Shown here in pieces: positions 1-64,000 of a stretch of DNA of 64,000 bases. This stretch comes from Actinomycetota bacterium. GTDB taxonomy: Bacteria; Actinomycetota; Actinomycetes; Nanopelagicales; Nanopelagicaceae. Position numbers and translations under genes: made by a program. The notes below the pieces were generated by a model. The model ran no database searches. It worked only from the letters and a program-made list of their open reading frames with translations, and had not been told where the DNA came from. Positions within the stretch are counted from its first letter, which is position 1, and each line of letters opens with the position of its first letter. Location of the stretch: the NCBI GenBank assembly GCA_005800815.1, contig SYEK01000036.1, positions 1 through 64,000 of the forward strand, given 5' to 3'.

Positions 1-17
1 AATTGGAGCCGTTCTCT

Positions 18-743
18 ATGAAGGCTTTGGAGCTACTGCCTGCAGTTGATGTGAAGGATGGGCGCGCCGTTCGATTGGTGCAGGGCGAGCTCTCGCAGGA
101 GAGTATTTATGGAGCACCACTAGAGGTCGCACTTGAGTTTCAAAGTGCTGGAGCAGAGTGGATTCACTTAGTTGATCTTGATGCAGCCTTCGGACGCGGG
201 GATAATGCACTCCTATTAGCTCAAGTAGTTGGCGCACTAGATATCAAGGTCGAACTTTCGGGTGGCATCCGTGATGATGCATCCTTAGAACGGGCGATCG
301 CCACAGGTTGCCGGCGTATCAACCTAGGAACGGCGGCTCTGGAAAACCCGGTTTGGACCGCTCAGGTGATTGCGCAGTACGGTGATTTGATTGCTGTTGG
401 CTTAGATGTGCGCGGCAGGACTCTTGCCGCCCGTGGTTGGAGGAGTCAAGGTGGAGATCTTTTCGAAACTATCGAGCGACTCGATCGTGATGGCTGCGCC
501 CGCTATGTCCTCACCGATGTCACAAAAGATGGCACATTGGCAGGCCCCAACATTGAACTCTTAAAATCAGTGTGTGCTGCCACTTCAAGGCCAGTCGTTG
601 CAAGTGGAGGAGTCTCAAGCTTGGCCGACATCGCAGATCTTGCCGCTCTTACCTCGATTGGTATCGAGGGTGCGATAGTTGGAAAAGCCCTCTACGCAGG
701 TGTCTTCACTTTAGATCAGGCATTAAAGGTTGTGAACGGATGA
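18..743 (+). CDS. priA: Phosphoribosyl isomerase A (HisA, probably bifunctional PriA)
   Basis: Isomerises ProFAR to PRFAR in histidine synthesis. In actinobacteria the same enzyme (PriA) usually also performs the TrpF step of tryptophan synthesis. The 241-residue TIM barrel opens with [18 protein letters not shown]; Asp11 and Asp130 sit where the HisA/PriA catalytic acids are expected, and [14 protein letters not shown] is the family signature. ATG at 18 is chosen because it places Asp11 correctly; an in-frame TTG at 3 only adds five unconserved residues. The gene overlaps hisF by ATGA and lies next to trp genes that include no trpF, which fits the dual role. The dual activity is inferred; the family call is firm. 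Confidence 0.93.
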
Positions 744-1513
744 CGCTTTCTGTGCGAATAATCCCATGTCTAGATGTCACCGAAGGACGCGTGGTGAAAG
801 GAGTCAACTTTACAAATCTCGTTGATGCGGGAGATCCAGTTGAGATGGCCGCTTTATACGGGGCTGAGGGCGCAGACGAGCTCACATTTTTAGATATCTC
901 GGCGAGTAGCTCTGGGCGCGAGACAACACTCGATGTCGTGAGGCAGACAGCAGAACAGGTATTTATTCCTCTCACAGTGGGTGGAGGAATCCGCACCGTG
1001 CAGGATGTAGATCGGCTTTTGCGCGCCGGTGCCGACAAGGTATCGATCAATACCGCCGCCATCGCAAGACCTGAACTCATCGCTGAGATCGCAGATCGCT
1101 TTGGATCACAAGTACTCGTTCTCTCACTGGATGTGCGAAGGGCTCGTACTCAATCAGGTTTTGAAGTCACGACCCATGGAGGGCGTGAGAGTGGGGGCAT
1201 GGATGCACTCGAATGGGTGCAGAGAGCCTGTGCATTAGGAGCTGGTGAGATCTTATTGAACTCAATGGATGCCGATGGCACTCGTGCCGGATACGACACG
1301 GGCATGATCGCTGCGGTGCGGGCAGTATCCAAGGTTCCTCTGATTGCAAGTGGTGGGGCTGGTGGCTTAGAGGATTTTGCCGCCGCTCTTGATGCCGGTG
1401 CCGATGCACTGCTTGCAGCCTCTGTTTTTCACTTTGGAGTCCATCGAATTAGTGATGTCAAGTCATTTCTTGGCGCACAGAGTTATCCCGTGCGCACCTC
1501 TACCTCGTTGTAG
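740..1513 (+). CDS. hisF: Imidazole glycerol phosphate synthase cyclase subunit HisF
   Basis: The cyclase half of IGP synthase; it uses ammonia from HisH to turn PRFAR into imidazole glycerol phosphate and AICAR. The 257-residue barrel starts [20 protein letters not shown] (catalytic Asp about residue 11) and carries LTVGGGIRT and LIASGGAGG phosphate-binding loops plus LNSMDADGT with the second catalytic Asp. ATG at 740 overlaps the hisA stop as ATGA, so translation is probably coupled. The frame stays open far upstream, but that part only shadows hisA. HisH is not in the window. Confidence 0.96.
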
Positions 1514-1527
1514 GGCAGAATTAACCT

Positions 1528-1887
1528 ATGGAGAGACTAGATCCTGCAATCGCATCTGCACTCAAAGATCCCAGTGCGTTGATTCCAGCGATAGTACAAG
1601 ATTCGATAAGTGGTGAGATTTTGATGCTGGCATACATGAACTCTGATTCTTTAGCGGCAACCTTGACAAGTGGGCGGGCGACATTTTGGAGCCGTAGTCG
1701 CAATGAGATATGGATCAAAGGTGCAACATCGGGACATATTCAAGAGGTACACAGCATCACACTCGATTGTGATGGTGATGCTCTTTTATTGAAGGTGACA
1801 CAGACGGGTACAGCCTGTCACACAGGTAAAGAAACCTGTTTTCATAATCCACTTACACTCGATACTTCTCCAGATTTGATTTCATGA
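1528..1887 (+). CDS. hisI: Phosphoribosyl-AMP cyclohydrolase HisI
   Basis: Opens the adenine ring of PR-AMP in the third histidine step. The 119 residues form the cyclohydrolase domain only, with no fused HisE: LMLAYMN, then [21 protein letters not shown], then metal-binding DCDGDALLL and the late cysteines in [11 protein letters not shown]. It begins 14 bases after hisF and its stop overlaps trpE by ATGA, joining the his and trp gene runs. Length matches stand-alone HisI. Confidence 0.95.
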
Positions 1888-3368
1888 ATCTAGAGGAGTT
1901 TCGTGCCTATGCAAAGATTTCGAATGTAATCCCAGTATCGCGCCGGCTTCTGGCAGATGGTGAGACACCTATCGGCATATATCGAAAGTTAGCTAAGGAT
2001 GCACCTAATACCTTTCTTCTCGAGTCTGCCGAGCATGGTGGTGCATGGTCGCGCTACTCATTTATCGGAGTTAGAAGCGAGGCGACATTGAGTGAGGTAG
2101 ATGGCCTGGCCTATTGGCAGGGCACCCCTCCTGCAGGGGCACCCACTGGAATTGATCCCCTACAAGCGTTGCGATTGAGCGCTGTGCACCTGCGATCGCC
2201 CAAGGTCGCAGGCTTACCGCCTCTGACTGGTGGGTTGGTCGGCTTCATGGGTTATGACGTAGTGCGAAGGTTGGAGAGGATTCCAAACCTTGCTCTCAAG
2301 GATCTGCCCCTTCCAGAGTTGAGTTTTATGTTGACAAGTGATCTAGCGGTTTTAGATCATAGTGATGGAACAATAACCTTGATTGCTAATGCCATTAATT
2401 GGGATGGTAGCGATGATCGGGTAGATGAGGCATTCCAGGCCTGTACACAACGGTTAGATCGTATGCAGATCGACTTGGCCGCTTCGATACCAGGTGATGT
2501 TGCAGCAATCGAAAGCCCTTCATCACCAACCTTCAAGTCAAATATCCCTGCAAGTGATTTCAAAAATAAGATCCTTTTGGCAAAAGAGGAGATCATGGCA
2601 GGAGAGGCCTTCCAGATAGTCCTATCTCAGCGCTTTGAGATGGAGTGCGCATCCGATGCACTCGATATTTACCGGATGCTCAGGTTAAATAATCCAAGCC
2701 CTTATATGTATCTCTTTCGTTTCACTGGTGGTATCGATGTTGTGGGATCTAGCCCTGAGGCACTTGTTAAGGTCAATGGCCGCGATGTCATGATTCACCC
2801 GATTGCAGGTACTCGAAAGCGCTCTGCCTCAGAGCAGGAAGATCATCACCTAGGAGAAGAGCTCTTGGCGGATCCCAAAGAGCGGGCCGAGCATTTGATG
2901 CTCGTAGATCTGGGCAGAAATGATTTAGGCCGGGTGTGTGAGCCTGGAAGCGTCGAGGTAACAGATTTCATGCACATCGAACGCTACTCACATGTGATGC
3001 ACATCGTCTCAACAGTTACCGGTAAATTAGCAGCACATTACACTGCGGTTGATGCGTTGTTCTCGGTATTTCCTGCTGGAACTCTCTCAGGTGCACCTAA
3101 ACCTCGGGCGATGGAGATCATCGAAGGTCTAGAGCCAACACGTCGCGCCCTTTATGGTGGAATCGTGGGTTATATCGATTTTACGGGCAATATCGACACA
3201 TGTATCGCCATCCGCACGGCATTAATACACAACGGCATCGCTTATGTCCAAGCCGGAGCCGGTGTTGTTGCCGATTCAGATCCGGAGTCAGAAAACCAAG
3301 AGTGTTACAACAAGGCAGCTGCAGTCTTGGGTGCAGTTGATGCCGCCAATAGAATGCGAACTGCCTAG
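1884..3368 (+). CDS. trpE: Anthranilate synthase component I (TrpE)
   Basis: Makes anthranilate from chorismate with glutamine-derived ammonia supplied by TrpG. 494 residues, normal for the family. The N-terminal motif [18 protein letters not shown] contains the LLES element of the tryptophan feedback site; the C-terminal chorismate-binding domain has [31 protein letters not shown] and [11 protein letters not shown]. It is the first trp gene here and starts in ATGA overlap with hisI. trpG and trpD are absent from the cluster and must lie elsewhere. Confidence 0.97.
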
Positions 3369-3539
3369 ATGAAGAGCTCAATAGCGATCATTATGAGCGC
3401 GGTGGTCATCTTGATAGTGGCAGTCTTCGCAGGTCGCAAACTAAAACTATCCTCCCGATATGACAGGACACCGAAGTCTTTGAACTCGTGGGATGCGCTC
3501 AATAAAGGCATCGATCCCAGTGATGAGAAATCTACATGA
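3369..3539 (+). CDS. Tiny Trp-operon-associated membrane protein (56 aa)
   Basis: ATG follows the trpE stop directly and the stop overlaps trpC by ATGA, so the frame is exactly tiled into the operon. The 56-residue product has one hydrophobic segment at about residues 5-21 (IAIIMSAVVILIVAVFAG), a basic stretch (RKLKLSSRYDR) and an acidic tail with SWDALNKGIDPSDE. Many actinobacteria have a larger multi-pass Trp_oprn_chp protein at this position, between trpE and trpC, and from memory its C-terminus carries a similar W-ALD-G-DPT motif. This looks like that family reduced to its last membrane helix and conserved tail. No function is known to me. Confidence 0.75.
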   Translation: MKSSIAIIMSAVVILIVAVFAGRKLKLSSRYDRTPKSLNSWDALNKGIDPSDEKST

Positions 3540-4321
3540 GCGTATTGGATTTGATCATTGAGGGAGTGCGTGAGGATTTGGCTCTCTCACGAGTATCTAT
3601 GGCTCAGATATCTGAGGTGATTGATACTATTCCGCCAGCACGTGATCCTCTTGCAACATTACTCAAAAACGAGATGTCGATTATCGCTGAGGTTAAACGC
3701 TCCTCACCGAGTAAAGGTGCTCTTGCGAAAATCGATGATCCAGCCGGACTTGGTGAAAAATACTGCCTTGCTGGTGCAACGATAATCAGTGTGCTCACTG
3801 AGCAGCGCCGTTTCGGTGGCTCCCTTGCAGATCTTGATGCCGTTCGTGCACGCGTTGATACCCCTATTCTTCGAAAAGATTTCATGATTGATGAGTATCA
3901 GTTTTTTCAAGCCAGGGCGCATGGGGCAGATCTCGTCCTTTTGATCGTCGCAGCTCTTGGTGCGAGTCAACTCAATGATTATCACCAGTTATCACTTGAG
4001 CTAGGAATGCGAGTAATTGTTGAGGTACATACCAATGACGAGTTAGAGAGGGCATTAGAGATCTCCCCACAGATCGTAGGAGTCAACTCTCGGAATTTAA
4101 AGACGTTAGAGCTCGACCCTTCCGTATTTGCAGAGTTGATTCCGCGCCTTCCACAATCGGTAGTGCGTGTGGCAGAGTCTGGGATCGCATCGCGGGCCGA
4201 TGTCGAATCGGCTCAAAAATATGGCGCGACTGCAATTCTCGTGGGAGAGGCCCTTGTGAAGGCGGATGATCCGGCAATCGCAATGCGCGAACTTCTCGGT
4301 CTGGATAGACTTTCCAAATGA
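3536..4321 (+). CDS. trpC: Indole-3-glycerol phosphate synthase TrpC
   Basis: Closes the indole ring, converting CdRP to indole-3-glycerol phosphate. 261-residue TIM barrel with [13 protein letters not shown] (catalytic Lys in the first motif), [42 protein letters not shown] and [12 protein letters not shown]. Start and stop overlap the neighbours by ATGA on both sides, so it is translated within a tightly coupled operon. There is no fused TrpF domain, in line with PriA supplying that step. Confidence 0.97.
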
Positions 4322-5514
4322 TCATAGAAGTCAACGAGCAGGTCGGTCACTTTGGTCAGTTCGGTGGTCGCTTCGTTCCAGAGGCACTCATCGGCGCCCT
4401 CAATGAGTTAGAGGATGCACATAATGCCGCTCAAAAAGATCCTCTCTTCTTGGCTGAACTCACAGAGTTACATCGCACCTACACGGGGCGTCCGAGCATT
4501 ATCACTGAGGCCAAGAGATTCGCCGAATACGCAGGGGGCGCAAGGATTCTTCTCAAGCGTGAGGATCTCAACCACACGGGTAGCCACAAGATCAACAATG
4601 TCTTAGGCCAGGCGCTGCTTGCAAAACGTATGGGTAAGAAGAGGATTATCGCAGAGACTGGTGCAGGTCAGCATGGTGTCGCAGCGGCGACAGCGGCGGC
4701 GCTCATGGGACTTGAGTGTGTCGTCTACATGGGTGAAGAGGACACACGTCGACAGGCCTTGAATGTTGCGAGAATGAAATTATTGGGGGCCGAGGTCTTC
4801 CCCGTTACATCTGGCTCTCGAACCTTAAAAGATGCGATCAATGAGGCGATGCGTGACTGGGTGACCAATGTCGATACCACCCACTACATGCTTGGAACCG
4901 TTGCCGGCCCTCATCCATTTCCAACGATGGTCCGTGATTTTCACAAGATAATCGGTGAAGAGTCGCGCGAGCAGGTGTTGGGTCTTTGCGGAAGGCTCCC
5001 AGATGCCGTCCTTGCATGCATCGGTGGAGGTTCAAATGCAATTGGAATTTTTCATGCCTTCATCCCTGATGAGGCTGTGCGTTTGATTGGCTTTGAGGCA
5101 GGTGGAGATGGCCTCGAAACCGGTCGTCATGCAGCAACGATTACAGGCGGATCCCCGGGTGTGCTGCACGGCACGCGCTCGTACGTCCTTCAAGATGAGA
5201 ATGGACAGACGATCGAATCACACTCAATCTCTGCAGGGCTAGATTACCCAGGCGTTGGTCCTGAACATGCATACTTACACACACTTGGCCGAGCCGAATA
5301 TCGTGCAATCAACGATGATGCAGCGATGAATGCCTTCGCACTGTTTTGCAAAACAGAGGGCATTATCCCTGCGATCGAGACGGCTCATGCATTAGCCGGT
5401 GCCATTATCGTCGGAAACGAGCTTGGATCCGATGCGCTACTGCTCATCAACTTATCGGGTCGAGGAGATAAGGATGTGCAGACAGCAGCGAGCTACTTTG
5501 GAATCCCTCTGTGA
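4318..5514 (+). CDS. trpB: Tryptophan synthase beta subunit TrpB
   Basis: PLP enzyme joining indole and serine to make tryptophan. 398 residues. [17 protein letters not shown] at the N-terminus is typical of the TrpB1 class that pairs with TrpA. The PLP lysine is in HTGSHKINN, the phosphate-binding glycine loop is [10 protein letters not shown], and [10 protein letters not shown] carries the catalytic Glu region. ATGA overlap with trpC and GTGA overlap with trpA. Confidence 0.98.
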
Positions 5515-6314
5515 GCACGGCCCTTGATGATCTGTTTGTAAAGGTTCGTAGCGAGAATCGTGCCGCCCTCATCGCCTATATTCCCGCTGGCTTTCCCTCT
5601 AAAAAAGCTTGTGCGCGTGCGATTGCAGTCCTCGCAGATGCTGGTGTCGATGCCATCGAAATTGGTTTTCCTTACAGCGATCCGATTATGGATGGTCCTA
5701 CGATCCAAGAGGCGGCAGAGATAGCGATCAAAGCGGGTACCAATGCAGCCGATGTTTTGACCGCGCTTCAAACCGCAAGTGATGCTGGTGTCGCGGCGGT
5801 TGTCATGACGTACTGGAATCCAGTTGAGAAATACGGTGTCGATGAGTTTGCTAAGGCGATTGCAGCTCATGGTGGTTCGGGTGTTATCACTCCTGATTTG
5901 ACCATCGAGGAGTCCGAGCATTGGCTGGCTGCAACATTAACTCATGCAATAAATCCTATTTATGTTGTTGCACCAAGTACCAGTGATGCACGTCTTGCCC
6001 AAGTCGCTGCCAGGACTGGTGGCTTTGTCTATGCCGCGAGCGTCATGGGTGTGACAGGTGCTCGCACCACAGTCTCAGGGGATGCCGCTGCTCTTGTGAG
6101 TCGAGTCCGTGCAGTGACATCACTTCCTGTCTGTGTCGGTCTAGGAGTCTCTACCCGCGAGCAGGCAAAATCTGTGGCCGCCTACGCCGATGGAGTGATT
6201 GTTGGTTCGGCATTCATTAAGATTCTGCTCACAAATGAGGGTGAGGAGATTGCCATGAATGCACTATCGCTCTTGGCAAAGGAGTTAGCAGCGGGAGTAC
6301 GTGAGGGTCGATGA
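5511..6314 (+). CDS. trpA: Tryptophan synthase alpha subunit TrpA
   Basis: Cleaves indole-3-glycerol phosphate to indole, which is channelled to TrpB. 267-residue barrel with [32 protein letters not shown] (catalytic Glu and Asp motifs) and [13 protein letters not shown] start at 5511 overlaps the trpB stop as GTGA. The stop in turn overlaps the next gene, which is not a trp gene, so the transcript appears to run on into thiol-redox and lipoprotein genes. Confidence 0.97.
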
Positions 6315-6817
6315 AGAATTTCAACGAAAAGTTTCAACCGATCATTACCTTGCTCGCGCGCTTGGTCCTGGGTGCAGTGCTGCTCGTCGCCGGAGGCTTG
6401 AAGGCCTTCGTTCCCGCTGAGGCGGCCAGCGCCGTTGCAGCCTATAAAATCCTGCCCACGCAGGTAGCCCATATTGTGGGCTACGCACTTCCTTGGCTTG
6501 AGATCGCAATCGGAACTCTCCTGATTATCGGCCTCTCGGTTCGTATGATGTCCCTGATTTCTGGTGCCATCATGGTCGTATTCATCGCAGCGATTATTAG
6601 CGTCTGGGCCCGCGGGATTCTCATCGACTGTGGCTGTTTTGGTGGTGGTGGCGTGATTGATCCATCCCAGGCGGCCAAAGCGCATCGCGCCTATGCGATA
6701 GAGATCGCCCGTGACTTAGGCTTAGGACTGTGTGCCCTCTATCTATACTTTTTCCCTTATGGTCTGTTCAGTCTAGAGAAGTCACAATCTGTGAAGAAGG
6801 AGAGTGAAAATGTCTAA
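6311..6817 (+). CDS. MauE/DoxX-like integral membrane protein
   Basis: 168 residues with about four membrane helices (roughly 10-30, 52-74, 80-100 and 130-150). Before the last helix lies DCGCFGGGG with Cys107 and Cys109, typical of the MauE branch of the DoxX-like superfamily. MauE family members are associated with maturation or redox support of periplasmic proteins; no substrate can be read from sequence. ATG overlaps trpA by ATGA, and the C-terminus overlaps the thioredoxin-fold gene by 8 bases. The pair probably works together in extracytoplasmic thiol chemistry (inference). Confidence 0.85.
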   Translation: MKNFNEKFQPIITLLARLVLGAVLLVAGGLKAFVPAEAASAVAAYKILPTQVAHIVGYALPWLEIAIGTLLIIGLSVRMMSLISGAIMVVFIAAIISVWARGILIDCGCFGGGGVIDPSQAAKAHRAYAIEIARDLGLGLCALYLYFFPYGLFSLEKSQSVKKESENV

Positions 6818-7523
6818 ACAGGCACGTTCAGGTTCGGGCGGGGATAACTTCACACGATGGTTGGTCATCGGAATGGTCGCACTTGTGGTTGTCACAGGGG
6901 TTGCCTTCTCAATGATGAGCTCCTCGACAAAGGCAAATGAGTCATTTAAGGCCCTCGATGACTACACATTGGGCGCCCCCATCTCCACCACCCTTGATAG
7001 TGGCGCTGGCTCAGGCTTGGTTCTCAATCCAGGAGCACCAGTGCGTATTGATATCTGGGAGGATCCTCAATGTCCAGTCTGTGAAACATTTGAAAGCTCT
7101 CTGGGCAGATACGTTGAGACAATGATTAGATCTCAGAGAGCCACGGTCGTTTATCACATTGCCTCGTTTCTTGGACCTGAATCTATTCGCACAGCAAATG
7201 CGATGATGTGCGCTGCCGATGAGAGTCAATATCTTGATTTTCATAAATCGGTATATATGGTGCAGCCTGCGCTTGAGAACTCGGGCTTCTACTCCAATGA
7301 AAATCTCATCAAGATCGGCGAGAAAATCGGGATCAAGTCAGAGAAATTCAAGGAGTGCGTGGCAAGTGGTGCAAAACTAGAGTTGGTAAAAACTCATGCT
7401 GATTCGATGGCTGCATATAATGTTCGGGGCACTCCAACAGTATTTATCAATGGTAAGTTGTGGGAGCGCATGTCTAATAGCTTTGATGAGAATGAGTTCC
7501 GCCTTGCTGTAGAGGCTGGCTAA
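6810..7523 (+). CDS. Membrane-anchored DsbA-like thioredoxin-fold protein
   Basis: 237 residues: short cytoplasmic N-terminus, one membrane anchor at about 17-36 (WLVIGMVALVVVTGVAFSMM), then an extracytoplasmic DsbA-type thioredoxin fold with active site CPVC (Cys88, Cys91) and the cis-proline loop RGTPTVFIN near the end. It probably forms or shuffles disulfides in exported proteins. ATG at 6810 is preferred to a GTG two codons upstream because AAGGAG at 6797-6802 lies 7 bases from it. Linked to the MauE-like gene and to lgt. Confidence 0.88.
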   Translation: MSKQARSGSGGDNFTRWLVIGMVALVVVTGVAFSMMSSSTKANESFKALDDYTLGAPISTTLDSGAGSGLVLNPGAPVRIDIWEDPQCPVCETFESSLGRYVETMIRSQRATVVYHIASFLGPESIRTANAMMCAADESQYLDFHKSVYMVQPALENSGFYSNENLIKIGEKIGIKSEKFKECVASGAKLELVKTHADSMAAYNVRGTPTVFINGKLWERMSNSFDENEFRLAVEAG

Positions 7524-7526
7524 GAG

Positions 7527-8345
7527 TTGCCTCGCTCGATCCCATCGCCAACAGTTTCGGCGTTGGAGATCGGGCCATTCACCATATATCTCTACGCCGT
7601 ATGCATCATCATTGGTATTGCCGTCGCTCTATGGTTAGGTGATAAGAGATTTCGGGCCGTTTCTCCACACGGCACCTCCGTTGTCTCTGAAGTTGCGATT
7701 ACAGCTATTCCCATGGGGATCATTGGGGGACGGCTTTATCACGTCATCTCATCTCCAGCAGAATATTTCGGGAGCGATGGCACTCCACTCGATGCCCTCA
7801 AGATTTGGCAGGGAGGACTTGGGATCTGGGGCGCTATCGCTCTGGGAACAGTTGCTGCAGCGCTGAGATATCGAGGGCTGGCCAAGAAGGTCGAGCTGCC
7901 ACCCTTTGCATACTTCTTGGACGCCCTTGCCCCTGGAGTCCTCTTTGCTCAAGCAATTGGTCGATTTGGGAACTGGTTCAACATCGAGCTCTTTGGTCGA
8001 CCCTTAGATGCGCCATGGGCGCTAGAAGTCCCATCACTGAACAGACCAGTTGGCTTCCTCGAGTACTCCACTTTTCATCCGACCTTTTTATACGAGGCGA
8101 TCTGGTGCACTATTCTCGCCTTTGTATTGATTCGATTGAAGAAAAGATTCTACCCAGGGCAGATTTTCACTCTCTATGTTCTTGGATATTGCCTGGCACG
8201 TATGGGGATTGAGATGCTACGAATCGATCAGGCCAATGAATTATTCGGGCTTCGGATCAATGTTTGGGTCGCAATCTGTGTAGCCATCGGAGCCTGTTTT
8301 GTACTGACCAAGATACACAAGGATGGCGCAGATAATCTCAGGTAG
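7527..8345 (+). CDS. lgt: Prolipoprotein diacylglyceryl transferase Lgt
   Basis: Transfers diacylglycerol from phosphatidylglycerol to the lipobox cysteine of prelipoproteins, the first lipoprotein maturation step. 272 residues with about seven membrane segments and the Lgt signature GRFGNWFNIELFGRP. The start appears to be TTG at 7527, three bases after the preceding stop. The final TAG (8343-8345) doubles as the first half of a -10 box for the next gene. The presence of lgt shows the cell makes lipoproteins, although the two Liv binding proteins in this window lack a lipobox. Confidence 0.95.
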   Translation: MPRSIPSPTVSALEIGPFTIYLYAVCIIIGIAVALWLGDKRFRAVSPHGTSVVSEVAITAIPMGIIGGRLYHVISSPAEYFGSDGTPLDALKIWQGGLGIWGAIALGTVAAALRYRGLAKKVELPPFAYFLDALAPGVLFAQAIGRFGNWFNIELFGRPLDAPWALEVPSLNRPVGFLEYSTFHPTFLYEAIWCTILAFVLIRLKKRFYPGQIFTLYVLGYCLARMGIEMLRIDQANELFGLRINVWVAICVAIGACFVLTKIHKDGADNLR

Positions 8346-8348
8346 AGT
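8343..8348 (+). promoter_or_regulatory. Leaderless-type -10 box for the VIT-family gene
   Basis: TAGAGT matches the actinobacterial -10 pattern TANNNT and ends 7 bases before the ATG at 8356, the spacing expected if transcription begins at the start codon. Its TAG is the lgt stop codon. No clear -35. Confidence 0.5.
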
Positions 8349-8355
8349 AGGGGTT

Positions 8356-9063
8356 ATGGCTCTAGAGGATGTCTATGCACGTAACCTCAACCACCGTTCA
8401 GGTCGTGCGGGTTGGTTGCGCGCAGCCGTGTTGGGCGCAAATGATGGTCTGGTCTCTACCGCCTCATTGATGATCGGTGTGGTGGCAGCAGGTAAAAATG
8501 AGTTTCTTGTCACTGCAGGTCTGGCAGGGATAACGGCAGGGGCGATGTCGATGGCAGTGGGAGAGTACGTTTCAGTGCGCTCACAAAACGATATTGAAAA
8601 CTCGGATCGTGAAATGGAGATTGAACACCTCTCCCTGGATCCCGAGGCAGAGCTAGTTGAACTCCAGCACATATATATAGAGCGCGGCTTAACACCAGAG
8701 CTTGCACTGCAGGTGGCACTTCAGATGCATGCCAGGGATCCTCTTGAGGCCCATCTGCGCGATGAGCTCGGACAAAACCCCAGGACAAAGGCTCGCCCTC
8801 TTCAGGCAGCGATCGCATCTGCGATGGCATTCACGGTCGGTGGTTTGATCCCATTCATTGGGGCCTTTGCACCGACGCCAGGTGCCATCACATCGAGCAT
8901 CATTGGCTTTACAACCATGGGACTTGTCCTGACCGGGATAACCAGCGCACGTACTGCAGGATCTAAACTTGTCCCGACTACCACTCGCGTCCTGCTTGGA
9001 GGGGCGTTGGGCATGGCCATCACCGCTGTAATCGGGGGATTCGCTCAGATAGCCGGTATCTAG
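8356..9063 (+). CDS. VIT1/CCC1-family iron/manganese transporter
   Basis: 235-residue membrane protein of the vacuolar-iron-transporter family. The first helix has the family hallmark GWLRAAVLGANDGLVSTAS, followed by AGAMSMAVGEYVSVRSQ, a cytoplasmic metal-binding-type segment rich in Glu/Asp (about residues 80-135, including EMEIEHLSLDPEAELVEL) and three C-terminal helices. Family members move Fe2+ or Mn2+ out of the cytoplasm. ATG at 8356 is chosen over an upstream ATG at 8323, inside lgt, because the conserved RSGRAGW segment follows closely and a -10 box is correctly placed. Confidence 0.88.
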   Translation: MALEDVYARNLNHRSGRAGWLRAAVLGANDGLVSTASLMIGVVAAGKNEFLVTAGLAGITAGAMSMAVGEYVSVRSQNDIENSDREMEIEHLSLDPEAELVELQHIYIERGLTPELALQVALQMHARDPLEAHLRDELGQNPRTKARPLQAAIASAMAFTVGGLIPFIGAFAPTPGAITSSIIGFTTMGLVLTGITSARTAGSKLVPTTTRVLLGGALGMAITAVIGGFAQIAGI

Positions 9064-9065
9064 CA

Positions 9066-9094
9066 CTGCCAACGTAGAGCATTCTTGCTACCCT
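9066..9094 (+). promoter_or_regulatory. Candidate gltB promoter
   Basis: CTGCCA (9066-9071), 17-base spacer, TACCCT (9089-9094). The -10 is identical to those proposed for rpsA and livK2. Predicted start near 9101 leaves a leader of about 75 bases containing CGGG...CCCG and a GGAG (9161-9164) before the ATG. Confidence 0.4.
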
Positions 9095-9174
9095 TATCCT
9101 GCATGAAAGATTAAATAGGCATTAACGGGCCAAGGTTGTCCCGCAGCTGAATCGACAATCGGAGCTCTTCAACC

Positions 9175-12100
9175 ATGGCTTTAACCTCCAACTACCCACC
9201 TGCACAGGGCCTCTACAGCCCTGCCCAAGAACACGATGCATGTGGCGTCGCGATGGTTGCAACGCTCACCAAAACCGCTTCACATGAGATCGTAGAAAAA
9301 GCTCTGACGGCTTTGCGAAACCTTGAGCACCGCGGTGCATCAGGTGCTGAGCCAGATAGCGGCGATGGAGCGGGAATACTCATTCGAATTCCAGATAAGT
9401 TTTTTCAAGCCGTCACCTCCTTTGAACTACCTCAGGCCGGCTCGTATGTCACGGGAATTGCATTTATTGAAAATGGAAGAGATGTCAAGGAAGATATGGC
9501 GCGCATCGCTGCCGAGGAGGGTTTACAGGTGCTTGGTTGGCGCGAGCTGCCCATCAACGCCCTGGGATTGGGTATTACTGCGCGCTCAGTGATGCCAGAG
9601 TTTCATCAGGTATTTCTCAGTGGTGTAAGGGCCGAGCAGGGTCTTATCTTGGAGCGCATGGCGTTTTGTCTGCGAAAACGGGCCGAGCACACATTACCGC
9701 TCTACTTTCCATCACTTTCTGCTCAAACAATCGTCTACAAGGGCATGCTCACAACCGGTCAGCTTGAGGACTTCTTCCCAGATTTAAGTGATGAGCGTGT
9801 CGTCTCGCCCTTGGCACTGGTGCACTCACGTTTTTCCACAAACACTTTTCCATCATGGCCTTTAGCGCATCCATATCGCTTCATTGCCCACAACGGTGAG
9901 ATCAATACAGTCAAGGGCAACCGCAACTGGATGCGTGCCCGTGAGACTCTGCTAGAGAGTGATGTAATTCCAGGCGATCTCAAGCGATTATTTCCGATTG
10001 TTGATATCTCGGGAAGTGACTCTGCATCCTTTGACGAGGTGCTTGAGCTTTTGTATTTAGGCGGAAGGTCACTTCCCCATGCAGTATTGATGATGATTCC
10101 TGAGGCCTGGGAGAATCACAGTTTAATGTCACAATCACGACGAGATTTCTATGCTTTCCATGCATCATTGATGGAGCCATGGGATGGACCTGCCTGTGTC
10201 ACATTCACCGATGGCCATCAAGTAGGAGCTGTCCTTGATCGCAATGGTCTGCGCCCTTCTCGCTTTTGGGTAACACAGGATGGTTTGGTGGTGCTCGCCT
10301 CTGAAGTTGGGGTGCTGGATATCGCCCCGCAAGAGATAGTTCGAAAAGGGCGATTGCAGCCCGGCAAGATGTTCTTAGTTGATATCGAAGCCGGACGGAT
10401 CATTGAAGATGAGGAGATAAAGGATTCACTTGCAAAGGCCGCTCCCTATGGAGATTGGCTCAAAGATGGAATGGTGAAATTAAGTGATCTGCCATCACGC
10501 GAGCATATTGTCTATCCACACTCATCAGTTCTTCGACGCCAGCGGGCATTTGGATACAGCGAAGAGGAGTTGCGCATGTTGGTCACTCCCATGGCACGTA
10601 ATGGCATGGAGGCCCTTGGCTCAATGGGAACAGATACTCCTATTGCCGCCCTGTCAAACAAACCACGTTTGCTCTTTGATTATTTTTCACAGCTCTTCGC
10701 TCAGGTAACAAATCCACCATTGGATGCTATCCGCGAAGAATTAGTCACAAGTTTGGGAACAGCGATGGGGCCCGAGCACAATCTCTTGGATCCAGGTCCA
10801 GCCTCATGTCGCCATATCTCATTAGCATTTCCAGTAATCGATAACGATGAGCTCGCAAAGATAATTCACGTCAATGCCGATGGAGATTATCCAGGTTTGA
10901 GTGCCCATGTGGTTCGTGGACTTTTCTTTGTCGCAGAGGGTGGAGATGGATTACGCACCAGGCTCAATGAGATTAAGGCTGAGGTTTCGCGGGCGATAGA
11001 GGATGGCGCTCATATCATCGTCTTATCTGATCGTGATGGCGATACCGAAGAGGCACCAATCCCATCGTTGTTGTTGACCTCGGCGGTGCATCACCACTTA
11101 ATCCGTGAAAAAACCCGTACAAAAGTTGGGCTCGTCGTTGAGGCCGGTGATGTGCGTGAGGTCCATCATGTCGCACTTCTTATTGGCTATGGTGCGGCTG
11201 CAGTCAACCCATATCTTGCTATGGAGAGTGCCGAAGATTTGGTGCTGCAAGGTGTCATCACTGGGATCACTCCTGAAAAAGCGGTGAACAACTTGATCAA
11301 ATCATTGGGCAAAGGTGTGCTCAAGGTGATGTCCAAGATGGGTATCAGCACAATCGCCTCATATACGGGTGCACAGGTCTTTGAGGCTATCGGTTTGAGT
11401 GCCGAACTCGTAGATGAGTTCTTTACCGGAACAACTTCGCGTTTAGGTGGTGTCTCACTCGAAGTCATCGCTCAAGAGACGATTGCACGCCATCACATCG
11501 CTTATCCACCTGGGGGAGAAGTCCCAGGTACGAAACGTCTGCCTATCGGGGGTGAGTACCAGTGGCGACGCGAGGGTGAACCTCATTTATTTGATCCAGA
11601 GACAGTCTTTGCCCTTCAACACTCTACGCGCACAAAGCGCTATGACATTTTCAAGCGCTATACCGAGCGCGTCAATGATCAGAGCTCTCGCCTTATGACC
11701 CTTCGTGGCCTCTTCGAATTTAAGAATCAAAGACCAATCTCAATCGATCAAGTTGAGCCGGCTCGAGCAATTATCGCTCGTTTTTCTACGGGAGCGATGT
11801 CCTATGGCTCGGTCTCGCAAGAGGCACATGAAACCCTGGCTATTGCTATGAATCGCTTGGGTGGTAAATCAAATACTGGTGAGGGTGGGGAGGATCCATC
11901 ACGCAATGTGCTTGAGGCAAATGGAGATTCAAAACGCTCTTCGATCAAACAGGTTGCATCGGGTCGTTTCGGAGTCACTAGTGAATATCTGGTAAGTGCC
12001 GATGATATTCAGATAAAAATCGCCCAGGGTGCCAAGCCTGGCGAGGGCGGACAGTTGCCTGGTAATAAGGTCTATCCATGGATTGCAAAGGTGCGTTACT

Positions 12101-13686
12101 CAACCCCAGGTGTTGGGCTCATTTCACCTCCACCCCATCATGACATCTATTCAATAGAAGATCTGGCTCAACTCATCCATGATTTGAAGAATGCAAATAA
12201 GAATGCACGTGTGCACGTAAAGCTAGTTGCCGAAGTCGGTGTCGGGACAGTTGCCGCCGGTGTCAGTAAGGCACATGCCGATGTAGTTCTAATCTCTGGT
12301 CATGATGGTGGCACTGGTGCATCTCCATTGACATCGCTCAAGCATGCAGGTGCGCCTTGGGAGTTAGGACTTGCTGAGACCCAACAGACATTGCTACTGA
12401 ACAATCTTCGCGATCGAATAGTCGTCCAAGCCGATGGGCAGCTAAAGACTGGCCGCGACGTGGTGATTGCCGCACTTCTTGGCGCAGAGGAGTATGGATT
12501 TGCCACTGCGCCTCTCGTTGTCTCAGGCTGCATCATGATGCGTGTCTGTCATTTAGATACCTGTCCTGTGGGAGTTGCAACTCAAAACCCCGAACTTCGA
12601 GCACGCTTTACCGGTAAGCCCGAATTCGTTGAGACATTCTTTGAGTACATCGCAGAAGAGGTACGCGAAATCTTGGCAAGTCTTGGTTTTAAGACTCTCC
12701 TCGAGGCGATAGGTCATGTCGAATACTTAGAGACTAGAAAGGCAGTGGATCACTGGAAGGCTAGTGGTCTGGATTTATCACCACTACTCGCTCGACCACA
12801 GGTCACAAGCTCATTGCACAATACGCAGGTTCAAGACCATGGCTTGGATGCCGCCCTGGACAACCAACTCATAGCTCTTTCACAGCCTGCACTGATGAAA
12901 AAAGAGTTAGTTCGTATCGATCTGCCAGTGCAAAATGTCAATCGCACAGTTGGAACCATGCTCGGAGCCGAGATAACACGCAGGTATGGTGGCGCAGGCC
13001 TGCCTGATGGCACAGTTGACATTACCTTGCGCGGCTCGGCCGGCCAGTCCCTTGGGGCATTTATCCCAGCCGGACTCACACTTCGCTTGTTCGGTGATTC
13101 AAATGACTACGTCGGTAAGGGGATATCTGGTGGGCGCGTCATAGTTCGTCCAGATATCAAATCACCGTTTGCATCGCATGAGAATGTGATTGCAGGAAAT
13201 GTCATCGGCTATGGAGCAACCTCTGGTCAGATTATGATCCGTGGCATTGTTGGAGAACGCTTTTGCGTAAGGAACTCTGGAGCGATCGCAGTTGTTGAAG
13301 GAATCGGAGATCACGGTTGTGAATATATGACGGGCGGAACGGTTATCGTTCTCGGATCTATTGGACGCAACTTTGCCGCTGGAATGTCCGGAGGCCGAGC
13401 CTTCGTCCTGGATTTGGTTTCAGCACAGGTAAATACCGACATGGTCGATATTCTTGCAGTCCCAGATGACCAGAGAGATCTGCTCAAATCATTGATTATG
13501 GAGTTCGCCGACAACACCGATTCAATCATCGCCTCCAAACTTCTTTCAGATTGGGATGTATCAATTAAGCGCATCTCCTTGGTCATGCCACGTGACTATG
13601 CCCGGGTGCTCGATGCCATGGCACGGGCTACTCGTGAGGGCCTTCCAGTTGATGCTCTTGTTATGGAGGTGGCAGCACTTGGCTGA
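9175..13686 (+). CDS. gltB: Glutamate synthase (NADPH) large subunit GltB
   Basis: Makes glutamate from glutamine and 2-oxoglutarate. 1503 residues, the full four-domain alpha subunit: class II glutamine amidotransferase domain whose catalytic Cys is Cys23 ([10 protein letters not shown]) after a 22-residue propeptide; central domain; FMN-binding synthase domain (about 800-1200) with [16 protein letters not shown] and the [3Fe-4S] cysteines Cys1119, Cys1125 and Cys1130; and a C-terminal glycine-rich beta-helix ([10 protein letters not shown] to GGRAFVLD). It has its own leader and is translationally coupled to gltD, whose start and Shine-Dalgarno lie inside its 3' end. Confidence 0.98.
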
Positions 13687-15133
13687 TCCAAAGGGTTTTC
13701 TTACAACAGCGCGTGAGCTTCCATCACGGCGTCCGGTTGATGTGCGCATTCAAGATTGGCGCGAGGTCTATGAGCCACAGAGCTTTGAGCATCTACAAAA
13801 GCAGGCAGGGCGTTGTATGGATTGCGGTATCCCTTTCTGTCATTCAGGTTGCCCTCTTGGAAATCTCATCCCTGAGTGGAATGACCTGATTCATAGAGGA
13901 GATAAGCAGGAGGCGATTAACCGCCTGCATGCGACCAATAACTTTCCTGAGGTCACCGGGCGGCTTTGTCCTGCGCCATGTGAGAGTGCATGCGTCGTGG
14001 CAATCAACCTTGATGCGGTGACGATCAAGCAGGTGGAGCTTCGCACCGTGGAAGAGGCTTTTGCAGGTGGGATGGTCAAGCCTTTGGCACCTGATCGTAT
14101 TACAGGCAAAACAGTTGCCGTTATTGGCTCGGGGCCAGCCGGTTTAGCCGCTGCTCAACAGTTAACTCGCGCAGGTCACACTGTGGCCGTATATGAGCGC
14201 GCGGCGAAGATCGGTGGGCTACTGCGCTATGGAATTCCCGAGTTTAAGATGGAGAAACACATTCTTGATCGCAGATTAAATCAAATGGAGAGAGAGGGCA
14301 CTCGTTTTCGCACTGGGGTAGATGTGGGAGGAGAGCTCACGGGCTCTACCCTTCGCAAAAAATATGATGCAATCGTTTTAGCAGTAGGAGCTACAAAATG
14401 GCGTGAACTTGATATTCCTGGTCGCGACCTCGTTGGTGTCCATCAAGCGATGGAGTACCTACCCTGGGGCAATGCGCAGGCCCTAGGTGAGGTCGAACCT
14501 GATGGTATTAACGTCGCGGGAAAGCATGTCGTGATTCTAGGCGGTGGGGATACGGGCGCAGATTGTTTGGGTACCGCTATTCGCCAAGGTGCGGCAAGCA
14601 TCACTCAATTAGAGATCATGCCAAGACCAAGTGATGAGCGGGCAGAGCAACACCCATGGCCAACATATCCAATGATTTATCGCATCTCAAGTGCGCATGA
14701 GGAGAGAGATAATCGTATGTTCTCTGTGAGCACAGAGGAGTTCTTAGGAGATGAGGCTGGAAACTTGCGCGCCATCAAAATCGTCGAGACTGAATTTATC
14801 GACGGCAAGTTTGAGCCGGTCTTAGGAAGTGACAGGGAGATACGTGCCGATTTTGTCTTCCTCGCATTAGGTTTCACCGGACCTGAGCGCTCTGCCTTAC
14901 TTGATCAGTTGGAGGTCGCAATCGATGATCGTGGAAATATCGTCCGAGATGCGAACTATGCTGCAAATAATGATGGAGTTTTCGTCGCTGGCGATGCTGG
15001 CCGTGGGCAGTCACTCATCGTCTGGGCTATCGCCGAAGGTCGTAGCGCTGCATCATCGGTGGATAGATATCTCACCGGCGATACTCAACTGCCGTATCCG
15101 ATAGAGCCAACAGCACGCCAATTGATGGTTTAG
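13679..15133 (+). CDS. gltD: Glutamate synthase small subunit GltD
   Basis: FAD/NADPH-binding beta subunit that feeds electrons to GltB. 484 residues: N-terminal iron-sulfur segment with Cys46, Cys49, Cys54 and Cys58 ([17 protein letters not shown]), FAD loop [15 protein letters not shown] and NADPH loop [12 protein letters not shown], ending with [21 protein letters not shown] at 13679 is the start: it yields the family N-terminus MADPKGF and has GGAGGT at 13665-13670, 8 bases upstream. It overlaps gltB by 8 bases. The frame is open further upstream, but only as a shadow of gltB. Confidence 0.96.
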
Positions 15134-15136
15134 AGT
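15131..15136 (+). promoter_or_regulatory. Leaderless-type -10 box for pyk
   Basis: TAGAGT, 6 bases before the pyk ATG at 15143. Its TAG is the gltD stop codon. Transcription from it would start at or next to the ATG. Confidence 0.5.
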
Positions 15137-15142
15137 TCTTAT

Positions 15143-16582
15143 ATGCGGCGAGCCAAGATTGTATGCACCATGGGCCCTGCAGTTGAATCAGAGCATAAAG
15201 TCAAGGAGCTCATCGATGCTGGGATGAATATGGCGCGCCTCAATCTCTCACATGGGACATATGCCGAGCACCAAGTGCGCTTTGATCAGGTGCGAGCTGG
15301 CGCTAAAGCGGCAGGACGTCCTATTGCGATACTAGTCGACCTACAGGGGCCGAAGATTCGCCTCGCCCGCTTTCTTGCCGGTCCTCATGAACTCTCCCGT
15401 GGAGATATCTTCACAATCACAACTGATGAGATCGAAGGGACGAAGGAACGAGTCGGAACGACCTACAAGGGACTGCCTGGAGATTGTAAAGTTGGGGATC
15501 ACATACTCATCGATGACGGGAAAGTCACTGTTCAAGTCACTCAGGTAATTGGCAATGATGTTATTACCAGAGTCATCGAATCTGGGATGGTGAGTAATAA
15601 TAAAGGAATCAATCTGCCAGGTATAGCCGTCTCTGTGCCTGCTATGTCAGAAAAGGATGTTGAGGACCTTCGTTGGGCTCTACGCACTGGCGCTGATTTC
15701 ATCGCACTCTCCTTTGTGCGGGATGCAGCTGATGTCAAAGATGTTCATAAGATTATGGATGAAGAGGGTGTTCGAATCCCAGTGATTGCCAAGATTGAAA
15801 AACCACAGGCCGTAACAAATATCAAGGAAATCATCGAGGTGTTTGATGGCATCATGGTCGCACGGGGCGATCTTGGGGTGGAGCTTCCTATTGAAGATGT
15901 GCCATTGGTGCAAAAACTCTGTGTCGAACTCGCGCGTGACATGGCCAAACCCGTCATTGTCGCAACACAGATGCTAGATTCGATGATCACTAACTCTCGG
16001 CCGACACGCGCTGAGGCCACAGATTGCGCTAATGCTGTCCTAGATGGCGCAGATGCCCTGATGCTCTCGGGTGAGACGAGCGTGGGTGAGTTTGCCATCG
16101 AATCGGTGCAGACAATGGCACGAATTATTCAAAAGACGGAGGAGGGTGGACTTGATCGGATTCGTCCAATCAAGACAGCCCCACGCACCAAGGGTGGTGC
16201 TATCACAAAGGCCGCCACTGAGGTTGGAGCGATTGTTGATGCCAAATACTTGGTCGCCTTTACACAAAGTGGTGATTCTGCCCGCCGCATGTCGCGCTTG
16301 CGCTCACCGATTCCCATTCTTGCGATGACTCCAGAGGTCGGTACTTTCAATCGACTAGCACTCTCGTGGGGAGTTGAATCAATGTTGACTCCGATTGTTG
16401 GAGCAACCGATGAGATGGTGAAACTTGTCGACTCAGTCTTAATCGATTCAGGGCGCGCTCTCATTGGGGATAATGTGATGATTGTTGCCGGCTCTCCTCC
16501 AGGGATCCCCGGCTCCACTAATGCAATGCGTGTTCACCGCGTGGGAGATGCCGTTGGTGGGGTCGCTCCTGCCTACCGCTAA
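15143..16582 (+). CDS. pyk: Pyruvate kinase
   Basis: Converts phosphoenolpyruvate and ADP to pyruvate and ATP, the last glycolytic step. 479 residues with RRAKIVCTMGPA at the N-terminus, MARLNLSHGTY, VDLQGPKIRLA, the active-site block IPVIAKIEKPQAVTN and MVARGDLGVELP, and VATQMLDSM. The C-terminal regulatory domain is complete. ATG at 15143 matches the usual start and has no Shine-Dalgarno, in line with a leaderless mRNA. gltB-gltD-pyk is a familiar actinobacterial order. Confidence 0.97.
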   Translation: MRRAKIVCTMGPAVESEHKVKELIDAGMNMARLNLSHGTYAEHQVRFDQVRAGAKAAGRPIAILVDLQGPKIRLARFLAGPHELSRGDIFTITTDEIEGTKERVGTTYKGLPGDCKVGDHILIDDGKVTVQVTQVIGNDVITRVIESGMVSNNKGINLPGIAVSVPAMSEKDVEDLRWALRTGADFIALSFVRDAADVKDVHKIMDEEGVRIPVIAKIEKPQAVTNIKEIIEVFDGIMVARGDLGVELPIEDVPLVQKLCVELARDMAKPVIVATQMLDSMITNSRPTRAEATDCANAVLDGADALMLSGETSVGEFAIESVQTMARIIQKTEEGGLDRIRPIKTAPRTKGGAITKAATEVGAIVDAKYLVAFTQSGDSARRMSRLRSPIPILAMTPEVGTFNRLALSWGVESMLTPIVGATDEMVKLVDSVLIDSGRALIGDNVMIVAGSPPGIPGSTNAMRVHRVGDAVGGVAPAYR

Positions 16583-16595
16583 GATTTAGCGTATC

Positions 16596-16668
16596 GCCTC
16601 GGTACTCCAACGGTAGAGAGGGCAGTCTCAAACACTGCATAGTGTCGGTTCGAATCCGACTCGGGGCA
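16596..16668 (+). tRNA. tRNA with CAA anticodon (Leu-like), class I shape
   Basis: A 73-base cloverleaf can be drawn by hand: acceptor 16596-16602 with 16661-16667 (two G-U pairs), discriminator A16668; D arm around AACGGTAG; anticodon stem GCAGT/ACTGC closing a seven-base loop CTCAAAC (anticodon CAA, 16629-16631); variable loop of only five bases (16639-16643); T arm GTCGG-TTCGAAT-CCGAC. CCA is not encoded. CAA would read UUG leucine codons, but bacterial tRNA-Leu normally has a long variable arm, which is missing here. The gene starts 13 bases after pyk; TAAGAT at 16580-16585, using the pyk stop, is a possible -10. Confidence 0.8.
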
Positions 16669-16705
16669 CACTCATCGCACGTGTGCTCTGAAAGGAATAA
16701 TCGTT

Positions 16706-17278
16706 GTGATTCGTATTCTCGTCGCTGAAGATGAGGCTCTCATTCGTATGGACTTGGTCGAGATGCTGCGCGATGCTGGCTATGAAGTAATCGCTGAGGC
16801 AAGTAATGGACAAGAGGCTATTGAATTGGCGAAGTTGCACAGGCCTGATATTGCAATTCTTGATGTCAAGATGCCGATATTAGATGGGATCTCAGCGGCT
16901 GAAAAAATTATTACCATAGCCCCAGTACTCATGCTCACTGCCTTCTCTCAGAGAGAGCTCGTTGATCGCGCCAGGGATGCTGGTGTCATGGCTTATGTCG
17001 TAAAACCCTTTACTATTAGCGACTTAGTTCCCGCAATTGAGATTGCAATCAGCAGGCATGTGCAGATGAAATCTCTGGCCGATGAGGTCTCTGATTTATA
17101 TGAGCGCCTGGAGACACGTAAATTGATCGATCGGGCTAAGGGAATTTTGATGAAGGCACTTAATCTCTCGGAGCCTGAAGCTTTCTCCTGGATCCAGCGC
17201 GCGGCCATGGATAGGCGTATGAGCATGAAGGCGATCGCACAGGCAGTCATCAATCCAGAGGCCGCACCCCATAAATAA
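16706..17278 (+). CDS. pdtaR: PdtaR-type response regulator with ANTAR RNA-binding domain
   Basis: 190 residues. N-terminal receiver domain with acidic pocket AEDE (about 7-10), phospho-acceptor Asp53 (ILDVKMP), the conserved Thr in MLTAF and Lys in VVKPF. C-terminal ANTAR domain about 125-185 (ETRKLIDRAKGILMKA...EAFSWIQRAAMDRRMSMKAIA). ANTAR proteins bind paired RNA hairpins to block termination. Mycobacterial PdtaR works with the kinase PdtaS, which is not in this window. Start is GTG at 16706 with AAAGGAA upstream. It is monocistronic, between the tRNA and the liv cluster. Confidence 0.93.
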   Translation: MIRILVAEDEALIRMDLVEMLRDAGYEVIAEASNGQEAIELAKLHRPDIAILDVKMPILDGISAAEKIITIAPVLMLTAFSQRELVDRARDAGVMAYVVKPFTISDLVPAIEIAISRHVQMKSLADEVSDLYERLETRKLIDRAKGILMKALNLSEPEAFSWIQRAAMDRRMSMKAIAQAVINPEAAPHK

Positions 17279-17299
17279 CTCCCTTTCAGGTCGGGGAGT
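17278..17299 (+). terminator. Weak stem-loop after pdtaR
   Basis: ACTCCC (17278-17283) pairs with GGGAGT (17294-17299) across a 10-base loop right at the pdtaR stop codon. No T-tract follows, so a terminator function is uncertain. Confidence 0.3.
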
Positions 17300-17345
17300 A
17301 AGGGTATTTATAACGAAATTGAAACATTTCACGCTCATCTTCGCC

Positions 17346-17375
17346 TTGAAATCTCGATGTCACATCCATTATTCT
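17346..17375 (+). promoter_or_regulatory. Promoter of the first liv operon
   Basis: TTGAAA (17346-17351), 18-base spacer, TATTCT (17370-17375). It is the best sigma-A-like promoter in the window. Start expected near 17382, with a leader of about 44 bases that includes the TCCCGGGA palindrome and GGAAAGG before the ATG. Confidence 0.6.
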
Positions 17376-17387
17376 GATTTAAACCCT

Positions 17388-17397
17388 GTCCCGGGAC
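17388..17397 (+). promoter_or_regulatory. Palindromic element upstream of livK1
   Basis: GTCCCGGGAC is a perfect 10-base palindrome lying 13 bases downstream of the -10 box and 28 bases before the ATG. The same TCCCGGGA core sits at the same place before the second livK gene (20867-20880). Probably an operator for a shared regulator; the regulator is unknown. Confidence 0.5.
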
Positions 17398-17425
17398 TTA
17401 TGTAACAAAATAGGAAAGGCAGTAC

Positions 17426-18577
17426 ATGAATTCAAAAATTCAGCGCTCACTCGCTGTTGTCTCTGCAGCCGCTCTCGTTTTCGGCGTTGCAGCAGCAACC
17501 AACGCGCAGGCAGCCGTTAAGACTTACACAATCGCCTACCAAGGCCCACTCTCAGGTGGAGAGGCCTCAACTGGCATCGATGAGCAGAACGCAGTCAAAT
17601 ACGCTGCCAAACTCTTCATGAAGAAGAACCCAAATATCAAAATCAAAATCGTTTCAGTAGATGATCAGGGAGATCCAGCTGTCGCATCGACAGTTGCTCC
17701 AGGAACTGGCTCTAACAAGAGCATTCTTGGCGTTGTCGGACCTGCTTACTCAGGTGCAACAATCGCATCACTTCCTTATTATAAGGCTGGCGGATTAGTC
17801 ATGATCTCTCCATCTGCTACACGAGTATCACTCACAGATCCTGCATCACCTGACTTTGGCGGACCAGTTTTCCACCGTGTCGTTGGAAAAGATGACCTAC
17901 AGGGTCCAGCATTGGCAAAGTACGCAACAACCGGTGTTTCAAGTGCGAAGGTCTTCGTATTCGATGACCAATCAGCTTATGCAGTGCCTCTTCGTGGCTT
18001 CGTTGAAGCTGGCTTGAAGAAGGTTGCTGGAGCAACAGTCGTTGGTGGCGGAGATTCAGTGCCAAATACAACGACAGATTTCGCCCCAACAATTGCAAAA
18101 ATTAAGACATCTGGCGCAACTGTCGTTATTTACACTGGTTACTACAGCCAGGCAGCAATCTTTATCAAGCAGCTTCGTGACTCAGGATCAACGGCGATAT
18201 TTGCCGGAGGCGACGGAGTCTTCAACCAGGAGTTCCCAAAGCTTGCTGGTGCATCAGCTGAGGGCTCACGTATCACTGGTGTTGGTGGCCTTGCTGGCAT
18301 CAGCCCAAAGCTTGAAGCAGATTTCAAGAAGCAGATGGGTGTCTCATCAGGTGTGTACTCAGTTGAGTCATACGATGCTGCAAACATTCTCCTCGAGGGA
18401 ATCAAAGCTGGAAACACAACTCGCGCAAAGATGCTCAAGTGGGTCAAGGCCTACAAGGGTAAGAGCGTGAGCGGAAATACCATCAAGTTCGATGCCAACG
18501 GAGACATCTCTTACGGACTCTTCGCAGGTTTCACGACAAAGAACGGTGTTCTCGTCAATACAGGAATCATCAAATAA
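17426..18577 (+). CDS. Liv-type ABC transporter substrate-binding protein 1
   Basis: 383 residues. N-terminal export signal (MNSKIQRSLAVVSAAALVFG, cleavage probably after NAQA near residue 30), then a periplasmic-binding-protein type I fold: TIAYQGPLSGG, VSVDDQGDP, LGVVGPAYSGATIAS, SPSATRVSLTD, VVIYTGYYSQAA and FAGGDGVFN. This architecture binds branched-chain amino acids or related amides; the actual ligand cannot be told. No cysteine follows the signal, so there is no lipobox, which is odd for a Gram-positive binding protein. Strong promoter and Shine-Dalgarno, with a hairpin after the stop. Confidence 0.92.
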   Translation: MNSKIQRSLAVVSAAALVFGVAAATNAQAAVKTYTIAYQGPLSGGEASTGIDEQNAVKYAAKLFMKKNPNIKIKIVSVDDQGDPAVASTVAPGTGSNKSILGVVGPAYSGATIASLPYYKAGGLVMISPSATRVSLTDPASPDFGGPVFHRVVGKDDLQGPALAKYATTGVSSAKVFVFDDQSAYAVPLRGFVEAGLKKVAGATVVGGGDSVPNTTTDFAPTIAKIKTSGATVVIYTGYYSQAAIFIKQLRDSGSTAIFAGGDGVFNQEFPKLAGASAEGSRITGVGGLAGISPKLEADFKKQMGVSSGVYSVESYDAANILLEGIKAGNTTRAKMLKWVKAYKGKSVSGNTIKFDANGDISYGLFAGFTTKNGVLVNTGIIK

Positions 18578-18613
18578 CTCACGATTAGTTGTTTGGCAAC
18601 ACGCTTACTAGTG

Positions 18614-18660
18614 GGTGGGTGCTCTGAAGAATCTTTAAAAAAATCCTTCAGACACCCACC
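18614..18660 (+). terminator. Long intercistronic hairpin between livK1 and livH1
   Basis: GGTGGGTG (18614-18621) and TCTGAAG (18623-18629) pair with CTTCAGA (18646-18652) and CACCCACC (18653-18660): 15 base pairs with one bulged C and an A/T-rich loop. No T-run follows, so it may be a partial terminator or a 3' stabiliser that lets the binding-protein mRNA outnumber the permease mRNA. Confidence 0.7.
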
Positions 18661-18714
18661 TCTTGCTTGGCATTGCAGTAGATTACGCTCACAGCTTGGC
18701 ATCCAAGGAGAGTA

Positions 18715-19665
18715 ATGTTTGAAGTTTTAATAGATCAGTTCTGGTCGCTCACTATCGCCGGAATCGCCCTTGGATTCATATATGTCTTGATTTCACTTGG
18801 CTACACCATGGTCTATGGCGTTCTACGCATGATTAACTTTGCTAACTCTGAGATATTCATGTGGGGAACTTTTGGTACGGTAATAACTAACCGGGATATT
18901 TTTCATTACACCCAGACATCAGAACCTGCCAAGGGGTGGAAACTAGCTCTCGTTCTCATTTCTGCACTACTGATGTCAATGTTTGTAGCCGCCCTTACCG
19001 CTGTTTTCGTCGAATTCGTCGCATACCGCCGCTTGCGCATGAAGGGTACGAACCGATTGGCTACTTTGATCTCTGCAATTGGCATCTCTATCGCATTGGC
19101 AGAGCTCATGCGCCTTCTTACCGACTCACGCCCCGTCGGCTCTCCTCGCGTGCTAGAAAAGATGATCCTTACTGAGGTATGGGGTGCCAACATTCGACTC
19201 GATACGGTCGTCACAATCATTGCAGCAGCGATAATTTACATCCTGCTGGAGCGATTTATTCAGCTCTCTCGTATGGGCAAGGCTATTCGCGCCGTCTCAC
19301 AAAATGAAGACTCTGCCAAGTTGATGGGTGTCAACCTCAACCGTGTCATCACCGTGACTTTTCTCGTTGGCGGATTAGCAACTGGAGCAGCAGGGTTCTT
19401 CTACATCACTGTCTTCGAGTACACCAAGTTCAACATCGGATTCACTATGGGTCTGGCCGCATTTACCGCCGCTGTCCTTGGTGGGATCGGAAATATACGT
19501 GGCGCATTTTTAGGCGGGCTCTCTCTTGGTTTACTTGAAGTCTATGCATCTGCAGTCCTTGGAACTCAGTGGAAGGCGGTCACAGTCTTCATCGTGCTTG
19601 TTTTGGTCCTACTCTTCAAACCAAATGGTCTGTTCGGTGAGGCCGTTCAGCAGACGAGGGCATGA
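18715..19665 (+). CDS. livH: Liv-type ABC transporter permease LivH (copy 1)
   Basis: 316-residue membrane protein of the LivH/BPD_transp_2 family. Signature segments: ALGFIYVLISLGYTMVYGVLRMINFANSEIFMWG near the N-terminus, AYRRLR, GKAIRAVSQNEDSAKLMGVN (the EAA-like cytoplasmic coupling loop, about residues 180-200) and AAVLGGIGNIRGAFLGG. AAGGAG upstream of the ATG. With LivM it forms the channel. It is closely similar in layout and motifs to the second copy at 22135, showing a duplicated unit. Confidence 0.93.
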   Translation: MFEVLIDQFWSLTIAGIALGFIYVLISLGYTMVYGVLRMINFANSEIFMWGTFGTVITNRDIFHYTQTSEPAKGWKLALVLISALLMSMFVAALTAVFVEFVAYRRLRMKGTNRLATLISAIGISIALAELMRLLTDSRPVGSPRVLEKMILTEVWGANIRLDTVVTIIAAAIIYILLERFIQLSRMGKAIRAVSQNEDSAKLMGVNLNRVITVTFLVGGLATGAAGFFYITVFEYTKFNIGFTMGLAAFTAAVLGGIGNIRGAFLGGLSLGLLEVYASAVLGTQWKAVTVFIVLVLVLLFKPNGLFGEAVQQTRA

Positions 19666-19669
19666 GGAT

Positions 19670-20707
19670 ATGAAGCTTCGAAACTATTGGAACCTGCGAG
19701 ATGCCGGAGCCCAACTCTGGGAGGGCTCAAATCGCAAAGGTAGAGTTACAATCGCACTTAGCGCAATCGTGTTAGTTGCTCTCTTGCCATTTGCAGGAGC
19801 TAGTTTCCTGGCAACTCCGATCGCCGCCTATGACGCAGTATTGGTTTATCCAGTGGGAGTCTTTGTACTGATGGCTCTGGGTTTGAATATTGTCGTAGGA
19901 AAATCTGGAATGCTGGATCTGGGATATGTCGCTTTCTTTGCAATTGGTGCCTACACCATGGCTCTGATGGGAACTCTGACCAGTTTGAACACCTGGCAGA
20001 TCATGCCCTTTGGCATCGCCTTTGCGATGGTTGCAGGAGTGTTGCTGGGACTTCCAACTCTACGACTACGCGGTGATTATTTGGCGATTGTCACACTAGG
20101 TTTTGGAGAGATCGTCCGTTTGATCGCCCTGAACTCTTCATGGACCAAAGGTCCAAATGGAATCGCAAATATCCCGATGCCACCAGATATCGGCCCTCTT
20201 GAGTTCAAATTAGATGATCAGAAGGTTTTCTTCTGGGTAGTTGTGGTCATGATTCTGCTCACGATCTGGATGATCCGCCGTCTGAGCATCCGCCGTCCCG
20301 GACGAGCGTGGGAGGCGATCCGCCAAGATGAGGATGTCGCAGAGCTCTTAGGAGTACATACCCTCAAATATAAGATCTGGTCTTTCTCTCTGGGAGCAGC
20401 CGTCGGAGGTGCAGCAGGTGTTCTCTATGCCTCAAAGAATCTCTTTATCGCCCCAGAGATGTTCACTCTCAATGTCTCGATTCTGATCCTCGCCTGTGTT
20501 GTATTTGGCGGCATCGGAAATATTTGGGGAGTCGTGGTGGGTGCAACGATTCTTGGATATCTGCCAGATCGTATCCGATTCATCTCGGATGCTCGATTGC
20601 TTGTCTTTGGCATCGTTCTTGTGGTTGTCATGAACTTCAGACCAGATGGATTACTGCCTCGCAAGAAACGTGAGAAAATTGGTGAAAGGGCTCAGGCTAG
20701 ACTCTAG
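19670..20707 (+). CDS. livM: Liv-type ABC transporter permease LivM (copy 1)
   Basis: 345 residues, about nine membrane helices. Motifs: LGLNIVVGKSGMLDLGYVAFFAIGAY, LPTLRLRGDYLAIVTLGFGEIVRL, the coupling loop GRAWEAIRQDEDVAELLGV and FGGIGNIWGVVVGA, ending in a basic tail FRPDGLLPRKKREK. ATG at 19670, five bases past the livH1 stop, gives MKLRNYWNLRDAGAQLWEG, which aligns with livM2 (MFNIRDKGASVWES); upstream extension into livH1 is a shadow. No ATPase gene follows this first set, so it must use the livGF pair at 24117-25605 or ATPases encoded elsewhere. Confidence 0.93.
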   Translation: MKLRNYWNLRDAGAQLWEGSNRKGRVTIALSAIVLVALLPFAGASFLATPIAAYDAVLVYPVGVFVLMALGLNIVVGKSGMLDLGYVAFFAIGAYTMALMGTLTSLNTWQIMPFGIAFAMVAGVLLGLPTLRLRGDYLAIVTLGFGEIVRLIALNSSWTKGPNGIANIPMPPDIGPLEFKLDDQKVFFWVVVVMILLTIWMIRRLSIRRPGRAWEAIRQDEDVAELLGVHTLKYKIWSFSLGAAVGGAAGVLYASKNLFIAPEMFTLNVSILILACVVFGGIGNIWGVVVGATILGYLPDRIRFISDARLLVFGIVLVVVMNFRPDGLLPRKKREKIGERAQARL

Positions 20708-20737
20708 GGGCATAGCCGGCTCGGCATACAAACATGG

Positions 20738-20771
20738 CCCCTCGCCCGTTCGCATTGGGCTGCAGGAGGGG
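20738..20771 (+). terminator. GC-rich stem-loop after livM1
   Basis: CCCCTC-GCCC (20738-20747) pairs with GGGC (20757-20760) and GAGGGG (20766-20771), with an internal bulge. Probably ends the first liv transcript before the promoter of livK2. No T-run. The 200-base gap holds nothing else apart from the promoter and palindrome listed separately. Confidence 0.5.
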
Positions 20772-20827
20772 AGGGGATCTATGGCCTCTGCGTTTATATA
20801 CAAGGTACCCGGATAGCAGCCTCTTGT

Positions 20828-20856
20828 TTGCCTTAGATTCGCCTACCCTTTACCCT
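20828..20856 (+). promoter_or_regulatory. Promoter of the second liv operon
   Basis: TTGCCT (20828-20833), 17-base spacer, TACCCT (20851-20856). Placed relative to the downstream palindrome exactly as in the first liv promoter: the -10 box starts 19 bases before the TCCCGGGA core in both. Confidence 0.5.
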
Positions 20857-20866
20857 TGAGCCTTCC

Positions 20867-20880
20867 CCATCCCGGGATGG
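20867..20880 (+). promoter_or_regulatory. Palindromic element upstream of livK2
   Basis: CCATCCCGGGATGG is a perfect 14-base palindrome, 27 bases before the ATG at 20908. The core TCCCGGGA is shared with the livK1 leader at matched distance. Candidate operator; as RNA it could also form a five-pair stem with a CCGG loop. Confidence 0.5.
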
Positions 20881-20907
20881 AAGTGAAAACCTATAGGAAG
20901 GCTTTAC

Positions 20908-22053
20908 ATGAATAAGAAGGTACAACGGTCCCTCGCCGTTGTCTCTGCCGCTGCGCTAGTTTTTGGCGTCTCGGCAGTTTCATCAGCGACGGCAGCACCA
21001 AAGAGTGTCTCTCTTGCTTTTCAGGCTCCTTTAACAGGATCTAATGCTCTGACAGGTCAAGATGAATTAACGGCAGCCAGATTTGCCCTCTCTGAGTACA
21101 ACGCAACGAATCCGGCCATTAAAGTCGAGCTCGTCATCGCAGATGATCAGGGCTTAGCAGATGTCGCAGCGCTTCTTGCACCTGGTATCGCATCGAATAA
21201 GAAGATTATCGGCCTCATTGGACCAGCCTTCTCTGGTGCAACTCAGGCCTCACTTCCAGCCTACAAAGCCGGAAGACTCCCACTTATCTCGATGTCGGCA
21301 ACGCGTGTATCCCTAACCGACAGGAGAGCGCCAGTAAATGGCTTCCCAATCTTCAAGCGTGTTGTGGCAAACGATAAGTTCCAAGGTCCAGCACTCGCTC
21401 GATATGCCGTCAAGGGAGTTGCATCACCAAGTGTTTATTTGGTAGATGATAAGACCGCTTACGGTAAGGGTCTTGCCGATTATACAAAGCCAAATATTGC
21501 TAAGCTCGCGGGAAGCGACAGCGTCCCAGAGAACACAAGTGACTACACATCCGTGGTTGCAAAGGTAAAGGCATCTGGAGCCAACGTAGTCATCTACTGC
21601 GGATATGCACCTGATGCTGCAAAGTTTGTTAAGGCACTTCGTGATGGTGGATACACAGGTATCTTCGCTGCCGGCGACGGAGTTCTTAAGGCAACATTCC
21701 CAAACAACGCTGGTAACGCTGCTGCAGAGGGTGCACGTCTAACTGCTGCAGATGTTCCTTTTGAGGATGTCGCAACACCTGCACAGATGGTTGCCTACAC
21801 AAAGCTAACCGGAATTAAGGTTCCTGGCAGCTATGTAACATCGACCTACAACGCAACTAACATCTTCCTCGCATGCATCAAGCAGGGTATCGTCACTCGT
21901 GCTGGAATGCAGAACTGCCTCACGAATGGCTCATTCAAGGGCGTTGCGGGAGATACCATTAGGTTCGATCGATATGGTGACATCATCGGTGGAGCAGCAG
22001 TTGGAGCCTTTACAATCAAGGCTGGAAAGATTACTTACCTGGGCGTTGCCTAA
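20908..22053 (+). CDS. Liv-type ABC transporter substrate-binding protein 2
   Basis: 381 residues, paralogous to the protein at 17426: nearly the same signal peptide (MNKKVQRSLAVVSAAALVFG, cleavage near SATA-APK) but a more diverged mature part. Same fold motifs: LAFQAPLTGSNALTGQDE, VIADDQGLAD, IGLIGPAFSGATQAS, SMSATRVSLTD and FAAGDGVLK. Here too no lipobox cysteine follows the signal. Two late cysteines (LACIKQG, MQNCLTNG) could form a disulfide. The divergence suggests a different ligand range from copy 1 (inference). Confidence 0.92.
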   Translation: MNKKVQRSLAVVSAAALVFGVSAVSSATAAPKSVSLAFQAPLTGSNALTGQDELTAARFALSEYNATNPAIKVELVIADDQGLADVAALLAPGIASNKKIIGLIGPAFSGATQASLPAYKAGRLPLISMSATRVSLTDRRAPVNGFPIFKRVVANDKFQGPALARYAVKGVASPSVYLVDDKTAYGKGLADYTKPNIAKLAGSDSVPENTSDYTSVVAKVKASGANVVIYCGYAPDAAKFVKALRDGGYTGIFAAGDGVLKATFPNNAGNAAAEGARLTAADVPFEDVATPAQMVAYTKLTGIKVPGSYVTSTYNATNIFLACIKQGIVTRAGMQNCLTNGSFKGVAGDTIRFDRYGDIIGGAAVGAFTIKAGKITYLGVA

Positions 22054-22072
22054 GTAGTAGCACCTATCAAAT

Positions 22073-22114
22073 AATCGCAGCCGTCTCTGGTTAAATCCAG
22101 AGGCGGCTGCGATT
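22073..22114 (+). terminator. Very stable intercistronic hairpin between livK2 and livH2
   Basis: Bases 22073-22090 pair with 22097-22114: 18 consecutive pairs including one G-T wobble, closing a TTAAAT loop. It sits in the same place as the hairpin after livK1 although the sequence differs. No T-tract. TACAAT at 22117-22122 just beyond it could be a -10 box for livH2. Confidence 0.75.
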
Positions 22115-22134
22115 ACTACAATGAAGTGGATTAT

Positions 22135-23088
22135 ATGAACTTACAAGTTCTCGAGAGTCAGTTTTGGTCCCTCTGTCTGCAGGGAGTCGCACTTGGCTTC
22201 ATCTATGTTTTGATCTCTCTTGGGTACACCATGGTCTATGGTGTGCTTCGATTGATTAACTTTGCCAACTCTGAGGTCTTTATGATCGGAACATTTGCCA
22301 CTGTTGTGGCACAAGTGGGAATCCTACAAAATCAGACCGATTCACAATCCCTTCATGGCTTCCGACTGATTTATACCCTTGCTTTTGCTTTGGTTTTCTC
22401 CATGGTGGTCTGTGGAATTTTAGGGATTTTAGTCGAACTGGTGGCTTACAGACGGCTTCGAGCCCTCGGTGCCAAACCCTTAGGCTTTTTAATCTCTGCG
22501 ATTGCAACATCGATAGTTCTTCTTGAGACCACGCGCATCGTGACTTTCTCTCGCCCTCAAACCTCCCCACGATTATTAGATAAATGGTCTTTTGGCGAGG
22601 TTGCAGGTGCCAATTTTCGCATCGACACTGTGATGGTGATCATCTCTGGAGTTATAATCTTTTTTGTTCTGGATCGTTTCGTCACCAAGACCCGTCTGGG
22701 TAAGGCCATCCGTGCCGTGTCCATGAGCGAGGAGAACTCTAAACTTATGGGGATTAACCTCAATCGGGTTGTTTCACTTACATTTTTCATTGGTGGGCTG
22801 ACAACTGGGGCAGCCGCCTTTTTCTACACTACGGTCTATGAGACAACTCAGTTCAATGTGGGCTTTAATCTAGGTTTGGCAGCTTTCACGACCGCCGTTC
22901 TTGGAGGTATAGGTAATCTGCGAGGCGCCTTCTACGGTGGAATGTTTCTGGGCGTACTTGAGCAGTTTGCATCGGCCATCCTTGGCTCCCAGTGGAAATC
23001 AGTGACCGTCTTCACCGTGTTAGTACTTGTGTTGCTTCTCAAACCAAATGGCATCTTCGGTGAAGCTGTCCAGCAAACGAGGACATGA
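22135..23088 (+). CDS. livH: Liv-type ABC transporter permease LivH (copy 2)
   Basis: 317 residues. Same segments as copy 1: ALGFIYVLISLGYTMVYGVLRLINFANSE, AYRRLRAL, GKAIRAVSMSEENSKLMGIN and TAVLGGIGNLRGAF. ATG at 22135 is preferred over an in-frame GTG at 22126 because MNLQVLESQFWSL lines up with MFEVLIDQFWSL of copy 1. It ends in ATGA overlap with livM2, a tighter junction than in the first set. Confidence 0.93.
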   Translation: MNLQVLESQFWSLCLQGVALGFIYVLISLGYTMVYGVLRLINFANSEVFMIGTFATVVAQVGILQNQTDSQSLHGFRLIYTLAFALVFSMVVCGILGILVELVAYRRLRALGAKPLGFLISAIATSIVLLETTRIVTFSRPQTSPRLLDKWSFGEVAGANFRIDTVMVIISGVIIFFVLDRFVTKTRLGKAIRAVSMSEENSKLMGINLNRVVSLTFFIGGLTTGAAAFFYTTVYETTQFNVGFNLGLAAFTTAVLGGIGNLRGAFYGGMFLGVLEQFASAILGSQWKSVTVFTVLVLVLLLKPNGIFGEAVQQTRT

Positions 23089-24116
23089 TGTTCAATATTC
23101 GCGATAAGGGCGCCTCGGTCTGGGAGAGCTGGAGTCCGCCTGCCCGTTCGAGCTTTGTCCTGATTGTGATCACTCTTGTGGCACTTCTGCCCTACGCCGG
23201 AAATTTCGGACCAACTAGTTTCCTTGATACCCCCATCTCTTCCTATCAAGCGGTGCTCGTGTACCCAATCGCTCTCTTCGTTCTTATGGGCCTTGGTCTG
23301 AACATCGTTGTAGGAAAATCTGGTCTTTTAGATCTGGGGTATGTCGCATTTTTTGCAATCGGTGCCTACACCATGGGAATCATGGGAACCATGACGAGCC
23401 TCAATACCTGGCAGATTCTTCCCTTTGGAATTTTCTTCGCAATGCTCTCAGGATTACTTCTAGGCCTACCGGCGCTGCGTCTACGTGGGGATTACTTGGC
23501 TATAGTAACTCTGGGTTTTGGAGAGATTATCCGGATCGTTGCTCTGAATCTTTCGGTAACGGGTGGACCCAATGGCATAGTCGGTGTTCCCACCCCGCCT
23601 GCGGTGTTAGGTCAAAAGTTTGAACTCGATGATCATGCAGGCTACTTCTGGGTTATTTTTATCATGATTTTGTTGGTCATCTGGATGATACGCCGCTTCA
23701 CAATCCGTCGACCAGGTCGCGCGTGGGAGGCGATCCGCCAAGACGAGGATGTGGCTGCTCTCATGGGTGTCAATCTCTTGGTCTACAAACTTTGGTCATT
23801 TACTATCGGCGCGGCAGTGGGTGGTGCAGGTGGAGTTATCTATGCCTCAAAAACGATGTTCATCGCCCCTGATATGTTCACCTTTAATACATCTATTCTC
23901 GTCTTGGCATGCATCGTCTTTGGTGGATTAGGAAATATCTGGGGAGTCATCGTTGGTGCATCCATTTTGGCCTATCTGCCCGAGCGTATCCGCTTCATCA
24001 GCAACGCTCGCCAATTAGTCTTTGGTCTAGTACTTTTGGTTATCATGAATGTTCGACCAGATGGATTGTTACCCCGAAAGAAGCGCGAAAAAATTAGAGA
24101 AAAGCAGGCCATATAA
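23085..24116 (+). CDS. livM: Liv-type ABC transporter permease LivM (copy 2)
   Basis: 343 residues; LGLNIVVGKSGLLDLGYVAFFAIGAY, LPALRLRGDYLAIVTLGFGEIIRI, GRAWEAIRQDEDVAALMGV and FGGLGNIWGVIVGA match copy 1 almost block for block. Starts in ATGA overlap with livH2, and its stop is immediately followed by the livG ATG, so this set is the one physically joined to the ATPases. Confidence 0.93.
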   Translation: MMFNIRDKGASVWESWSPPARSSFVLIVITLVALLPYAGNFGPTSFLDTPISSYQAVLVYPIALFVLMGLGLNIVVGKSGLLDLGYVAFFAIGAYTMGIMGTMTSLNTWQILPFGIFFAMLSGLLLGLPALRLRGDYLAIVTLGFGEIIRIVALNLSVTGGPNGIVGVPTPPAVLGQKFELDDHAGYFWVIFIMILLVIWMIRRFTIRRPGRAWEAIRQDEDVAALMGVNLLVYKLWSFTIGAAVGGAGGVIYASKTMFIAPDMFTFNTSILVLACIVFGGLGNIWGVIVGASILAYLPERIRFISNARQLVFGLVLLVIMNVRPDGLLPRKKREKIREKQAI

Positions 24117-24893
24117 ATGAGCGACAAGATTCTTGAACTTAAAAATCTAACCATGCGCTTTGGTGGGGTAACTGCCTTGGATGCAGTAGATCTAGATGTC
24201 TTCAAAGGCGAGATATGCGCACTAATCGGCCCTAATGGCGCTGGTAAGACAACGGTTTTCAATGTCATAACAGGTGTTTATCAAGCAACTGCTGGTGAGA
24301 TTATCTTCGAGGGAAAAAGCATTCTTGGTATGAAGCGCCATATAATCGCCAAAACTGGTATGGCACGCACCTTCCAAAACGTGCGCCTGTGGGGTGAGAT
24401 GACGGCCTTGGAGAACGTCATCACTGCAACAGATGTTCATAAGAGATCTGGTCTTTCTGGCGCTCTCCTTGGTCTACCTCGCTCTCGGCGCGAAGAAAAG
24501 CGCGATCGCATTCGCGCACAGGAGCTCCTTGATTTTATGGGGATTGGTCATCGCGCAGATCAACTTGGTAAGAACCTTCCCTATGGTGATCAGCGCCGCT
24601 TGGAGATTGCCCGTGCCATGGGCACCGAGCCGCGCTTACTGCTTTTGGATGAGCCTGCCGCCGGCTTTAATCCAGCCGAGAAGGTGGAGCTTGCTGCGCT
24701 CATCAAGAAAATCCGTGATGCCGGCTATACGGTCCTACTGATTGAGCACGATATGTCTTTAATCATGGGAATCTCAGATCGTGTGGCCGTCTTAGACTTT
24801 GGCATCAAGATCGCCGATGATCTCCCAAGCAATGTACAGAAGAATCCGAAGGTTATTGAGGCCTATTTAGGAGTACCAGCCGATGCGTCTTGA
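24117..24893 (+). CDS. livG: Liv-type ABC transporter ATPase LivG
   Basis: 258 residues. Walker A GPNGAGKTT, Q-loop FQNVRLWGEMTALENV, signature region LPYGDQRRLEIARA (the LivG variant of LSGGQ), Walker B LLLLDEPAAGFNP with catalytic Glu, and switch His in LIEHDMS. It pairs with LivF to drive the permeases. No gap after livM2; its last 11 bases overlap livF. Only one livGF pair is present for two KHM sets. Confidence 0.95.
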   Translation: MSDKILELKNLTMRFGGVTALDAVDLDVFKGEICALIGPNGAGKTTVFNVITGVYQATAGEIIFEGKSILGMKRHIIAKTGMARTFQNVRLWGEMTALENVITATDVHKRSGLSGALLGLPRSRREEKRDRIRAQELLDFMGIGHRADQLGKNLPYGDQRRLEIARAMGTEPRLLLLDEPAAGFNPAEKVELAALIKKIRDAGYTVLLIEHDMSLIMGISDRVAVLDFGIKIADDLPSNVQKNPKVIEAYLGVPADAS

Positions 24894-25605
24894 GATTAAA
24901 GACCTGCGAGTTCACTATGGAAAGATCGAGGCGATCAAGGGCATCTCAGTAATCGTCAATGAAGGTGAGATCGTCACGCTCATTGGCGCCAACGGTGCGG
25001 GTAAAACAACGACTCTTAAGACTATCTCTGGCCTGCGCAAAGTCTCCAGCGGCTCGATCTCATTTGATGGTCAAGATATCTCGAAGATCCCGGCTCATGA
25101 GAGGGTAAATCTCGGTATCTCACAGGCACCTGAAGGTCGTGGGATCTTTCCCGGAATGACGGTTCTAGAAAATCTCGAGATGGGAAAGTTTCATCGCAAG
25201 GAGCGCAAAGCCGAGATGAGTGAGGATCTGGATAAAATTTACTCCCTCTTTCCTCGGCTAAAAGAGCGAACCTCCCAAGCAGGCGGAACCTTATCTGGGG
25301 GAGAGCAGCAGATGTTGGCGATCGGTCGCGCCCTCATGTCACGGCCAAAGGTTCTACTCCTTGATGAGCCATCCATGGGTCTTGCACCTCAGATGATTGC
25401 AAATATCTTCCGCATCATCACAGAGATCAATAAGAGTGGAGTGACAATCCTGCTGGTTGAACAGAATGCAGCACAGGCCCTGCAGCGAGCTCATCGTGCA
25501 TACATTTTAGAGACCGGAAACGTTGTTAAAGAGGCAAAGGCGAGTGATCTTCTCAACGATTCTGCAGTGCGTGAGGCCTATCTGGGTACGGGCGCACACA
25601 CCTAA
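24883..25605 (+). CDS. livF: Liv-type ABC transporter ATPase LivF
   Basis: 240 residues, the usual LivF size. Walker A GANGAGKTTTLKTI, signature LSGGEQQMLAIGRAL, Walker B VLLLDEPSMGLAP and switch region LLVEQNAAQAL. ATG at 24883 lies inside the end of livG (11-base overlap). The stop is only four bases from the 3' end of the convergent thioesterase gene. Confidence 0.95.
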   Translation: MRLEIKDLRVHYGKIEAIKGISVIVNEGEIVTLIGANGAGKTTTLKTISGLRKVSSGSISFDGQDISKIPAHERVNLGISQAPEGRGIFPGMTVLENLEMGKFHRKERKAEMSEDLDKIYSLFPRLKERTSQAGGTLSGGEQQMLAIGRALMSRPKVLLLDEPSMGLAPQMIANIFRIITEINKSGVTILLVEQNAAQALQRAHRAYILETGNVVKEAKASDLLNDSAVREAYLGTGAHT

Positions 25606-25609
25606 ATCT

Positions 25610-26020
25610 TTAGCGCTCTGCCAATATTAGACAGGTGATACGGGCGGTGCATGTGCGTTCACCTTTATCATTTGTTATCACCACATCCCAGCTACATAGT
25701 GTTTTTCCAAGGGAGATTGCAGTGGCCACACCGGTCACCAGGCCACTGGTCGCAGATTTATGGTGAGTAGCGTTGATATCGACTCCAACAATCTTTCGGT
25801 GAATGCCTGCGTGTAAAGATGTACCTATCGATCCTAAAGACTCGGCTAAGACGACATTGGCACCACCATGCAAGAGTCCGAATGGCTGTGTGTTCCCCTC
25901 GACAGGCATCGTGGCTACTAAGCGGCCCTCTTGTGCCTCAAGAAAAACGATACCCATTTTTTTATCTAGCGCACCGCTTCCACGCTCTTTGTAAAACGCA
26001 AGAAATTCCTCGCTGACCAT
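25610..26020 (-). CDS. Hotdog-fold thioesterase (PaaI-like)
   Basis: 136 residues in the PaaI/YdiI-like acyl-CoA thioesterase family: QPFGLLHGGANVVLAESLGS carries the HGG motif at the substrate helix, followed by VGVDINATHHKSA and the C-terminal strands. Family members hydrolyse aromatic or fatty acyl-CoA esters; substrate unknown. ATG at 26020 is chosen because TAGAAT lies 7 bases upstream on this strand and the hotdog fold begins soon after; a longer frame to 26098 would run through the divergent polA start. Confidence 0.85.
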   Translation of the reverse strand: MVSEEFLAFYKERGSGALDKKMGIVFLEAQEGRLVATMPVEGNTQPFGLLHGGANVVLAESLGSIGTSLHAGIHRKIVGVDINATHHKSATSGLVTGVATAISLGKTLCSWDVVITNDKGERTCTARITCLILAER

Positions 26021-26027
26021 AAGACAG

Positions 26028-26049
26028 ATTCTACTGTGGAATCTAGGAT
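26028..26049. promoter_or_regulatory. Back-to-back leaderless -10 boxes for thioesterase and polA
   Basis: Minus strand: TAGAAT (26028-26033), 7 bases from the thioesterase ATG. Plus strand: TAGGAT (26044-26049), 6 bases from the polA ATG at 26056. Both promoters fit into the 35-base gap, so any -35 regions would fall in the opposing gene. Confidence 0.5.
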
Positions 26050-26055
26050 GAGCAC

Positions 26056-28644
26056 ATGGATAAACGCCTATTGCTCGTTGATGGGCATTCGATGGCATAT
26101 CGCGCCTTCTACGCCCTACCGGTAGAGAATTTCACAACGGCCACCGGTCAGTGCACCAATGCAATCTATGGCTTTGCAACCATGCTTTTGTCCCTACTGA
26201 GCTCTGAGAAACCGACACATGTGGCCGTTGCCTTCGATGTGTCCCGCAAGAGTTTACGTACTGAGATTTTTCCCGAGTACAAGGCGAATCGTGCCAAGAC
26301 GCCAGATGAGTTTCGATCTCAAATGAACTACTTGCATGAACTCGTCACTGCCTTTGGTATCACCTTCTTTGAGCTTGAGGGATATGAGGCCGACGATATT
26401 TTGGCCACATTAACAAAGCAGGCAGAGATAGATGGTTTTGAAACTCTCATCTGTAGTGGCGATCGTGACTCATTCCAGTTGGTCAATCAGATGACGACAG
26501 TGCTCTATCCAAAGCGTGGCGTGAGTGATTTGGCGCGAATGACACCACAGGCGGTTAGCGAAAAATATGGGATGTCTCCCACACAGTATCCAGATTTTGC
26601 AGCCCTGCGCGGAGATCCAAGTGATAATTTACCATCTGTCCCAGGTGTCGGGGAGAAGACAGCGGCAAAGTGGATCATTGATCATCGATCCCTGGCAGAG
26701 TTGATGGCTAACGCCGATAAGCTGCCAGGTAAGGCGGGTCAGTCGTTTCGAGATTCAATGGATGCAGTCAGACTCAATAGCGAGCTCACTCGGTTGGTGT
26801 GCGATGTTCCCATCGAGTTCACAATCCAGGATCTTTCCTGGTCTGGAATCGATGAGAGCAAGACCAACCTTCTTCTTGATATCCTGGAATTTAAGAGCCT
26901 TAAAGAGCGCTTAAAGCCACTCCGTATCAAAGGTAGTGCACCTGCACTTGCTGAACCAGCGCCCTCACTCTTTCCCGTAGAGATGGTAGCCAGATCCTTA
27001 AGCACCGCCGAGGCCGATGCAAAGATCGCATCACATAGTGGCCCAATCGCGCTTGCCTTTGCTTTGGAGGATGGGCAACTGCATCAATACGCCATCGGAC
27101 TCTCACCTGAAAATATATTCTTGGTCCAGAGCTCAAAGATGGGAGATTGGGCCACTGATCCAACAGTCAGCAAGATCACCCACGATGCTAAATCTTTAGC
27201 ACGCAGCACCTGCCTGCTTGGTATCGAATTTGATAGCGCCCTTGCAGCCTACTTGCTTAATCCTGGAGTCCGAGCCCAGAGCTTGCCCGATCTACATCAA
27301 AGGTGGGGAGATGGCCACGCGATAGACAAGTCGAGTAAGGAGCAAGAACTACTATCAAGTGCGCGTGCCTTGTTTTTCCTGCGCGAGAGCCTTATTCGTG
27401 AACTTACAGAGCGAAACCTTCTCGAACTTTTTTCGACGATGGAGCTTCCCATCGCACAGTTGTTAGCCAATATGGAAAGGATCGGGGTGGCTGTCGACAG
27501 GGGCGAGCTAGAGAAGCTTTTTGAATTCTTTGAGCATGAAGTCGCCCGTGAGACCAAAGCTGCCCATGAATCTGCCGGACATGAGTTCAATGTGGCATCT
27601 CCTAAGCAGCTTCAAAGCGTGCTCTTTGATGAGCTGGGCCTGCCCAAGACGAAAAAAATCAAGACAGGCTTTACTACCGATGCTGAAAGTTTGGATTGGC
27701 TTCATCAAAAGACTGGGCATCCGATCTTGACACATTTGCTCCGTATCCGTGAGACCAAGAAACTTTCAACGATTATTGAGGGCTTAATCACCGCAATCGC
27801 ATTCGATGGACGTATTCATACCCACTTTGCCCAAACCGTCACAGCAACTGGGCGGCTCTCATCTATCGCACCAAATCTTCAGAATATTCCTGTGCGCACC
27901 GAAGAGGGACGTCGAATTCGAAACGCATTTGTTGCCGGTGAAGGCTACGTCGGCCTTCTCACCGCCGATTACAGTCAGATAGAGATGCGTATCATGGCTC
28001 ATCTCTCTCACGATGAAAAACTCTTGAGAGCTTTTGAATCTGGGGAGGATCTTCATGCAACGATTGCGGCCGTCATTTTTGGCGTCAAAGCCATCGATGT
28101 CGATCCAGAGATGCGCAGGCAGATAAAAGCCATGTCGTATGGTCTGGCCTACGGTTTATCCTCTTATGGTCTAGCTACTCAATTAGATATTACGCCAGTT
28201 GCAGCTCAATCCCTGATGGATACTTACTTTCAGCGCTTTGGTGGTATCCGCGACTATTTAAAGACGGTAGTCGATGATGCGCGTAAGCTCGGTTATACCG
28301 AAACGATTATGGGACGCAGGCGTTACTTGCCCGATCTTATGAGCGATAATCGAGTGCATCGAGAGGTGGCAGAGAGGATGGCGCTCAACGCCCCGATCCA
28401 GGGATCGGCCGCTGACATCATCAAGTTAGCGATGTTACAGGTACAAAAGGCGATAGAGATTCAAAAGCTGGGCTCACGTCTACTTCTCCAGATACATGAT
28501 GAGCTAATCCTTGAGGTAGCAGAGGGCGAAGAGGAGAAAGTCAGAGAACTAGTAAAGCGGGAAATGGGCTCTGCATATCCACTAAGAGCACCCCTAGATG
28601 TAAATGCTGGCCTTGGTCTAACATGGCATGAAGCGGCGCACTAG
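26056..28644 (+). CDS. polA: DNA polymerase I
   Basis: 862 residues. N-terminal 5' flap nuclease (about 1-290) with LLVDGHSMAYRAF, VAFDVSRKS, EGYEADDILAT, CSGDRDSFQLV and SVPGVGEKTA. The middle domain has the proofreading fold but lacks the DxE metal-binding motif, so it should not proofread, as in other actinobacterial Pol I. Polymerase domain about 490-862: motif A LLTADYSQIEMRIMAH, O-helix RRQIKAMSYGLAYG with Tyr where E. coli has Phe, motif C LLQIHDELILEV. ATG 26056 with a 6-base-spaced -10 and no Shine-Dalgarno suggests a leaderless mRNA. Confidence 0.97.
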   Translation: MDKRLLLVDGHSMAYRAFYALPVENFTTATGQCTNAIYGFATMLLSLLSSEKPTHVAVAFDVSRKSLRTEIFPEYKANRAKTPDEFRSQMNYLHELVTAFGITFFELEGYEADDILATLTKQAEIDGFETLICSGDRDSFQLVNQMTTVLYPKRGVSDLARMTPQAVSEKYGMSPTQYPDFAALRGDPSDNLPSVPGVGEKTAAKWIIDHRSLAELMANADKLPGKAGQSFRDSMDAVRLNSELTRLVCDVPIEFTIQDLSWSGIDESKTNLLLDILEFKSLKERLKPLRIKGSAPALAEPAPSLFPVEMVARSLSTAEADAKIASHSGPIALAFALEDGQLHQYAIGLSPENIFLVQSSKMGDWATDPTVSKITHDAKSLARSTCLLGIEFDSALAAYLLNPGVRAQSLPDLHQRWGDGHAIDKSSKEQELLSSARALFFLRESLIRELTERNLLELFSTMELPIAQLLANMERIGVAVDRGELEKLFEFFEHEVARETKAAHESAGHEFNVASPKQLQSVLFDELGLPKTKKIKTGFTTDAESLDWLHQKTGHPILTHLLRIRETKKLSTIIEGLITAIAFDGRIHTHFAQTVTATGRLSSIAPNLQNIPVRTEEGRRIRNAFVAGEGYVGLLTADYSQIEMRIMAHLSHDEKLLRAFESGEDLHATIAAVIFGVKAIDVDPEMRRQIKAMSYGLAYGLSSYGLATQLDITPVAAQSLMDTYFQRFGGIRDYLKTVVDDARKLGYTETIMGRRRYLPDLMSDNRVHREVAERMALNAPIQGSAADIIKLAMLQVQKAIEIQKLGSRLLLQIHDELILEVAEGEEEKVRELVKREMGSAYPLRAPLDVNAGLGLTWHEAAH

Positions 28645-28653
28645 TTTCACAGG

Positions 28654-29880
28654 CTACTTAACCTGATTAGAGATAGCTTTTATCGCCCGAAGATCTTCCT
28701 CGTCAGTTGGAACAGCATTTGCCGCACTTAATCGTTCGCGTCCAATAGTCAAAATGAGTAAACCAAAGAAGATCATAATTGGTAGCATCGCTAAACCGAT
28801 TCGAGGAGAAAACATCTCTGAAATAATACCTCCAACGGCGGCGCCTAGCGCCATGAACGATCCTTCAATACTCCAAATCCAACCAAGTGATGCCGTCTGC
28901 GACCCCTTTGGTCTAACAACTTCGAGAACTTCAAAGTAGAAGACTTGAAGTGCCCCACCCAGAAAACCAATGCATGCTCCAACTAAAGCCATGGTCCAAT
29001 CTGGATATGTGAAGGCTACAGGAACACATGTAATCATCCACAGCATATAAGTTCGGCGAAGCGCAGACAAAGGAGAGAGTCTTTTTGAAACCAGACCACC
29101 TAATAGCCCTCCCGCAACAGTAGCGATTCCAAAAGCAGCAAAGATCCATGCGACACGATTTTGCACACCTTCTTGAGTCGCAAAGGCCGGGACGGCAACA
29201 TCAAATACTCCCCATCCAAATCCGATAAAGCATCCTTCGAGCATCAGTAATCGAATAGCTCGATCTCGCCACAACTTCTGCTGATTTTTCTGTTTTTTCT
29301 CTGGAATCCAATTTCGGGAGACAGGAGTCAGTGATAACGCGATCCCACCCAAAAACATCAGAGTCGCGATAGTGCCTAGGCCAGATGTCGGACGCGAAGA
29401 AAGTGAGAGGGCTGTTATTACAACGGGACCAATAACGCCAGTTGAATTCATCATGGCCGAATCAAAAGCATATGCAGTTCTCAAATATGAATCAGGAACG
29501 ATGTCCTTCCATAAAGGACGCACTGAGAGATTGATGGGGGGAGCAGTGATTCCTAGAATAAACGCGGTTATTAAAATAGATTTACTGGTATCCATTGTGT
29601 TGAGAATGAGAATCAAGCCTGAATACATAGGGACCAAAATACGAATCGGCCACTTCTGACCAAAACGATCCATGACCGATCCTCGAAGGCCGGCAGAGGC
29701 TGAGCCAGCCAGTGAGTTCAAGCCAATTGCAAAACCAGCCATGGCCACTGAGCCGGTCTCTTGCTCTGTCTTAAAAAATATACCTAAACCGATCATGGAA
29801 TAGGCCAATCGCGCCGGAAATGCGCTGATGCCCAGCTGAATGACCTGTGGAAAGGCCAGCAACTCTCTATATCGCTTCAT
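28654..29880 (-). CDS. MFS transporter, unknown substrate
   Basis: 408 residues with about 12 hydrophobic segments; GFAIGLNSLAGSASAGLRGSVMDRFGQKWPIR includes the MFS motif-A-like loop between helices 2 and 3. The central cytoplasmic loop is basic (PEKKQKNQQKLWRDR). It resembles multidrug or metabolite exporters, but no substrate motif is recognisable. ATG at 29880 is preferred; a TTG at 29910 would add ten residues. It reads against its neighbours between polA and rpsA, which are usually adjacent in actinobacteria, and its wording looks more A/T-rich than theirs, so it may be acquired. TAGACT lies 10 bases upstream of the ATG. Confidence 0.85.
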   Translation of the reverse strand: MKRYRELLAFPQVIQLGISAFPARLAYSMIGLGIFFKTEQETGSVAMAGFAIGLNSLAGSASAGLRGSVMDRFGQKWPIRILVPMYSGLILILNTMDTSKSILITAFILGITAPPINLSVRPLWKDIVPDSYLRTAYAFDSAMMNSTGVIGPVVITALSLSSRPTSGLGTIATLMFLGGIALSLTPVSRNWIPEKKQKNQQKLWRDRAIRLLMLEGCFIGFGWGVFDVAVPAFATQEGVQNRVAWIFAAFGIATVAGGLLGGLVSKRLSPLSALRRTYMLWMITCVPVAFTYPDWTMALVGACIGFLGGALQVFYFEVLEVVRPKGSQTASLGWIWSIEGSFMALGAAVGGIISEMFSPRIGLAMLPIMIFFGLLILTIGRERLSAANAVPTDEEDLRAIKAISNQVK

Positions 29881-29924
29881 TACGAAATGGAGTCTAGCGA
29901 TTAGGCTCAAAAAATTTAGTGGAT

Positions 29925-29954
29925 TTGCCCTTATCTGCTCACAAAGCCTACCCT
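29925..29954 (+). promoter_or_regulatory. rpsA promoter and leader hairpin
   Basis: TTGCCC (29925-29930), 18-base spacer, TACCCT (29949-29954). Transcription from about 29961 would begin at a small CCAC-GAAA-GTGG hairpin (29965-29976, GNRA-type loop), followed by GGAG at 30001-30004 just before the TTG start. Confidence 0.5.
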
Positions 29955-30009
29955 TGCCCTCCAGCCACGAAAGTGGGACCTTCTACTCATCTATCCCTAC
30001 GGAGCACAC

Positions 30010-31383
30010 TTGTCTACAGCACCAGTAATTGCATTGAATGATATTGGTTCGGCCGCTGATTTTCTCGCGGCAATCGAAGGAACAATCAGAAATTTTAATG
30101 ACGGAGATCTCGTCACTGGAACTATCGTCCAAGTTGGTCGCGAAGAGGTACTCGTTGACATCGGATATAAGACTGAGGGAGTAATACCCTCGCGTGAGCT
30201 CTCAATCCGCCATGATGTAGATCCAAATGAGATTGTGAAAGTCGGTGAAAGCATCGAGGCCCTTGTCCTTCAGAAGGAGGATAAAGAGGGTCGTTTGATC
30301 CTCTCCAAAAAGCGCGCACAGTACGAACGCGCATGGGGTGACATCGAAGGAAAGAAAGAGCGTGATGAAGTTGTCATCGGCACAGTCATTGAAGTTGTCA
30401 AGGGTGGGCTCATCGTGGATATCGGACTGCGTGGCTTCCTTCCAGCATCATTGGTCGAAATGCGTCGTGTACGTGACTTGACACCTTATATTGGCAAACA
30501 GGTAGAGGCCCGTATCATCGAGCTTGATAAGAACCGTAATAACGTCGTTCTCTCCCGCCGTGCATTCCTAGAGCAGACACAATCCGAATCACGTACGACA
30601 TTTTTGAATCAACTACACAAGGGTCAGGTCCGCTCCGGAGTTGTCTCATCAATCGTCAATTTTGGTGCCTTTGTTGATCTTGGTGGTGTTGATGGACTTG
30701 TTCACGTATCAGAACTCTCATGGAAACACATCGACCATCCAGGTGAGGTTGTCGAAGTTGGCGATGAGGTTACTGTTGAGGTCTTGGAAGTCGATTTCGA
30801 GCGCGAGCGTGTATCGCTCTCACTCAAGGCAACGCAAGAGGATCCATGGCAGGCCTTTGCCCGTACCCACACAATCAATCAAGTGGTCCCAGGAGTGGTA
30901 ACAAAGCTTGTTCCATTCGGAGCCTTCATTCGAGTGCATGAGGGGATTGAAGGCCTTGTCCACATCTCTGAATTAGCCGAACGACATGTTGAGATTCCGG
31001 AGCAGGTTGTTGCTTTAGATGACGAATTATTTGTGAAGATCATTGATATTGATCTAGAGCGGCGACGCATCTCACTCTCTCTCAAGCAGGCAAATGAGGG
31101 GCATGAGATTGAGATTGAAGCCTTTGATCCAACTCAGTATGGAATGGCTGCTCGTTATGATGCAGAGGGTAATTTCATCTACCCTGAAGGTTTTGATTCA
31201 CAGACCCAAGAGTGGAGGCCAGGCCATGAAACTCAGCGCGAGGAGTGGGAGCGTCAATATGCCCAAGCTCAAGAGCGCTTCATGGCTCATAAGAGGCAAA
31301 AGGCCGAAGCTAAGGCTGCCGATGCAGCGGCAGTTCCAGAGGCCACTGAAGTTGAATCAATAGAGGTAGTTGCTGCAGAGTAA
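30010..31383 (+). CDS. rpsA: 30S ribosomal protein S1
   Basis: Binds mRNA on the small subunit during initiation. 457 residues with four S1 (OB-fold) repeats beginning near residues 33, 118, 205 and 290: GDLVTGTIVQVGREEVLVDIGYKTEGVIPS, ...GLIVDIGLRGFLPAS, ...FGAFVDLGGVDGLVHVSELSW and ...FGAFIRVHEGIEGLVHISEL. The C-terminal tail is rich in Gln, Glu and Ala (QREEWERQYAQAQERF). Four repeats are usual in actinobacteria versus six in E. coli. TTG start at 30010 gives the family N-terminus with ALNDIGSAADFLAAIEGT. Followed by a strong terminator. Confidence 0.97.
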   Translation: MSTAPVIALNDIGSAADFLAAIEGTIRNFNDGDLVTGTIVQVGREEVLVDIGYKTEGVIPSRELSIRHDVDPNEIVKVGESIEALVLQKEDKEGRLILSKKRAQYERAWGDIEGKKERDEVVIGTVIEVVKGGLIVDIGLRGFLPASLVEMRRVRDLTPYIGKQVEARIIELDKNRNNVVLSRRAFLEQTQSESRTTFLNQLHKGQVRSGVVSSIVNFGAFVDLGGVDGLVHVSELSWKHIDHPGEVVEVGDEVTVEVLEVDFERERVSLSLKATQEDPWQAFARTHTINQVVPGVVTKLVPFGAFIRVHEGIEGLVHISELAERHVEIPEQVVALDDELFVKIIDIDLERRRISLSLKQANEGHEIEIEAFDPTQYGMAARYDAEGNFIYPEGFDSQTQEWRPGHETQREEWERQYAQAQERFMAHKRQKAEAKAADAAAVPEATEVESIEVVAAE

Positions 31384-31391
31384 ATATTCTG

Positions 31392-31432
31392 AAGAAAAGA
31401 CCTAGCGCATTTGCTGGGTCTTTTCTTTTTTT
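31392..31432 (+). terminator. Intrinsic terminator of rpsA
   Basis: AAGAAAAGACC (31392-31402) pairs perfectly with GGTCTTTTCTT (31417-31427), extended inward by four more pairs around a GCATTT loop, then six T (31427-31432). The clearest rho-independent terminator in the window. Confidence 0.9.
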
Positions 31433-31455
31433 AGGGGAAAGAATTCGGTTGGGGC

Positions 31456-31461
31456 TATCCT
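31456..31461 (+). promoter_or_regulatory. Leaderless-type -10 box for coaE
   Basis: TATCCT ends 6 bases before the coaE ATG at 31468. No Shine-Dalgarno is present. Lies directly after the rpsA terminator. Confidence 0.5.
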
Positions 31462-31467
31462 TACAAC

Positions 31468-32058
31468 ATGCTCGTCATCGGCTTAACTGGTGGTATCGGT
31501 AGTGGAAAATCACTAGCTGCCGAATACTTTGCCGATCTTGGTGCACTAGTCATCGATGCCGATCAACTAGCACGGGCAGCCATAGAGCGGGGTTCAGCCG
31601 GCTTTGATCAGACTCTTGCAGCCTTTGGAGATTCAATTCTCAAAAATGGTGAGATTGATAGACAGGTGCTAGGTGATATTATTTTTAAGGATGCAATTCA
31701 TAGAGCAACTTTAGAGTCGATCATTCACCCGTATGTTCGCGATCAGTTCGAGGCAGCGGTGGCATCGCTAACAGGTAAGCAAATCTTGGTCTATGAAATC
31801 CCACTTCTCTTTGAGACCAATGGAGCCGATCGTTTTGACCTGGTGATAACAATCGAGGCGCAGATGGATATCCGGATCGCCCGATTACGTGCTAAGGGCT
31901 TACACCTCTCCCAGATTCAGGCCCGCATCGCAGCCCAGGCCACACCAGAACAAAGGCTCTCTATCGCCGATTTCGTCATTGAGAACAACGGTACACAGGA
32001 TGAGTTGCTGCGTCAGGTTGAAAATATTTGGGATGGTTTAACTCTGAGTTCTAACTAG
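31468..32058 (+). CDS. coaE: Dephospho-CoA kinase
   Basis: Phosphorylates dephospho-CoA, the last step of coenzyme A synthesis. 196 residues: P-loop LTGGIGSGKS (8-16), IDADQLAR, the CoA-domain helices, YEIPLLFETNGADRFD and the lid region RIARLRAKGLHLSQIQARIAAQ. It is the single-domain form; mycobacterial CoaE carries an extra C-terminal UPF0157-type domain that is absent here. The stop TAG contributes to the -10 box of uvrB. Confidence 0.96.
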   Translation: MLVIGLTGGIGSGKSLAAEYFADLGALVIDADQLARAAIERGSAGFDQTLAAFGDSILKNGEIDRQVLGDIIFKDAIHRATLESIIHPYVRDQFEAAVASLTGKQILVYEIPLLFETNGADRFDLVITIEAQMDIRIARLRAKGLHLSQIQARIAAQATPEQRLSIADFVIENNGTQDELLRQVENIWDGLTLSSN

Positions 32059-32061
32059 AAT
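32056..32061 (+). promoter_or_regulatory. Leaderless-type -10 box for uvrB
   Basis: TAGAAT with 6 bases to the uvrB ATG at 32068. The TAG is the coaE stop codon. I looked for a LexA-type operator beside it and did not recognise one. Confidence 0.5.
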
Positions 32062-32067
32062 TGGCTC

Positions 32068-34152
32068 ATGCGCCCAGTATCGGATTTAGAGCGACGGGTC
32101 GAACCATTTCAAGTAATCAGTGAGTATATTCCCGCTGGTGATCAACCTGAGGCTATTGCCGAGATTGCTCGGCGCTTTGAGGCAGGAGAGCAGGATGTCG
32201 TTTTACTCGGAGCCACGGGAACTGGCAAATCTGCGACTACGGCCTGGCTCATAGAAAAGCTTCAACGCCCAACCCTTGTTTTGGCACCCAATAAAACCCT
32301 GGCTGCCCAACTTGCAAATGAGTTTCGTGAGCTCTTACCAAATAATGCCGTTGAATACTTTGTCTCTTATTACGACTACTACCAACCTGAGGCCTATGTC
32401 CCTCAGACCGATACATTCATCGAGAAGGATTCAAGCGTCAATGATGAGGTTGAACGGCTGCGCCACTCGGCAACGAACTCACTACTAACGCGCAGAGATG
32501 TCATAGTTGTCGCAACGGTCTCTTGTATCTATGGTCTTGGTACCCCTCAAGAGTACGTCAATCGGATGGTGACACTTCGCGTAGGGGATGAGATCGAGCG
32601 CAATTCTTTGCTTCGACGATTCGTAGATGTTCAGTACAAGCGCAATGACATAACCTTTGAGAGAGGGACCTTCAGAGTTCGTGGAGATACGATCGAGATA
32701 ATCCCGATGTATGAGGAGTTAGCGATTCGAATCGAGATGTTCGGAGATGAGATTGAGAAAATTACCAGTCTTCACCCATTGACCGGGGAGATCATCCGGG
32801 ATGAGAGTGAGACGCACATCTTCCCGGCCACTCATTATGCTGCAGGACCTGAGACCATCAAAAGGGCGATAGGAGATATCCAGGATGAACTCACGATTCA
32901 GCTCAATCTCCTCGAGAAGCAGGGCAAGCTTCTAGAGGCCCAGCGATTACGCATGCGCACGACCTTTGATCTAGAGATGATGGAGCAGATTGGTTTTTGT
33001 AGCGGTATCGAAAACTACTCTCGCCATCTAGATGGTCGCGACCCTGCTTCTGCTCCGAACTGTCTCTTGGATTATTTTCCCGAGGATTTTCTCGTGGTCA
33101 TCGATGAGAGCCATGTAACCATACCCCAGTTGGGTGCGATGTATGAGGGTGATGCATCTAGAAAGCGGACTCTAGTAGAGCATGGCTTTCGTCTACCGAG
33201 TGCGCTAGATAATCGGCCACTCAAGTTTCCTGAGTTTCTAGAGCGCACGGGACAAAAGCTATATCTGTCTGCAACTCCGGGTAAGTACGAGATGGCAAAG
33301 ATTGATGGAGATGTCGTTGAGCAGGTGATTCGTCCAACGGGACTAATTGATCCCCAAATCGTCATCAAACCCATCAAGGGACAGATCGATGATTTATTAC
33401 ATGAGATCAGCATCCGCGCCGATAAAAATGAGAGAGTTCTGGTGACGACCCTGACAAAGAAAATGTCAGAGGATTTGACTGAGTACATGCAGGAAAAAGG
33501 AGTTCGTGTCCGCTATCTGCACTCAGAGGTTGACACTTTGCGCCGAGTAGAGCTCCTACGTGAACTGCGAATGGGTGATTACGATGTACTCATCGGCATC
33601 AACCTACTCCGCGAGGGTTTGGATCTGCCTGAGGTCTCTCTTGTCGCAATTTTAGATGCTGATAAGGAGGGATTCCTGCGCTCCTCCACATCATTGATTC
33701 AAACTATTGGTCGTGCGGCGCGAAACGTTTCAGGTGAGGTTCATATGTATGCCGATAACATCACCGATTCAATGGCCAAGGCTATAGATGAGACTAATCG
33801 TCGCCGCGCAAAACAGGTGACCTATAATCTAGAGCAGGGCGTAGATCCACAGCCCTTGCGCAAGAAGATTGCTGACATAACAGATTTGATCAACCGTGAA
33901 TCGCAGGACACAGATGAACTATTAGAGACAAGTAAGAGAGCCAATCAGAAGAGCTCTACCTCGAGTGGTATCTATTCAAAGGGGGCAACCTCGCTTCCAC
34001 GAGAGGATTTGATGGCATTGATAGGCTCTCTCACCGATCAGATGAAGAATTCAGCTGCGCAGCTCCAATTTGAGGTCGCAGCCCGCTTACGCGATGAGAT
34101 CAAGCTTCTCAAGCGTGAGCTTCGCTCTATGGAGGAGGCCGGAGTGCAATGA
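32068..34152 (+). CDS. uvrB: UvrABC excinuclease subunit B
   Basis: DNA-damage verification helicase of nucleotide excision repair. 694 residues: Walker [11 protein letters not shown] (about 48-57), the beta-hairpin region [23 protein letters not shown], Walker [41 protein letters not shown], and the C-terminal UVR motif (about 650-685, [22 protein letters not shown]) that contacts UvrC. ATGA overlap with uvrA makes uvrB-uvrA a coupled pair, with uvrC close behind. Confidence 0.98.
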
Positions 34153-37001
34153 GTATCGAGAAGTTAGTAGTGCGCGGTGCTCGTGAGCATAATCTCAAAA
34201 ATGTCTCCATCGATCTTCCTCGTAACGCTCTTATCGTCTTTACTGGCCTATCAGGTTCAGGAAAATCCTCCCTGGCCTTTGACACCATCTTCGCTGAGGG
34301 CCAGCGCAGATATGTGGAATCACTCTCAGCTTATGCCCGTCAATTTCTCGGCCAAATGGATAAACCTGATGTGGATTTCATTGAGGGTCTATCCCCAGCA
34401 GTCTCAATCGATCAAAAATCGACTAACCGCAATCCGCGTTCTACTGTTGGAACAATTACCGAAGTGTATGACTATCTTCGTCTGCTTTTTGCTCGAGCAG
34501 GACGGCCACACTGTCCATCATGTGGAAAGGCCGTTTCCCGTCAGTCGCCACAACAGATAGTCGATCAGATATTAGCGATGCCACCGACGACGAAATTCCA
34601 GGTTCTTGCACCGGTGATTCGGGCTCGCAAAGGCGAATTTATGGATCTCTTCACCGAGTTGATCACCCAAGGATATTCTCGGGCTCGTGTTGATGGTCAA
34701 GTCGTTGCTTTGAGCGAGGTACCTAAGTTAAAGAAACAGGAAAAGCACAGTATCGAGGTCGTTATCGACCGCCTGAGCGCAAAAGTTGAGAGTAAAACCC
34801 GTCTGACAGATTCGATTGAGACGGCACTTCGTTTAGCCTCTGGAATCGTGATATTGGATTTTGTTGATTCTCAATTGGCAGATAAGGAGAGAACATTTAG
34901 CGAACACCTGGCCTGTCATGAATGCAATCTCTCTTTTGAAGAGTTAGAGCCACGCTCCTTTTCTTTCAACTCACCATTCGGTGCATGCCCTGAATGTTCA
35001 GGGATTGGAACAAAGTTAGAGGTTGATGAGGAGCTCATCATTCCCGACGATTCGATCTCGATTAATGATGGTGCGATTGCACCATGGTCGGGCGGTCAAT
35101 CATCTGATTATTTCATTCGGCTTTTGGAGGCTCTAGCTAAAGACATGCCCTTCTCTCTCGATGTTCCTTGGAAGAAGATCTCTGTGAAATCTCGTGAGGC
35201 GATTATCAATGGCTATGAGTACGAGATAAAGATGAGGTACAAAGGTCGCTACGGCACCAAGAACTACACCACTGGCTTTGAGGGTGTCGTTCCATTTATC
35301 CATCGACGTCATAGTGAGACCGATAGTGATTACAGCCGCGACAAGTACGAGGCGTACATGCGCCAGATCCCCTGTCAAATCTGTAATGGCGCCAGACTCA
35401 AACCTGAGGTTTTAGCAGTGACCATCGGTCAAAAGAATATCTCCGAGATAACTGAGCTCTCGATCTCTGAGTGCGCCACTTTCCTCAAAAACATCAAACT
35501 TTCCAAGCGTGAGGGCCAGATCGCCGAACGCGTCATGAAAGAGGTCAATGCCCGTCTTGGCTTTCTCCTTGATGTTGGTTTAGATTATTTATCGTTAGCC
35601 CGACCAGCTGCCACGCTCTCAGGTGGAGAGGCACAGCGCATCCGCTTGGCTACACAGATCGGAAGCGGTCTCGTAGGGGTCCTCTATGTATTGGATGAGC
35701 CAAGTATCGGTCTGCATCAGCGCGATAATCGACGTCTGATCGAGACTCTTACTCACCTGCGTGATTTGGGCAATACCTTGATCGTCGTCGAGCATGATGA
35801 GGAGACGATACGTACCGCGGACTGGATCGTAGATATCGGGCCCGGCGCAGGAGAACATGGTGGCCATATTGTCGTCTCGGGTAGTTATGAGGAGCTCATC
35901 GCCTCCAAAGAGTCGATTACGGGCGCTTATCTCTCTGGTCAAAAATCGATTGCGACCCCAACTAGCCGTCGTCCGATTGAGAGCAAGCGAGTTTTGACTG
36001 TCAAGGGAGCCAAAGAGAACAACCTGAAAGATATCGATGTAACGATTCCGCTTGGTGTCTTCGTCTCTGTCACTGGGGTAAGTGGCTCAGGAAAATCGAC
36101 CTTGATAAATGAAATTTTGTATACGGTCCTGGCCAATAAGCTCAATGGAGCCCGACTAGTGCCAGGGCGCCATCGAAGTGTGAGTGGAGTTGATCTGCTC
36201 GATAAAGTCGTCCACGTCGATCAATCACCTATTGGGCGTACACCTCGATCGAATCCAGCGACATATACAGGTCTCTTTGACAAAGTTCGAGCCCTTTTCT
36301 CCGAGACCACCGAGGCAAAGATACGTGGCTATAGTCAGGGTAGATTCTCATTCAACGTCAAGGGCGGCCGTTGCGAGAACTGCACTGGTGATGGCACCAT
36401 CACAATAGAGATGAACTTTCTGCCAGATGTCTATGTTCCATGTGAGGTTTGCCATGGGGCCCGCTATAACCGTGAGACTCTTGAGGTACATTACAAGGGT
36501 AAAACCATCGCCGATGTCCTGAGTATGCCGATAGAACAGGCTCTCTCATTTTTTGAATCAGTTCCCACGATTGCAAGGTTTCTCAAGACACTCAATGACG
36601 TAGGCCTGGGCTATGTGCGCCTTGGCCAATCGGCTCCCACCCTTTCTGGGGGGGAGGCCCAACGGGTCAAACTTGCCACCGAGCTTCAACGCCGCTCGAC
36701 GGGGCGGACTATCTATGTTCTCGATGAGCCAACGACTGGACTGCACTTTGAAGATGTCAGCAAACTTCTCACCGTTCTCAATCGTCTTGTGGATACTGGT
36801 AACACTGTTGTCGTGATTGAACACAACTTAGATGTCATCAAGTGCTCGGATTGGGTGATCGATATGGGTCCCGAGGGTGGATTCAGGGGTGGCTTGGTAG
36901 TGGCCGAAGGAACTCCTGAAACTGTGGCGAAGGTGGCTACAAGTTATACAGGTCAGTACTTGGCACCGATGCTCAAACATAATCGAAAAGTCTCAGCTTA
37001 G
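34149..37001 (+). CDS. uvrA: UvrABC excinuclease subunit A
   Basis: Damage-sensing ABC-type ATPase of nucleotide excision repair. 950 residues. First ATPase half with [14 protein letters not shown] and zinc motifs (CPSCGK, CHECN...CPECSG), UvrB-binding region, signature [12 protein letters not shown], and Walker [15 protein letters not shown]; second half with [12 protein letters not shown], zinc motif CENCTGDG...[22 protein letters not shown] and [14 protein letters not shown]. All expected elements are intact. Followed 10 bases later by uvrC. Confidence 0.98.
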
Positions 37002-37011
37002 AGGCACTGTA

Positions 37012-38931
37012 ATGGCAGATCCGCATAGTTATAGACCAACCAATATCCCTGAACTTCCTGGCGTCTATCGTTTTTATAATGAAGCTGAGAAAGTCATCTA
37101 TGTGGGTAAGGCAAAGAATCTAAAAAATAGGGTGAGCAGTTACTTTCAAAGCAATCTCGCCACTAAGACAAATCGAATGGTCCATGAGGCGGTCCGGGTC
37201 GAATGGACGATTGTTGCAACAGAGGTTGAGGCCCTTGCCCTAGAGTTTGCTTGGATAAAGCAGTACAACCCCCACTACAATGTGCAGTTTCGTGATGACA
37301 AATCCTATCCATACTTAGCAGTGAGCATTAAAGATGATTTTCCACGTATCTTCATCACACGTAAATCAAAGTTGCCCGGGATCAAGTACTTTGGGCCTTT
37401 TTCACACACGTGGGCGCTGCGAAATACTTTTGATGTCATTTTAAAGGTCTTCCCCATCCGCTCATGCTCGAGCGCTAACTTCGAGAGAGCACGCAAGAGC
37501 AAGAGACAGTGCTTATTGGGCGATATTGGAAAGTGTGCAGCACCTTGTGTGGATTGGATCTCAAAGGATGAACATCACTCTTTGGCCAATCGTTTGGTCG
37601 ATTTTATGACAGAGGGGAGCACCGATATCATCCCAACCCTTGAGCGTGAGATGCAGTTGGCATCTGATAAGGACGAGTTTGAGCGTGCTATAAAGATCCG
37701 TGATTCGATTAGCGCTATCAAGCGCTCTCAGGAGAGTACTGATGCGATATGGCCACAAAATCTGAGCGCTGATCTCATCGCGATCCATCACGACGGGGCC
37801 CATGCTGCGGGTTCGATTTTTGTTGTCCGCCTTGGAGCAATCAAAGGGTCGCGCTCCTGGATCGTAGATCAATCCAAAACTCTCGAGGGCGATGATGAGT
37901 TGACCTCTCTATTCTCCTCCATCTATGGACAGGCCGCCCCCAACGATGTGCCCTCTGAGATTCTTCTCAATGAAAGACCTGCAGATGCACCCGCTCTCGA
38001 AAGCTGGCTATCAGGTATCCGAGGTGCCCCAGTTGTCATCAAGGTGCCTGCACGGGGGGAGAAAGTCGAACTTCTTTCGACGGTAAAGCGTAATGCTCAG
38101 TACTCTCTGATTCAATATCTGAGCAAGCGCTCCAGTGATGCTGCAGTAAGTGGCAAAGCATTGATTGAGATCGAGGAGCTATTAGATCTTATTAAAACCC
38201 CGTTGCGTATTGAATGTTTTGATATCTCTAATATCTCTGGAACATCCGTAGTTGCCTCAATGGTCGTCTTTGAGGATGGAATGGTGAAGAAGAGTGAGTA
38301 TCGGCGCTTCATCATCGATACGAGCGAGGGTTTTGACGATACTCGGGCGATGTATCAAGTAATCACTCGCAGATTGAAGCGGCTCTTAGATGATCGTAAA
38401 GAGAACGCTGCTGAGGTTGCCGAGCTTGGTGGTAAACCGAGTAAGTTCGCATACCCTCCTCAATTGATAGTGGTAGATGGCGGACTTCCACAGGTCAATG
38501 CCGCAGCGCGAGCATTAAGTGATCTGGGGATCTCGGATATAGCCCTATGTGGATTGGCAAAGAGGTTAGAGGAGGTCTGGCTGCCAGGATCTGTGCATCC
38601 TTTGATTCTGCCCCGCAGTAGCGAAGGTCTCTATCTACTCCAGCGAATTCGAGATGAAGCGCATCGCTTTGCAATCTCATTTCACCGCTCACGTCGCTCA
38701 AAAGTCATGCTGGAATCAGTTCTAGATGAGGTCCCCCAACTCGGACAAGCACGTCGTAACGCCCTTCTTGCGCGCTTTGGCTCGGTGGCGGCGATAAGGA
38801 GGGCCAGCCGAGAAGATATTGCAGCAACGCCAGGTATCGGCGTAAAAATCGCCGATTTAATCGGGAGCCACCTTGAGGCAATTGCAACACAGAAGGTCAA
38901 CGTTGAGACCGGAGAGATAACCCGTGATTAG
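37012..38931 (+). CDS. uvrC: UvrABC excinuclease subunit C
   Basis: Makes both incisions in nucleotide excision repair. 639 residues: N-terminal GIY-YIG nuclease (LPGVYRFYNEAEKVIYVGKAKNLKNR), cysteine region CLLGDIGKCAAPC, UVR motif about residue 205-240, RNase H-like nuclease domain starting RIECFDISNISGTSVVASMVVFEDG, and C-terminal helix-hairpin-helix (LLARFGSVAAIRRASREDIAATPGIG). GAGG at 37001-37004 is its ribosome site. uvrB, uvrA and uvrC lie together here, which lets the whole incision machine be co-expressed. Confidence 0.97.
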   Translation: MADPHSYRPTNIPELPGVYRFYNEAEKVIYVGKAKNLKNRVSSYFQSNLATKTNRMVHEAVRVEWTIVATEVEALALEFAWIKQYNPHYNVQFRDDKSYPYLAVSIKDDFPRIFITRKSKLPGIKYFGPFSHTWALRNTFDVILKVFPIRSCSSANFERARKSKRQCLLGDIGKCAAPCVDWISKDEHHSLANRLVDFMTEGSTDIIPTLEREMQLASDKDEFERAIKIRDSISAIKRSQESTDAIWPQNLSADLIAIHHDGAHAAGSIFVVRLGAIKGSRSWIVDQSKTLEGDDELTSLFSSIYGQAAPNDVPSEILLNERPADAPALESWLSGIRGAPVVIKVPARGEKVELLSTVKRNAQYSLIQYLSKRSSDAAVSGKALIEIEELLDLIKTPLRIECFDISNISGTSVVASMVVFEDGMVKKSEYRRFIIDTSEGFDDTRAMYQVITRRLKRLLDDRKENAAEVAELGGKPSKFAYPPQLIVVDGGLPQVNAAARALSDLGISDIALCGLAKRLEEVWLPGSVHPLILPRSSEGLYLLQRIRDEAHRFAISFHRSRRSKVMLESVLDEVPQLGQARRNALLARFGSVAAIRRASREDIAATPGIGVKIADLIGSHLEAIATQKVNVETGEITRD

Positions 38932-38963
38932 AGGGTGCTTGACAGGTATAAGAGGATTACATT

Positions 38964-39827
38964 GTGAATGAGAGCGAGATCTTAGTTCTGACAGGGATGT
39001 CAGGTGCCGGTCGTTCAACTGCGGCTCATGCTCTAGAGGATCTAGGTTGGCATGTTGTGGATAATTTGCCACCATCGTTACTACCTGCGCTAGTGGCTCA
39101 AGGGGGAGGTCCTGAGGGTAAAGAGTATGCAGTCGTAGTCGATGTCAGAGGTGGCCATTTCTTTGATGAGCTCATGAGTGGCTTAGATGCGCTCAAGAGG
39201 GCGGGCTCGGTATATCGCTTGATCTTCCTTGATGCTACAGATCAGGCCTTGGTCCAACGATTTGAATCTACTAGACGGCCACACCCTTTGCAGGAGAGTG
39301 ATCGGATTGTCGATGGGATCACCAGAGAGCGGATGAAATTAGATGAGATCAGATCCCACTGTGATCTGACCATAGATACAAGTAATTTGAACGTACATCA
39401 ATTAGAGAAACGAATAGGTGAGATATTTGGTGCAGGTAAAACCGAGGGCATTCGAATTAATGTCCTGTCTTTCGGCTATAAATTTGGAATTCCTGTTGAC
39501 GCAGATCTGGTTTTGGATTGTCGATTCATCCCAAATCCGCACTGGATTCCCGAGCTACGACCTCTGACAGGTCTGACACCGCAGGTGAGTGGAAAAGTGT
39601 TGAATAGCCCTGGAGTACGCGATTTCATACTTCAGTATGTTGACTTAGTTACAACCATGATCCCTGGATATTTGAATGAAGGTAGGAAGTATCTAACGAT
39701 AGCTATCGGTTGCACAGGGGGTAAACACCGCAGTGTGGTGCTCACTCAGGAGATCTCCAAAGGGTTGAATTCGACCAGTAACTTGATATCGGCCTATCCA
39801 ACTCATCGTGATGTGGGGCGCGAATAA
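38964..39827 (+). CDS. rapZ: RapZ-like nucleotide-binding protein
   Basis: 287 residues with Walker A LTGMSGAGRSTAAHALED, Walker B-like VVDVRGG, and a C-terminal domain with NVLSFGYKFGIP, LVLDCRFIPNPHW and AIGCTGGKHRSVVL. In E. coli RapZ is an RNA adaptor sensing amino-sugar supply; in actinobacteria its role is less clear. GTG start at 38964 has GAGGA seven bases upstream. A TTGACA (38939-38944) is present, but I see no partner -10. First gene of the conserved rapZ-yvcK-whiA trio. Confidence 0.93.
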   Translation: MNESEILVLTGMSGAGRSTAAHALEDLGWHVVDNLPPSLLPALVAQGGGPEGKEYAVVVDVRGGHFFDELMSGLDALKRAGSVYRLIFLDATDQALVQRFESTRRPHPLQESDRIVDGITRERMKLDEIRSHCDLTIDTSNLNVHQLEKRIGEIFGAGKTEGIRINVLSFGYKFGIPVDADLVLDCRFIPNPHWIPELRPLTGLTPQVSGKVLNSPGVRDFILQYVDLVTTMIPGYLNEGRKYLTIAIGCTGGKHRSVVLTQEISKGLNSTSNLISAYPTHRDVGRE

Positions 39828-39829
39828 CG

Positions 39830-40774
39830 GTGAGTAAGGTTGTTGCACTCGGTGGCGGTCATGGATTAGCGGCAACGCTATCGGCCCTACGTACAATAAC
39901 AAATGAGATAACCGCAATCGTGACCGTCGCAGATAATGGTGGCTCAAGTGGACGGCTGCGCCAGGAGTTTGAAATCTTTCCACCCGGAGATCTACGCATG
40001 GCCTTGGCCGCTCTCTGCGCTGATGACGATTGGGGCCGCACCTGGGCAAAGATCATGCAACATCGTTTTGTGAGTACAGGAGCACTCGATGGTCATGCGA
40101 TGGGGAACCTATTGCTGGCCTCACTGTGGAGCGAGGACGAGGATCCCGTCATTGGCTTAGATCGCGTTGGTTCCTTATTAAAGGTAGTCGGACGTGTCCT
40201 ACCTATGGCCGCCGTCCCGCTGGACATCGAGGCAACCTTCATCACCTCAACCGGTCGGATAGTTGTCAAGGGTCAAACAGAGGTTGCAACTGCCAAAGGG
40301 CGCATCGAATCCTTGCGTCTTATTCCCGAAGCTCCTGCGGCTCGAATGGAGGCGCTCACGGCTATAAGAGTTGCAGACTGGATCACGATGGGTCCGGGCT
40401 CTTGGTTTTCAAGTGTGATGCCACATCTTTTAGTTCCTATGCAGGTGGATGCACTCTCGCGCAGCAAGGCAAAAAAGATATTAATTCTCAACTTGGATGC
40501 CCACACACATACAGTAGGGGATGAGTTTGCTGGCTCAACACCTGAGGAACATCTTGAACTCTTTGCCGCCTATGCCCCAGAGGTCTCGATCGATTATTTT
40601 CTCGTCGATAAATCTGTGGTACGTAATCACAGCGCTCTAGCCCAGATAGCGCGAACACTTGGTGGGCAGGTGGTTGCAGTGGATATACGTAAGGCCCCAG
40701 GAAGCGTGCATCACGATGTAAGGCAATTAGGCCTTCATTTGAGCCACATTATGCGTCAAAGTTTGATTGGATAG
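39830..40774 (+). CDS. yvcK: YvcK/GlmR/CofD-like protein
   Basis: 314 residues. N-terminal [14 protein letters not shown] nucleotide-sugar loop, [28 protein letters not shown], and [16 protein letters not shown]. The family is related to the CofD phosphotransferase; in Firmicutes it binds UDP-GlcNAc and links carbon status to cell-wall synthesis. GTG start two bases after rapZ. The frame ends just upstream of whiA, so the three are one transcript. Confidence 0.93.
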
Positions 40775-40778
40775 GCCT

Positions 40779-41756
40779 ATGGCAATGACAGCATCGGTCA
40801 AAGATGAGCTCAGTCGTATCTCGATCACCAAACCATGTTGCCGCAAAGCAGAGGTCTCCTCTCTTTTGCGATTTGCAGGAGGGCTGCATATCGCTTCAGG
40901 AAAAATTCTCATTGAGGTCGAACTCGATACTTCACAGAGTGCCCGTCGCCTTCGAAAAGATATCGCTGATATTTATGGGCACGATGCAGATTTAGCCGTC
41001 CTTTCATCTGGTGGATTACGCAAAGGCTCCCGCTATGTTGTCCGAGTTACAGAGGCGGGGGATTCACTGGCACGTCAAACAGGTTTAGTGGATTCACATG
41101 GCCGTCCCGTGCGAGGCCTACCGCCTCAGGTTGTCTCTGCGGCGATCTGTGACTCAGAGGCGGCTTGGCGTGGAGCCTTCATTGCACATGGATCATTGAC
41201 TGAGCCCGGGCGCTCATCCTCTCTTGAGATTACCTGTCCAGGACCAGAGGCCGCCTTAGCACTCGTCGGGGCCGCCCGCCGTATGGGGATTGTCGCTAAG
41301 GCCCGTGAGGTACGTGGTGTTGATCGTGTCGTAATCCGCGATGGCGATGCAATCGGTGTGCTTCTGACTCGACTTGGCGCACACGAATCGGTGCTGGCCT
41401 GGGAAGAGCGCAGGATGCGCCGCGAGGTCCGTGCAACTGCAAATCGTCTGGCAAATTTTGATGATGCAAATCTTCGGCGCTCTGCTCGCGCAGCAGTCGC
41501 TGCCTCTGCCCGGGTGGCGCGTGCGATGGAGATTCTTGGTCCAACTATCCCTGAACATTTAAAGGAGGCTGGAGAGCTACGTATCAATCATGGTCAAGCA
41601 TCCTTAGAAGAGCTCGGCTCGCTGGCTATTCCACCGATGACTAAGGATGCGATCGCAGGTCGTATCCGAAGGTTGTTAGCGATGGCCGATAAGCGTGCAT
41701 CAGATCTTGGTATCCCCGATACCGAAAGTGGACTCTCACCTGATTTACTGAATTAA
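40779..41756 (+). CDS. whiA: WhiA, DNA-binding developmental regulator
   Basis: 325 residues. N-terminal LAGLIDADG-like domains (starting [14 protein letters not shown], then [19 protein letters not shown], and [24 protein letters not shown]) and a C-terminal helix-turn-helix (about 235-315: [35 protein letters not shown]). In Streptomyces it partners with WhiB for sporulation genes; in non-sporulating relatives it is linked to division and metabolism. ATG at 40779 follows the yvcK stop by four bases; an in-frame TTG further upstream is less likely. Confidence 0.95.
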
Positions 41757-41778
41757 TCTCTCCATTTCTTGGAGAATT

Positions 41779-41846
41779 CAGGTGTTGGCCACTGATAGAC
41801 TCACTCTCAAGACCCCAATGTTGTGGCAGTTTTACTCCAACACCTG
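41779..41846 (+). promoter_or_regulatory. Inverted repeat flanking a candidate gap promoter
   Basis: CAGGTGTTGG (41779-41788) and its exact complement CCAACACCTG (41837-41846) are separated by 48 bases in the 132-base whiA-gap gap. TAGACT (41796-41801) is a possible -10 between the arms. Either a pair of operator half-sites or a long-range RNA stem. AAGGA at 41876-41880 is the ribosome site for gap. Nothing else is visible in the gap. Confidence 0.5.
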
Positions 41847-41873
41847 GGCATTTCCTCTTTGGCCCCTTAATGA

Positions 41874-42886
<1,013 letters not shown>

Positions 42887-42887
<1 letters not shown>

Positions 42888-44074
42888 TGCCAGCTCTCGC
42901 AGATTTTGATGTAGCCGGAAAGCGCGTCTTTCTTCGCTGTGATCTCAATGTTCCATTGAAAAATGGGGCGATAACAGATGATGGGCGAATCAGGGCGTCG
43001 CTTCCGACGATCCGATTGTTGCTCCAAAATGGTGGATCACTAGTAATAGCGGCCCACCTTGGCAGACCTAAGGGTGTTGTAGTTCCAAGCCTGTCACTTG
43101 CTCCTATTGCAAAACGTCTTGGAGAGCTTCTGGCTCAAGAAGTCATATTCACAAGTCAGCTCACTGGGGATGCGATCACCTCAAAGGCCCACTCGCTCAG
43201 GGCTGGTGAGATCCTGCTATTGGAAAACATCCGTTTCAACCCGGCTGAGACGAGTAAGGATGATGCACAGCGCGCAGATTTTGCCGCACAGTTGGCGCAG
43301 TTAGCCGATGTCTATGTAGGTGATGGATTTGGAGCGGTACATCGAAAACATACCTCGGTCTTTGATCTACCTCGTCTTTTGCCACACTGCGCTGGGCTTT
43401 TGGTAGCCGATGAGGTACAAACTCTGCGTAAATTAACGCAGAGCCCAGCGCGCCCTTACGGTGTTGTCTTGGGAGGAGCAAAGCTCTCGGATAAGTTAGG
43501 TGTCATAGAAAACCTTTTGGAAAAGGTAGATGTAATGGCCATAGGCGGGGGAATGGTCTTCACATTTCTTGCAGCACAGGGGCATCGGATTGGCACCTCC
43601 TTGCTCGAACCAGAGATGATCGATGTCGTCAAGGTATTGATTGCCAAGGCTCATAGAAGAGGTGTCAAGATTGTGCTCCCGACAGATATCGTCATAGCCC
43701 CGACATTTAGCGCAGATGCACCTCCTACCATCGTATCTGCAGATGCTATTCCACCTGATCAGATGGGTCTTGATATCGGTCCCATATCAGCGGCGTGCTT
43801 TGCCAATGAGATCGAGAAATGTGCAACGGTTTTTTGGAACGGACCGATGGGCGTCTTTGAGTTCGCTAATTTCTCGCATGGAACAAAGGTTGTCGCCTCT
43901 GCTATGACCAGAGTTTCGGGTATTTGTGTTGTCGGGGGAGGAGACTCGGCTGCGGCGGTGAGAGCCCTTGGCTTTGCAGACTCTGACTTCGGTTATATTT
44001 CTACCGGTGGTGGTGCATCACTGGAGTATCTAGAGGGCAAGGAACTTCCTGGCCTGAGCGCTTTAGGGTTTTAA
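42887..44074 (+). CDS. pgk: Phosphoglycerate kinase
   Basis: Makes ATP from 1,3-bisphosphoglycerate. 395 residues: [72 protein letters not shown], and the nucleotide-binding end [13 protein letters not shown]...[19 protein letters not shown]. One-base overlap with gap, and a strong AAGGAG leading to tpi ten bases downstream. Confidence 0.98.
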
Positions 44075-44084
44075 GGAGGCACTC

Positions 44085-44858
44085 ATGCGTAAACCACTGA
44101 TGGCCGGTAATTGGAAGATGAACTTGAATCATCTAGAGGCCATTGCCGTGGCTCAAAAGCTGGTCTACTCACTCAGTGATGCCGACTACGACGCTGTTGA
44201 TGTTGCTATCATCCCTCCCTTCACCGATATCCGCTCCATCCAGACCCTCGTAGATGGCGATCGCTTGCGCTTGACCTACGGTGCCCAAGATGTCTCACCT
44301 GAGGCAAGTGGAGCATTCACAGGGGATATCTCCGGTTCAATGCTCCATAAGCTCGGTTGCACGTATGTGTTGGTGGGACACTCAGAGCGCCGTGCAATCC
44401 ATGGTGAGAGTGACTCACTTGTTAATCGAAAGATGAAGGCGGCTCTTGCCCATGAGATGATGCCAATCATGTGCGTAGGTGAAGAGTTATCCGTACGCGA
44501 GTCAGGTGCTCATGTCAGTCATGTCATACGACAGATTCGGGCAGGCCTTGATTCCTTGACGAAACCTGAACTAAAAAAAATCGTGATCGCATATGAGCCC
44601 GTATGGGCGATTGGGACAGGAAAGGTGGCAACTCCAGAGGATGCCCAGGAGGTATGCGCGGCAATCCGTGAAGAGATCGAAAATATCGCCTCTGCCCAAA
44701 CCTCAGAGGCGATGCGCATCCTCTATGGGGGCTCGGTTAAATCCTCGAATGTAGGTGAGATGATGGCTCAGCCCGATGTTGATGGCGCTTTGATAGGTGG
44801 GGCGAGCCTAGATCCACAGGAGTTGGCCACTATCGTTAAGTTCTACGCGCAAGGCTAA
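44085..44858 (+). CDS. tpiA: Triose-phosphate isomerase
   Basis: Interconverts dihydroxyacetone phosphate and glyceraldehyde 3-phosphate. 257 residues: [10 protein letters not shown] (catalytic Lys, about residue 13), [11 protein letters not shown] with catalytic His, [17 protein letters not shown] with catalytic Glu in flexible loop 6, and [17 protein letters not shown] precedes the ATG. A small terminator-like hairpin follows. Confidence 0.98.
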
Positions 44859-44861
44859 GTC

Positions 44862-44878
44862 AAGGCCCTCGCCTTTTT
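44862..44878 (+). terminator. Small terminator-like hairpin after tpiA
   Basis: AAGGC (44862-44866), loop CCTC, GCCTT (44871-44875), then TTT. Short stem but correctly placed. A competing pairing CCCTC...GAGGG also exists. TATCCT at 44884-44889 just beyond may be a -10 box for secG. Confidence 0.4.
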
Positions 44879-44921
44879 GAGGGTATCCTGTCCCTCTAGG
44901 AAATCAAGGAGAACGTCCACC

Positions 44922-45149
44922 GTGAAATTGACTCTCTCAATCTTGCTCATCATCACTAGCGTTGTGATGATCTTGCTCGTCCTGCTCCATAAGGGCAAGG
45001 GCAGCGGACTCTCGGATCTTTTCGGTGGGGGTATCTCCTCGAACTATGGTGGCTCCTCGGTGGTAGAGCGAAATCTTGATCGCATTACTATCGTCGTTGG
45101 CGGCCTCTGGTTCGCACTCGTCGTGGCTCTTAGCCTGGTCCTTAAATAA
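44922..45149 (+). CDS. secG: Preprotein translocase subunit SecG
   Basis: 75-residue component of the SecYEG channel: helix about 3-20 (LTLSILLIITSVVMILLVLL), the loop HKGKGSGLSDLFGGG and helix about 50-72. GTG at 44922 gives the normal length with AAGGAG upstream (44906-44911); an in-frame earlier ATG would add an unlikely basic tail. It closes the gap-pgk-tpi-secG arrangement seen widely in actinobacteria. Confidence 0.95.
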   Translation: MKLTLSILLIITSVVMILLVLLHKGKGSGLSDLFGGGISSNYGGSSVVERNLDRITIVVGGLWFALVVALSLVLK

Positions 45150-45185
45150 ATTTCTCTCCACTTCAATCTCACAAAGGGGTAATGC

Positions 45186-45521
45186 ATGGCAAGTGCAATT
45201 CGCGGAAGCAGAGTGGGCGCAGGACCAATGGGGGAGGCAGAGCGCGGAGATTCGATCGCGCGTGCCTATGTCTCATATTTCTGCGCCAATCAGCATGAGG
45301 TGCGCCCATCCTTTGCCGTTGAGGAGACTGTTGTCATTCCAGCTGAGTGGGACTGTCCAAAGTGTGGACTACCGGCCGGACGCGATCGCAAAAATCCACC
45401 TAGTGCCATAAAAAATGAGCCTTATAAGACTCACCTTGCCTATGTAAAAGAGCGTCGCACAGATGCCGAAGGTGAGCGCTTGCTCGATGAGGCTCTACGC
45501 AGAATGCGCGGGGATGATTAA
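45186..45521 (+). CDS. rbpA: RNA polymerase-binding protein RbpA
   Basis: 111 residues. Actinobacteria-specific factor that binds sigma-A and stabilises the open complex at housekeeping promoters. N-terminal tail with IRGSRVGAGP, central beta domain with FCANQHEVRPSFA and CPKCGLPAG (cysteines positioned as in the RbpA core), then basic linker and C-terminal sigma-interacting helix (KTHLAYVKERRT...LLDEALRRMR). AAGGGG at 45174-45179 precedes the ATG. Its stop overlaps the convergent pgi stop. Confidence 0.96.
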   Translation: MASAIRGSRVGAGPMGEAERGDSIARAYVSYFCANQHEVRPSFAVEETVVIPAEWDCPKCGLPAGRDRKNPPSAIKNEPYKTHLAYVKERRTDAEGERLLDEALRRMRGDD

Positions 45522-47044
45522 AGGGATGTAAGGGCCGAGATTAATCTGTCTATACCCGTGGCTCGATTGTTCAGATGCAGTCGTAGCAGCGGGTATTTTC
45601 GTGAGCTAAGTGCCTGGCCATCTCCAAGGGCCTGTGCGGCGATAAGTCTGGTGAAACCATAACTCTGGCCCGAGATATCAACGTCCTCTTCTACATCACC
45701 TGTGATCTGAAGAAAGGCACCGTTGTGTCTACCCCCCTTGTGAAACTGTCCGGTGGAGTGCAATAGACGTGGTCCCCATCCAAATGTCACAGGTCTTGAG
45801 CTTTTGGTTGAAAGAAGGGCACGAATCTGTGAGATCTTGGCATCATCTCGCCTATCCAAATAGGCCATCACTGCAATATATCCATCACGTGGAATGGATT
45901 TAATGAAGAGGGCAAAGGCCTCTTGTATGCATCCTCCATCTCCAAAAATCTGAATATTTTCATCAGTTGCACTCGGTGTCAGAGTTGGGACCCCTTCTGC
46001 CCAGCCAGTCAGTAGGGCCGCTGTCGCCTCCTTCGCCTCGGTGACATTGGGTTGATTGAAAGGGTCGATGCTGAGGGCTGCACAGACCAGCGCAGTTACC
46101 CATTCCCAGATGATGAACTGAGATGCCAGATCAGCAGAAATGACTAAATCGGCCTCTCCTGAGAAGGCGATACAGAAGCCAGAACTCTGATCGATGGACT
46201 CGATCACTACAGGTAATTTACCGACCCCATCTTTACCCGTCGATTCTGCGACAAGTTGTTCAATCCAATCACTCAAGCCAGGCATAGCGCTCTTGTCATC
46301 ACAGAGATTGACATACTGGGTGCTAAGAAAGGCAACTGCATAGGCCATATCAACGACAAGGCTTGGATCTTTAAGAAAACTCTTCTTGGTCTCACTTGCA
46401 CTATCGAGCAGGATAGAGACATCAATACCGATCAATGCCGCAGGCACCAGACCAAAGGCTCCTAGAACGCTGAAGCGCCCACCCACGTTGGGATCTGCGT
46501 TGATGACAGTGAGTCCATTACTACGTGCATCCTTATCAAGTGCAGAGCCAGGATCGGTGATAACAACTAAGTGATGCGTGGGTAGAAGTCCAACGGCCAG
46601 GAGCCTGTCTGTAAATAATGCCAACATGGATGTGGTCTCTATCGTTGAACCGGACTTGGAACTCACGATAACCAGAGTGCTGGCCAGATCGCCCTCCAGC
46701 GCATGTGCGATGTAATTCGGGTCGGTAGAGTCAAGGATAAAGAGTTCACGTTTGTAACTTTGTGCGATAACTTCTGGGCCAAGGGATGAACCTCCCATCC
46801 CACACAGAATGACACGGGTTTTCTCTCGATGTTTGGCACAGAGAGCATCTAGTTGTGGCAGAAGTTGCCTTGAGCTTTCGGGAAGATCGATCCAGTTCAT
46901 GCGCATCGATGCCTCGGCTTGAGCGCGGGGACCCCACATCGTTGCATCCTTAGCCCCCAGACGGCGATGCAGATCTAGCAGGGTGAGGTATCTCTGATCA
47001 TCCCTGTCGATTTTGGGTAGGCATCTACCAGAGAGAAGCGTCAT
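45518..47044 (-). CDS. pgi: Glucose-6-phosphate isomerase
   Basis: 508 residues of the phosphoglucose isomerase fold: ILCGMGGSSLGPEV (sugar-phosphate SIS loop), VIVSSKSGSTIETTSM, VGGRFSVLGAFGLVPAAL and a C-terminal segment with LLHSTGQFHKGGRHNG (family His/Lys region). It is the variant often found next to or fused with transaldolase. It starts in ATGA overlap with tal and is last of the ctaA-tkt-tal-pgi run. Its stop lies in a TTAA shared with the rbpA stop. Confidence 0.93.
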   Translation of the reverse strand: MTLLSGRCLPKIDRDDQRYLTLLDLHRRLGAKDATMWGPRAQAEASMRMNWIDLPESSRQLLPQLDALCAKHREKTRVILCGMGGSSLGPEVIAQSYKRELFILDSTDPNYIAHALEGDLASTLVIVSSKSGSTIETTSMLALFTDRLLAVGLLPTHHLVVITDPGSALDKDARSNGLTVINADPNVGGRFSVLGAFGLVPAALIGIDVSILLDSASETKKSFLKDPSLVVDMAYAVAFLSTQYVNLCDDKSAMPGLSDWIEQLVAESTGKDGVGKLPVVIESIDQSSGFCIAFSGEADLVISADLASQFIIWEWVTALVCAALSIDPFNQPNVTEAKEATAALLTGWAEGVPTLTPSATDENIQIFGDGGCIQEAFALFIKSIPRDGYIAVMAYLDRRDDAKISQIRALLSTKSSRPVTFGWGPRLLHSTGQFHKGGRHNGAFLQITGDVEEDVDISGQSYGFTRLIAAQALGDGQALSSRKYPLLRLHLNNRATGIDRLISALTSL

Positions 47045-48126
47045 AGCCGCTGTGCGCTGCGAACGGATGACAGGAGCTCTTCCCAGGCATCTGCGAATTT
47101 TTTAACACCATCACGCTCTAATTCAGAGGTGATTGCATCCAAAGAAATATTCAGTTGCGTAAGGGATTTGAAGACTTCGATCGCATCGGCATAGTTATCT
47201 CTGATGGCATCACCTCGGACTATCCCATGGTCGATAATTGCATCTAAAGTTTTCTGTGGCATCGTATTGACAGTCTCTGGCGCAGTGAGCTCAACGACAT
47301 AGCGAGTGTCGTCATATGTCACATCTTTTACCCCTGTCGAGGCCCATAATGGACGCTGCTTATGCGCACCACGCTTGGTTTGTTGTGACCAACGAGGAGA
47401 CGAGAACTTCTCCTCAAATAATTGGTAAGCCAAATGAGCATTTGCGATAGCGGCCTTGCCAAGCATTCTCATCGCATCCTGACTTGCACTCTCTTTCAAA
47501 AGAGCATCAACGGCTGAATCGATTCTGCTGACAAAAAAAGATGCCACAGAGTGCACGTGCGATGGATTAGATGTCGCCTCAACTCCGGCCATATATGCAT
47601 CAATGACTGCTCCATAGCGTTTGATTGAGAAGATCAAGGTGACATTGACACTGATTCCCTGTGCAATCAGTGCTGTTATCGCTGGTAGGCCCTCAATCGT
47701 TGCCGGGACCTTGATCATAAGATTTGGGCGACCGATGATGGCCCATAACTCTGTGCCAGAGGCGATAGTTGCCTGCGTATCATGTGCCAAGCGGGGGTCG
47801 ACTTCGATGCTGACCCGACCATCGATGCCCTTACTCGATGTATAGATATCTTTGAATAGATCACAAGCATGGCGAACATCATCGGTAGTCAATCTCTTCA
47901 CGCACTCATCAGCGCTCAAATCTCGCATCTTTGAAATATCGGATGAATACTCCTGAGCCCCTGATATCGCTGCGGCAAAGATACTTGGATTGGTAGTTAC
48001 TCCAACGACGTTATCATGAGCGATTCGTGACGGGAGCGAGTGCTTGTCATCTCCAGTGATCTTGGCTCGGGAGAAATCATCAAGCCAGATCGAGGTTCCA
48101 CTCCTACTGACATCTTGGGTGCTCAT
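47041..48126 (-). CDS. tal: Transaldolase
   Basis: Pentose-phosphate transaldolase, 361 residues, the long actinobacterial type. SIWLDDFSR near the N-terminus, GVTTNPSIFAAAI, SIEVDPRLAHDT, LMIKVPATIEGLPAI with the Schiff-base Lys, VNVTLIFSI, VASFFVSRID and LWASTGVKD. ATGA overlaps on both sides (with tkt and pgi). Supplies fructose 6-phosphate directly to the neighbouring isomerase. Confidence 0.96.
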   Translation of the reverse strand: MSTQDVSRSGTSIWLDDFSRAKITGDDKHSLPSRIAHDNVVGVTTNPSIFAAAISGAQEYSSDISKMRDLSADECVKRLTTDDVRHACDLFKDIYTSSKGIDGRVSIEVDPRLAHDTQATIASGTELWAIIGRPNLMIKVPATIEGLPAITALIAQGISVNVTLIFSIKRYGAVIDAYMAGVEATSNPSHVHSVASFFVSRIDSAVDALLKESASQDAMRMLGKAAIANAHLAYQLFEEKFSSPRWSQQTKRGAHKQRPLWASTGVKDVTYDDTRYVVELTAPETVNTMPQKTLDAIIDHGIVRGDAIRDNYADAIEVFKSLTQLNISLDAITSELERDGVKKFADAWEELLSSVRSAQRL

Positions 48127-50171
48127 GCCAGTGCTGCCTTGATACGCGCAGTGATCGCATCTACGCTAAAGCCAAACTCCGTGAAGAGGCGCTTGGCATC
48201 GGCTGAGGCGCCATAGTGCTCAAGGCTGATACACAGACCCCCGTCCCCGACAATCTCGCGCCAACCTTGAGCAATACCAGCTTCGATACTGACCTTTAAT
48301 GGAATCGAGGCTGGTAGCACAGAGTTTTTATAAGTCTCATCTTGTTCGGCAAACCACTCTAAACATGGAGCGCTCACAACTCGAACATTGATTGCCTCAG
48401 TGGCTAGTGCATCCTGAACATCTAAAGCTAGCGAGAGTTCTGATCCGGTCGCGATGAGAATAGCCATCGGATTATCTGCATCTTTGATGACATATGCACC
48501 TCGTGCCACACCACTTGCTGAGGCACAGGATCCTCGATCCAGCACTGGCAGGCCCTGGCGAGAGAGCAAGATGCTAGCGGTGCGATCTCGGATGATCATC
48601 TCTGTCCATGCCACTACCACTTCGTTCGCATCACCGGGTCGTATGACATCTAGACCTGGGATCGCCCTCAGTGCCGCAAAGTGCTCGATGGGTTGATGAG
48701 TAGGTCCATCTTCACCAACACCGATTGAATCATGTGTCCAAATATAAGTCGCGGGGATTTTCATAAGTGCGGCAAGTCGCACGGCGGGGCGCATGTAATC
48801 ACTAAAGACTGCAAAGGTCCCACCGAATACTCTCGTAAGGCCATGGAGAGTGATTCCATTGAGTATTGAGCCCATAGCATGCTCCCGGATTCCAAAGTGA
48901 ATGACTCGTCCATAAGGATCGGCTCCGGCGATCGAACTTGTGCCTGGAAGAAATGAACGAGCACCTTCGATGCTTGTATTATTTGAACCGGCTAGATCTG
49001 CCGAACCACCCCATAGTTCGGGCAGCACCCGGGCAAGTGCGTTTATCACATCTCCTGATGCAGCACGCGTGGCAATGTCCTTTCCAGGTGCAAACGATGG
49101 AAGATCTCTATCCCAATTATCCGGAAGGGATCGAGTCCGCACTCTCTGCAAGAGAATGGCAGTAGATGGATTGTTCTGCTTCCAAAGAGTGAACTTGTGC
49201 TCCCATTGTGAGCGTGCCAAAGCACCACGCTCTTTGACTTTGCGGACGTGGGCAAGGACATCTGTAGGCATCGCAAATCTCTCGGAGGGATCCAAGCCCA
49301 AGACAAGCTTCGTCGCAGCAACCTCATCATCACCTAATGCAGAGCCATGAGATTTCCCCGTACCCCGAAGTTTTGGCGCTGGCCATGCAATCACCGTCTT
49401 AAGGCGAATGAGAGTTGGTCGCTCTCTCTGGCTTTTTGCACCTTCCATAGCCTCGTTGAGGGCAGCGATATCAATATTTCCATCCCTAGTAGCCGGGAGA
49501 TCAATCACATGCCAGCCATAGGCGCGATAGCGCATAGCTACATCTTCGGTGAAAGAGTTGTGTGTGTCACCTTCAATGGAGATTTGATTATCATCATAAA
49601 TCACTTTGAGATTGCCTAACTGCTGAGTCCCAGCCAAAGATGATGCTTCGGCACTGACCCCCTCCTGCAGATCTCCATCAGAGCAGATGACCCAGATATT
49701 GTGATCAAAAATCGAAGCTCCCTGCGTACTCTCGGGATCAAATAGACCTCTTTCAAAGCGGGTTGCCATCGCCATTCCCACGGCAGTTGCTAAGCCTTGT
49801 CCAAGGGGACCGGTAGTCATCTCAACCCCTGCGGTATGTGCGAATTCAGGATGGCCCGGAGTAAGAGAGCCCCAAGTCCTAAAACTCCTTAAATCGGCCA
49901 TCTCTAAGCCATAGCCACTATAAAAGAGTTGGGTATACAAGGTTAGAGAGGAGTGTCCACAAGAGAGAATAAATCTGTCGCGTCCAAGCCAGCTCGGATC
50001 AGTTGGATCATGTACCAAGTGATGTTGAAAGAGCAGGTATGCCGCCGGGGCAAGGGACATTGCAGTTCCTGGGTGACCATTTCCCACGTTTTGCACCGCA
50101 TCGGCGGCAAGAGCGCGTGCGTAGGCGATAGCCCGCTCATCGAGCTCACTCCACCCCTTTGGTGCTCTCAT
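48123..50171 (-). CDS. tkt: Transketolase
   Basis: TPP-dependent two-carbon transfer enzyme of the pentose phosphate pathway. 682 residues: DAVQNVGNGHPGTAMSLAP, HDPTDPSWLGRDRFILS, TGPLGQGLATAVG, the TPP motif CSDGDLQEGVSAEASSLAG, and the pyrimidine domain with TYIWTHDSIGVGEDGPTHQPIEH. ATG at 50171 is preferred: it gives MRAPKGWSELDERA and overlaps the ctaA stop as ATGA. A start at 50219 would need a 52-base overlap. zwf, opcA and ctaB, frequent neighbours elsewhere, are not here. Confidence 0.96.
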   Translation of the reverse strand: MRAPKGWSELDERAIAYARALAADAVQNVGNGHPGTAMSLAPAAYLLFQHHLVHDPTDPSWLGRDRFILSCGHSSLTLYTQLFYSGYGLEMADLRSFRTWGSLTPGHPEFAHTAGVEMTTGPLGQGLATAVGMAMATRFERGLFDPESTQGASIFDHNIWVICSDGDLQEGVSAEASSLAGTQQLGNLKVIYDDNQISIEGDTHNSFTEDVAMRYRAYGWHVIDLPATRDGNIDIAALNEAMEGAKSQRERPTLIRLKTVIAWPAPKLRGTGKSHGSALGDDEVAATKLVLGLDPSERFAMPTDVLAHVRKVKERGALARSQWEHKFTLWKQNNPSTAILLQRVRTRSLPDNWDRDLPSFAPGKDIATRAASGDVINALARVLPELWGGSADLAGSNNTSIEGARSFLPGTSSIAGADPYGRVIHFGIREHAMGSILNGITLHGLTRVFGGTFAVFSDYMRPAVRLAALMKIPATYIWTHDSIGVGEDGPTHQPIEHFAALRAIPGLDVIRPGDANEVVVAWTEMIIRDRTASILLSRQGLPVLDRGSCASASGVARGAYVIKDADNPMAILIATGSELSLALDVQDALATEAINVRVVSAPCLEWFAEQDETYKNSVLPASIPLKVSIEAGIAQGWREIVGDGGLCISLEHYGASADAKRLFTEFGFSVDAITARIKAALA

Positions 50172-51055
50172 TGGATCGTACTCACCTCTTGCCTTTGAAC
50201 TGACAACCAGATCTTCCATGCACCAATCCAGATCAATACCGCTCCTAGAAGATGTATGGCGACAAGAAGTTCTGGCAGTTTTTGCAAATACTGGATTGAG
50301 CCAATAATACCCTGAACAATCGTAAGAGTTAAAAATATGGATAAGAGTCGCTTTGTCTCGCTGTTCGTCGCAGATGAAAAATAAAAAGCGGTTGAGATGA
50401 CAAGAAGAAGTATCACAGCGATCGCATGAATCAACGTGGTATAAAGTATTGATATATCTAGACGGGGTGAATCAGCGTCTCCAGCATGTGGCCCAGATCC
50501 TGTCACGATCGTGCCCAGGACTACTACAAGTGCGGCAATGCTTACATGCGCACGCGAGAAGAGATCGCTTTGATGCGATGGGGTTGTCCTCATGGCAGGT
50601 AAGCGACGCCGCGAATACAGTGAGATTGCAGCTGCGATAAGAATGGTCGATAGTAAATAATGAGCCGCGACGGTCAGAGGATTCAGGCCGGTCAAAACGG
50701 TTATTCCACCCAAGACTCCTTGACCTAGGATTCCCAGTACCTGTCCCACTGCAAGGATGCGCAGGTCTTTGCGTCCTGATCTAAGTACTGCAACTAATGT
50801 TGCAATCGCAGCTATGACCAGAAGAAAGGTCAATAGGCGATTGCCAAATTCGATCCAAGCGTGCAACTGACCCTCTGCCTGGTTGGGCACCGGGGTATAG
50901 GAGCCAGGGGTGCACTCGGGCCAGGTGGGGCAGCCAAGGCCCGAACCAGTCAGGCGCACCGCGCCGCCGGTTACCACGATCGCCGACTGCATAAAGAGCA
51001 GCAGGGCCGAGGTTGGGACTAGAGCCCGCCTGGCCAACTTCCCTGCTCGACTCAT
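50168..51055 (-). CDS. ctaA: Heme A synthase CtaA/COX15
   Basis: Oxidises the heme O methyl group to make heme A for cytochrome c oxidase. 295 residues, about eight membrane helices in two similar halves. The first extracytoplasmic loop GGAVRLTGSGLGCPTWPECTPGS holds a cysteine pair typical of actinobacterial and Bacillus CtaA, and the histidines in QLHAWIEFGNR, VAAHYLLS, TLIHAIA and VAIHLLGA fit heme ligands. Divergent from sufR; first gene of the tkt-tal-pgi transcript. Confidence 0.93.
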   Translation of the reverse strand: MSRAGKLARRALVPTSALLLFMQSAIVVTGGAVRLTGSGLGCPTWPECTPGSYTPVPNQAEGQLHAWIEFGNRLLTFLLVIAAIATLVAVLRSGRKDLRILAVGQVLGILGQGVLGGITVLTGLNPLTVAAHYLLSTILIAAAISLYSRRRLPAMRTTPSHQSDLFSRAHVSIAALVVVLGTIVTGSGPHAGDADSPRLDISILYTTLIHAIAVILLLVISTAFYFSSATNSETKRLLSIFLTLTIVQGIIGSIQYLQKLPELLVAIHLLGAVLIWIGAWKIWLSVQRQEVSTIQ

Positions 51056-51061
51056 GTCCTA

Positions 51062-51067
51062 ACCCTA
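51062..51067 (-). promoter_or_regulatory. Leaderless-type -10 box for ctaA
   Basis: On the minus strand TAGGGT ends 6 bases before the ctaA ATG (51055). On the plus strand TATCCT (51079-51084) is a possible -10 for sufR, so the two divergent promoters are packed in about 40 bases. Confidence 0.5.
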
Positions 51068-51095
51068 TTGCTCAGCCCTATCCTGGGGAGTTGGA

Positions 51096-51818
51096 GTGGC
51101 TAAGGGTGTCGAATTACGACACACTAGTGTTGTGAAAATCAAGAGCCCCCCAAGCCCGGCACATGAGGATGGGCGTACCCGAGATCTCATCGCCCGCTCA
51201 ATTTTGGAGAATGGCCCCTCTACGGCAATCGCCTTGGCCGAGCGGTTGAGCATCACTGCCTCAGGAGTGCGCCGGCATTTAGATTGCCTGGTTGCCGATG
51301 GTGTACTCCAGACTCGACAGGCGCACAAAGCGATCTCTCGCGGGCGGGGGAGACCATCAAAAGTCTTTCTCATGTCCGATCAAGGTCGAGAGAAGTTCGA
51401 GCACTCATACGATGATTTAGCGGTATCTGCCTTGAAATTTATGTCTCTGCACGTTGGTCAAGATGCTGTGCAATCCTTTGCCGCTGCCCGAGCACGTGAC
51501 ATTGAGGTAAAGGCGGCTCCCTTGCTCTCAAAGAGTGCGAAAAAGACAGCCGCCTTGGCACAGTTTCTGACGGCTCAGGGCTATGCAGCCAGCAGTCAAT
51601 CACATGCAATTGGTGAGCAGTTATGTCAGCATCACTGTCCCATTGCTCACGTGGCATCGGAATTTCCTCAATTATGTGAGGCAGAGACTGAGGCGATCTC
51701 ACGTCTGCTCGGAACTCATGTGCAACGACTTGCAACTATCGCCCATGGCGATGGTGTGTGCACGACATTTATCCCAACACCGCAAAAAAGATCAACTACA
51801 GGAAAGGTACGTTCATGA
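51096..51818 (+). CDS. sufR: SufR-type Fe-S cluster regulator
   Basis: 240 residues. Winged-helix DNA-binding domain (about 25-75: [43 protein letters not shown]) and a C-terminal region with cysteines in [11 protein letters not shown], plus Cys in FPQLCEAE, that ligate a sensory [4Fe-4S] cluster in this family. It should repress the suf genes when Fe-S status is good. GTG at 51096 fits TATCCT at 51079-51084; GTG at 51132 is a possible alternative that would remove 12 residues without harming the domain. ATGA overlap with sufB. Confidence 0.93.
51106..51135 (+). promoter_or_regulatory. Operator-like dyads at the start of the suf operon
   Basis: Two adjacent elements. GTGTCG-AATTA-CGACAC (51106-51122) is a perfect 17-base dyad. 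ACACT-AGTGT-TGTGA (51121-51135) fits the ACACT-N5-TGTGA motif that I recall being reported for mycobacterial SufR. Both lie at or inside the 5' end of sufR, as expected for an autorepressor site. Confidence 0.55.
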
Positions 51819-53224
51819 CGATCGCACATCCAGAGCTCGAGGGCCTGGGAAACTACGAATACGGCTGGTCGGATAAGAGTGAGGCAGGTACCAACGCGCG
51901 CCGGGGGATTAGTGAAGATGTCGTTCGTGACATCTCTTTGAAGAAGTCAGAGCCACAGTGGATGCTGGATCTGCGCTTGAAAGGTCTATCTCTATTTGAA
52001 AAAAAGCCTATGCCAAATTGGGGCTCGGATCTCTCCGGAATCTTCTTCGATACGATCAAGTATTTTGTTCGCTCAACTGAGAAGCAGGCTGCAACGTGGG
52101 ATGACCTGCCAGAGGAGATCAAGAATACTTATGACCGCCTAGGCATTCCCGAGGCTGAAAAACAGCGACTTGTCTCAGGCGTGGCTGCCCAGTATGAATC
52201 CGAGGTCGTCTACCACTCCATTCGTGAGGATTTGGCTGCACAGGGTGTAATTTTCTTAGATACGGATACGGCTTTGAAAGAGCATCCAGAGCTATTCAAG
52301 GAGTATTTCGCTACCGTTATCCCAGTTGGAGATAACAAGTTCGCAGCACTGAACACCTCAGTGTGGTCGGGCGGCTCATTTATTTATGTTCCCAAGGGTG
52401 TCCATGTGGACATCCCGTTACAGGCCTACTTCCGCATTAACACTGAGAATATGGGTCAGTTTGAGCGCACCTTGATCATTGCAGATGAGGACTCCTACAT
52501 CCATTATGTAGAAGGGTGTACCGCACCAATCTACAAATCAGATTCATTGCATTCAGCCGTCGTAGAGATCATTGTGAAAAAAGGTGCACGAGTTCGTTAC
52601 ACCACTATTCAAAACTGGTCCAATAATGTCTACAACCTGGTCACCAAGCGGGCAACTTGTGCTGAGGGTGCAACCATGGAGTGGGTCGATGGCAATATCG
52701 GTTCGAAAGTGACGATGAAATACCCTGCAATATTTTTGATGGGACCCCATTCAAAGGGTGAGACTCTCTCGCTGGCCTTTGCCGGTGAGGGCCAGCATCA
52801 AGACTCTGGCTCAAAGATGGTCCACGCCGCGCCTTACACATCATCCTCTGTTATCTCAAAATCAGTGGCACGAAATGGTGGGCGTACCTCTTATCGTGGT
52901 CTGGTGCAGATTCAAGAAGGTGCACATCACTCCAAGAACACCGTGAAGTGTGATGCTCTCTTAGTTGATACGATTTCCCGCTCCGATACATATCCCTACG
53001 TTGATATCCGCGAGGATGATGTCTCCATGGGCCATGAGGCCACGGTCTCAAAGATCAGTGATGATCAGCTCTTTTATCTGATGTCGCGTGGATTAACAGA
53101 GGATGAGGCGATGGCCATGATCGTGCGAGGGTTCATCGAACCAATTGCACGTGAACTACCAATGGAGTATGCACTCGAACTCAACCGGCTCATAGAGCTG
53201 CAAATGGAAGGTGCAGTTGGTTAA
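51815..53224 (+). CDS. sufB: Fe-S assembly scaffold subunit SufB
   Basis: 469 residues, the scaffold subunit of the SufBC2D complex. Conserved segments: RISEDVVR-like [64 protein letters not shown] (candidate cluster Cys), the beta-helix core and [15 protein letters not shown] near the C-terminus. ATG at 51815 overlaps the sufR stop, with AGGAAAGG upstream. No intein interrupts it, unlike in some mycobacteria. Confidence 0.97.
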
Positions 53225-54306
53225 TGTCTCTTCTTGCAACTAATTACCTCACACCCACCGGGCGCGAAGAGGCATGGCGTTTTACCCCCCTCAAACGCCT
53301 GCGAGGCTTACATGATGGCCTAGCCTCTCTGGGTAATCACACCTCGCTCTATTCCAGAGGCAATCTAGCCACAGGTGTGAGTTTTTCTCTTGAAAGCCTA
53401 GAGCCTTTGGCATCGAGTGATGATGTGATTATCGAGCGGATTCGAGGTATCTCCCCTCAGGTCTCTCATCTGCATATCGCAGCCAATTCTGAGATATCAG
53501 AGCCAATTCTCCTTGGGCGAAGAGGTGCAGCCCTTGATAGCGCCGAGCATTCCCGTGTGCGAATATCCCTGGGTGCTCACGCCGTTGCGACTGTGATTAT
53601 GGAGAATACAGGTGCATGCCTTTTGGCCGAAGATCTTGAAATCGCACTTGCTCCTGGATCTCGTCTTAGCTTCATCACACTCCAAGAGTTTGAGTCCACG
53701 AGTGTCTACACTGCCCGTCACCACGCAGTGATAGATAAGGATGCACAATTCAAATCTATCACCATCACTGTTGGTGGAGATCTTGTGCGGATTCTACCGA
53801 CCGTTGAATTCATATCCCCCGGAGGTTCAGCCGAGCTCTTAGGTGTTTACTTCGCAACTGCCGGCCAGTTCTTTGAACATCGTATCCATGTGGATCATGC
53901 GGTACCTCATGCGAAGTCACGAGTAAATTTCAAGGGAGCATTAACTGGACGTGATGCACATACTGTATGGATAGGTGATGTGTTGATCCGTGCCGCGGCT
54001 GAGGGCACTGATACTTATGAGCTCAATCGCAACCTACTTCTCAGTGATGGTGCTCGCGCCGACTCAGTACCTAACCTAGAGATTGAAACTGGGGAGATCA
54101 TCGGAGCGGGCCATGCAAGCACCACAGGACGCTTTGATGATGAACAGCTCTTCTATCTTATGTCAAGGGGGATTTCACTCGAAGATGCCAAGCGCCTGGT
54201 GGTTCGGGGATTTTTCAACGAAATTATCACTGAGATAGGTATTGAAGAGATCATAAACCGGCTGATGGTTCGTATCGATACAGAGCTTGAGAAGGCTGGG
54301 GCCTAG
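53224..54306 (+). CDS. sufD: Fe-S assembly subunit SufD
   Basis: 360 residues, paralogue of SufB and partner in SufBC2D. REEAWRFTPLKRL at the N-terminus, then a beta-helix region and the C-terminal helices with [28 protein letters not shown], closely similar to the SufB C-terminus. Shares one base with sufB (TAATG). The His in VDHAVPHAKS resembles the conserved SufD histidine needed for cluster assembly. Confidence 0.95.
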   Translation: MSLLATNYLTPTGREEAWRFTPLKRLRGLHDGLASLGNHTSLYSRGNLATGVSFSLESLEPLASSDDVIIERIRGISPQVSHLHIAANSEISEPILLGRRGAALDSAEHSRVRISLGAHAVATVIMENTGACLLAEDLEIALAPGSRLSFITLQEFESTSVYTARHHAVIDKDAQFKSITITVGGDLVRILPTVEFISPGGSAELLGVYFATAGQFFEHRIHVDHAVPHAKSRVNFKGALTGRDAHTVWIGDVLIRAAAEGTDTYELNRNLLLSDGARADSVPNLEIETGEIIGAGHASTTGRFDDEQLFYLMSRGISLEDAKRLVVRGFFNEIITEIGIEEIINRLMVRIDTELEKAGA

Positions 54307-54603
54307 ATGTCGGATCTTCAGTTGAATCAACTTGTCTCTGGCAAGCCAGTAAAAATTGAAAAAGATGGCAAGAGCATCTGTGTCGTCCGTATAGGCGATG
54401 AGGTCTTTGCCATCGATGACACATGTTCGCATTCTGAAGCATCTTTATCAGAGGGTGATGTCCTTGACTTCAAAATAGAGTGCTGGCTTCATGGCGCCGA
54501 GTTTGATCTGCGCACTGGTCAGGCACTCACACTTCCAGCAAATATCACATTGGCAACCTATCCAGTAAGTATCCAAGATAACTCGGTCACGGTCCAAATT
54601 TAA
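54307..54603 (+). CDS. Rieske-type [2Fe-2S] ferredoxin in the suf operon
   Basis: 98 residues with a full Rieske motif: Cys40-x-His42 (DTCSH) and Cys59-x2-His62 (CWLHG), spaced as in soluble NirD/BphF-like Rieske proteins. Begins on the base after the sufD stop. Actinobacterial suf operons often contain such a gene between sufD and sufC; it may pass electrons to cluster assembly, but its partner is not established. Confidence 0.93.
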   Translation: MSDLQLNQLVSGKPVKIEKDGKSICVVRIGDEVFAIDDTCSHSEASLSEGDVLDFKIECWLHGAEFDLRTGQALTLPANITLATYPVSIQDNSVTVQI

Positions 54604-54620
54604 TAGATAAGGAAGAAAAT

Positions 54621-55373
54621 ATGAGCACTCTAGAAATTCGTGATTTGAAGGTATCAGTCGATACTGATGCCGGAGCCGTTGAGATTCTCAAAGGCGTAGA
54701 TCTCACTATCAAATCTGGACAGACACATGCCATCATGGGTCCAAATGGCTCTGGTAAATCCACCCTTGCCTACTCAATCGCTGGCCATCCTAAGTACACA
54801 ATCGTCGGTGGCTCAGTCACCTTAGATGGAGCCGATGTCCTTGATATGACGGTGGATGAGCGTGCAAAGGCCGGTCTCTTTCTAGCGATGCAGTACCCAG
54901 TTGAAGTCCCAGGTGTCTCGGTCTCGAATTTCCTGCGCACGGCTGCAACGGCCCTTCGTGGTGAAGCGCCCAAACTTCGCACATGGACGGGAGAGGTCAA
55001 AGATGCCATGCAGGCTCTCAATATGGATCCAGCCTTTGCTTTTCGCAATGTCAATGAGGGTTTTTCTGGTGGTGAGAAAAAGCGTCATGAGATCATGCAG
55101 CTTGAGCTGTTGAAGCCCAAAATCGCGATTTTAGATGAGACGGATTCGGGCTTGGATGTGGATGCCTTACGCATCGTCTCTGAAGGTGTCAATCGTGCAA
55201 AGGACAAGAATAATCTAGGTGTCGTACTCATCACGCACTACACCCGAATTCTTCAATACATCAAACCTGATTTTGTTCATGTGTTCTCAAATGGTCGAAT
55301 CGTTGAAGAAGGTGGCGCCGATTTAGCAGATAAGTTAGAGACAAAAGGCTACGCAGATTATGTGAGCAACTAG
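54621..55373 (+). CDS. sufC: Fe-S assembly ATPase SufC
   Basis: 250 residues, soluble ABC ATPase of SufBC2D. Walker A MGPNGSGKSTLAY, Q-loop LAMQYPVEVPGVSV, signature FSGGEKKRHEIMQL, Walker B IAILDETDSGLDVDAL (the SufC-type DETDSGLD with catalytic Glu) and switch LITHYTRIL. AAGGAAG precedes the ATG. Confidence 0.97.
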   Translation: MSTLEIRDLKVSVDTDAGAVEILKGVDLTIKSGQTHAIMGPNGSGKSTLAYSIAGHPKYTIVGGSVTLDGADVLDMTVDERAKAGLFLAMQYPVEVPGVSVSNFLRTAATALRGEAPKLRTWTGEVKDAMQALNMDPAFAFRNVNEGFSGGEKKRHEIMQLELLKPKIAILDETDSGLDVDALRIVSEGVNRAKDKNNLGVVLITHYTRILQYIKPDFVHVFSNGRIVEEGGADLADKLETKGYADYVSN

Positions 55374-55379
55374 GCAGTA

Positions 55380-56636
55380 ATGAGTTTTAGCCCAGCTCTG
55401 ATACGTCAAGATTTTCCGATCTTTGAGCGTACTGTCCGCGAGGGTAAAAAACTTGTTTATTTGGATAGTGGGGCGACAAGTCAGAAGCCTCACTCCGTAA
55501 TTGAAGCAGAGAGTGGTTTCTATAAGTTTCATAATGCCGCTGTTCATCGGGGTGCTCATCAATTGGCTGAAGAGGCTACCGATGCATATGAGAATGCCCG
55601 ACTTATAGTTTCTAAGTTTTTGAATGCACCAGGTGGTTCTGATGAGATCATCTTCACAAAAAATGCGACTGAGTCGCTCAATCTACTTGCTTACTCGATG
55701 GGCAATGCCGAAGGCACAAATCGATTCGCCCTCAAAGCAGGGGATCGTATTGTGGTCTCTGAGATGGAGCACCATGCCAATCTGATCCCTTGGCAGCAAC
55801 TCTGTGCTCGCACTGGTGCCGAGTTGGGCTGGTTTAGCGTCACCCCTGAAGGTCGTTTGGATCTCTCGGCTATCGACTCTGTGATAACGGCCGATACGAA
55901 GGTAGTCGCATTAACTCACCAATCAAATGTTTTGGGGACCATAATTCCGCTAGAGGCTATTGTCGCCAGGGCTCACGCTGTGGGCGCAGTTGTTGTCCTT
56001 GATGCCTGTCAATCTGTTCCACATATGCCAGTTGATGTTGCAGCACTTGAGATTGATTTCTTGAGTTTTTCAGGCCATAAGACACTGGGTCCAACTGGAA
56101 TAGGAGTGTTGTGGGGACGCAAGAATCTTCTCGATGAGCTACCACCATTTTTATTCGGTGGCTCCATGATCGAGTATGTAACGATGACAGATGCAACATG
56201 GGCTATGACTCCAGCTAAATTTGAGGCCGGGGTACCCAATATGGCCCAAGCTGTGGGTTTGGGTGCAGCCCTTAACTATCTCTCAGAGATAGGGATGGAG
56301 AATGTGCATTCGCATGAAGTTGCCCTCACCGCCTATTTGCTGGAGGCAATGAGGGAAATTGAGGGCTTAAAGCTAGTCGGTCCAAATGATACTCACTTGC
56401 GCGGTGGCGCCATCTCTTTTATGGTTCAAGATATCCACCCCCACGATTTGGGTCAATATTTAGATAGTCAGGGAGTTGCGGTGCGAACCGGTCATCACTG
56501 TGCGTGGCCTTTGGCAAAGGCTTTGAATGTGCCTGCCAGCACTCGGGCATCTCTCTATCTCTATAACGATGAGAGTGATTGTGATGCACTCGTTCATGCA
56601 ATAGTCGGAGCAAAGAAATATTTCGGGCGGTTTTAG
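55380..56636 (+). CDS. sufS: Cysteine desulfurase SufS
   Basis: 418 residues, type II PLP cysteine desulfurase that supplies persulfide sulfur. YLDSGATSQKP, NAAVHRGAHQLAEEAT, SEMEHHANLIPW, PLP Lys234 in SFSGHKTLGPTG, catalytic Cys374 in RTGHHCAWPLA. Six bases after sufC, and its stop abuts sufU, the sulfur acceptor. Confidence 0.97.
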   Translation: MSFSPALIRQDFPIFERTVREGKKLVYLDSGATSQKPHSVIEAESGFYKFHNAAVHRGAHQLAEEATDAYENARLIVSKFLNAPGGSDEIIFTKNATESLNLLAYSMGNAEGTNRFALKAGDRIVVSEMEHHANLIPWQQLCARTGAELGWFSVTPEGRLDLSAIDSVITADTKVVALTHQSNVLGTIIPLEAIVARAHAVGAVVVLDACQSVPHMPVDVAALEIDFLSFSGHKTLGPTGIGVLWGRKNLLDELPPFLFGGSMIEYVTMTDATWAMTPAKFEAGVPNMAQAVGLGAALNYLSEIGMENVHSHEVALTAYLLEAMREIEGLKLVGPNDTHLRGGAISFMVQDIHPHDLGQYLDSQGVAVRTGHHCAWPLAKALNVPASTRASLYLYNDESDCDALVHAIVGAKKYFGRF

Positions 56637-57077
56637 ATGCAATTAGACTCTCTCTACCAAGAGGTAATCTTGGATCACTATAAACACCCACAACATAAGG
56701 GACTAAGTTCAAACTTTGCCGCTCAGGTCAGCCATGTCAATGCCAGTTGTGGTGATGAGATCATCCTCAATATCAATTTGGAGGGGGATTTAATCAGTGA
56801 GTTGACCTGGGATGGCCAGGGCTGCTCTATTTCACAGGCCAGTGTCTCGATAATGACGGATCTATTGACCGGTAAGACCCTTGATCAGGCTGCGATCATC
56901 CTCAAAAGTTTCTCTGATCTCATGGCCAGCAAAGGAACCTCGGCCGGTGATGAGTTAGTTCTAGAGGATGCAATAGCCTTTGCCGGGGTCTCAAAGTTCC
57001 CAGGGCGGATCAAGTGTTCTCTTCTTGGCTGGATGGCCTTTAAAGATGCAGCGATTCAAGCCCAGTCCAGGAAATAA
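56637..57077 (+). CDS. sufU: SufU, zinc-dependent sulfur acceptor
   Basis: 146 residues, IscU-like fold of the SufU class. LYQEVILDHYKHPQHKG, NASCGDEI (Cys and Asp), GQGCSISQASVS and late KCSLLGW provide the zinc ligands and the sulfur-accepting Cys. SufU takes persulfide from SufS and passes it to SufBCD. Starts on the base after the sufS stop. Confidence 0.96.
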   Translation: MQLDSLYQEVILDHYKHPQHKGLSSNFAAQVSHVNASCGDEIILNINLEGDLISELTWDGQGCSISQASVSIMTDLLTGKTLDQAAIILKSFSDLMASKGTSAGDELVLEDAIAFAGVSKFPGRIKCSLLGWMAFKDAAIQAQSRK

Positions 57078-57087
57078 GGAGAGAGAG

Positions 57088-57399
57088 ATGACAACGAGCG
57101 TAGATGATGTGACAGAGGCGATGAAAGATGTAGTGGACCCAGAGCTTGGAATCAATGTCGTAGATCTTGGATTAATTTACGATGTCATGGTGGATGAGGC
57201 CAATATCGCAGTACTCAATATGACTCTGACTTCGGCGGCCTGTCCTTTACAAGATGTCATCGAGGACCAGACGCGCGCGGCGCTTGCGGGTATGACCAGT
57301 GATGTCAAGATTAATTGGGTATGGATGCCACCGTGGGGGCCTGATAAAATCTCAGATGATGGGAGAGATCAATTAAGAGCGCTTGGATTCACCGTTTAA
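57088..57399 (+). CDS. sufT: SufT-like metal-sulfur cluster assembly factor (DUF59)
   Basis: 103 residues of the MIP18/DUF59 family: EAMKDVVDPELGINVVDLGLIYDV, TLTSAACPLQDVIEDQ with the conserved Cys, and VWMPPWGPDKISDDG. Family members help Fe-S protein maturation. ATG at 57088 has AAGGAGAG upstream and gives the normal domain; a longer frame reading from inside sufU is a shadow. Last gene of the suf run. Confidence 0.95.
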   Translation: MTTSVDDVTEAMKDVVDPELGINVVDLGLIYDVMVDEANIAVLNMTLTSAACPLQDVIEDQTRAALAGMTSDVKINWVWMPPWGPDKISDDGRDQLRALGFTV

Positions 57400-57411
57400 G
57401 CCCTTACTGCC

Positions 57412-57417
57412 TAAGGT
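57412..57417 (+). promoter_or_regulatory. Leaderless-type -10 box for the ABC exporter
   Basis: TAAGGT, 6 bases before the ATG at 57424. No Shine-Dalgarno in the 24-base gap after sufT. Confidence 0.45.
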
Positions 57418-57423
57418 AGCGCT

Positions 57424-59298
57424 ATGTCAATGCAGGCAATTTGGATGACCCATCGCTCGATGACAGCCGACCCATCAGTCAAAGAGCAGAGAATCAAACC
57501 CGGGACCATCAAACGGATCCTCACCCTCGCACGAGCATATAGATCTAGCATCTGCATCTTTCTAGTCACCGTTGTGATCGATGCAGCTCTCATCGTCGCC
57601 ACCCCCTTACTCTTGCTGCGATTGATAGATGATGGTGTGATCCCAAAAAATGGCGCTCTGATCACCCAGCTAGCTGTTCTAGTCGCACTCATAGCAGTAG
57701 CAGATGCTGCCGTTAGTATGGTGGGGCGCTACTTTTCATCGCGCATCGGTGAGGGTTTGATCTACGATTTGAGATCACTCGTCTTTGCCCACGTCCAGCG
57801 CCAATCCATCGCATTCTTTACTCGAACCCAAACAGGTGCATTAATTTCACGTATCAACTCAGATGTCATGGGAGCCCAGCAGGCCTTTACTGCCACTCTC
57901 TCAGGCTTGCTCAGCAATGTGGTCTCGCTTGTGTTGGTTGGAATCACCATGATGATCCTGTCATGGCAGATAACGATTTTCTCTCTCCTGCTGCTGCCGC
58001 TATTTCTTATTCCTACCAAATGGGTAGGTAGAAGACTGCAGTCTTTGACGAGGGAGTCTTTCAATGTCAATGCCGAGATGTCGAGCACCATGACTGAACG
58101 CTTTAATGTTTCAGGGGCCTTGCTTGTCTCACTCTATGGTCGTCCCAGCCGCGAGCATGATTACTTTCGATCTCGAGCCAGACGTGTTGCAGATATCGGG
58201 ATCAAGATGGCCATGCTCAATCGTTTATTCTTCATCGCCCTTACGAGTGTGGCCGCGATCGCCACTGCCTTTGCCTATGGAATCGGTGGGCATCTAGCGA
58301 TCAATGGGGGGGTCACGGTAGGAACTCTCCTGGCTATAACCGCCCTTCTTGTGCGTTTATATGGACCTCTGACCGCTCTGTCAAATGTGCGCCTTGATGT
58401 GATGACATCACTTGTCTCCTTCGAACGCGTATTTGAGGTCTTAGATCTTGAACCTATGGTCAAGGATCGCGATGGCGCCCTCAACTATCAAGCAAGCAAT
58501 CCAGAGATAGAGTTCAAAAATGTCAGTTTTTCTTACCCTCGGGCAAATGAGATCTCTTTGGCCTCACTCGAATCTGCAGCGCGACCTGAGAGTATTGACA
58601 GCGGTGAGGTTCTCAAGAATCTATCCTTCATTGCAGCTCCAGGAACACTAACTGCCCTGGTTGGACCATCAGGTGCCGGCAAGACAACGATAAGTTCATT
58701 GATCCCTCGACTATACGACGTCACTTCTGGTGCAATCACAGTTGATGGACACGATATCCGTGATTTGACCCTTAGCTCCTTACGCGATTGCATCGGGGTG
58801 GTGATGCAAGATGCCCATCTCTTCCACGAAACCATCGAGGCAAACCTTCGTTATGCCAAGAGCGATGCAACGCAGGCTCAAATGCAGGCCGCATGTGAGG
58901 CAGCACAGATTTGGAAACTCATTGAATCCTTGCCAAATGGTCTAGAGACCATGGTGGGTGAGCGAGGACATCGACTATCTGGTGGAGAAAAACAGCGACT
59001 CGCTATCGCGCGATTACTCCTTAAATCACCCGCCTTGGTGATTTTGGATGAGGCAACTGCGCATCTAGATTCAGAGAATGAATCACTCGTTCACAAGGCC
59101 CTTGAAAACGCTCTCAAAGGGCGCACCAGTATCGTCATTGCCCACCGATTGAGCACTGTCAGGAATGCCGATCAGATCCTTGTTCTTGATGCGGGCTCTA
59201 TCGTTGAACGTGGCAGCCATGAAGAGTTAGTTGCCAAGGGTGGTCTCTATGCCGATCTTTATAGCCTTCAAGATCTAACGGGTGCGTCGAATCAATAA
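57424..59298 (+). CDS. ABC-type exporter, fused membrane and ATPase domains (MsbA/MDR-like)
   Basis: 624 residues, half-transporter expected to homodimerise. Six membrane helices in about 45-330, with the cytoplasmic coupling stretch FSSRIGEGLIYDLRSLVFAHVQRQ. ATPase domain about 365-610: Walker A VGPSGAGKTT, Q-loop MQDAHLFHETIEANL, signature LSGGEKQRLAIARLL, Walker B LVILDEATAHLD, switch IAHRLSTV. Substrate unknown: lipid or drug. Unusual is a roughly 20-residue insertion rich in Ser/Glu before Walker A. The 3' end overlaps the convergent SURF1 gene by 24 bases. Confidence 0.93.
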   Translation: MSMQAIWMTHRSMTADPSVKEQRIKPGTIKRILTLARAYRSSICIFLVTVVIDAALIVATPLLLLRLIDDGVIPKNGALITQLAVLVALIAVADAAVSMVGRYFSSRIGEGLIYDLRSLVFAHVQRQSIAFFTRTQTGALISRINSDVMGAQQAFTATLSGLLSNVVSLVLVGITMMILSWQITIFSLLLLPLFLIPTKWVGRRLQSLTRESFNVNAEMSSTMTERFNVSGALLVSLYGRPSREHDYFRSRARRVADIGIKMAMLNRLFFIALTSVAAIATAFAYGIGGHLAINGGVTVGTLLAITALLVRLYGPLTALSNVRLDVMTSLVSFERVFEVLDLEPMVKDRDGALNYQASNPEIEFKNVSFSYPRANEISLASLESAARPESIDSGEVLKNLSFIAAPGTLTALVGPSGAGKTTISSLIPRLYDVTSGAITVDGHDIRDLTLSSLRDCIGVVMQDAHLFHETIEANLRYAKSDATQAQMQAACEAAQIWKLIESLPNGLETMVGERGHRLSGGEKQRLAIARLLLKSPALVILDEATAHLDSENESLVHKALENALKGRTSIVIAHRLSTVRNADQILVLDAGSIVERGSHEELVAKGGLYADLYSLQDLTGASNQ

Positions 59299-59964
59299 TC
59301 GGCCATAAAGGATTAGGCCCGCAAAGAATATCCATTGAAGTGCATAGGCCATATGGGGGCCATCACTTAGCTCTGGTAATGACGCGCCGACAACAGGGGT
59401 CAGAGTTTCCTCAGAGCCACTGAGCAGATCAAGATAGAAGCCCTGTGTTTGCAGACGCGATTGAGCATTCAACTGTGCAACTAAGGCCGTGCCTGAGGAG
59501 GGTAGGGCAAAGAATGAGCCACGCGGAAGAGATGAGTCCAAACGTAGCCGCCCTGTTATCGACACGGTTTGGGATGGTGGAGCTATGACAATGGGCGCCT
59601 TGGTCGCATCCTTTCCCGCTTTCACCCAGCCACGATCTACCCAGAAGGTTTTCTTATCTGTTGAAGTAAAAAGGGTCAAAACCTCAAAACCGTAGACGCC
59701 CTCAGAGTATCTATTGCGAAGAAGAATCTGTTGTTGCCGATCAAATGTGCCAGATGTAGTAACCATGCGCCATTCCCCACTGGCTGGGGCCAGAGCAAGT
59801 TCTCTCAGTGGTATCGCAGGGAGAGTGATACGTTTCTCAATGACCGAGTTACGTGCATGTCGATCCACGCCTCGCTGATACTGCCATTGTGCAGCCCAAA
59901 GGCAGAGAAATATGAGAGTCAGAGTCAGGAGAGATTTGAGCAGTCCCCATGGTTCGCGCTGCAT
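59275..59964 (-). CDS. SURF1-family cytochrome oxidase assembly protein
   Basis: 229 residues: N-terminal helix (LLTLTLIFLCLWAAQWQYQRG, the SURF1 start with its W-Q-R pattern), an extracytoplasmic domain including VTTSGTFDRQQQILLRNR and FWVDRGWVKAG, and a C-terminal helix (HMAYALQWIFFAGLILYGRLL). Helps assemble heme-copper oxidase. ATG at 59964 with TACAGT 7 bases upstream is preferred; GTG at 59973 would add three residues. Supports the aerobic theme with ctaA. Confidence 0.92.
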   Translation of the reverse strand: MQREPWGLLKSLLTLTLIFLCLWAAQWQYQRGVDRHARNSVIEKRITLPAIPLRELALAPASGEWRMVTTSGTFDRQQQILLRNRYSEGVYGFEVLTLFTSTDKKTFWVDRGWVKAGKDATKAPIVIAPPSQTVSITGRLRLDSSLPRGSFFALPSSGTALVAQLNAQSRLQTQGFYLDLLSGSEETLTPVVGASLPELSDGPHMAYALQWIFFAGLILYGRLLIRRTR

Positions 59965-59979
59965 GGAGTTCACTGTAGT

Positions 59980-60252
59980 TTATGAGATGGCTCTCGGTTT
60001 CTCATCACGCACGTGCGCCCCAGGTATAAAAGTCTCGCGCCCGGCGTTTGCTATGACAACGGCAAAGTAGGGGAGAACGACTGCGCCAAATAGAGCTATC
60101 CAGCGATAGGGGCTTGGTAATATAACTGTGAGGACAAAGCAGATTGTCCGGATCATCATTGAGAGGAAGTATCGCCTCTGGCGCCCAGATTGATCGGCAC
60201 TTAGCGATCGTGGTGCACTGGTGATATCAAAGACTTCCCTCTCATCACTCAT
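59980..60252 (-). CDS. DUF3099 membrane protein
   Basis: 90 residues. Two hydrophobic segments (about 32-48 and 52-70) with the DUF3099 pattern RRYFLSMMIRTICFV...RWIALFGAVVLPYFAVVIANAGR. The family is actinobacterial and of unknown function, commonly beside SURF1-like genes, as here. ATG at 60252 with TAGGCT 6 bases upstream. Confidence 0.9.
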   Translation of the reverse strand: MSDEREVFDITSAPRSLSADQSGRQRRYFLSMMIRTICFVLTVILPSPYRWIALFGAVVLPYFAVVIANAGRETFIPGAHVRDEKPRAIS

Positions 60253-60258
60253 GACCTA

Positions 60259-60318
60259 AGCCTATTGCCCACCATCTTGAGCTGCATCTTTTGAATACTT
60301 TGGAGTAGCCAGTAGATT
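60259..60318. promoter_or_regulatory. Divergent leaderless-type promoters, DUF3099 gene and fabG
   Basis: Minus strand TAGGCT (60259-60264), 6 bases from the DUF3099 ATG. Plus strand TAGATT (60313-60318), 7 bases from the fabG ATG, with a fair -35 (TTGAAT, 60291-60296, 16-base spacer). Confidence 0.5.
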
Positions 60319-60325
60319 GGGCTTT

Positions 60326-61030
60326 ATGGCCTCACTTGCTTTAGTCACTGGTGCAAATCGGGGCATTGGATTGGCGATAGCTCACGCGCTCAAGGCCGAC
60401 GGACATTCGGTAGTCGCCGCTTATCGCTCTGGCCCAGCACCAGAGGGCCTTCAAAGCGTGCTGATGGATGTCACTTCGACTCAAAGTGTTGATGAGGCCT
60501 TTGATTCAATCGAGGCGCAGTGGGGGATTCCAGAGATCATCGTCGCAAATGCAGGGATAACCAAGGATGGATTGGTGATGCGCATGCTCGACTCTGATTT
60601 CGAGAGTGTCATCGATGCGAATCTGACCGGTGCATTCCGGGTCGCGCGTCGGGCAAGTATGGGCCTACTCAAACTCAAGCGTGGGCGTCTCATATTTGTT
60701 GGTTCAGTGGTGGCAGCTACCGGTGCAGCTGGTCAAGTCAATTACGCTGCCAGCAAGTCTGGGCTTGTAGGTATGGCCCGCTCATTCGCCCGTGAAATTG
60801 GCAGTCGTGGGATCACCTCCAACGTAATCGCTCCAGGCTTTGTAGAGACGGATATGACATCAAAGTTGGATGAAAAGCGGCGAAAAGAGATTTCATCATC
60901 AATTCCACTTGGACGCTTCTGCTCTGCCTCAGAGATTGCAGATGTAGTCAGATTCATCGCATCACCCGAGGCCGCCTACATCACCGGGGCAGTCATCCCA
61001 GTTGATGGAGGATTGGGGATGGGCCATTAA
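60326..61030 (+). CDS. fabG: 3-oxoacyl-ACP reductase FabG (MabA-like)
   Basis: NADPH-dependent reductase of fatty-acid elongation, short-chain dehydrogenase fold, 234 residues. Cofactor loop VTGANRGIG (7-15), NAGITKDGLVMRM, catalytic Ser in FVGSVVA, Tyr/Lys in NYAASKSG, and PGFVETDMT. ATG at 60326 rather than a TTG three codons earlier, on the basis of MASLALVTGANRG and the -10 placement. It forms a pair with inhA, as mabA-inhA does in mycobacteria. Confidence 0.94.
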   Translation: MASLALVTGANRGIGLAIAHALKADGHSVVAAYRSGPAPEGLQSVLMDVTSTQSVDEAFDSIEAQWGIPEIIVANAGITKDGLVMRMLDSDFESVIDANLTGAFRVARRASMGLLKLKRGRLIFVGSVVAATGAAGQVNYAASKSGLVGMARSFAREIGSRGITSNVIAPGFVETDMTSKLDEKRRKEISSSIPLGRFCSASEIADVVRFIASPEAAYITGAVIPVDGGLGMGH

Positions 61031-61801
61031 ATGGGAATTGTAGAGGGGAAGAAGATACTTGTTACCGGTGTACTCACCGATGCATCGATCGCATTTCACA
61101 TTGCACGACTGGCCCAAGAACAGGGAGCAGAGGTTCTCTTATCTTCATATGGTCGCGTTCTCTCTCTCACAACTCGAATCGCAGGCAGGCTCCCAAAACC
61201 GGCTCCTGTCTTGCAGTTAGATGTGACCAATGCCGAAGATCTCGCAGCCCTAGAATCTAGAGTGCGCGAATACTTTCCGCATGGTCTAGATGGCGTGGTT
61301 CACTCCATCGGTTTTGCACCTGAGGCCGCTCTTGGTGGAAACTTCCTGAATACATCGTGGGAGGATGTCGCTACGGCGATTCACATTTCTGCTTACTCGC
61401 TCAAGGCACTTACGATGGCAGCTCGGCCTCTGTTTCCCGGTGCTGGCTCAGTCGTTGGTCTAGATTTCGATGCATCAGTTGCCTGGCCACAATATGACTG
61501 GATGGGTGTTGCAAAGGCGGCCCTTGAATCGACATCACGCTATCTCGCCCGAGATTTGGGTGCTGCGAATATTCGTGTGAATTTAATCGCCGCAGGTCCG
61601 ATTCGCACGATGGCGGCGAAATCTATCCCTGGTTTCGCCGATTTTGAGAGAGTTTGGAGTGAGCGCTCTCCCCTTACATGGGATGTCAATGATCCAGTCC
61701 CAGCTGCCAAAGCCGCGATCGCCTTGTTATCGGACTGGTTTCCCAAAACGACCGCTGAGATCATCCATGTCGATGGGGGCCTGCATGCGATGGGGGCCTA
61801 A
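61031..61801 (+). CDS. inhA: Enoyl-ACP reductase FabI/InhA
   Basis: Last reduction of each fatty-acid elongation cycle. 256 residues: GKKILVTGVLTDASIAFHIA cofactor loop, VVHSIGFAP (Ser92, cognate to InhA Ser94), active-site Tyr155 and Lys162 (YDWMGVAKAALEST) and AAGPIRTMAAKSIPGF. Directly follows the fabG stop. The mycobacterial-type HSIGF and GVLTDASIAF stretches place it with InhA rather than E. coli FabI. It need not imply mycolic acids. Confidence 0.95.
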   Translation: MGIVEGKKILVTGVLTDASIAFHIARLAQEQGAEVLLSSYGRVLSLTTRIAGRLPKPAPVLQLDVTNAEDLAALESRVREYFPHGLDGVVHSIGFAPEAALGGNFLNTSWEDVATAIHISAYSLKALTMAARPLFPGAGSVVGLDFDASVAWPQYDWMGVAKAALESTSRYLARDLGAANIRVNLIAAGPIRTMAAKSIPGFADFERVWSERSPLTWDVNDPVPAAKAAIALLSDWFPKTTAEIIHVDGGLHAMGA

Positions 61802-62012
61802 AAGGCGAGGATTTCCCTCTTTGCTTGGGCTCAGGTAGCCTTGGGCCAGACCAGTGGCCTAACAGCTCACTGCAAGAGGAGTTACCGCTCCCACCTAAAT
61901 CGACATTTGTGCGATCTGGTTTGTCGGATGAAGAGCACCTTCTATCCTTGCGGTTTTCTTTTGCAATGCGCTGCGACACCAAAGCGCTTTACTCAGACCG
62001 AGGGAGAACACA
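61802..62012 (+). promoter_or_regulatory. Long structured leader of infC-rpmI-rplT
   Basis: A 211-base non-coding stretch. TAGCCT (61836-61841) is a possible -10. Downstream it can fold CAGTGGC...GCTCACTG (61852-61872) and GGAG...CTCC (61878-61891). It ends in GAGGGAG (62000-62006). In many bacteria this leader carries translational control by L20 or IF3; here that is inference only. No gene is visible in it. Confidence 0.45.
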
Positions 62013-62603
62013 GTCAGCACAGAACCACGCATTAATGATCGAATACGTACGCCTCAAATTCGCTTGATTGGACACACCGGTCAACAGGTAGGGCTCGTAG
62101 ATATCGATACCGCGTTGAGGATGGCCGATGAGGTTGGTCTGGACTTAGTCGAGATCGCCCCAGAGGCCAATCCACCAGTGTGCAAGATCATGGATTTCGG
62201 AAAGTATAAGTACGAAATCGCACAGAAGGCACGCGAGGCGCGGCAGAACCAGACCCACATTGTGGTGAAGGAAGTGCGGTTGACACCGAAGATTGAAACA
62301 CATGATTATGAAACCAAACGTAATCAAGTGGAGAAGTTCTTAAAAGGTGGCGACAAGGTGAAGGTGACGATGAAGTTTCGTGGCCGTGAACAGACACGAC
62401 CCGAGATTGGATACAAGATGCTGCAACGTCTGGCAACGGATATTGCAGAATTTGGATTCATCGAGTTTGCCCCAAAGCAAGAGGGAAGAAATATGACAAT
62501 GGTGATTGGACCCACAAAGAAGAAGACAGAGGCAGTTGCAGAGGCTAAGGCGGCTCGTATAGCCATAGCTAAGGCAGCCGCCAAGACAAGGGATGGAGCA
62601 TAG
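62013..62603 (+). CDS. infC: Translation initiation factor IF-3, apparent GTC start
   Basis: Prevents subunit association and proofreads the start codon. 196 residues: [56 protein letters not shown], the C-terminal domain [35 protein letters not shown], and an Ala/Lys tail. The conserved N-terminus is encoded from 62016, but no ATG, GTG or TTG occurs in frame between the stop at 61929 and it. GTC at 62013 has GGAG (62003-62006) 6 bases upstream and is the best start. The first ordinary start (TTG 62064) would remove 17 conserved residues. E. coli infC likewise uses a rare start, AUU, for self-control. Confidence 0.9.
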
Positions 62604-62605
62604 AG

Positions 62606-62803
62606 ATGCCAAAGATGAAAACGCATAGTGGAGCAAAGAAGACTTTCCGGGTCACAGGCACAGGAAAGATCATGCACGAGCGTGCTGGCAAGCGTCACTT
62701 GCTTGAGCATAAATCTTCACGCCAAACTCGTCGTCTCTCAACCGAGCAATCAGCTAAACCAACCGTAACGATGACGGCCAAGCGCATGCTTGGCTTGAAG
62801 TAA
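62606..62803 (+). CDS. rpmI: 50S ribosomal protein L35
   Basis: 65-residue basic ribosomal protein: [40 protein letters not shown] and the usual short C-terminus. Two bases after infC, followed by rplT: the standard infC-rpmI-rplT order. Confidence 0.98.
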
Positions 62804-62817
62804 GGACTGTGAATTAG

Positions 62818-63174
62818 ATGAGAGTAAAACGTGGTGTCCATGCTGCAAAGAAGCGTCGCACGACCCTTGAACGCGCAAGTGGTTATCGTGGCCAGCGCTC
62901 ACGCCTTTTCACAAAGGCGAAAGAGCAGGTCACTCATTCAATGGTCTATGCCTTCAATGATCGCAAAGACAAGAAAGGTGACTTTCGGCGCCTATGGATT
63001 CAGCGTATCAACGCCGGTTGTCGCTCACATGGCCTTACGTATAATCGTTTCATTCAGGGTTTGAAAGCTGCAGGAGTTGAAGTAGATCGCCGCGTACTCT
63101 CTGATTTGGCAACCAACGATCCAACAACATTCAAAACTCTTGTGGATCTTGCTCGTAAGAGCCTCCTCGGATAA
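62818..63174 (+). CDS. rplT: 50S ribosomal protein L20
   Basis: 118 residues: [38 protein letters not shown] and [21 protein letters not shown]. Binds 23S rRNA early in assembly and in several bacteria represses its own operon through the leader RNA. Fourteen bases after rpmI. Confidence 0.98.
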
Positions 63175-63183
63175 CTCGCTCTA

Positions 63184-63969
63184 ATGATTGAGAGCCTGAA
63201 CTCGCCACATATCGCGCGAGTTAAGGCTCTTATCGGTTCTCGTGGAGCAAAAGAAAGACGATCAGCCGGTGAGTTTGTAGCAGAGGGAATGCAGTGTTTT
63301 CGTGAGGCAATAAATTCACCCAATGGCCCTCGAATGACAACGCTGTATCTGACGCAGTTAGCTCGCTTGAAATTAAATGAAACTATTGATCTCTCCCGAC
63401 TTCCCATCTTTGATGTCAGTGATGATGTCATGCGCGAAATGTCACAGACCATCACACCTCAAGGAATTCTTGCAATTTGTAGTATCCCTCGCAAGCGTCT
63501 TGAGGATATTAAACTCAACGGTGGACGCAGATTCATATACTTATCACAGGTTCAAGACCCAGGTAATGCTGGAACGATTCTTCGATCCGCCGACGCCTTT
63601 GGAATGGATGCCGTGATTACATCACCGGGTAGCGTTGATATGTATTCACCAAAAGTCGTTCGAAGCACCGCTGGCTCGCTTTGGCATATTCCGATCTTTG
63701 AATCGGTTGAGTTATCTACCCTAATTTCTAACATGCCCTTACAAGCTTTCACCTTGATAGCAAATGCTACGCAGCGATTAGAAGATTTCATTGTAACTAG
63801 TGATTGCCTTGCAATCTTTGGTAACGAAGCTAGAGGCTTGAGTATTGAAGAATCAATCCCAAATATCGAGTCAGTAACTATTCCTATGACTGGCTCGGCT
63901 GAAAGCCTCAATCTTTCAGTGGCGGCATCGATTGTCATGTATCACCTTTCAAATATGCGCACTTCTTAA
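63184..63969 (+). CDS. SpoU/TrmH-family RNA 2'-O-methyltransferase
   Basis: 261 residues: N-terminal substrate-binding domain (HIARVKALIGSRGAKERRSAGEFVAEG) and a C-terminal knotted SPOUT domain with motif 1 DPGNAGTILRSADAFGMD, motif 2 AIFGNEARGLS and motif 3 IPMTGSAESLNLSVAASIVMY. It methylates rRNA or tRNA ribose; target unknown. In actinobacteria this gene often sits between rplT and pheS, fitting its place here. Confidence 0.92.
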   Translation: MIESLNSPHIARVKALIGSRGAKERRSAGEFVAEGMQCFREAINSPNGPRMTTLYLTQLARLKLNETIDLSRLPIFDVSDDVMREMSQTITPQGILAICSIPRKRLEDIKLNGGRRFIYLSQVQDPGNAGTILRSADAFGMDAVITSPGSVDMYSPKVVRSTAGSLWHIPIFESVELSTLISNMPLQAFTLIANATQRLEDFIVTSDCLAIFGNEARGLSIEESIPNIESVTIPMTGSAESLNLSVAASIVMYHLSNMRTS

Positions 63970-63981
63970 ACTTTGACCCGA

Positions 63982-63987
63982 TAGACT
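63982..63987 (+). promoter_or_regulatory. Leaderless-type -10 box for the next, cut-off gene
   Basis: TAGACT with 6 bases to an ATG at 63994, the spacing seen elsewhere in the window. Only two codons of the gene (Met-Arg) are inside; by synteny it could be pheS, but that cannot be checked from here. Confidence 0.4.
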
Positions 63988-64000
63988 CGTCCCATGCGTG

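Follow-up and report, generated by a model that had tools for sequence, protein, structure and literature searches.

A class I-shaped tRNA-Leu(CAA) without the long variable arm and its alternation with the class II form at one genomic site in Actinomycetes

According to a 2023 review of tRNA identity, tRNA-Leu keeps its long variable arm everywhere but in animal mitochondria (PMC9976931). The leucyl-tRNA synthetase (LeuRS) of Escherichia coli requires A73, the A15-U48 pair, G18G19 and A20a, with the anticodon and the long arm being dispensable, and tRNA-Leu variants without the long arm remain active (PMC9976931). Single cases of class I tRNA-Leu are already known, as database annotations and table entries. 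Table 1 of PMC9336784 gives leuV (Leu CAA) and leuX (Leu UAA) of Mycobacterium tuberculosis a length of 74 bp; the leuV transcript is a substrate of MiaA in vitro (PMC9336784), and only tRNA-Leu-2, -3 and -5 of this species are named as long-loop tRNAs (PMC11541572). Strains of the Mycobacterium mucogenicum clade have been reported to carry, in a mobile tRNA cluster, a tRNA-Leu(UAG) with a short variable loop (PMC6582537). Class I tRNA-Leu is absent from the list of a review of non-canonical tRNAs, and in the literature covered, which included few subscription journals, we found no account of it as a feature of Actinomycetes, of its exclusion of the class II form, or of a switch between the two at one site.

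The window analysed here, a stretch of 64,000 nucleotides from an actinobacterial contig, carries at 16596-16668 of the forward strand a class I-shaped tRNA-Leu(CAA) gene of 73 nt without encoded CCA; all parts described below lie on the same strand. Element by element, the full tRNA reads GCCUCGG UA CUC CAACGGUAGA GAG G GCAGU CUCAAAC ACUGC AUAGU GUCGG UUCGAAU CCGAC UCGGGGC A. The acceptor stem, with its 5' strand GCCUCGG at 16596-16602 and the partner strand at 16661-16667, retains seven of seven pairs in 86 of 86 relatives and includes two G-U pairs (U4-G69 and G7-U66). The D arm (16605-16620) is of the leucine type and combines a 3-bp stem, CUC/GAG, with the loop C13 A14 A15 C16 G18 G19 U20 A20a G21 A22, a pattern shared with class II tRNA-Leu. 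Three pairs are usual for the leucine D arm and recur in the class II tRNA-Leu encoded by the same genome; judged by this comparison, the short stem is no defect. The anticodon CAA (16629-16631), which reads UUG, is located in the loop CUCAAAC on a stem of five pairs (GCAGU/ACUGC), as given by the sequence, ARAGORN and Rfam. The variable loop AUAGU (16639-16643) has 5 nt and ends in U48, the partner of A15. It is followed by a T arm, GUCGG UUCGAAU CCGAC (16644-16660), with five perfect pairs supported by Rfam and covariation, and the discriminator is A73 (16668), which is kept in all leucine sets compared.

ARAGORN calls this gene tRNA-Leu(CAA) with its start at 16596, and the Rfam tRNA family RF00005 matches end to end over 16596-16668 with 52.1 bits, well over the gathering score of 29. 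The first-pass annotation, which had proposed such a gene-finder check, had described a 73-base cloverleaf with a five-pair anticodon stem, a CAA anticodon and a normal T arm, and both programs agree with it. Its further details (a variable loop of only five bases, three good D-stem pairs, two acceptor G-U pairs) hold as well, and its remark that the discriminator fits LeuRS is borne out by A73 in 86/86 class I CAA relatives. The variable region of 5 nt is shorter than the 10 nt or more of class II tRNAs, the acceptor and T stems of 7/5 bp differ from the 8/4 or 9/3 of allo-tRNAs, and the gene lies on a bacterial chromosome with pyk, gltBD and pdtaR nearby, outside the group of animal mitochondrial class I tRNA-Leu. 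On the minus strand, a weak match to the plastid ycf2 5' UTR family, at 20.7 bits far under the gathering score of 65.7, was rejected as a chance match over the tRNA complement. At position 38 (window 16633) the anticodon loop ends A36 A37 C38 and is without the A36A37A38 motif used by MiaA and TrmL; A37 may be unmodified or handled differently. Both C38 and A38 are found among class I CAA genes of Actinomycetes.

Because the single-sequence folding energy (z -1.6, unremarkable) is not decisive, support for the structure was sought in covariation across relatives. Among 86 distinct class I CAA sequences, 18 of the 20 stem pairs form in every one and the other two in 83, and changes on both sides were seen at 15 pairs, in up to 51 sequences at one pair. 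A variable loop of 5 nt and an unpaired C13-A22 are found in all 86. This pattern points to a structure that is under selection. By BLAST, the 73 bases are 96-100% identical in nearly all genomes of the same genus, which are about 1.3 Mb in size, with more distant matches in other families of the class; two loci of Candidatus Planktophila carry nearly the same tRNA. The occurrence of a short-loop tRNA-Leu(CAA) is confirmed, and the window tRNA is a conserved tRNA-Leu rather than a one-genome oddity.

The gene is located between pyk (pyruvate kinase, 15143-16582, forward strand; Pfam PF00224 and PF02887) and pdtaR (response regulator with ANTAR domain, 16706-17278, forward strand; PF00072 and PF03861), both of which are open reading frames on the same strand as the tRNA. 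It starts 13 bp past the pyk stop codon and ends 37 bp ahead of the GTG start of pdtaR. A consensus search of the pyk-pdtaR interval revealed no promoter or terminator around the tRNA, which together with the short distance makes co-transcription with pyk plausible. The same position between pyk and pdtaR was found in every same-genus locus with enough flanking sequence. Inspection of this site in other actinobacteria, likewise proposed in the first-pass annotation, showed that the gene is present there in either class I or class II form. In the window's lineage the tRNA shares the strand of its two neighbours, but in most other actinobacterial families it runs opposite to pyk and pdtaR, which means that the gene is inverted at one and the same site.

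In order to see which leucine tRNAs accompany it, the closed same-genus genome G014 (1,328,793 bp) was scanned for its complete tRNA set, since an Rfam search of the window's own genome listed 26 tRNAs, too few to prove absence. Four tRNA-Leu genes are present in G014: UAA and CAA are of class I with 5-nt variable loops, and GAG and UAG are of class II, where the variable region has 13-16 nt. The complete scan of this closed genome contained no class II CAA gene (the second copy that the first-pass annotation had recommended searching for), no class II UAA gene and no CAG gene. The window's own genome also carries a class I tRNA-Leu(UAA) (C16:43804-43876), with the 5-nt variable loop and leucine D arm of the CAA gene, directly downstream of an exopolyphosphatase-like gene, as well as a class II tRNA-Leu(UAG). 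In G014, UUG makes up 16% and UUA 24% of the leucine codons, and class I-shaped tRNAs would deliver about 40% of its leucine. The scan also yielded two extra tRNA-Val(GAC) calls on the minus strand (867446-867520 and 872820-872894), in which bases 1 and 72 form an A-U pair and the variable loop has 6 nt; both differ from the ordinary tRNA-Val(GAC) at 574587. Three low-quality tRNA-like calls with broken stems (1036066-1036139 Ala(UGC), 1070864-1070938 Gly(ACC) and 1126174-1126265 Thr(GGU)) are pseudogenes or unusual tRNAs.

The window tRNA contains A73, A14, A15-U48, G18G19 and A20a, the recognition set of E. coli LeuRS (PMC9976931). In our actinobacterial sets, all 86 class I CAA, all 13 class I UAA and all 20 class II leucine tRNAs have both A15-U48 and A73. 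The leucine D-arm pattern (3-bp stem, NAA..GG..AGA) occurred in 78, 13 and 15 of these, respectively, the D loop being slightly different in the other 8 class I CAA sequences, and in none of the 38 non-leucine tRNAs of G014. As part of the class I CAA set had been retrieved with a pattern that fixes U48, this base was rechecked on variants from a pattern leaving it free; of the distinct variants, 39 of the 41 for CAA and 40 of the 41 for UAA have it. Six genomes with class I genes only or with both kinds were tested, and each has a single LeuRS above the family cut-off; that of the window's own genome has catalytic, editing and anticodon-binding domains. Immediately upstream of its gene, leuS, lies a tRNA-Ala(GGC) (C34:48617-50453). 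The meaning of the codon was assessed on 15 window ORFs aligned with distant actinobacterial homologues at 35-75% identity. TTG stands opposite leucine in 65.0% of 1501 comparisons, a value with a mild bias from alignments that score TTG as leucine, though control codons behave alike; the values are 63.2% for TTA, 68.0% for CTG and 55.1% for CTC. Codons of other residues give a different picture, with 19.3% leucine for ATG. Read in this way, UUG still means leucine in the window's lineage.

We are highly confident, from comparative sequence data, that the window tRNA is a working, UUG-reading tRNA-Leu, charged by LeuRS without a long arm and belonging to a switching class I family. The ordinary single LeuRS would charge it with leucine by reading A73 and the hinge between D loop and T loop (A14, A15-U48, G18G19, A20a) and neither the arm nor the anticodon, which is why loss of the arm would be tolerated. 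Together with the class I tRNA-Leu(UAA) it would serve all UUR codons. The structure, its conservation, the recognition set, the lack of a class II CAA gene, the leucine at UUG, the presence of just one LeuRS and the use of one site by both forms were all computed directly. The first-pass annotation had offered three readings, and the data favor its unusual leucine isoacceptor, given the complete recognition set and the conservation of UUG as leucine, over its two others. Charging by another synthetase would place a different amino acid at UUG and amount to the reassignment of a sense codon. The class I shape is indeed unusual for leucine, and A37 and A73 are common bases that are not specific to it. 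However, leucine is conserved at UUG as well as at CUN positions, none of the 38 non-leucine tRNAs shares the full recognition set present here, and there is no class II tRNA-Leu(CAA) to maintain UUG as leucine, so that we consider reassignment very improbable.

The same three observations speak against the third reading, a non-standard tRNA-like RNA, here taken as a decayed or regulatory molecule outside translation, which we regard as hardly credible. The lack of a consensus promoter or terminator nearby would fit it, but with the gene 13 bp after the pyk stop co-transcription is possible; CCA is unencoded, but so it is in many other tRNAs of the lineage, including many in G014. The unremarkable folding energy is outweighed by near-invariance in the genus and strong covariation across the class, and in closed G014 this is the sole CAA tRNA.

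An exact pattern, run against 84,980 species genomes, gave at least 80 loci among the matches listed, and 80 of 80 of these have actinobacterial titles and fold as class I tRNA-Leu(CAA). One locus among them, titled Bifidobacterium breve, carries a Planktophila-type tRNA. For a survey across the class, 247 genomes were searched with patterns for two spacings with fixed bases, and clear false matches were removed by hand (those starting with CTCAAAG or CTTAAAT, or with off-size gaps). tRNA-Leu(CAA) was of class I in 133 genomes, of class II in 69 and of both kinds in none (Fisher p 6e-31), a mutual exclusion that is measured among detectable genes only, as 45 of the 247 match neither form. tRNA-Leu(UAA) behaves similarly, with 143 class I, 52 class II and no genome with both (p 1.6e-24). 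All four combinations occur (I/I 79, I/II 23, II/I 41, II/II 16), which indicates that CAA and UAA switch independently. In the window's family, 24 of 24 genomes are class I for CAA and UAA alike, and Streptomyces-like genomes combine a class II tRNA-Leu(UAA), which we take to be of the bldA type, with a CAA gene of class I or class II. In a set of 109 genomes from the phylum's other classes, the CAA gene is of class II in about 85 and of class I in 6. As class II is thus the commoner form outside the class, it is probably the ancestral state, and class I the derived one. The premise of the first-pass annotation that bacterial tRNA-Leu is class II is the textbook rule (PMC9976931) and fails in a large part of the Actinomycetes; the class I family contradicts the rule.

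Ten class II CAA loci were fetched for comparison, eight with pdtaR inside a 3-kb stretch and the other two with pyk. The two CAA forms alternate between species in five genera (g17, g19, g37, g40 and g44), and a sixth with both (g75) was known from earlier loci. Within these genera most of the genes are separated from pdtaR by 60-200 bp (by 92-419 bp in g40) and lie on the opposite strand. The anticodon loop and the T arm are often identical between forms of one genus, and other differences are linked: the class II acceptor begins GCCGG.. and goes with G9 and G/A13, the class I acceptor begins GCCCC.. and goes with A9 and C13. On a PdtaR tree of 137 loci there are at least 19 changes of form, and at least 7 if only branches supported at 95 or higher are considered. 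Neither count is a rate, as the genera were chosen for having both forms, the tree is a short one and pdtaR may move together with the tRNA. Uncultivated viral contigs, too, commonly carry class I tRNA-Leu(UAA) and (CAA) genes that show the same features, and class I tRNA-Leu is carried by isolated phages of Rhodococcus, Mycobacterium, Streptomyces, Pseudomonas, Acinetobacter and Prochlorococcus hosts. ARAGORN calls class I UAA genes in an Acinetobacter phage, a cyanophage and a Pseudomonas phage, and class I genes with CUN anticodons in an Acinetobacter phage (UAG), a mycobacteriophage (GAG) and a Bifidobacterium longum plasmid (AAG). If the phage tRNAs work, the LeuRS of several phyla would accept the class I shape.

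At the shared pyk-pdtaR site a class I gene takes the place of the class II tRNA-Leu(CAA); charging by LeuRS, expression and the route of this replacement we infer. As to origin only, each class I gene could have arisen when the resident class II gene lost its arm, separately in every case and with no foreign import. Both forms do share site and orientation, their anticodon loop and T arm are often the same within a genus, and class II prevails in the other classes of the phylum. Yet the forms differ beyond the arm, as linked sets (acceptor, positions 9 and 13), and phages carry related class I tRNA-Leu with the same set. Arm deletion is therefore rather unlikely in our opinion, and replacement by a ready-made class I gene fits better. 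We posit, tentatively and at somewhat below even chances, that a self-contained class I tRNA-Leu lineage common to phages and Actinomycetes has on repeated occasions supplanted the resident class II CAA (and UAA) genes in place, the architectures alternating within genera and one LeuRS serving both. Comparison by overall similarity within one genome failed to single out a parent tRNA for the class I leucine genes: these two are each other's nearest relatives, and the remaining tRNAs lie close together.

The function that we infer, delivery of leucine at UUG by way of LeuRS, would be ordinary, whereas the structure goes against a stated rule. In much of a major bacterial class the UUR tRNAs depart from the long-arm rule, in an essential single-copy gene, and the evolutionary interest lies in two architectures of an essential tRNA that replace each other in place. 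Charging, if confirmed, would be natural proof that a bacterial LeuRS needs no arm, as experiments with minimal RNAs have suggested. Since the forms alternate at one site within genera, they provide natural pairs for testing the purpose of the arm, candidate roles being the avoidance of serine or tyrosine charging, modification and decoding on the ribosome. Pipelines for tRNA annotation or tRNA sequencing that take a long leucine arm for granted will misjudge these genes.

Among known systems, an engineered minimal E. coli tRNA-Leu without the arm is, as summarized in the review, leucylated given A73 and the contacts between D and T loops (PMC9976931, ref. 53); it is artificial, whereas the window tRNA is natural. 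Animal mitochondrial tRNA-Leu(UUR) also has no long arm and takes its identity from A73 and A14 (PMC9976931), but is organellar, degenerate in structure and served by its own mitochondrial LeuRS. The tRNA-Leu(UAG) of the M. mucogenicum clade is bacterial and short-looped like the window tRNA, but it is accessory and part of a cluster, a normal class II copy being present elsewhere, and its anticodon is different. M. tuberculosis leuV and leuX fit the class I family in length and anticodons, PMC9336784 giving the lengths and no comment on shape. With the class II tRNA-Leu of bacteria (E. coli type) the window tRNA shares the anticodon family, A73, A14, A15-U48, G18G19 and A20a, the 3-bp D stem with 13-22 unpaired and the same LeuRS in these genomes, as well as the genomic site where other actinobacteria are concerned. 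It differs from this type in a variable region of 5 instead of 13-16 nt, in A9 and C13 instead of G9 and G/A13, and in the C-rich acceptor strand of the class I family.
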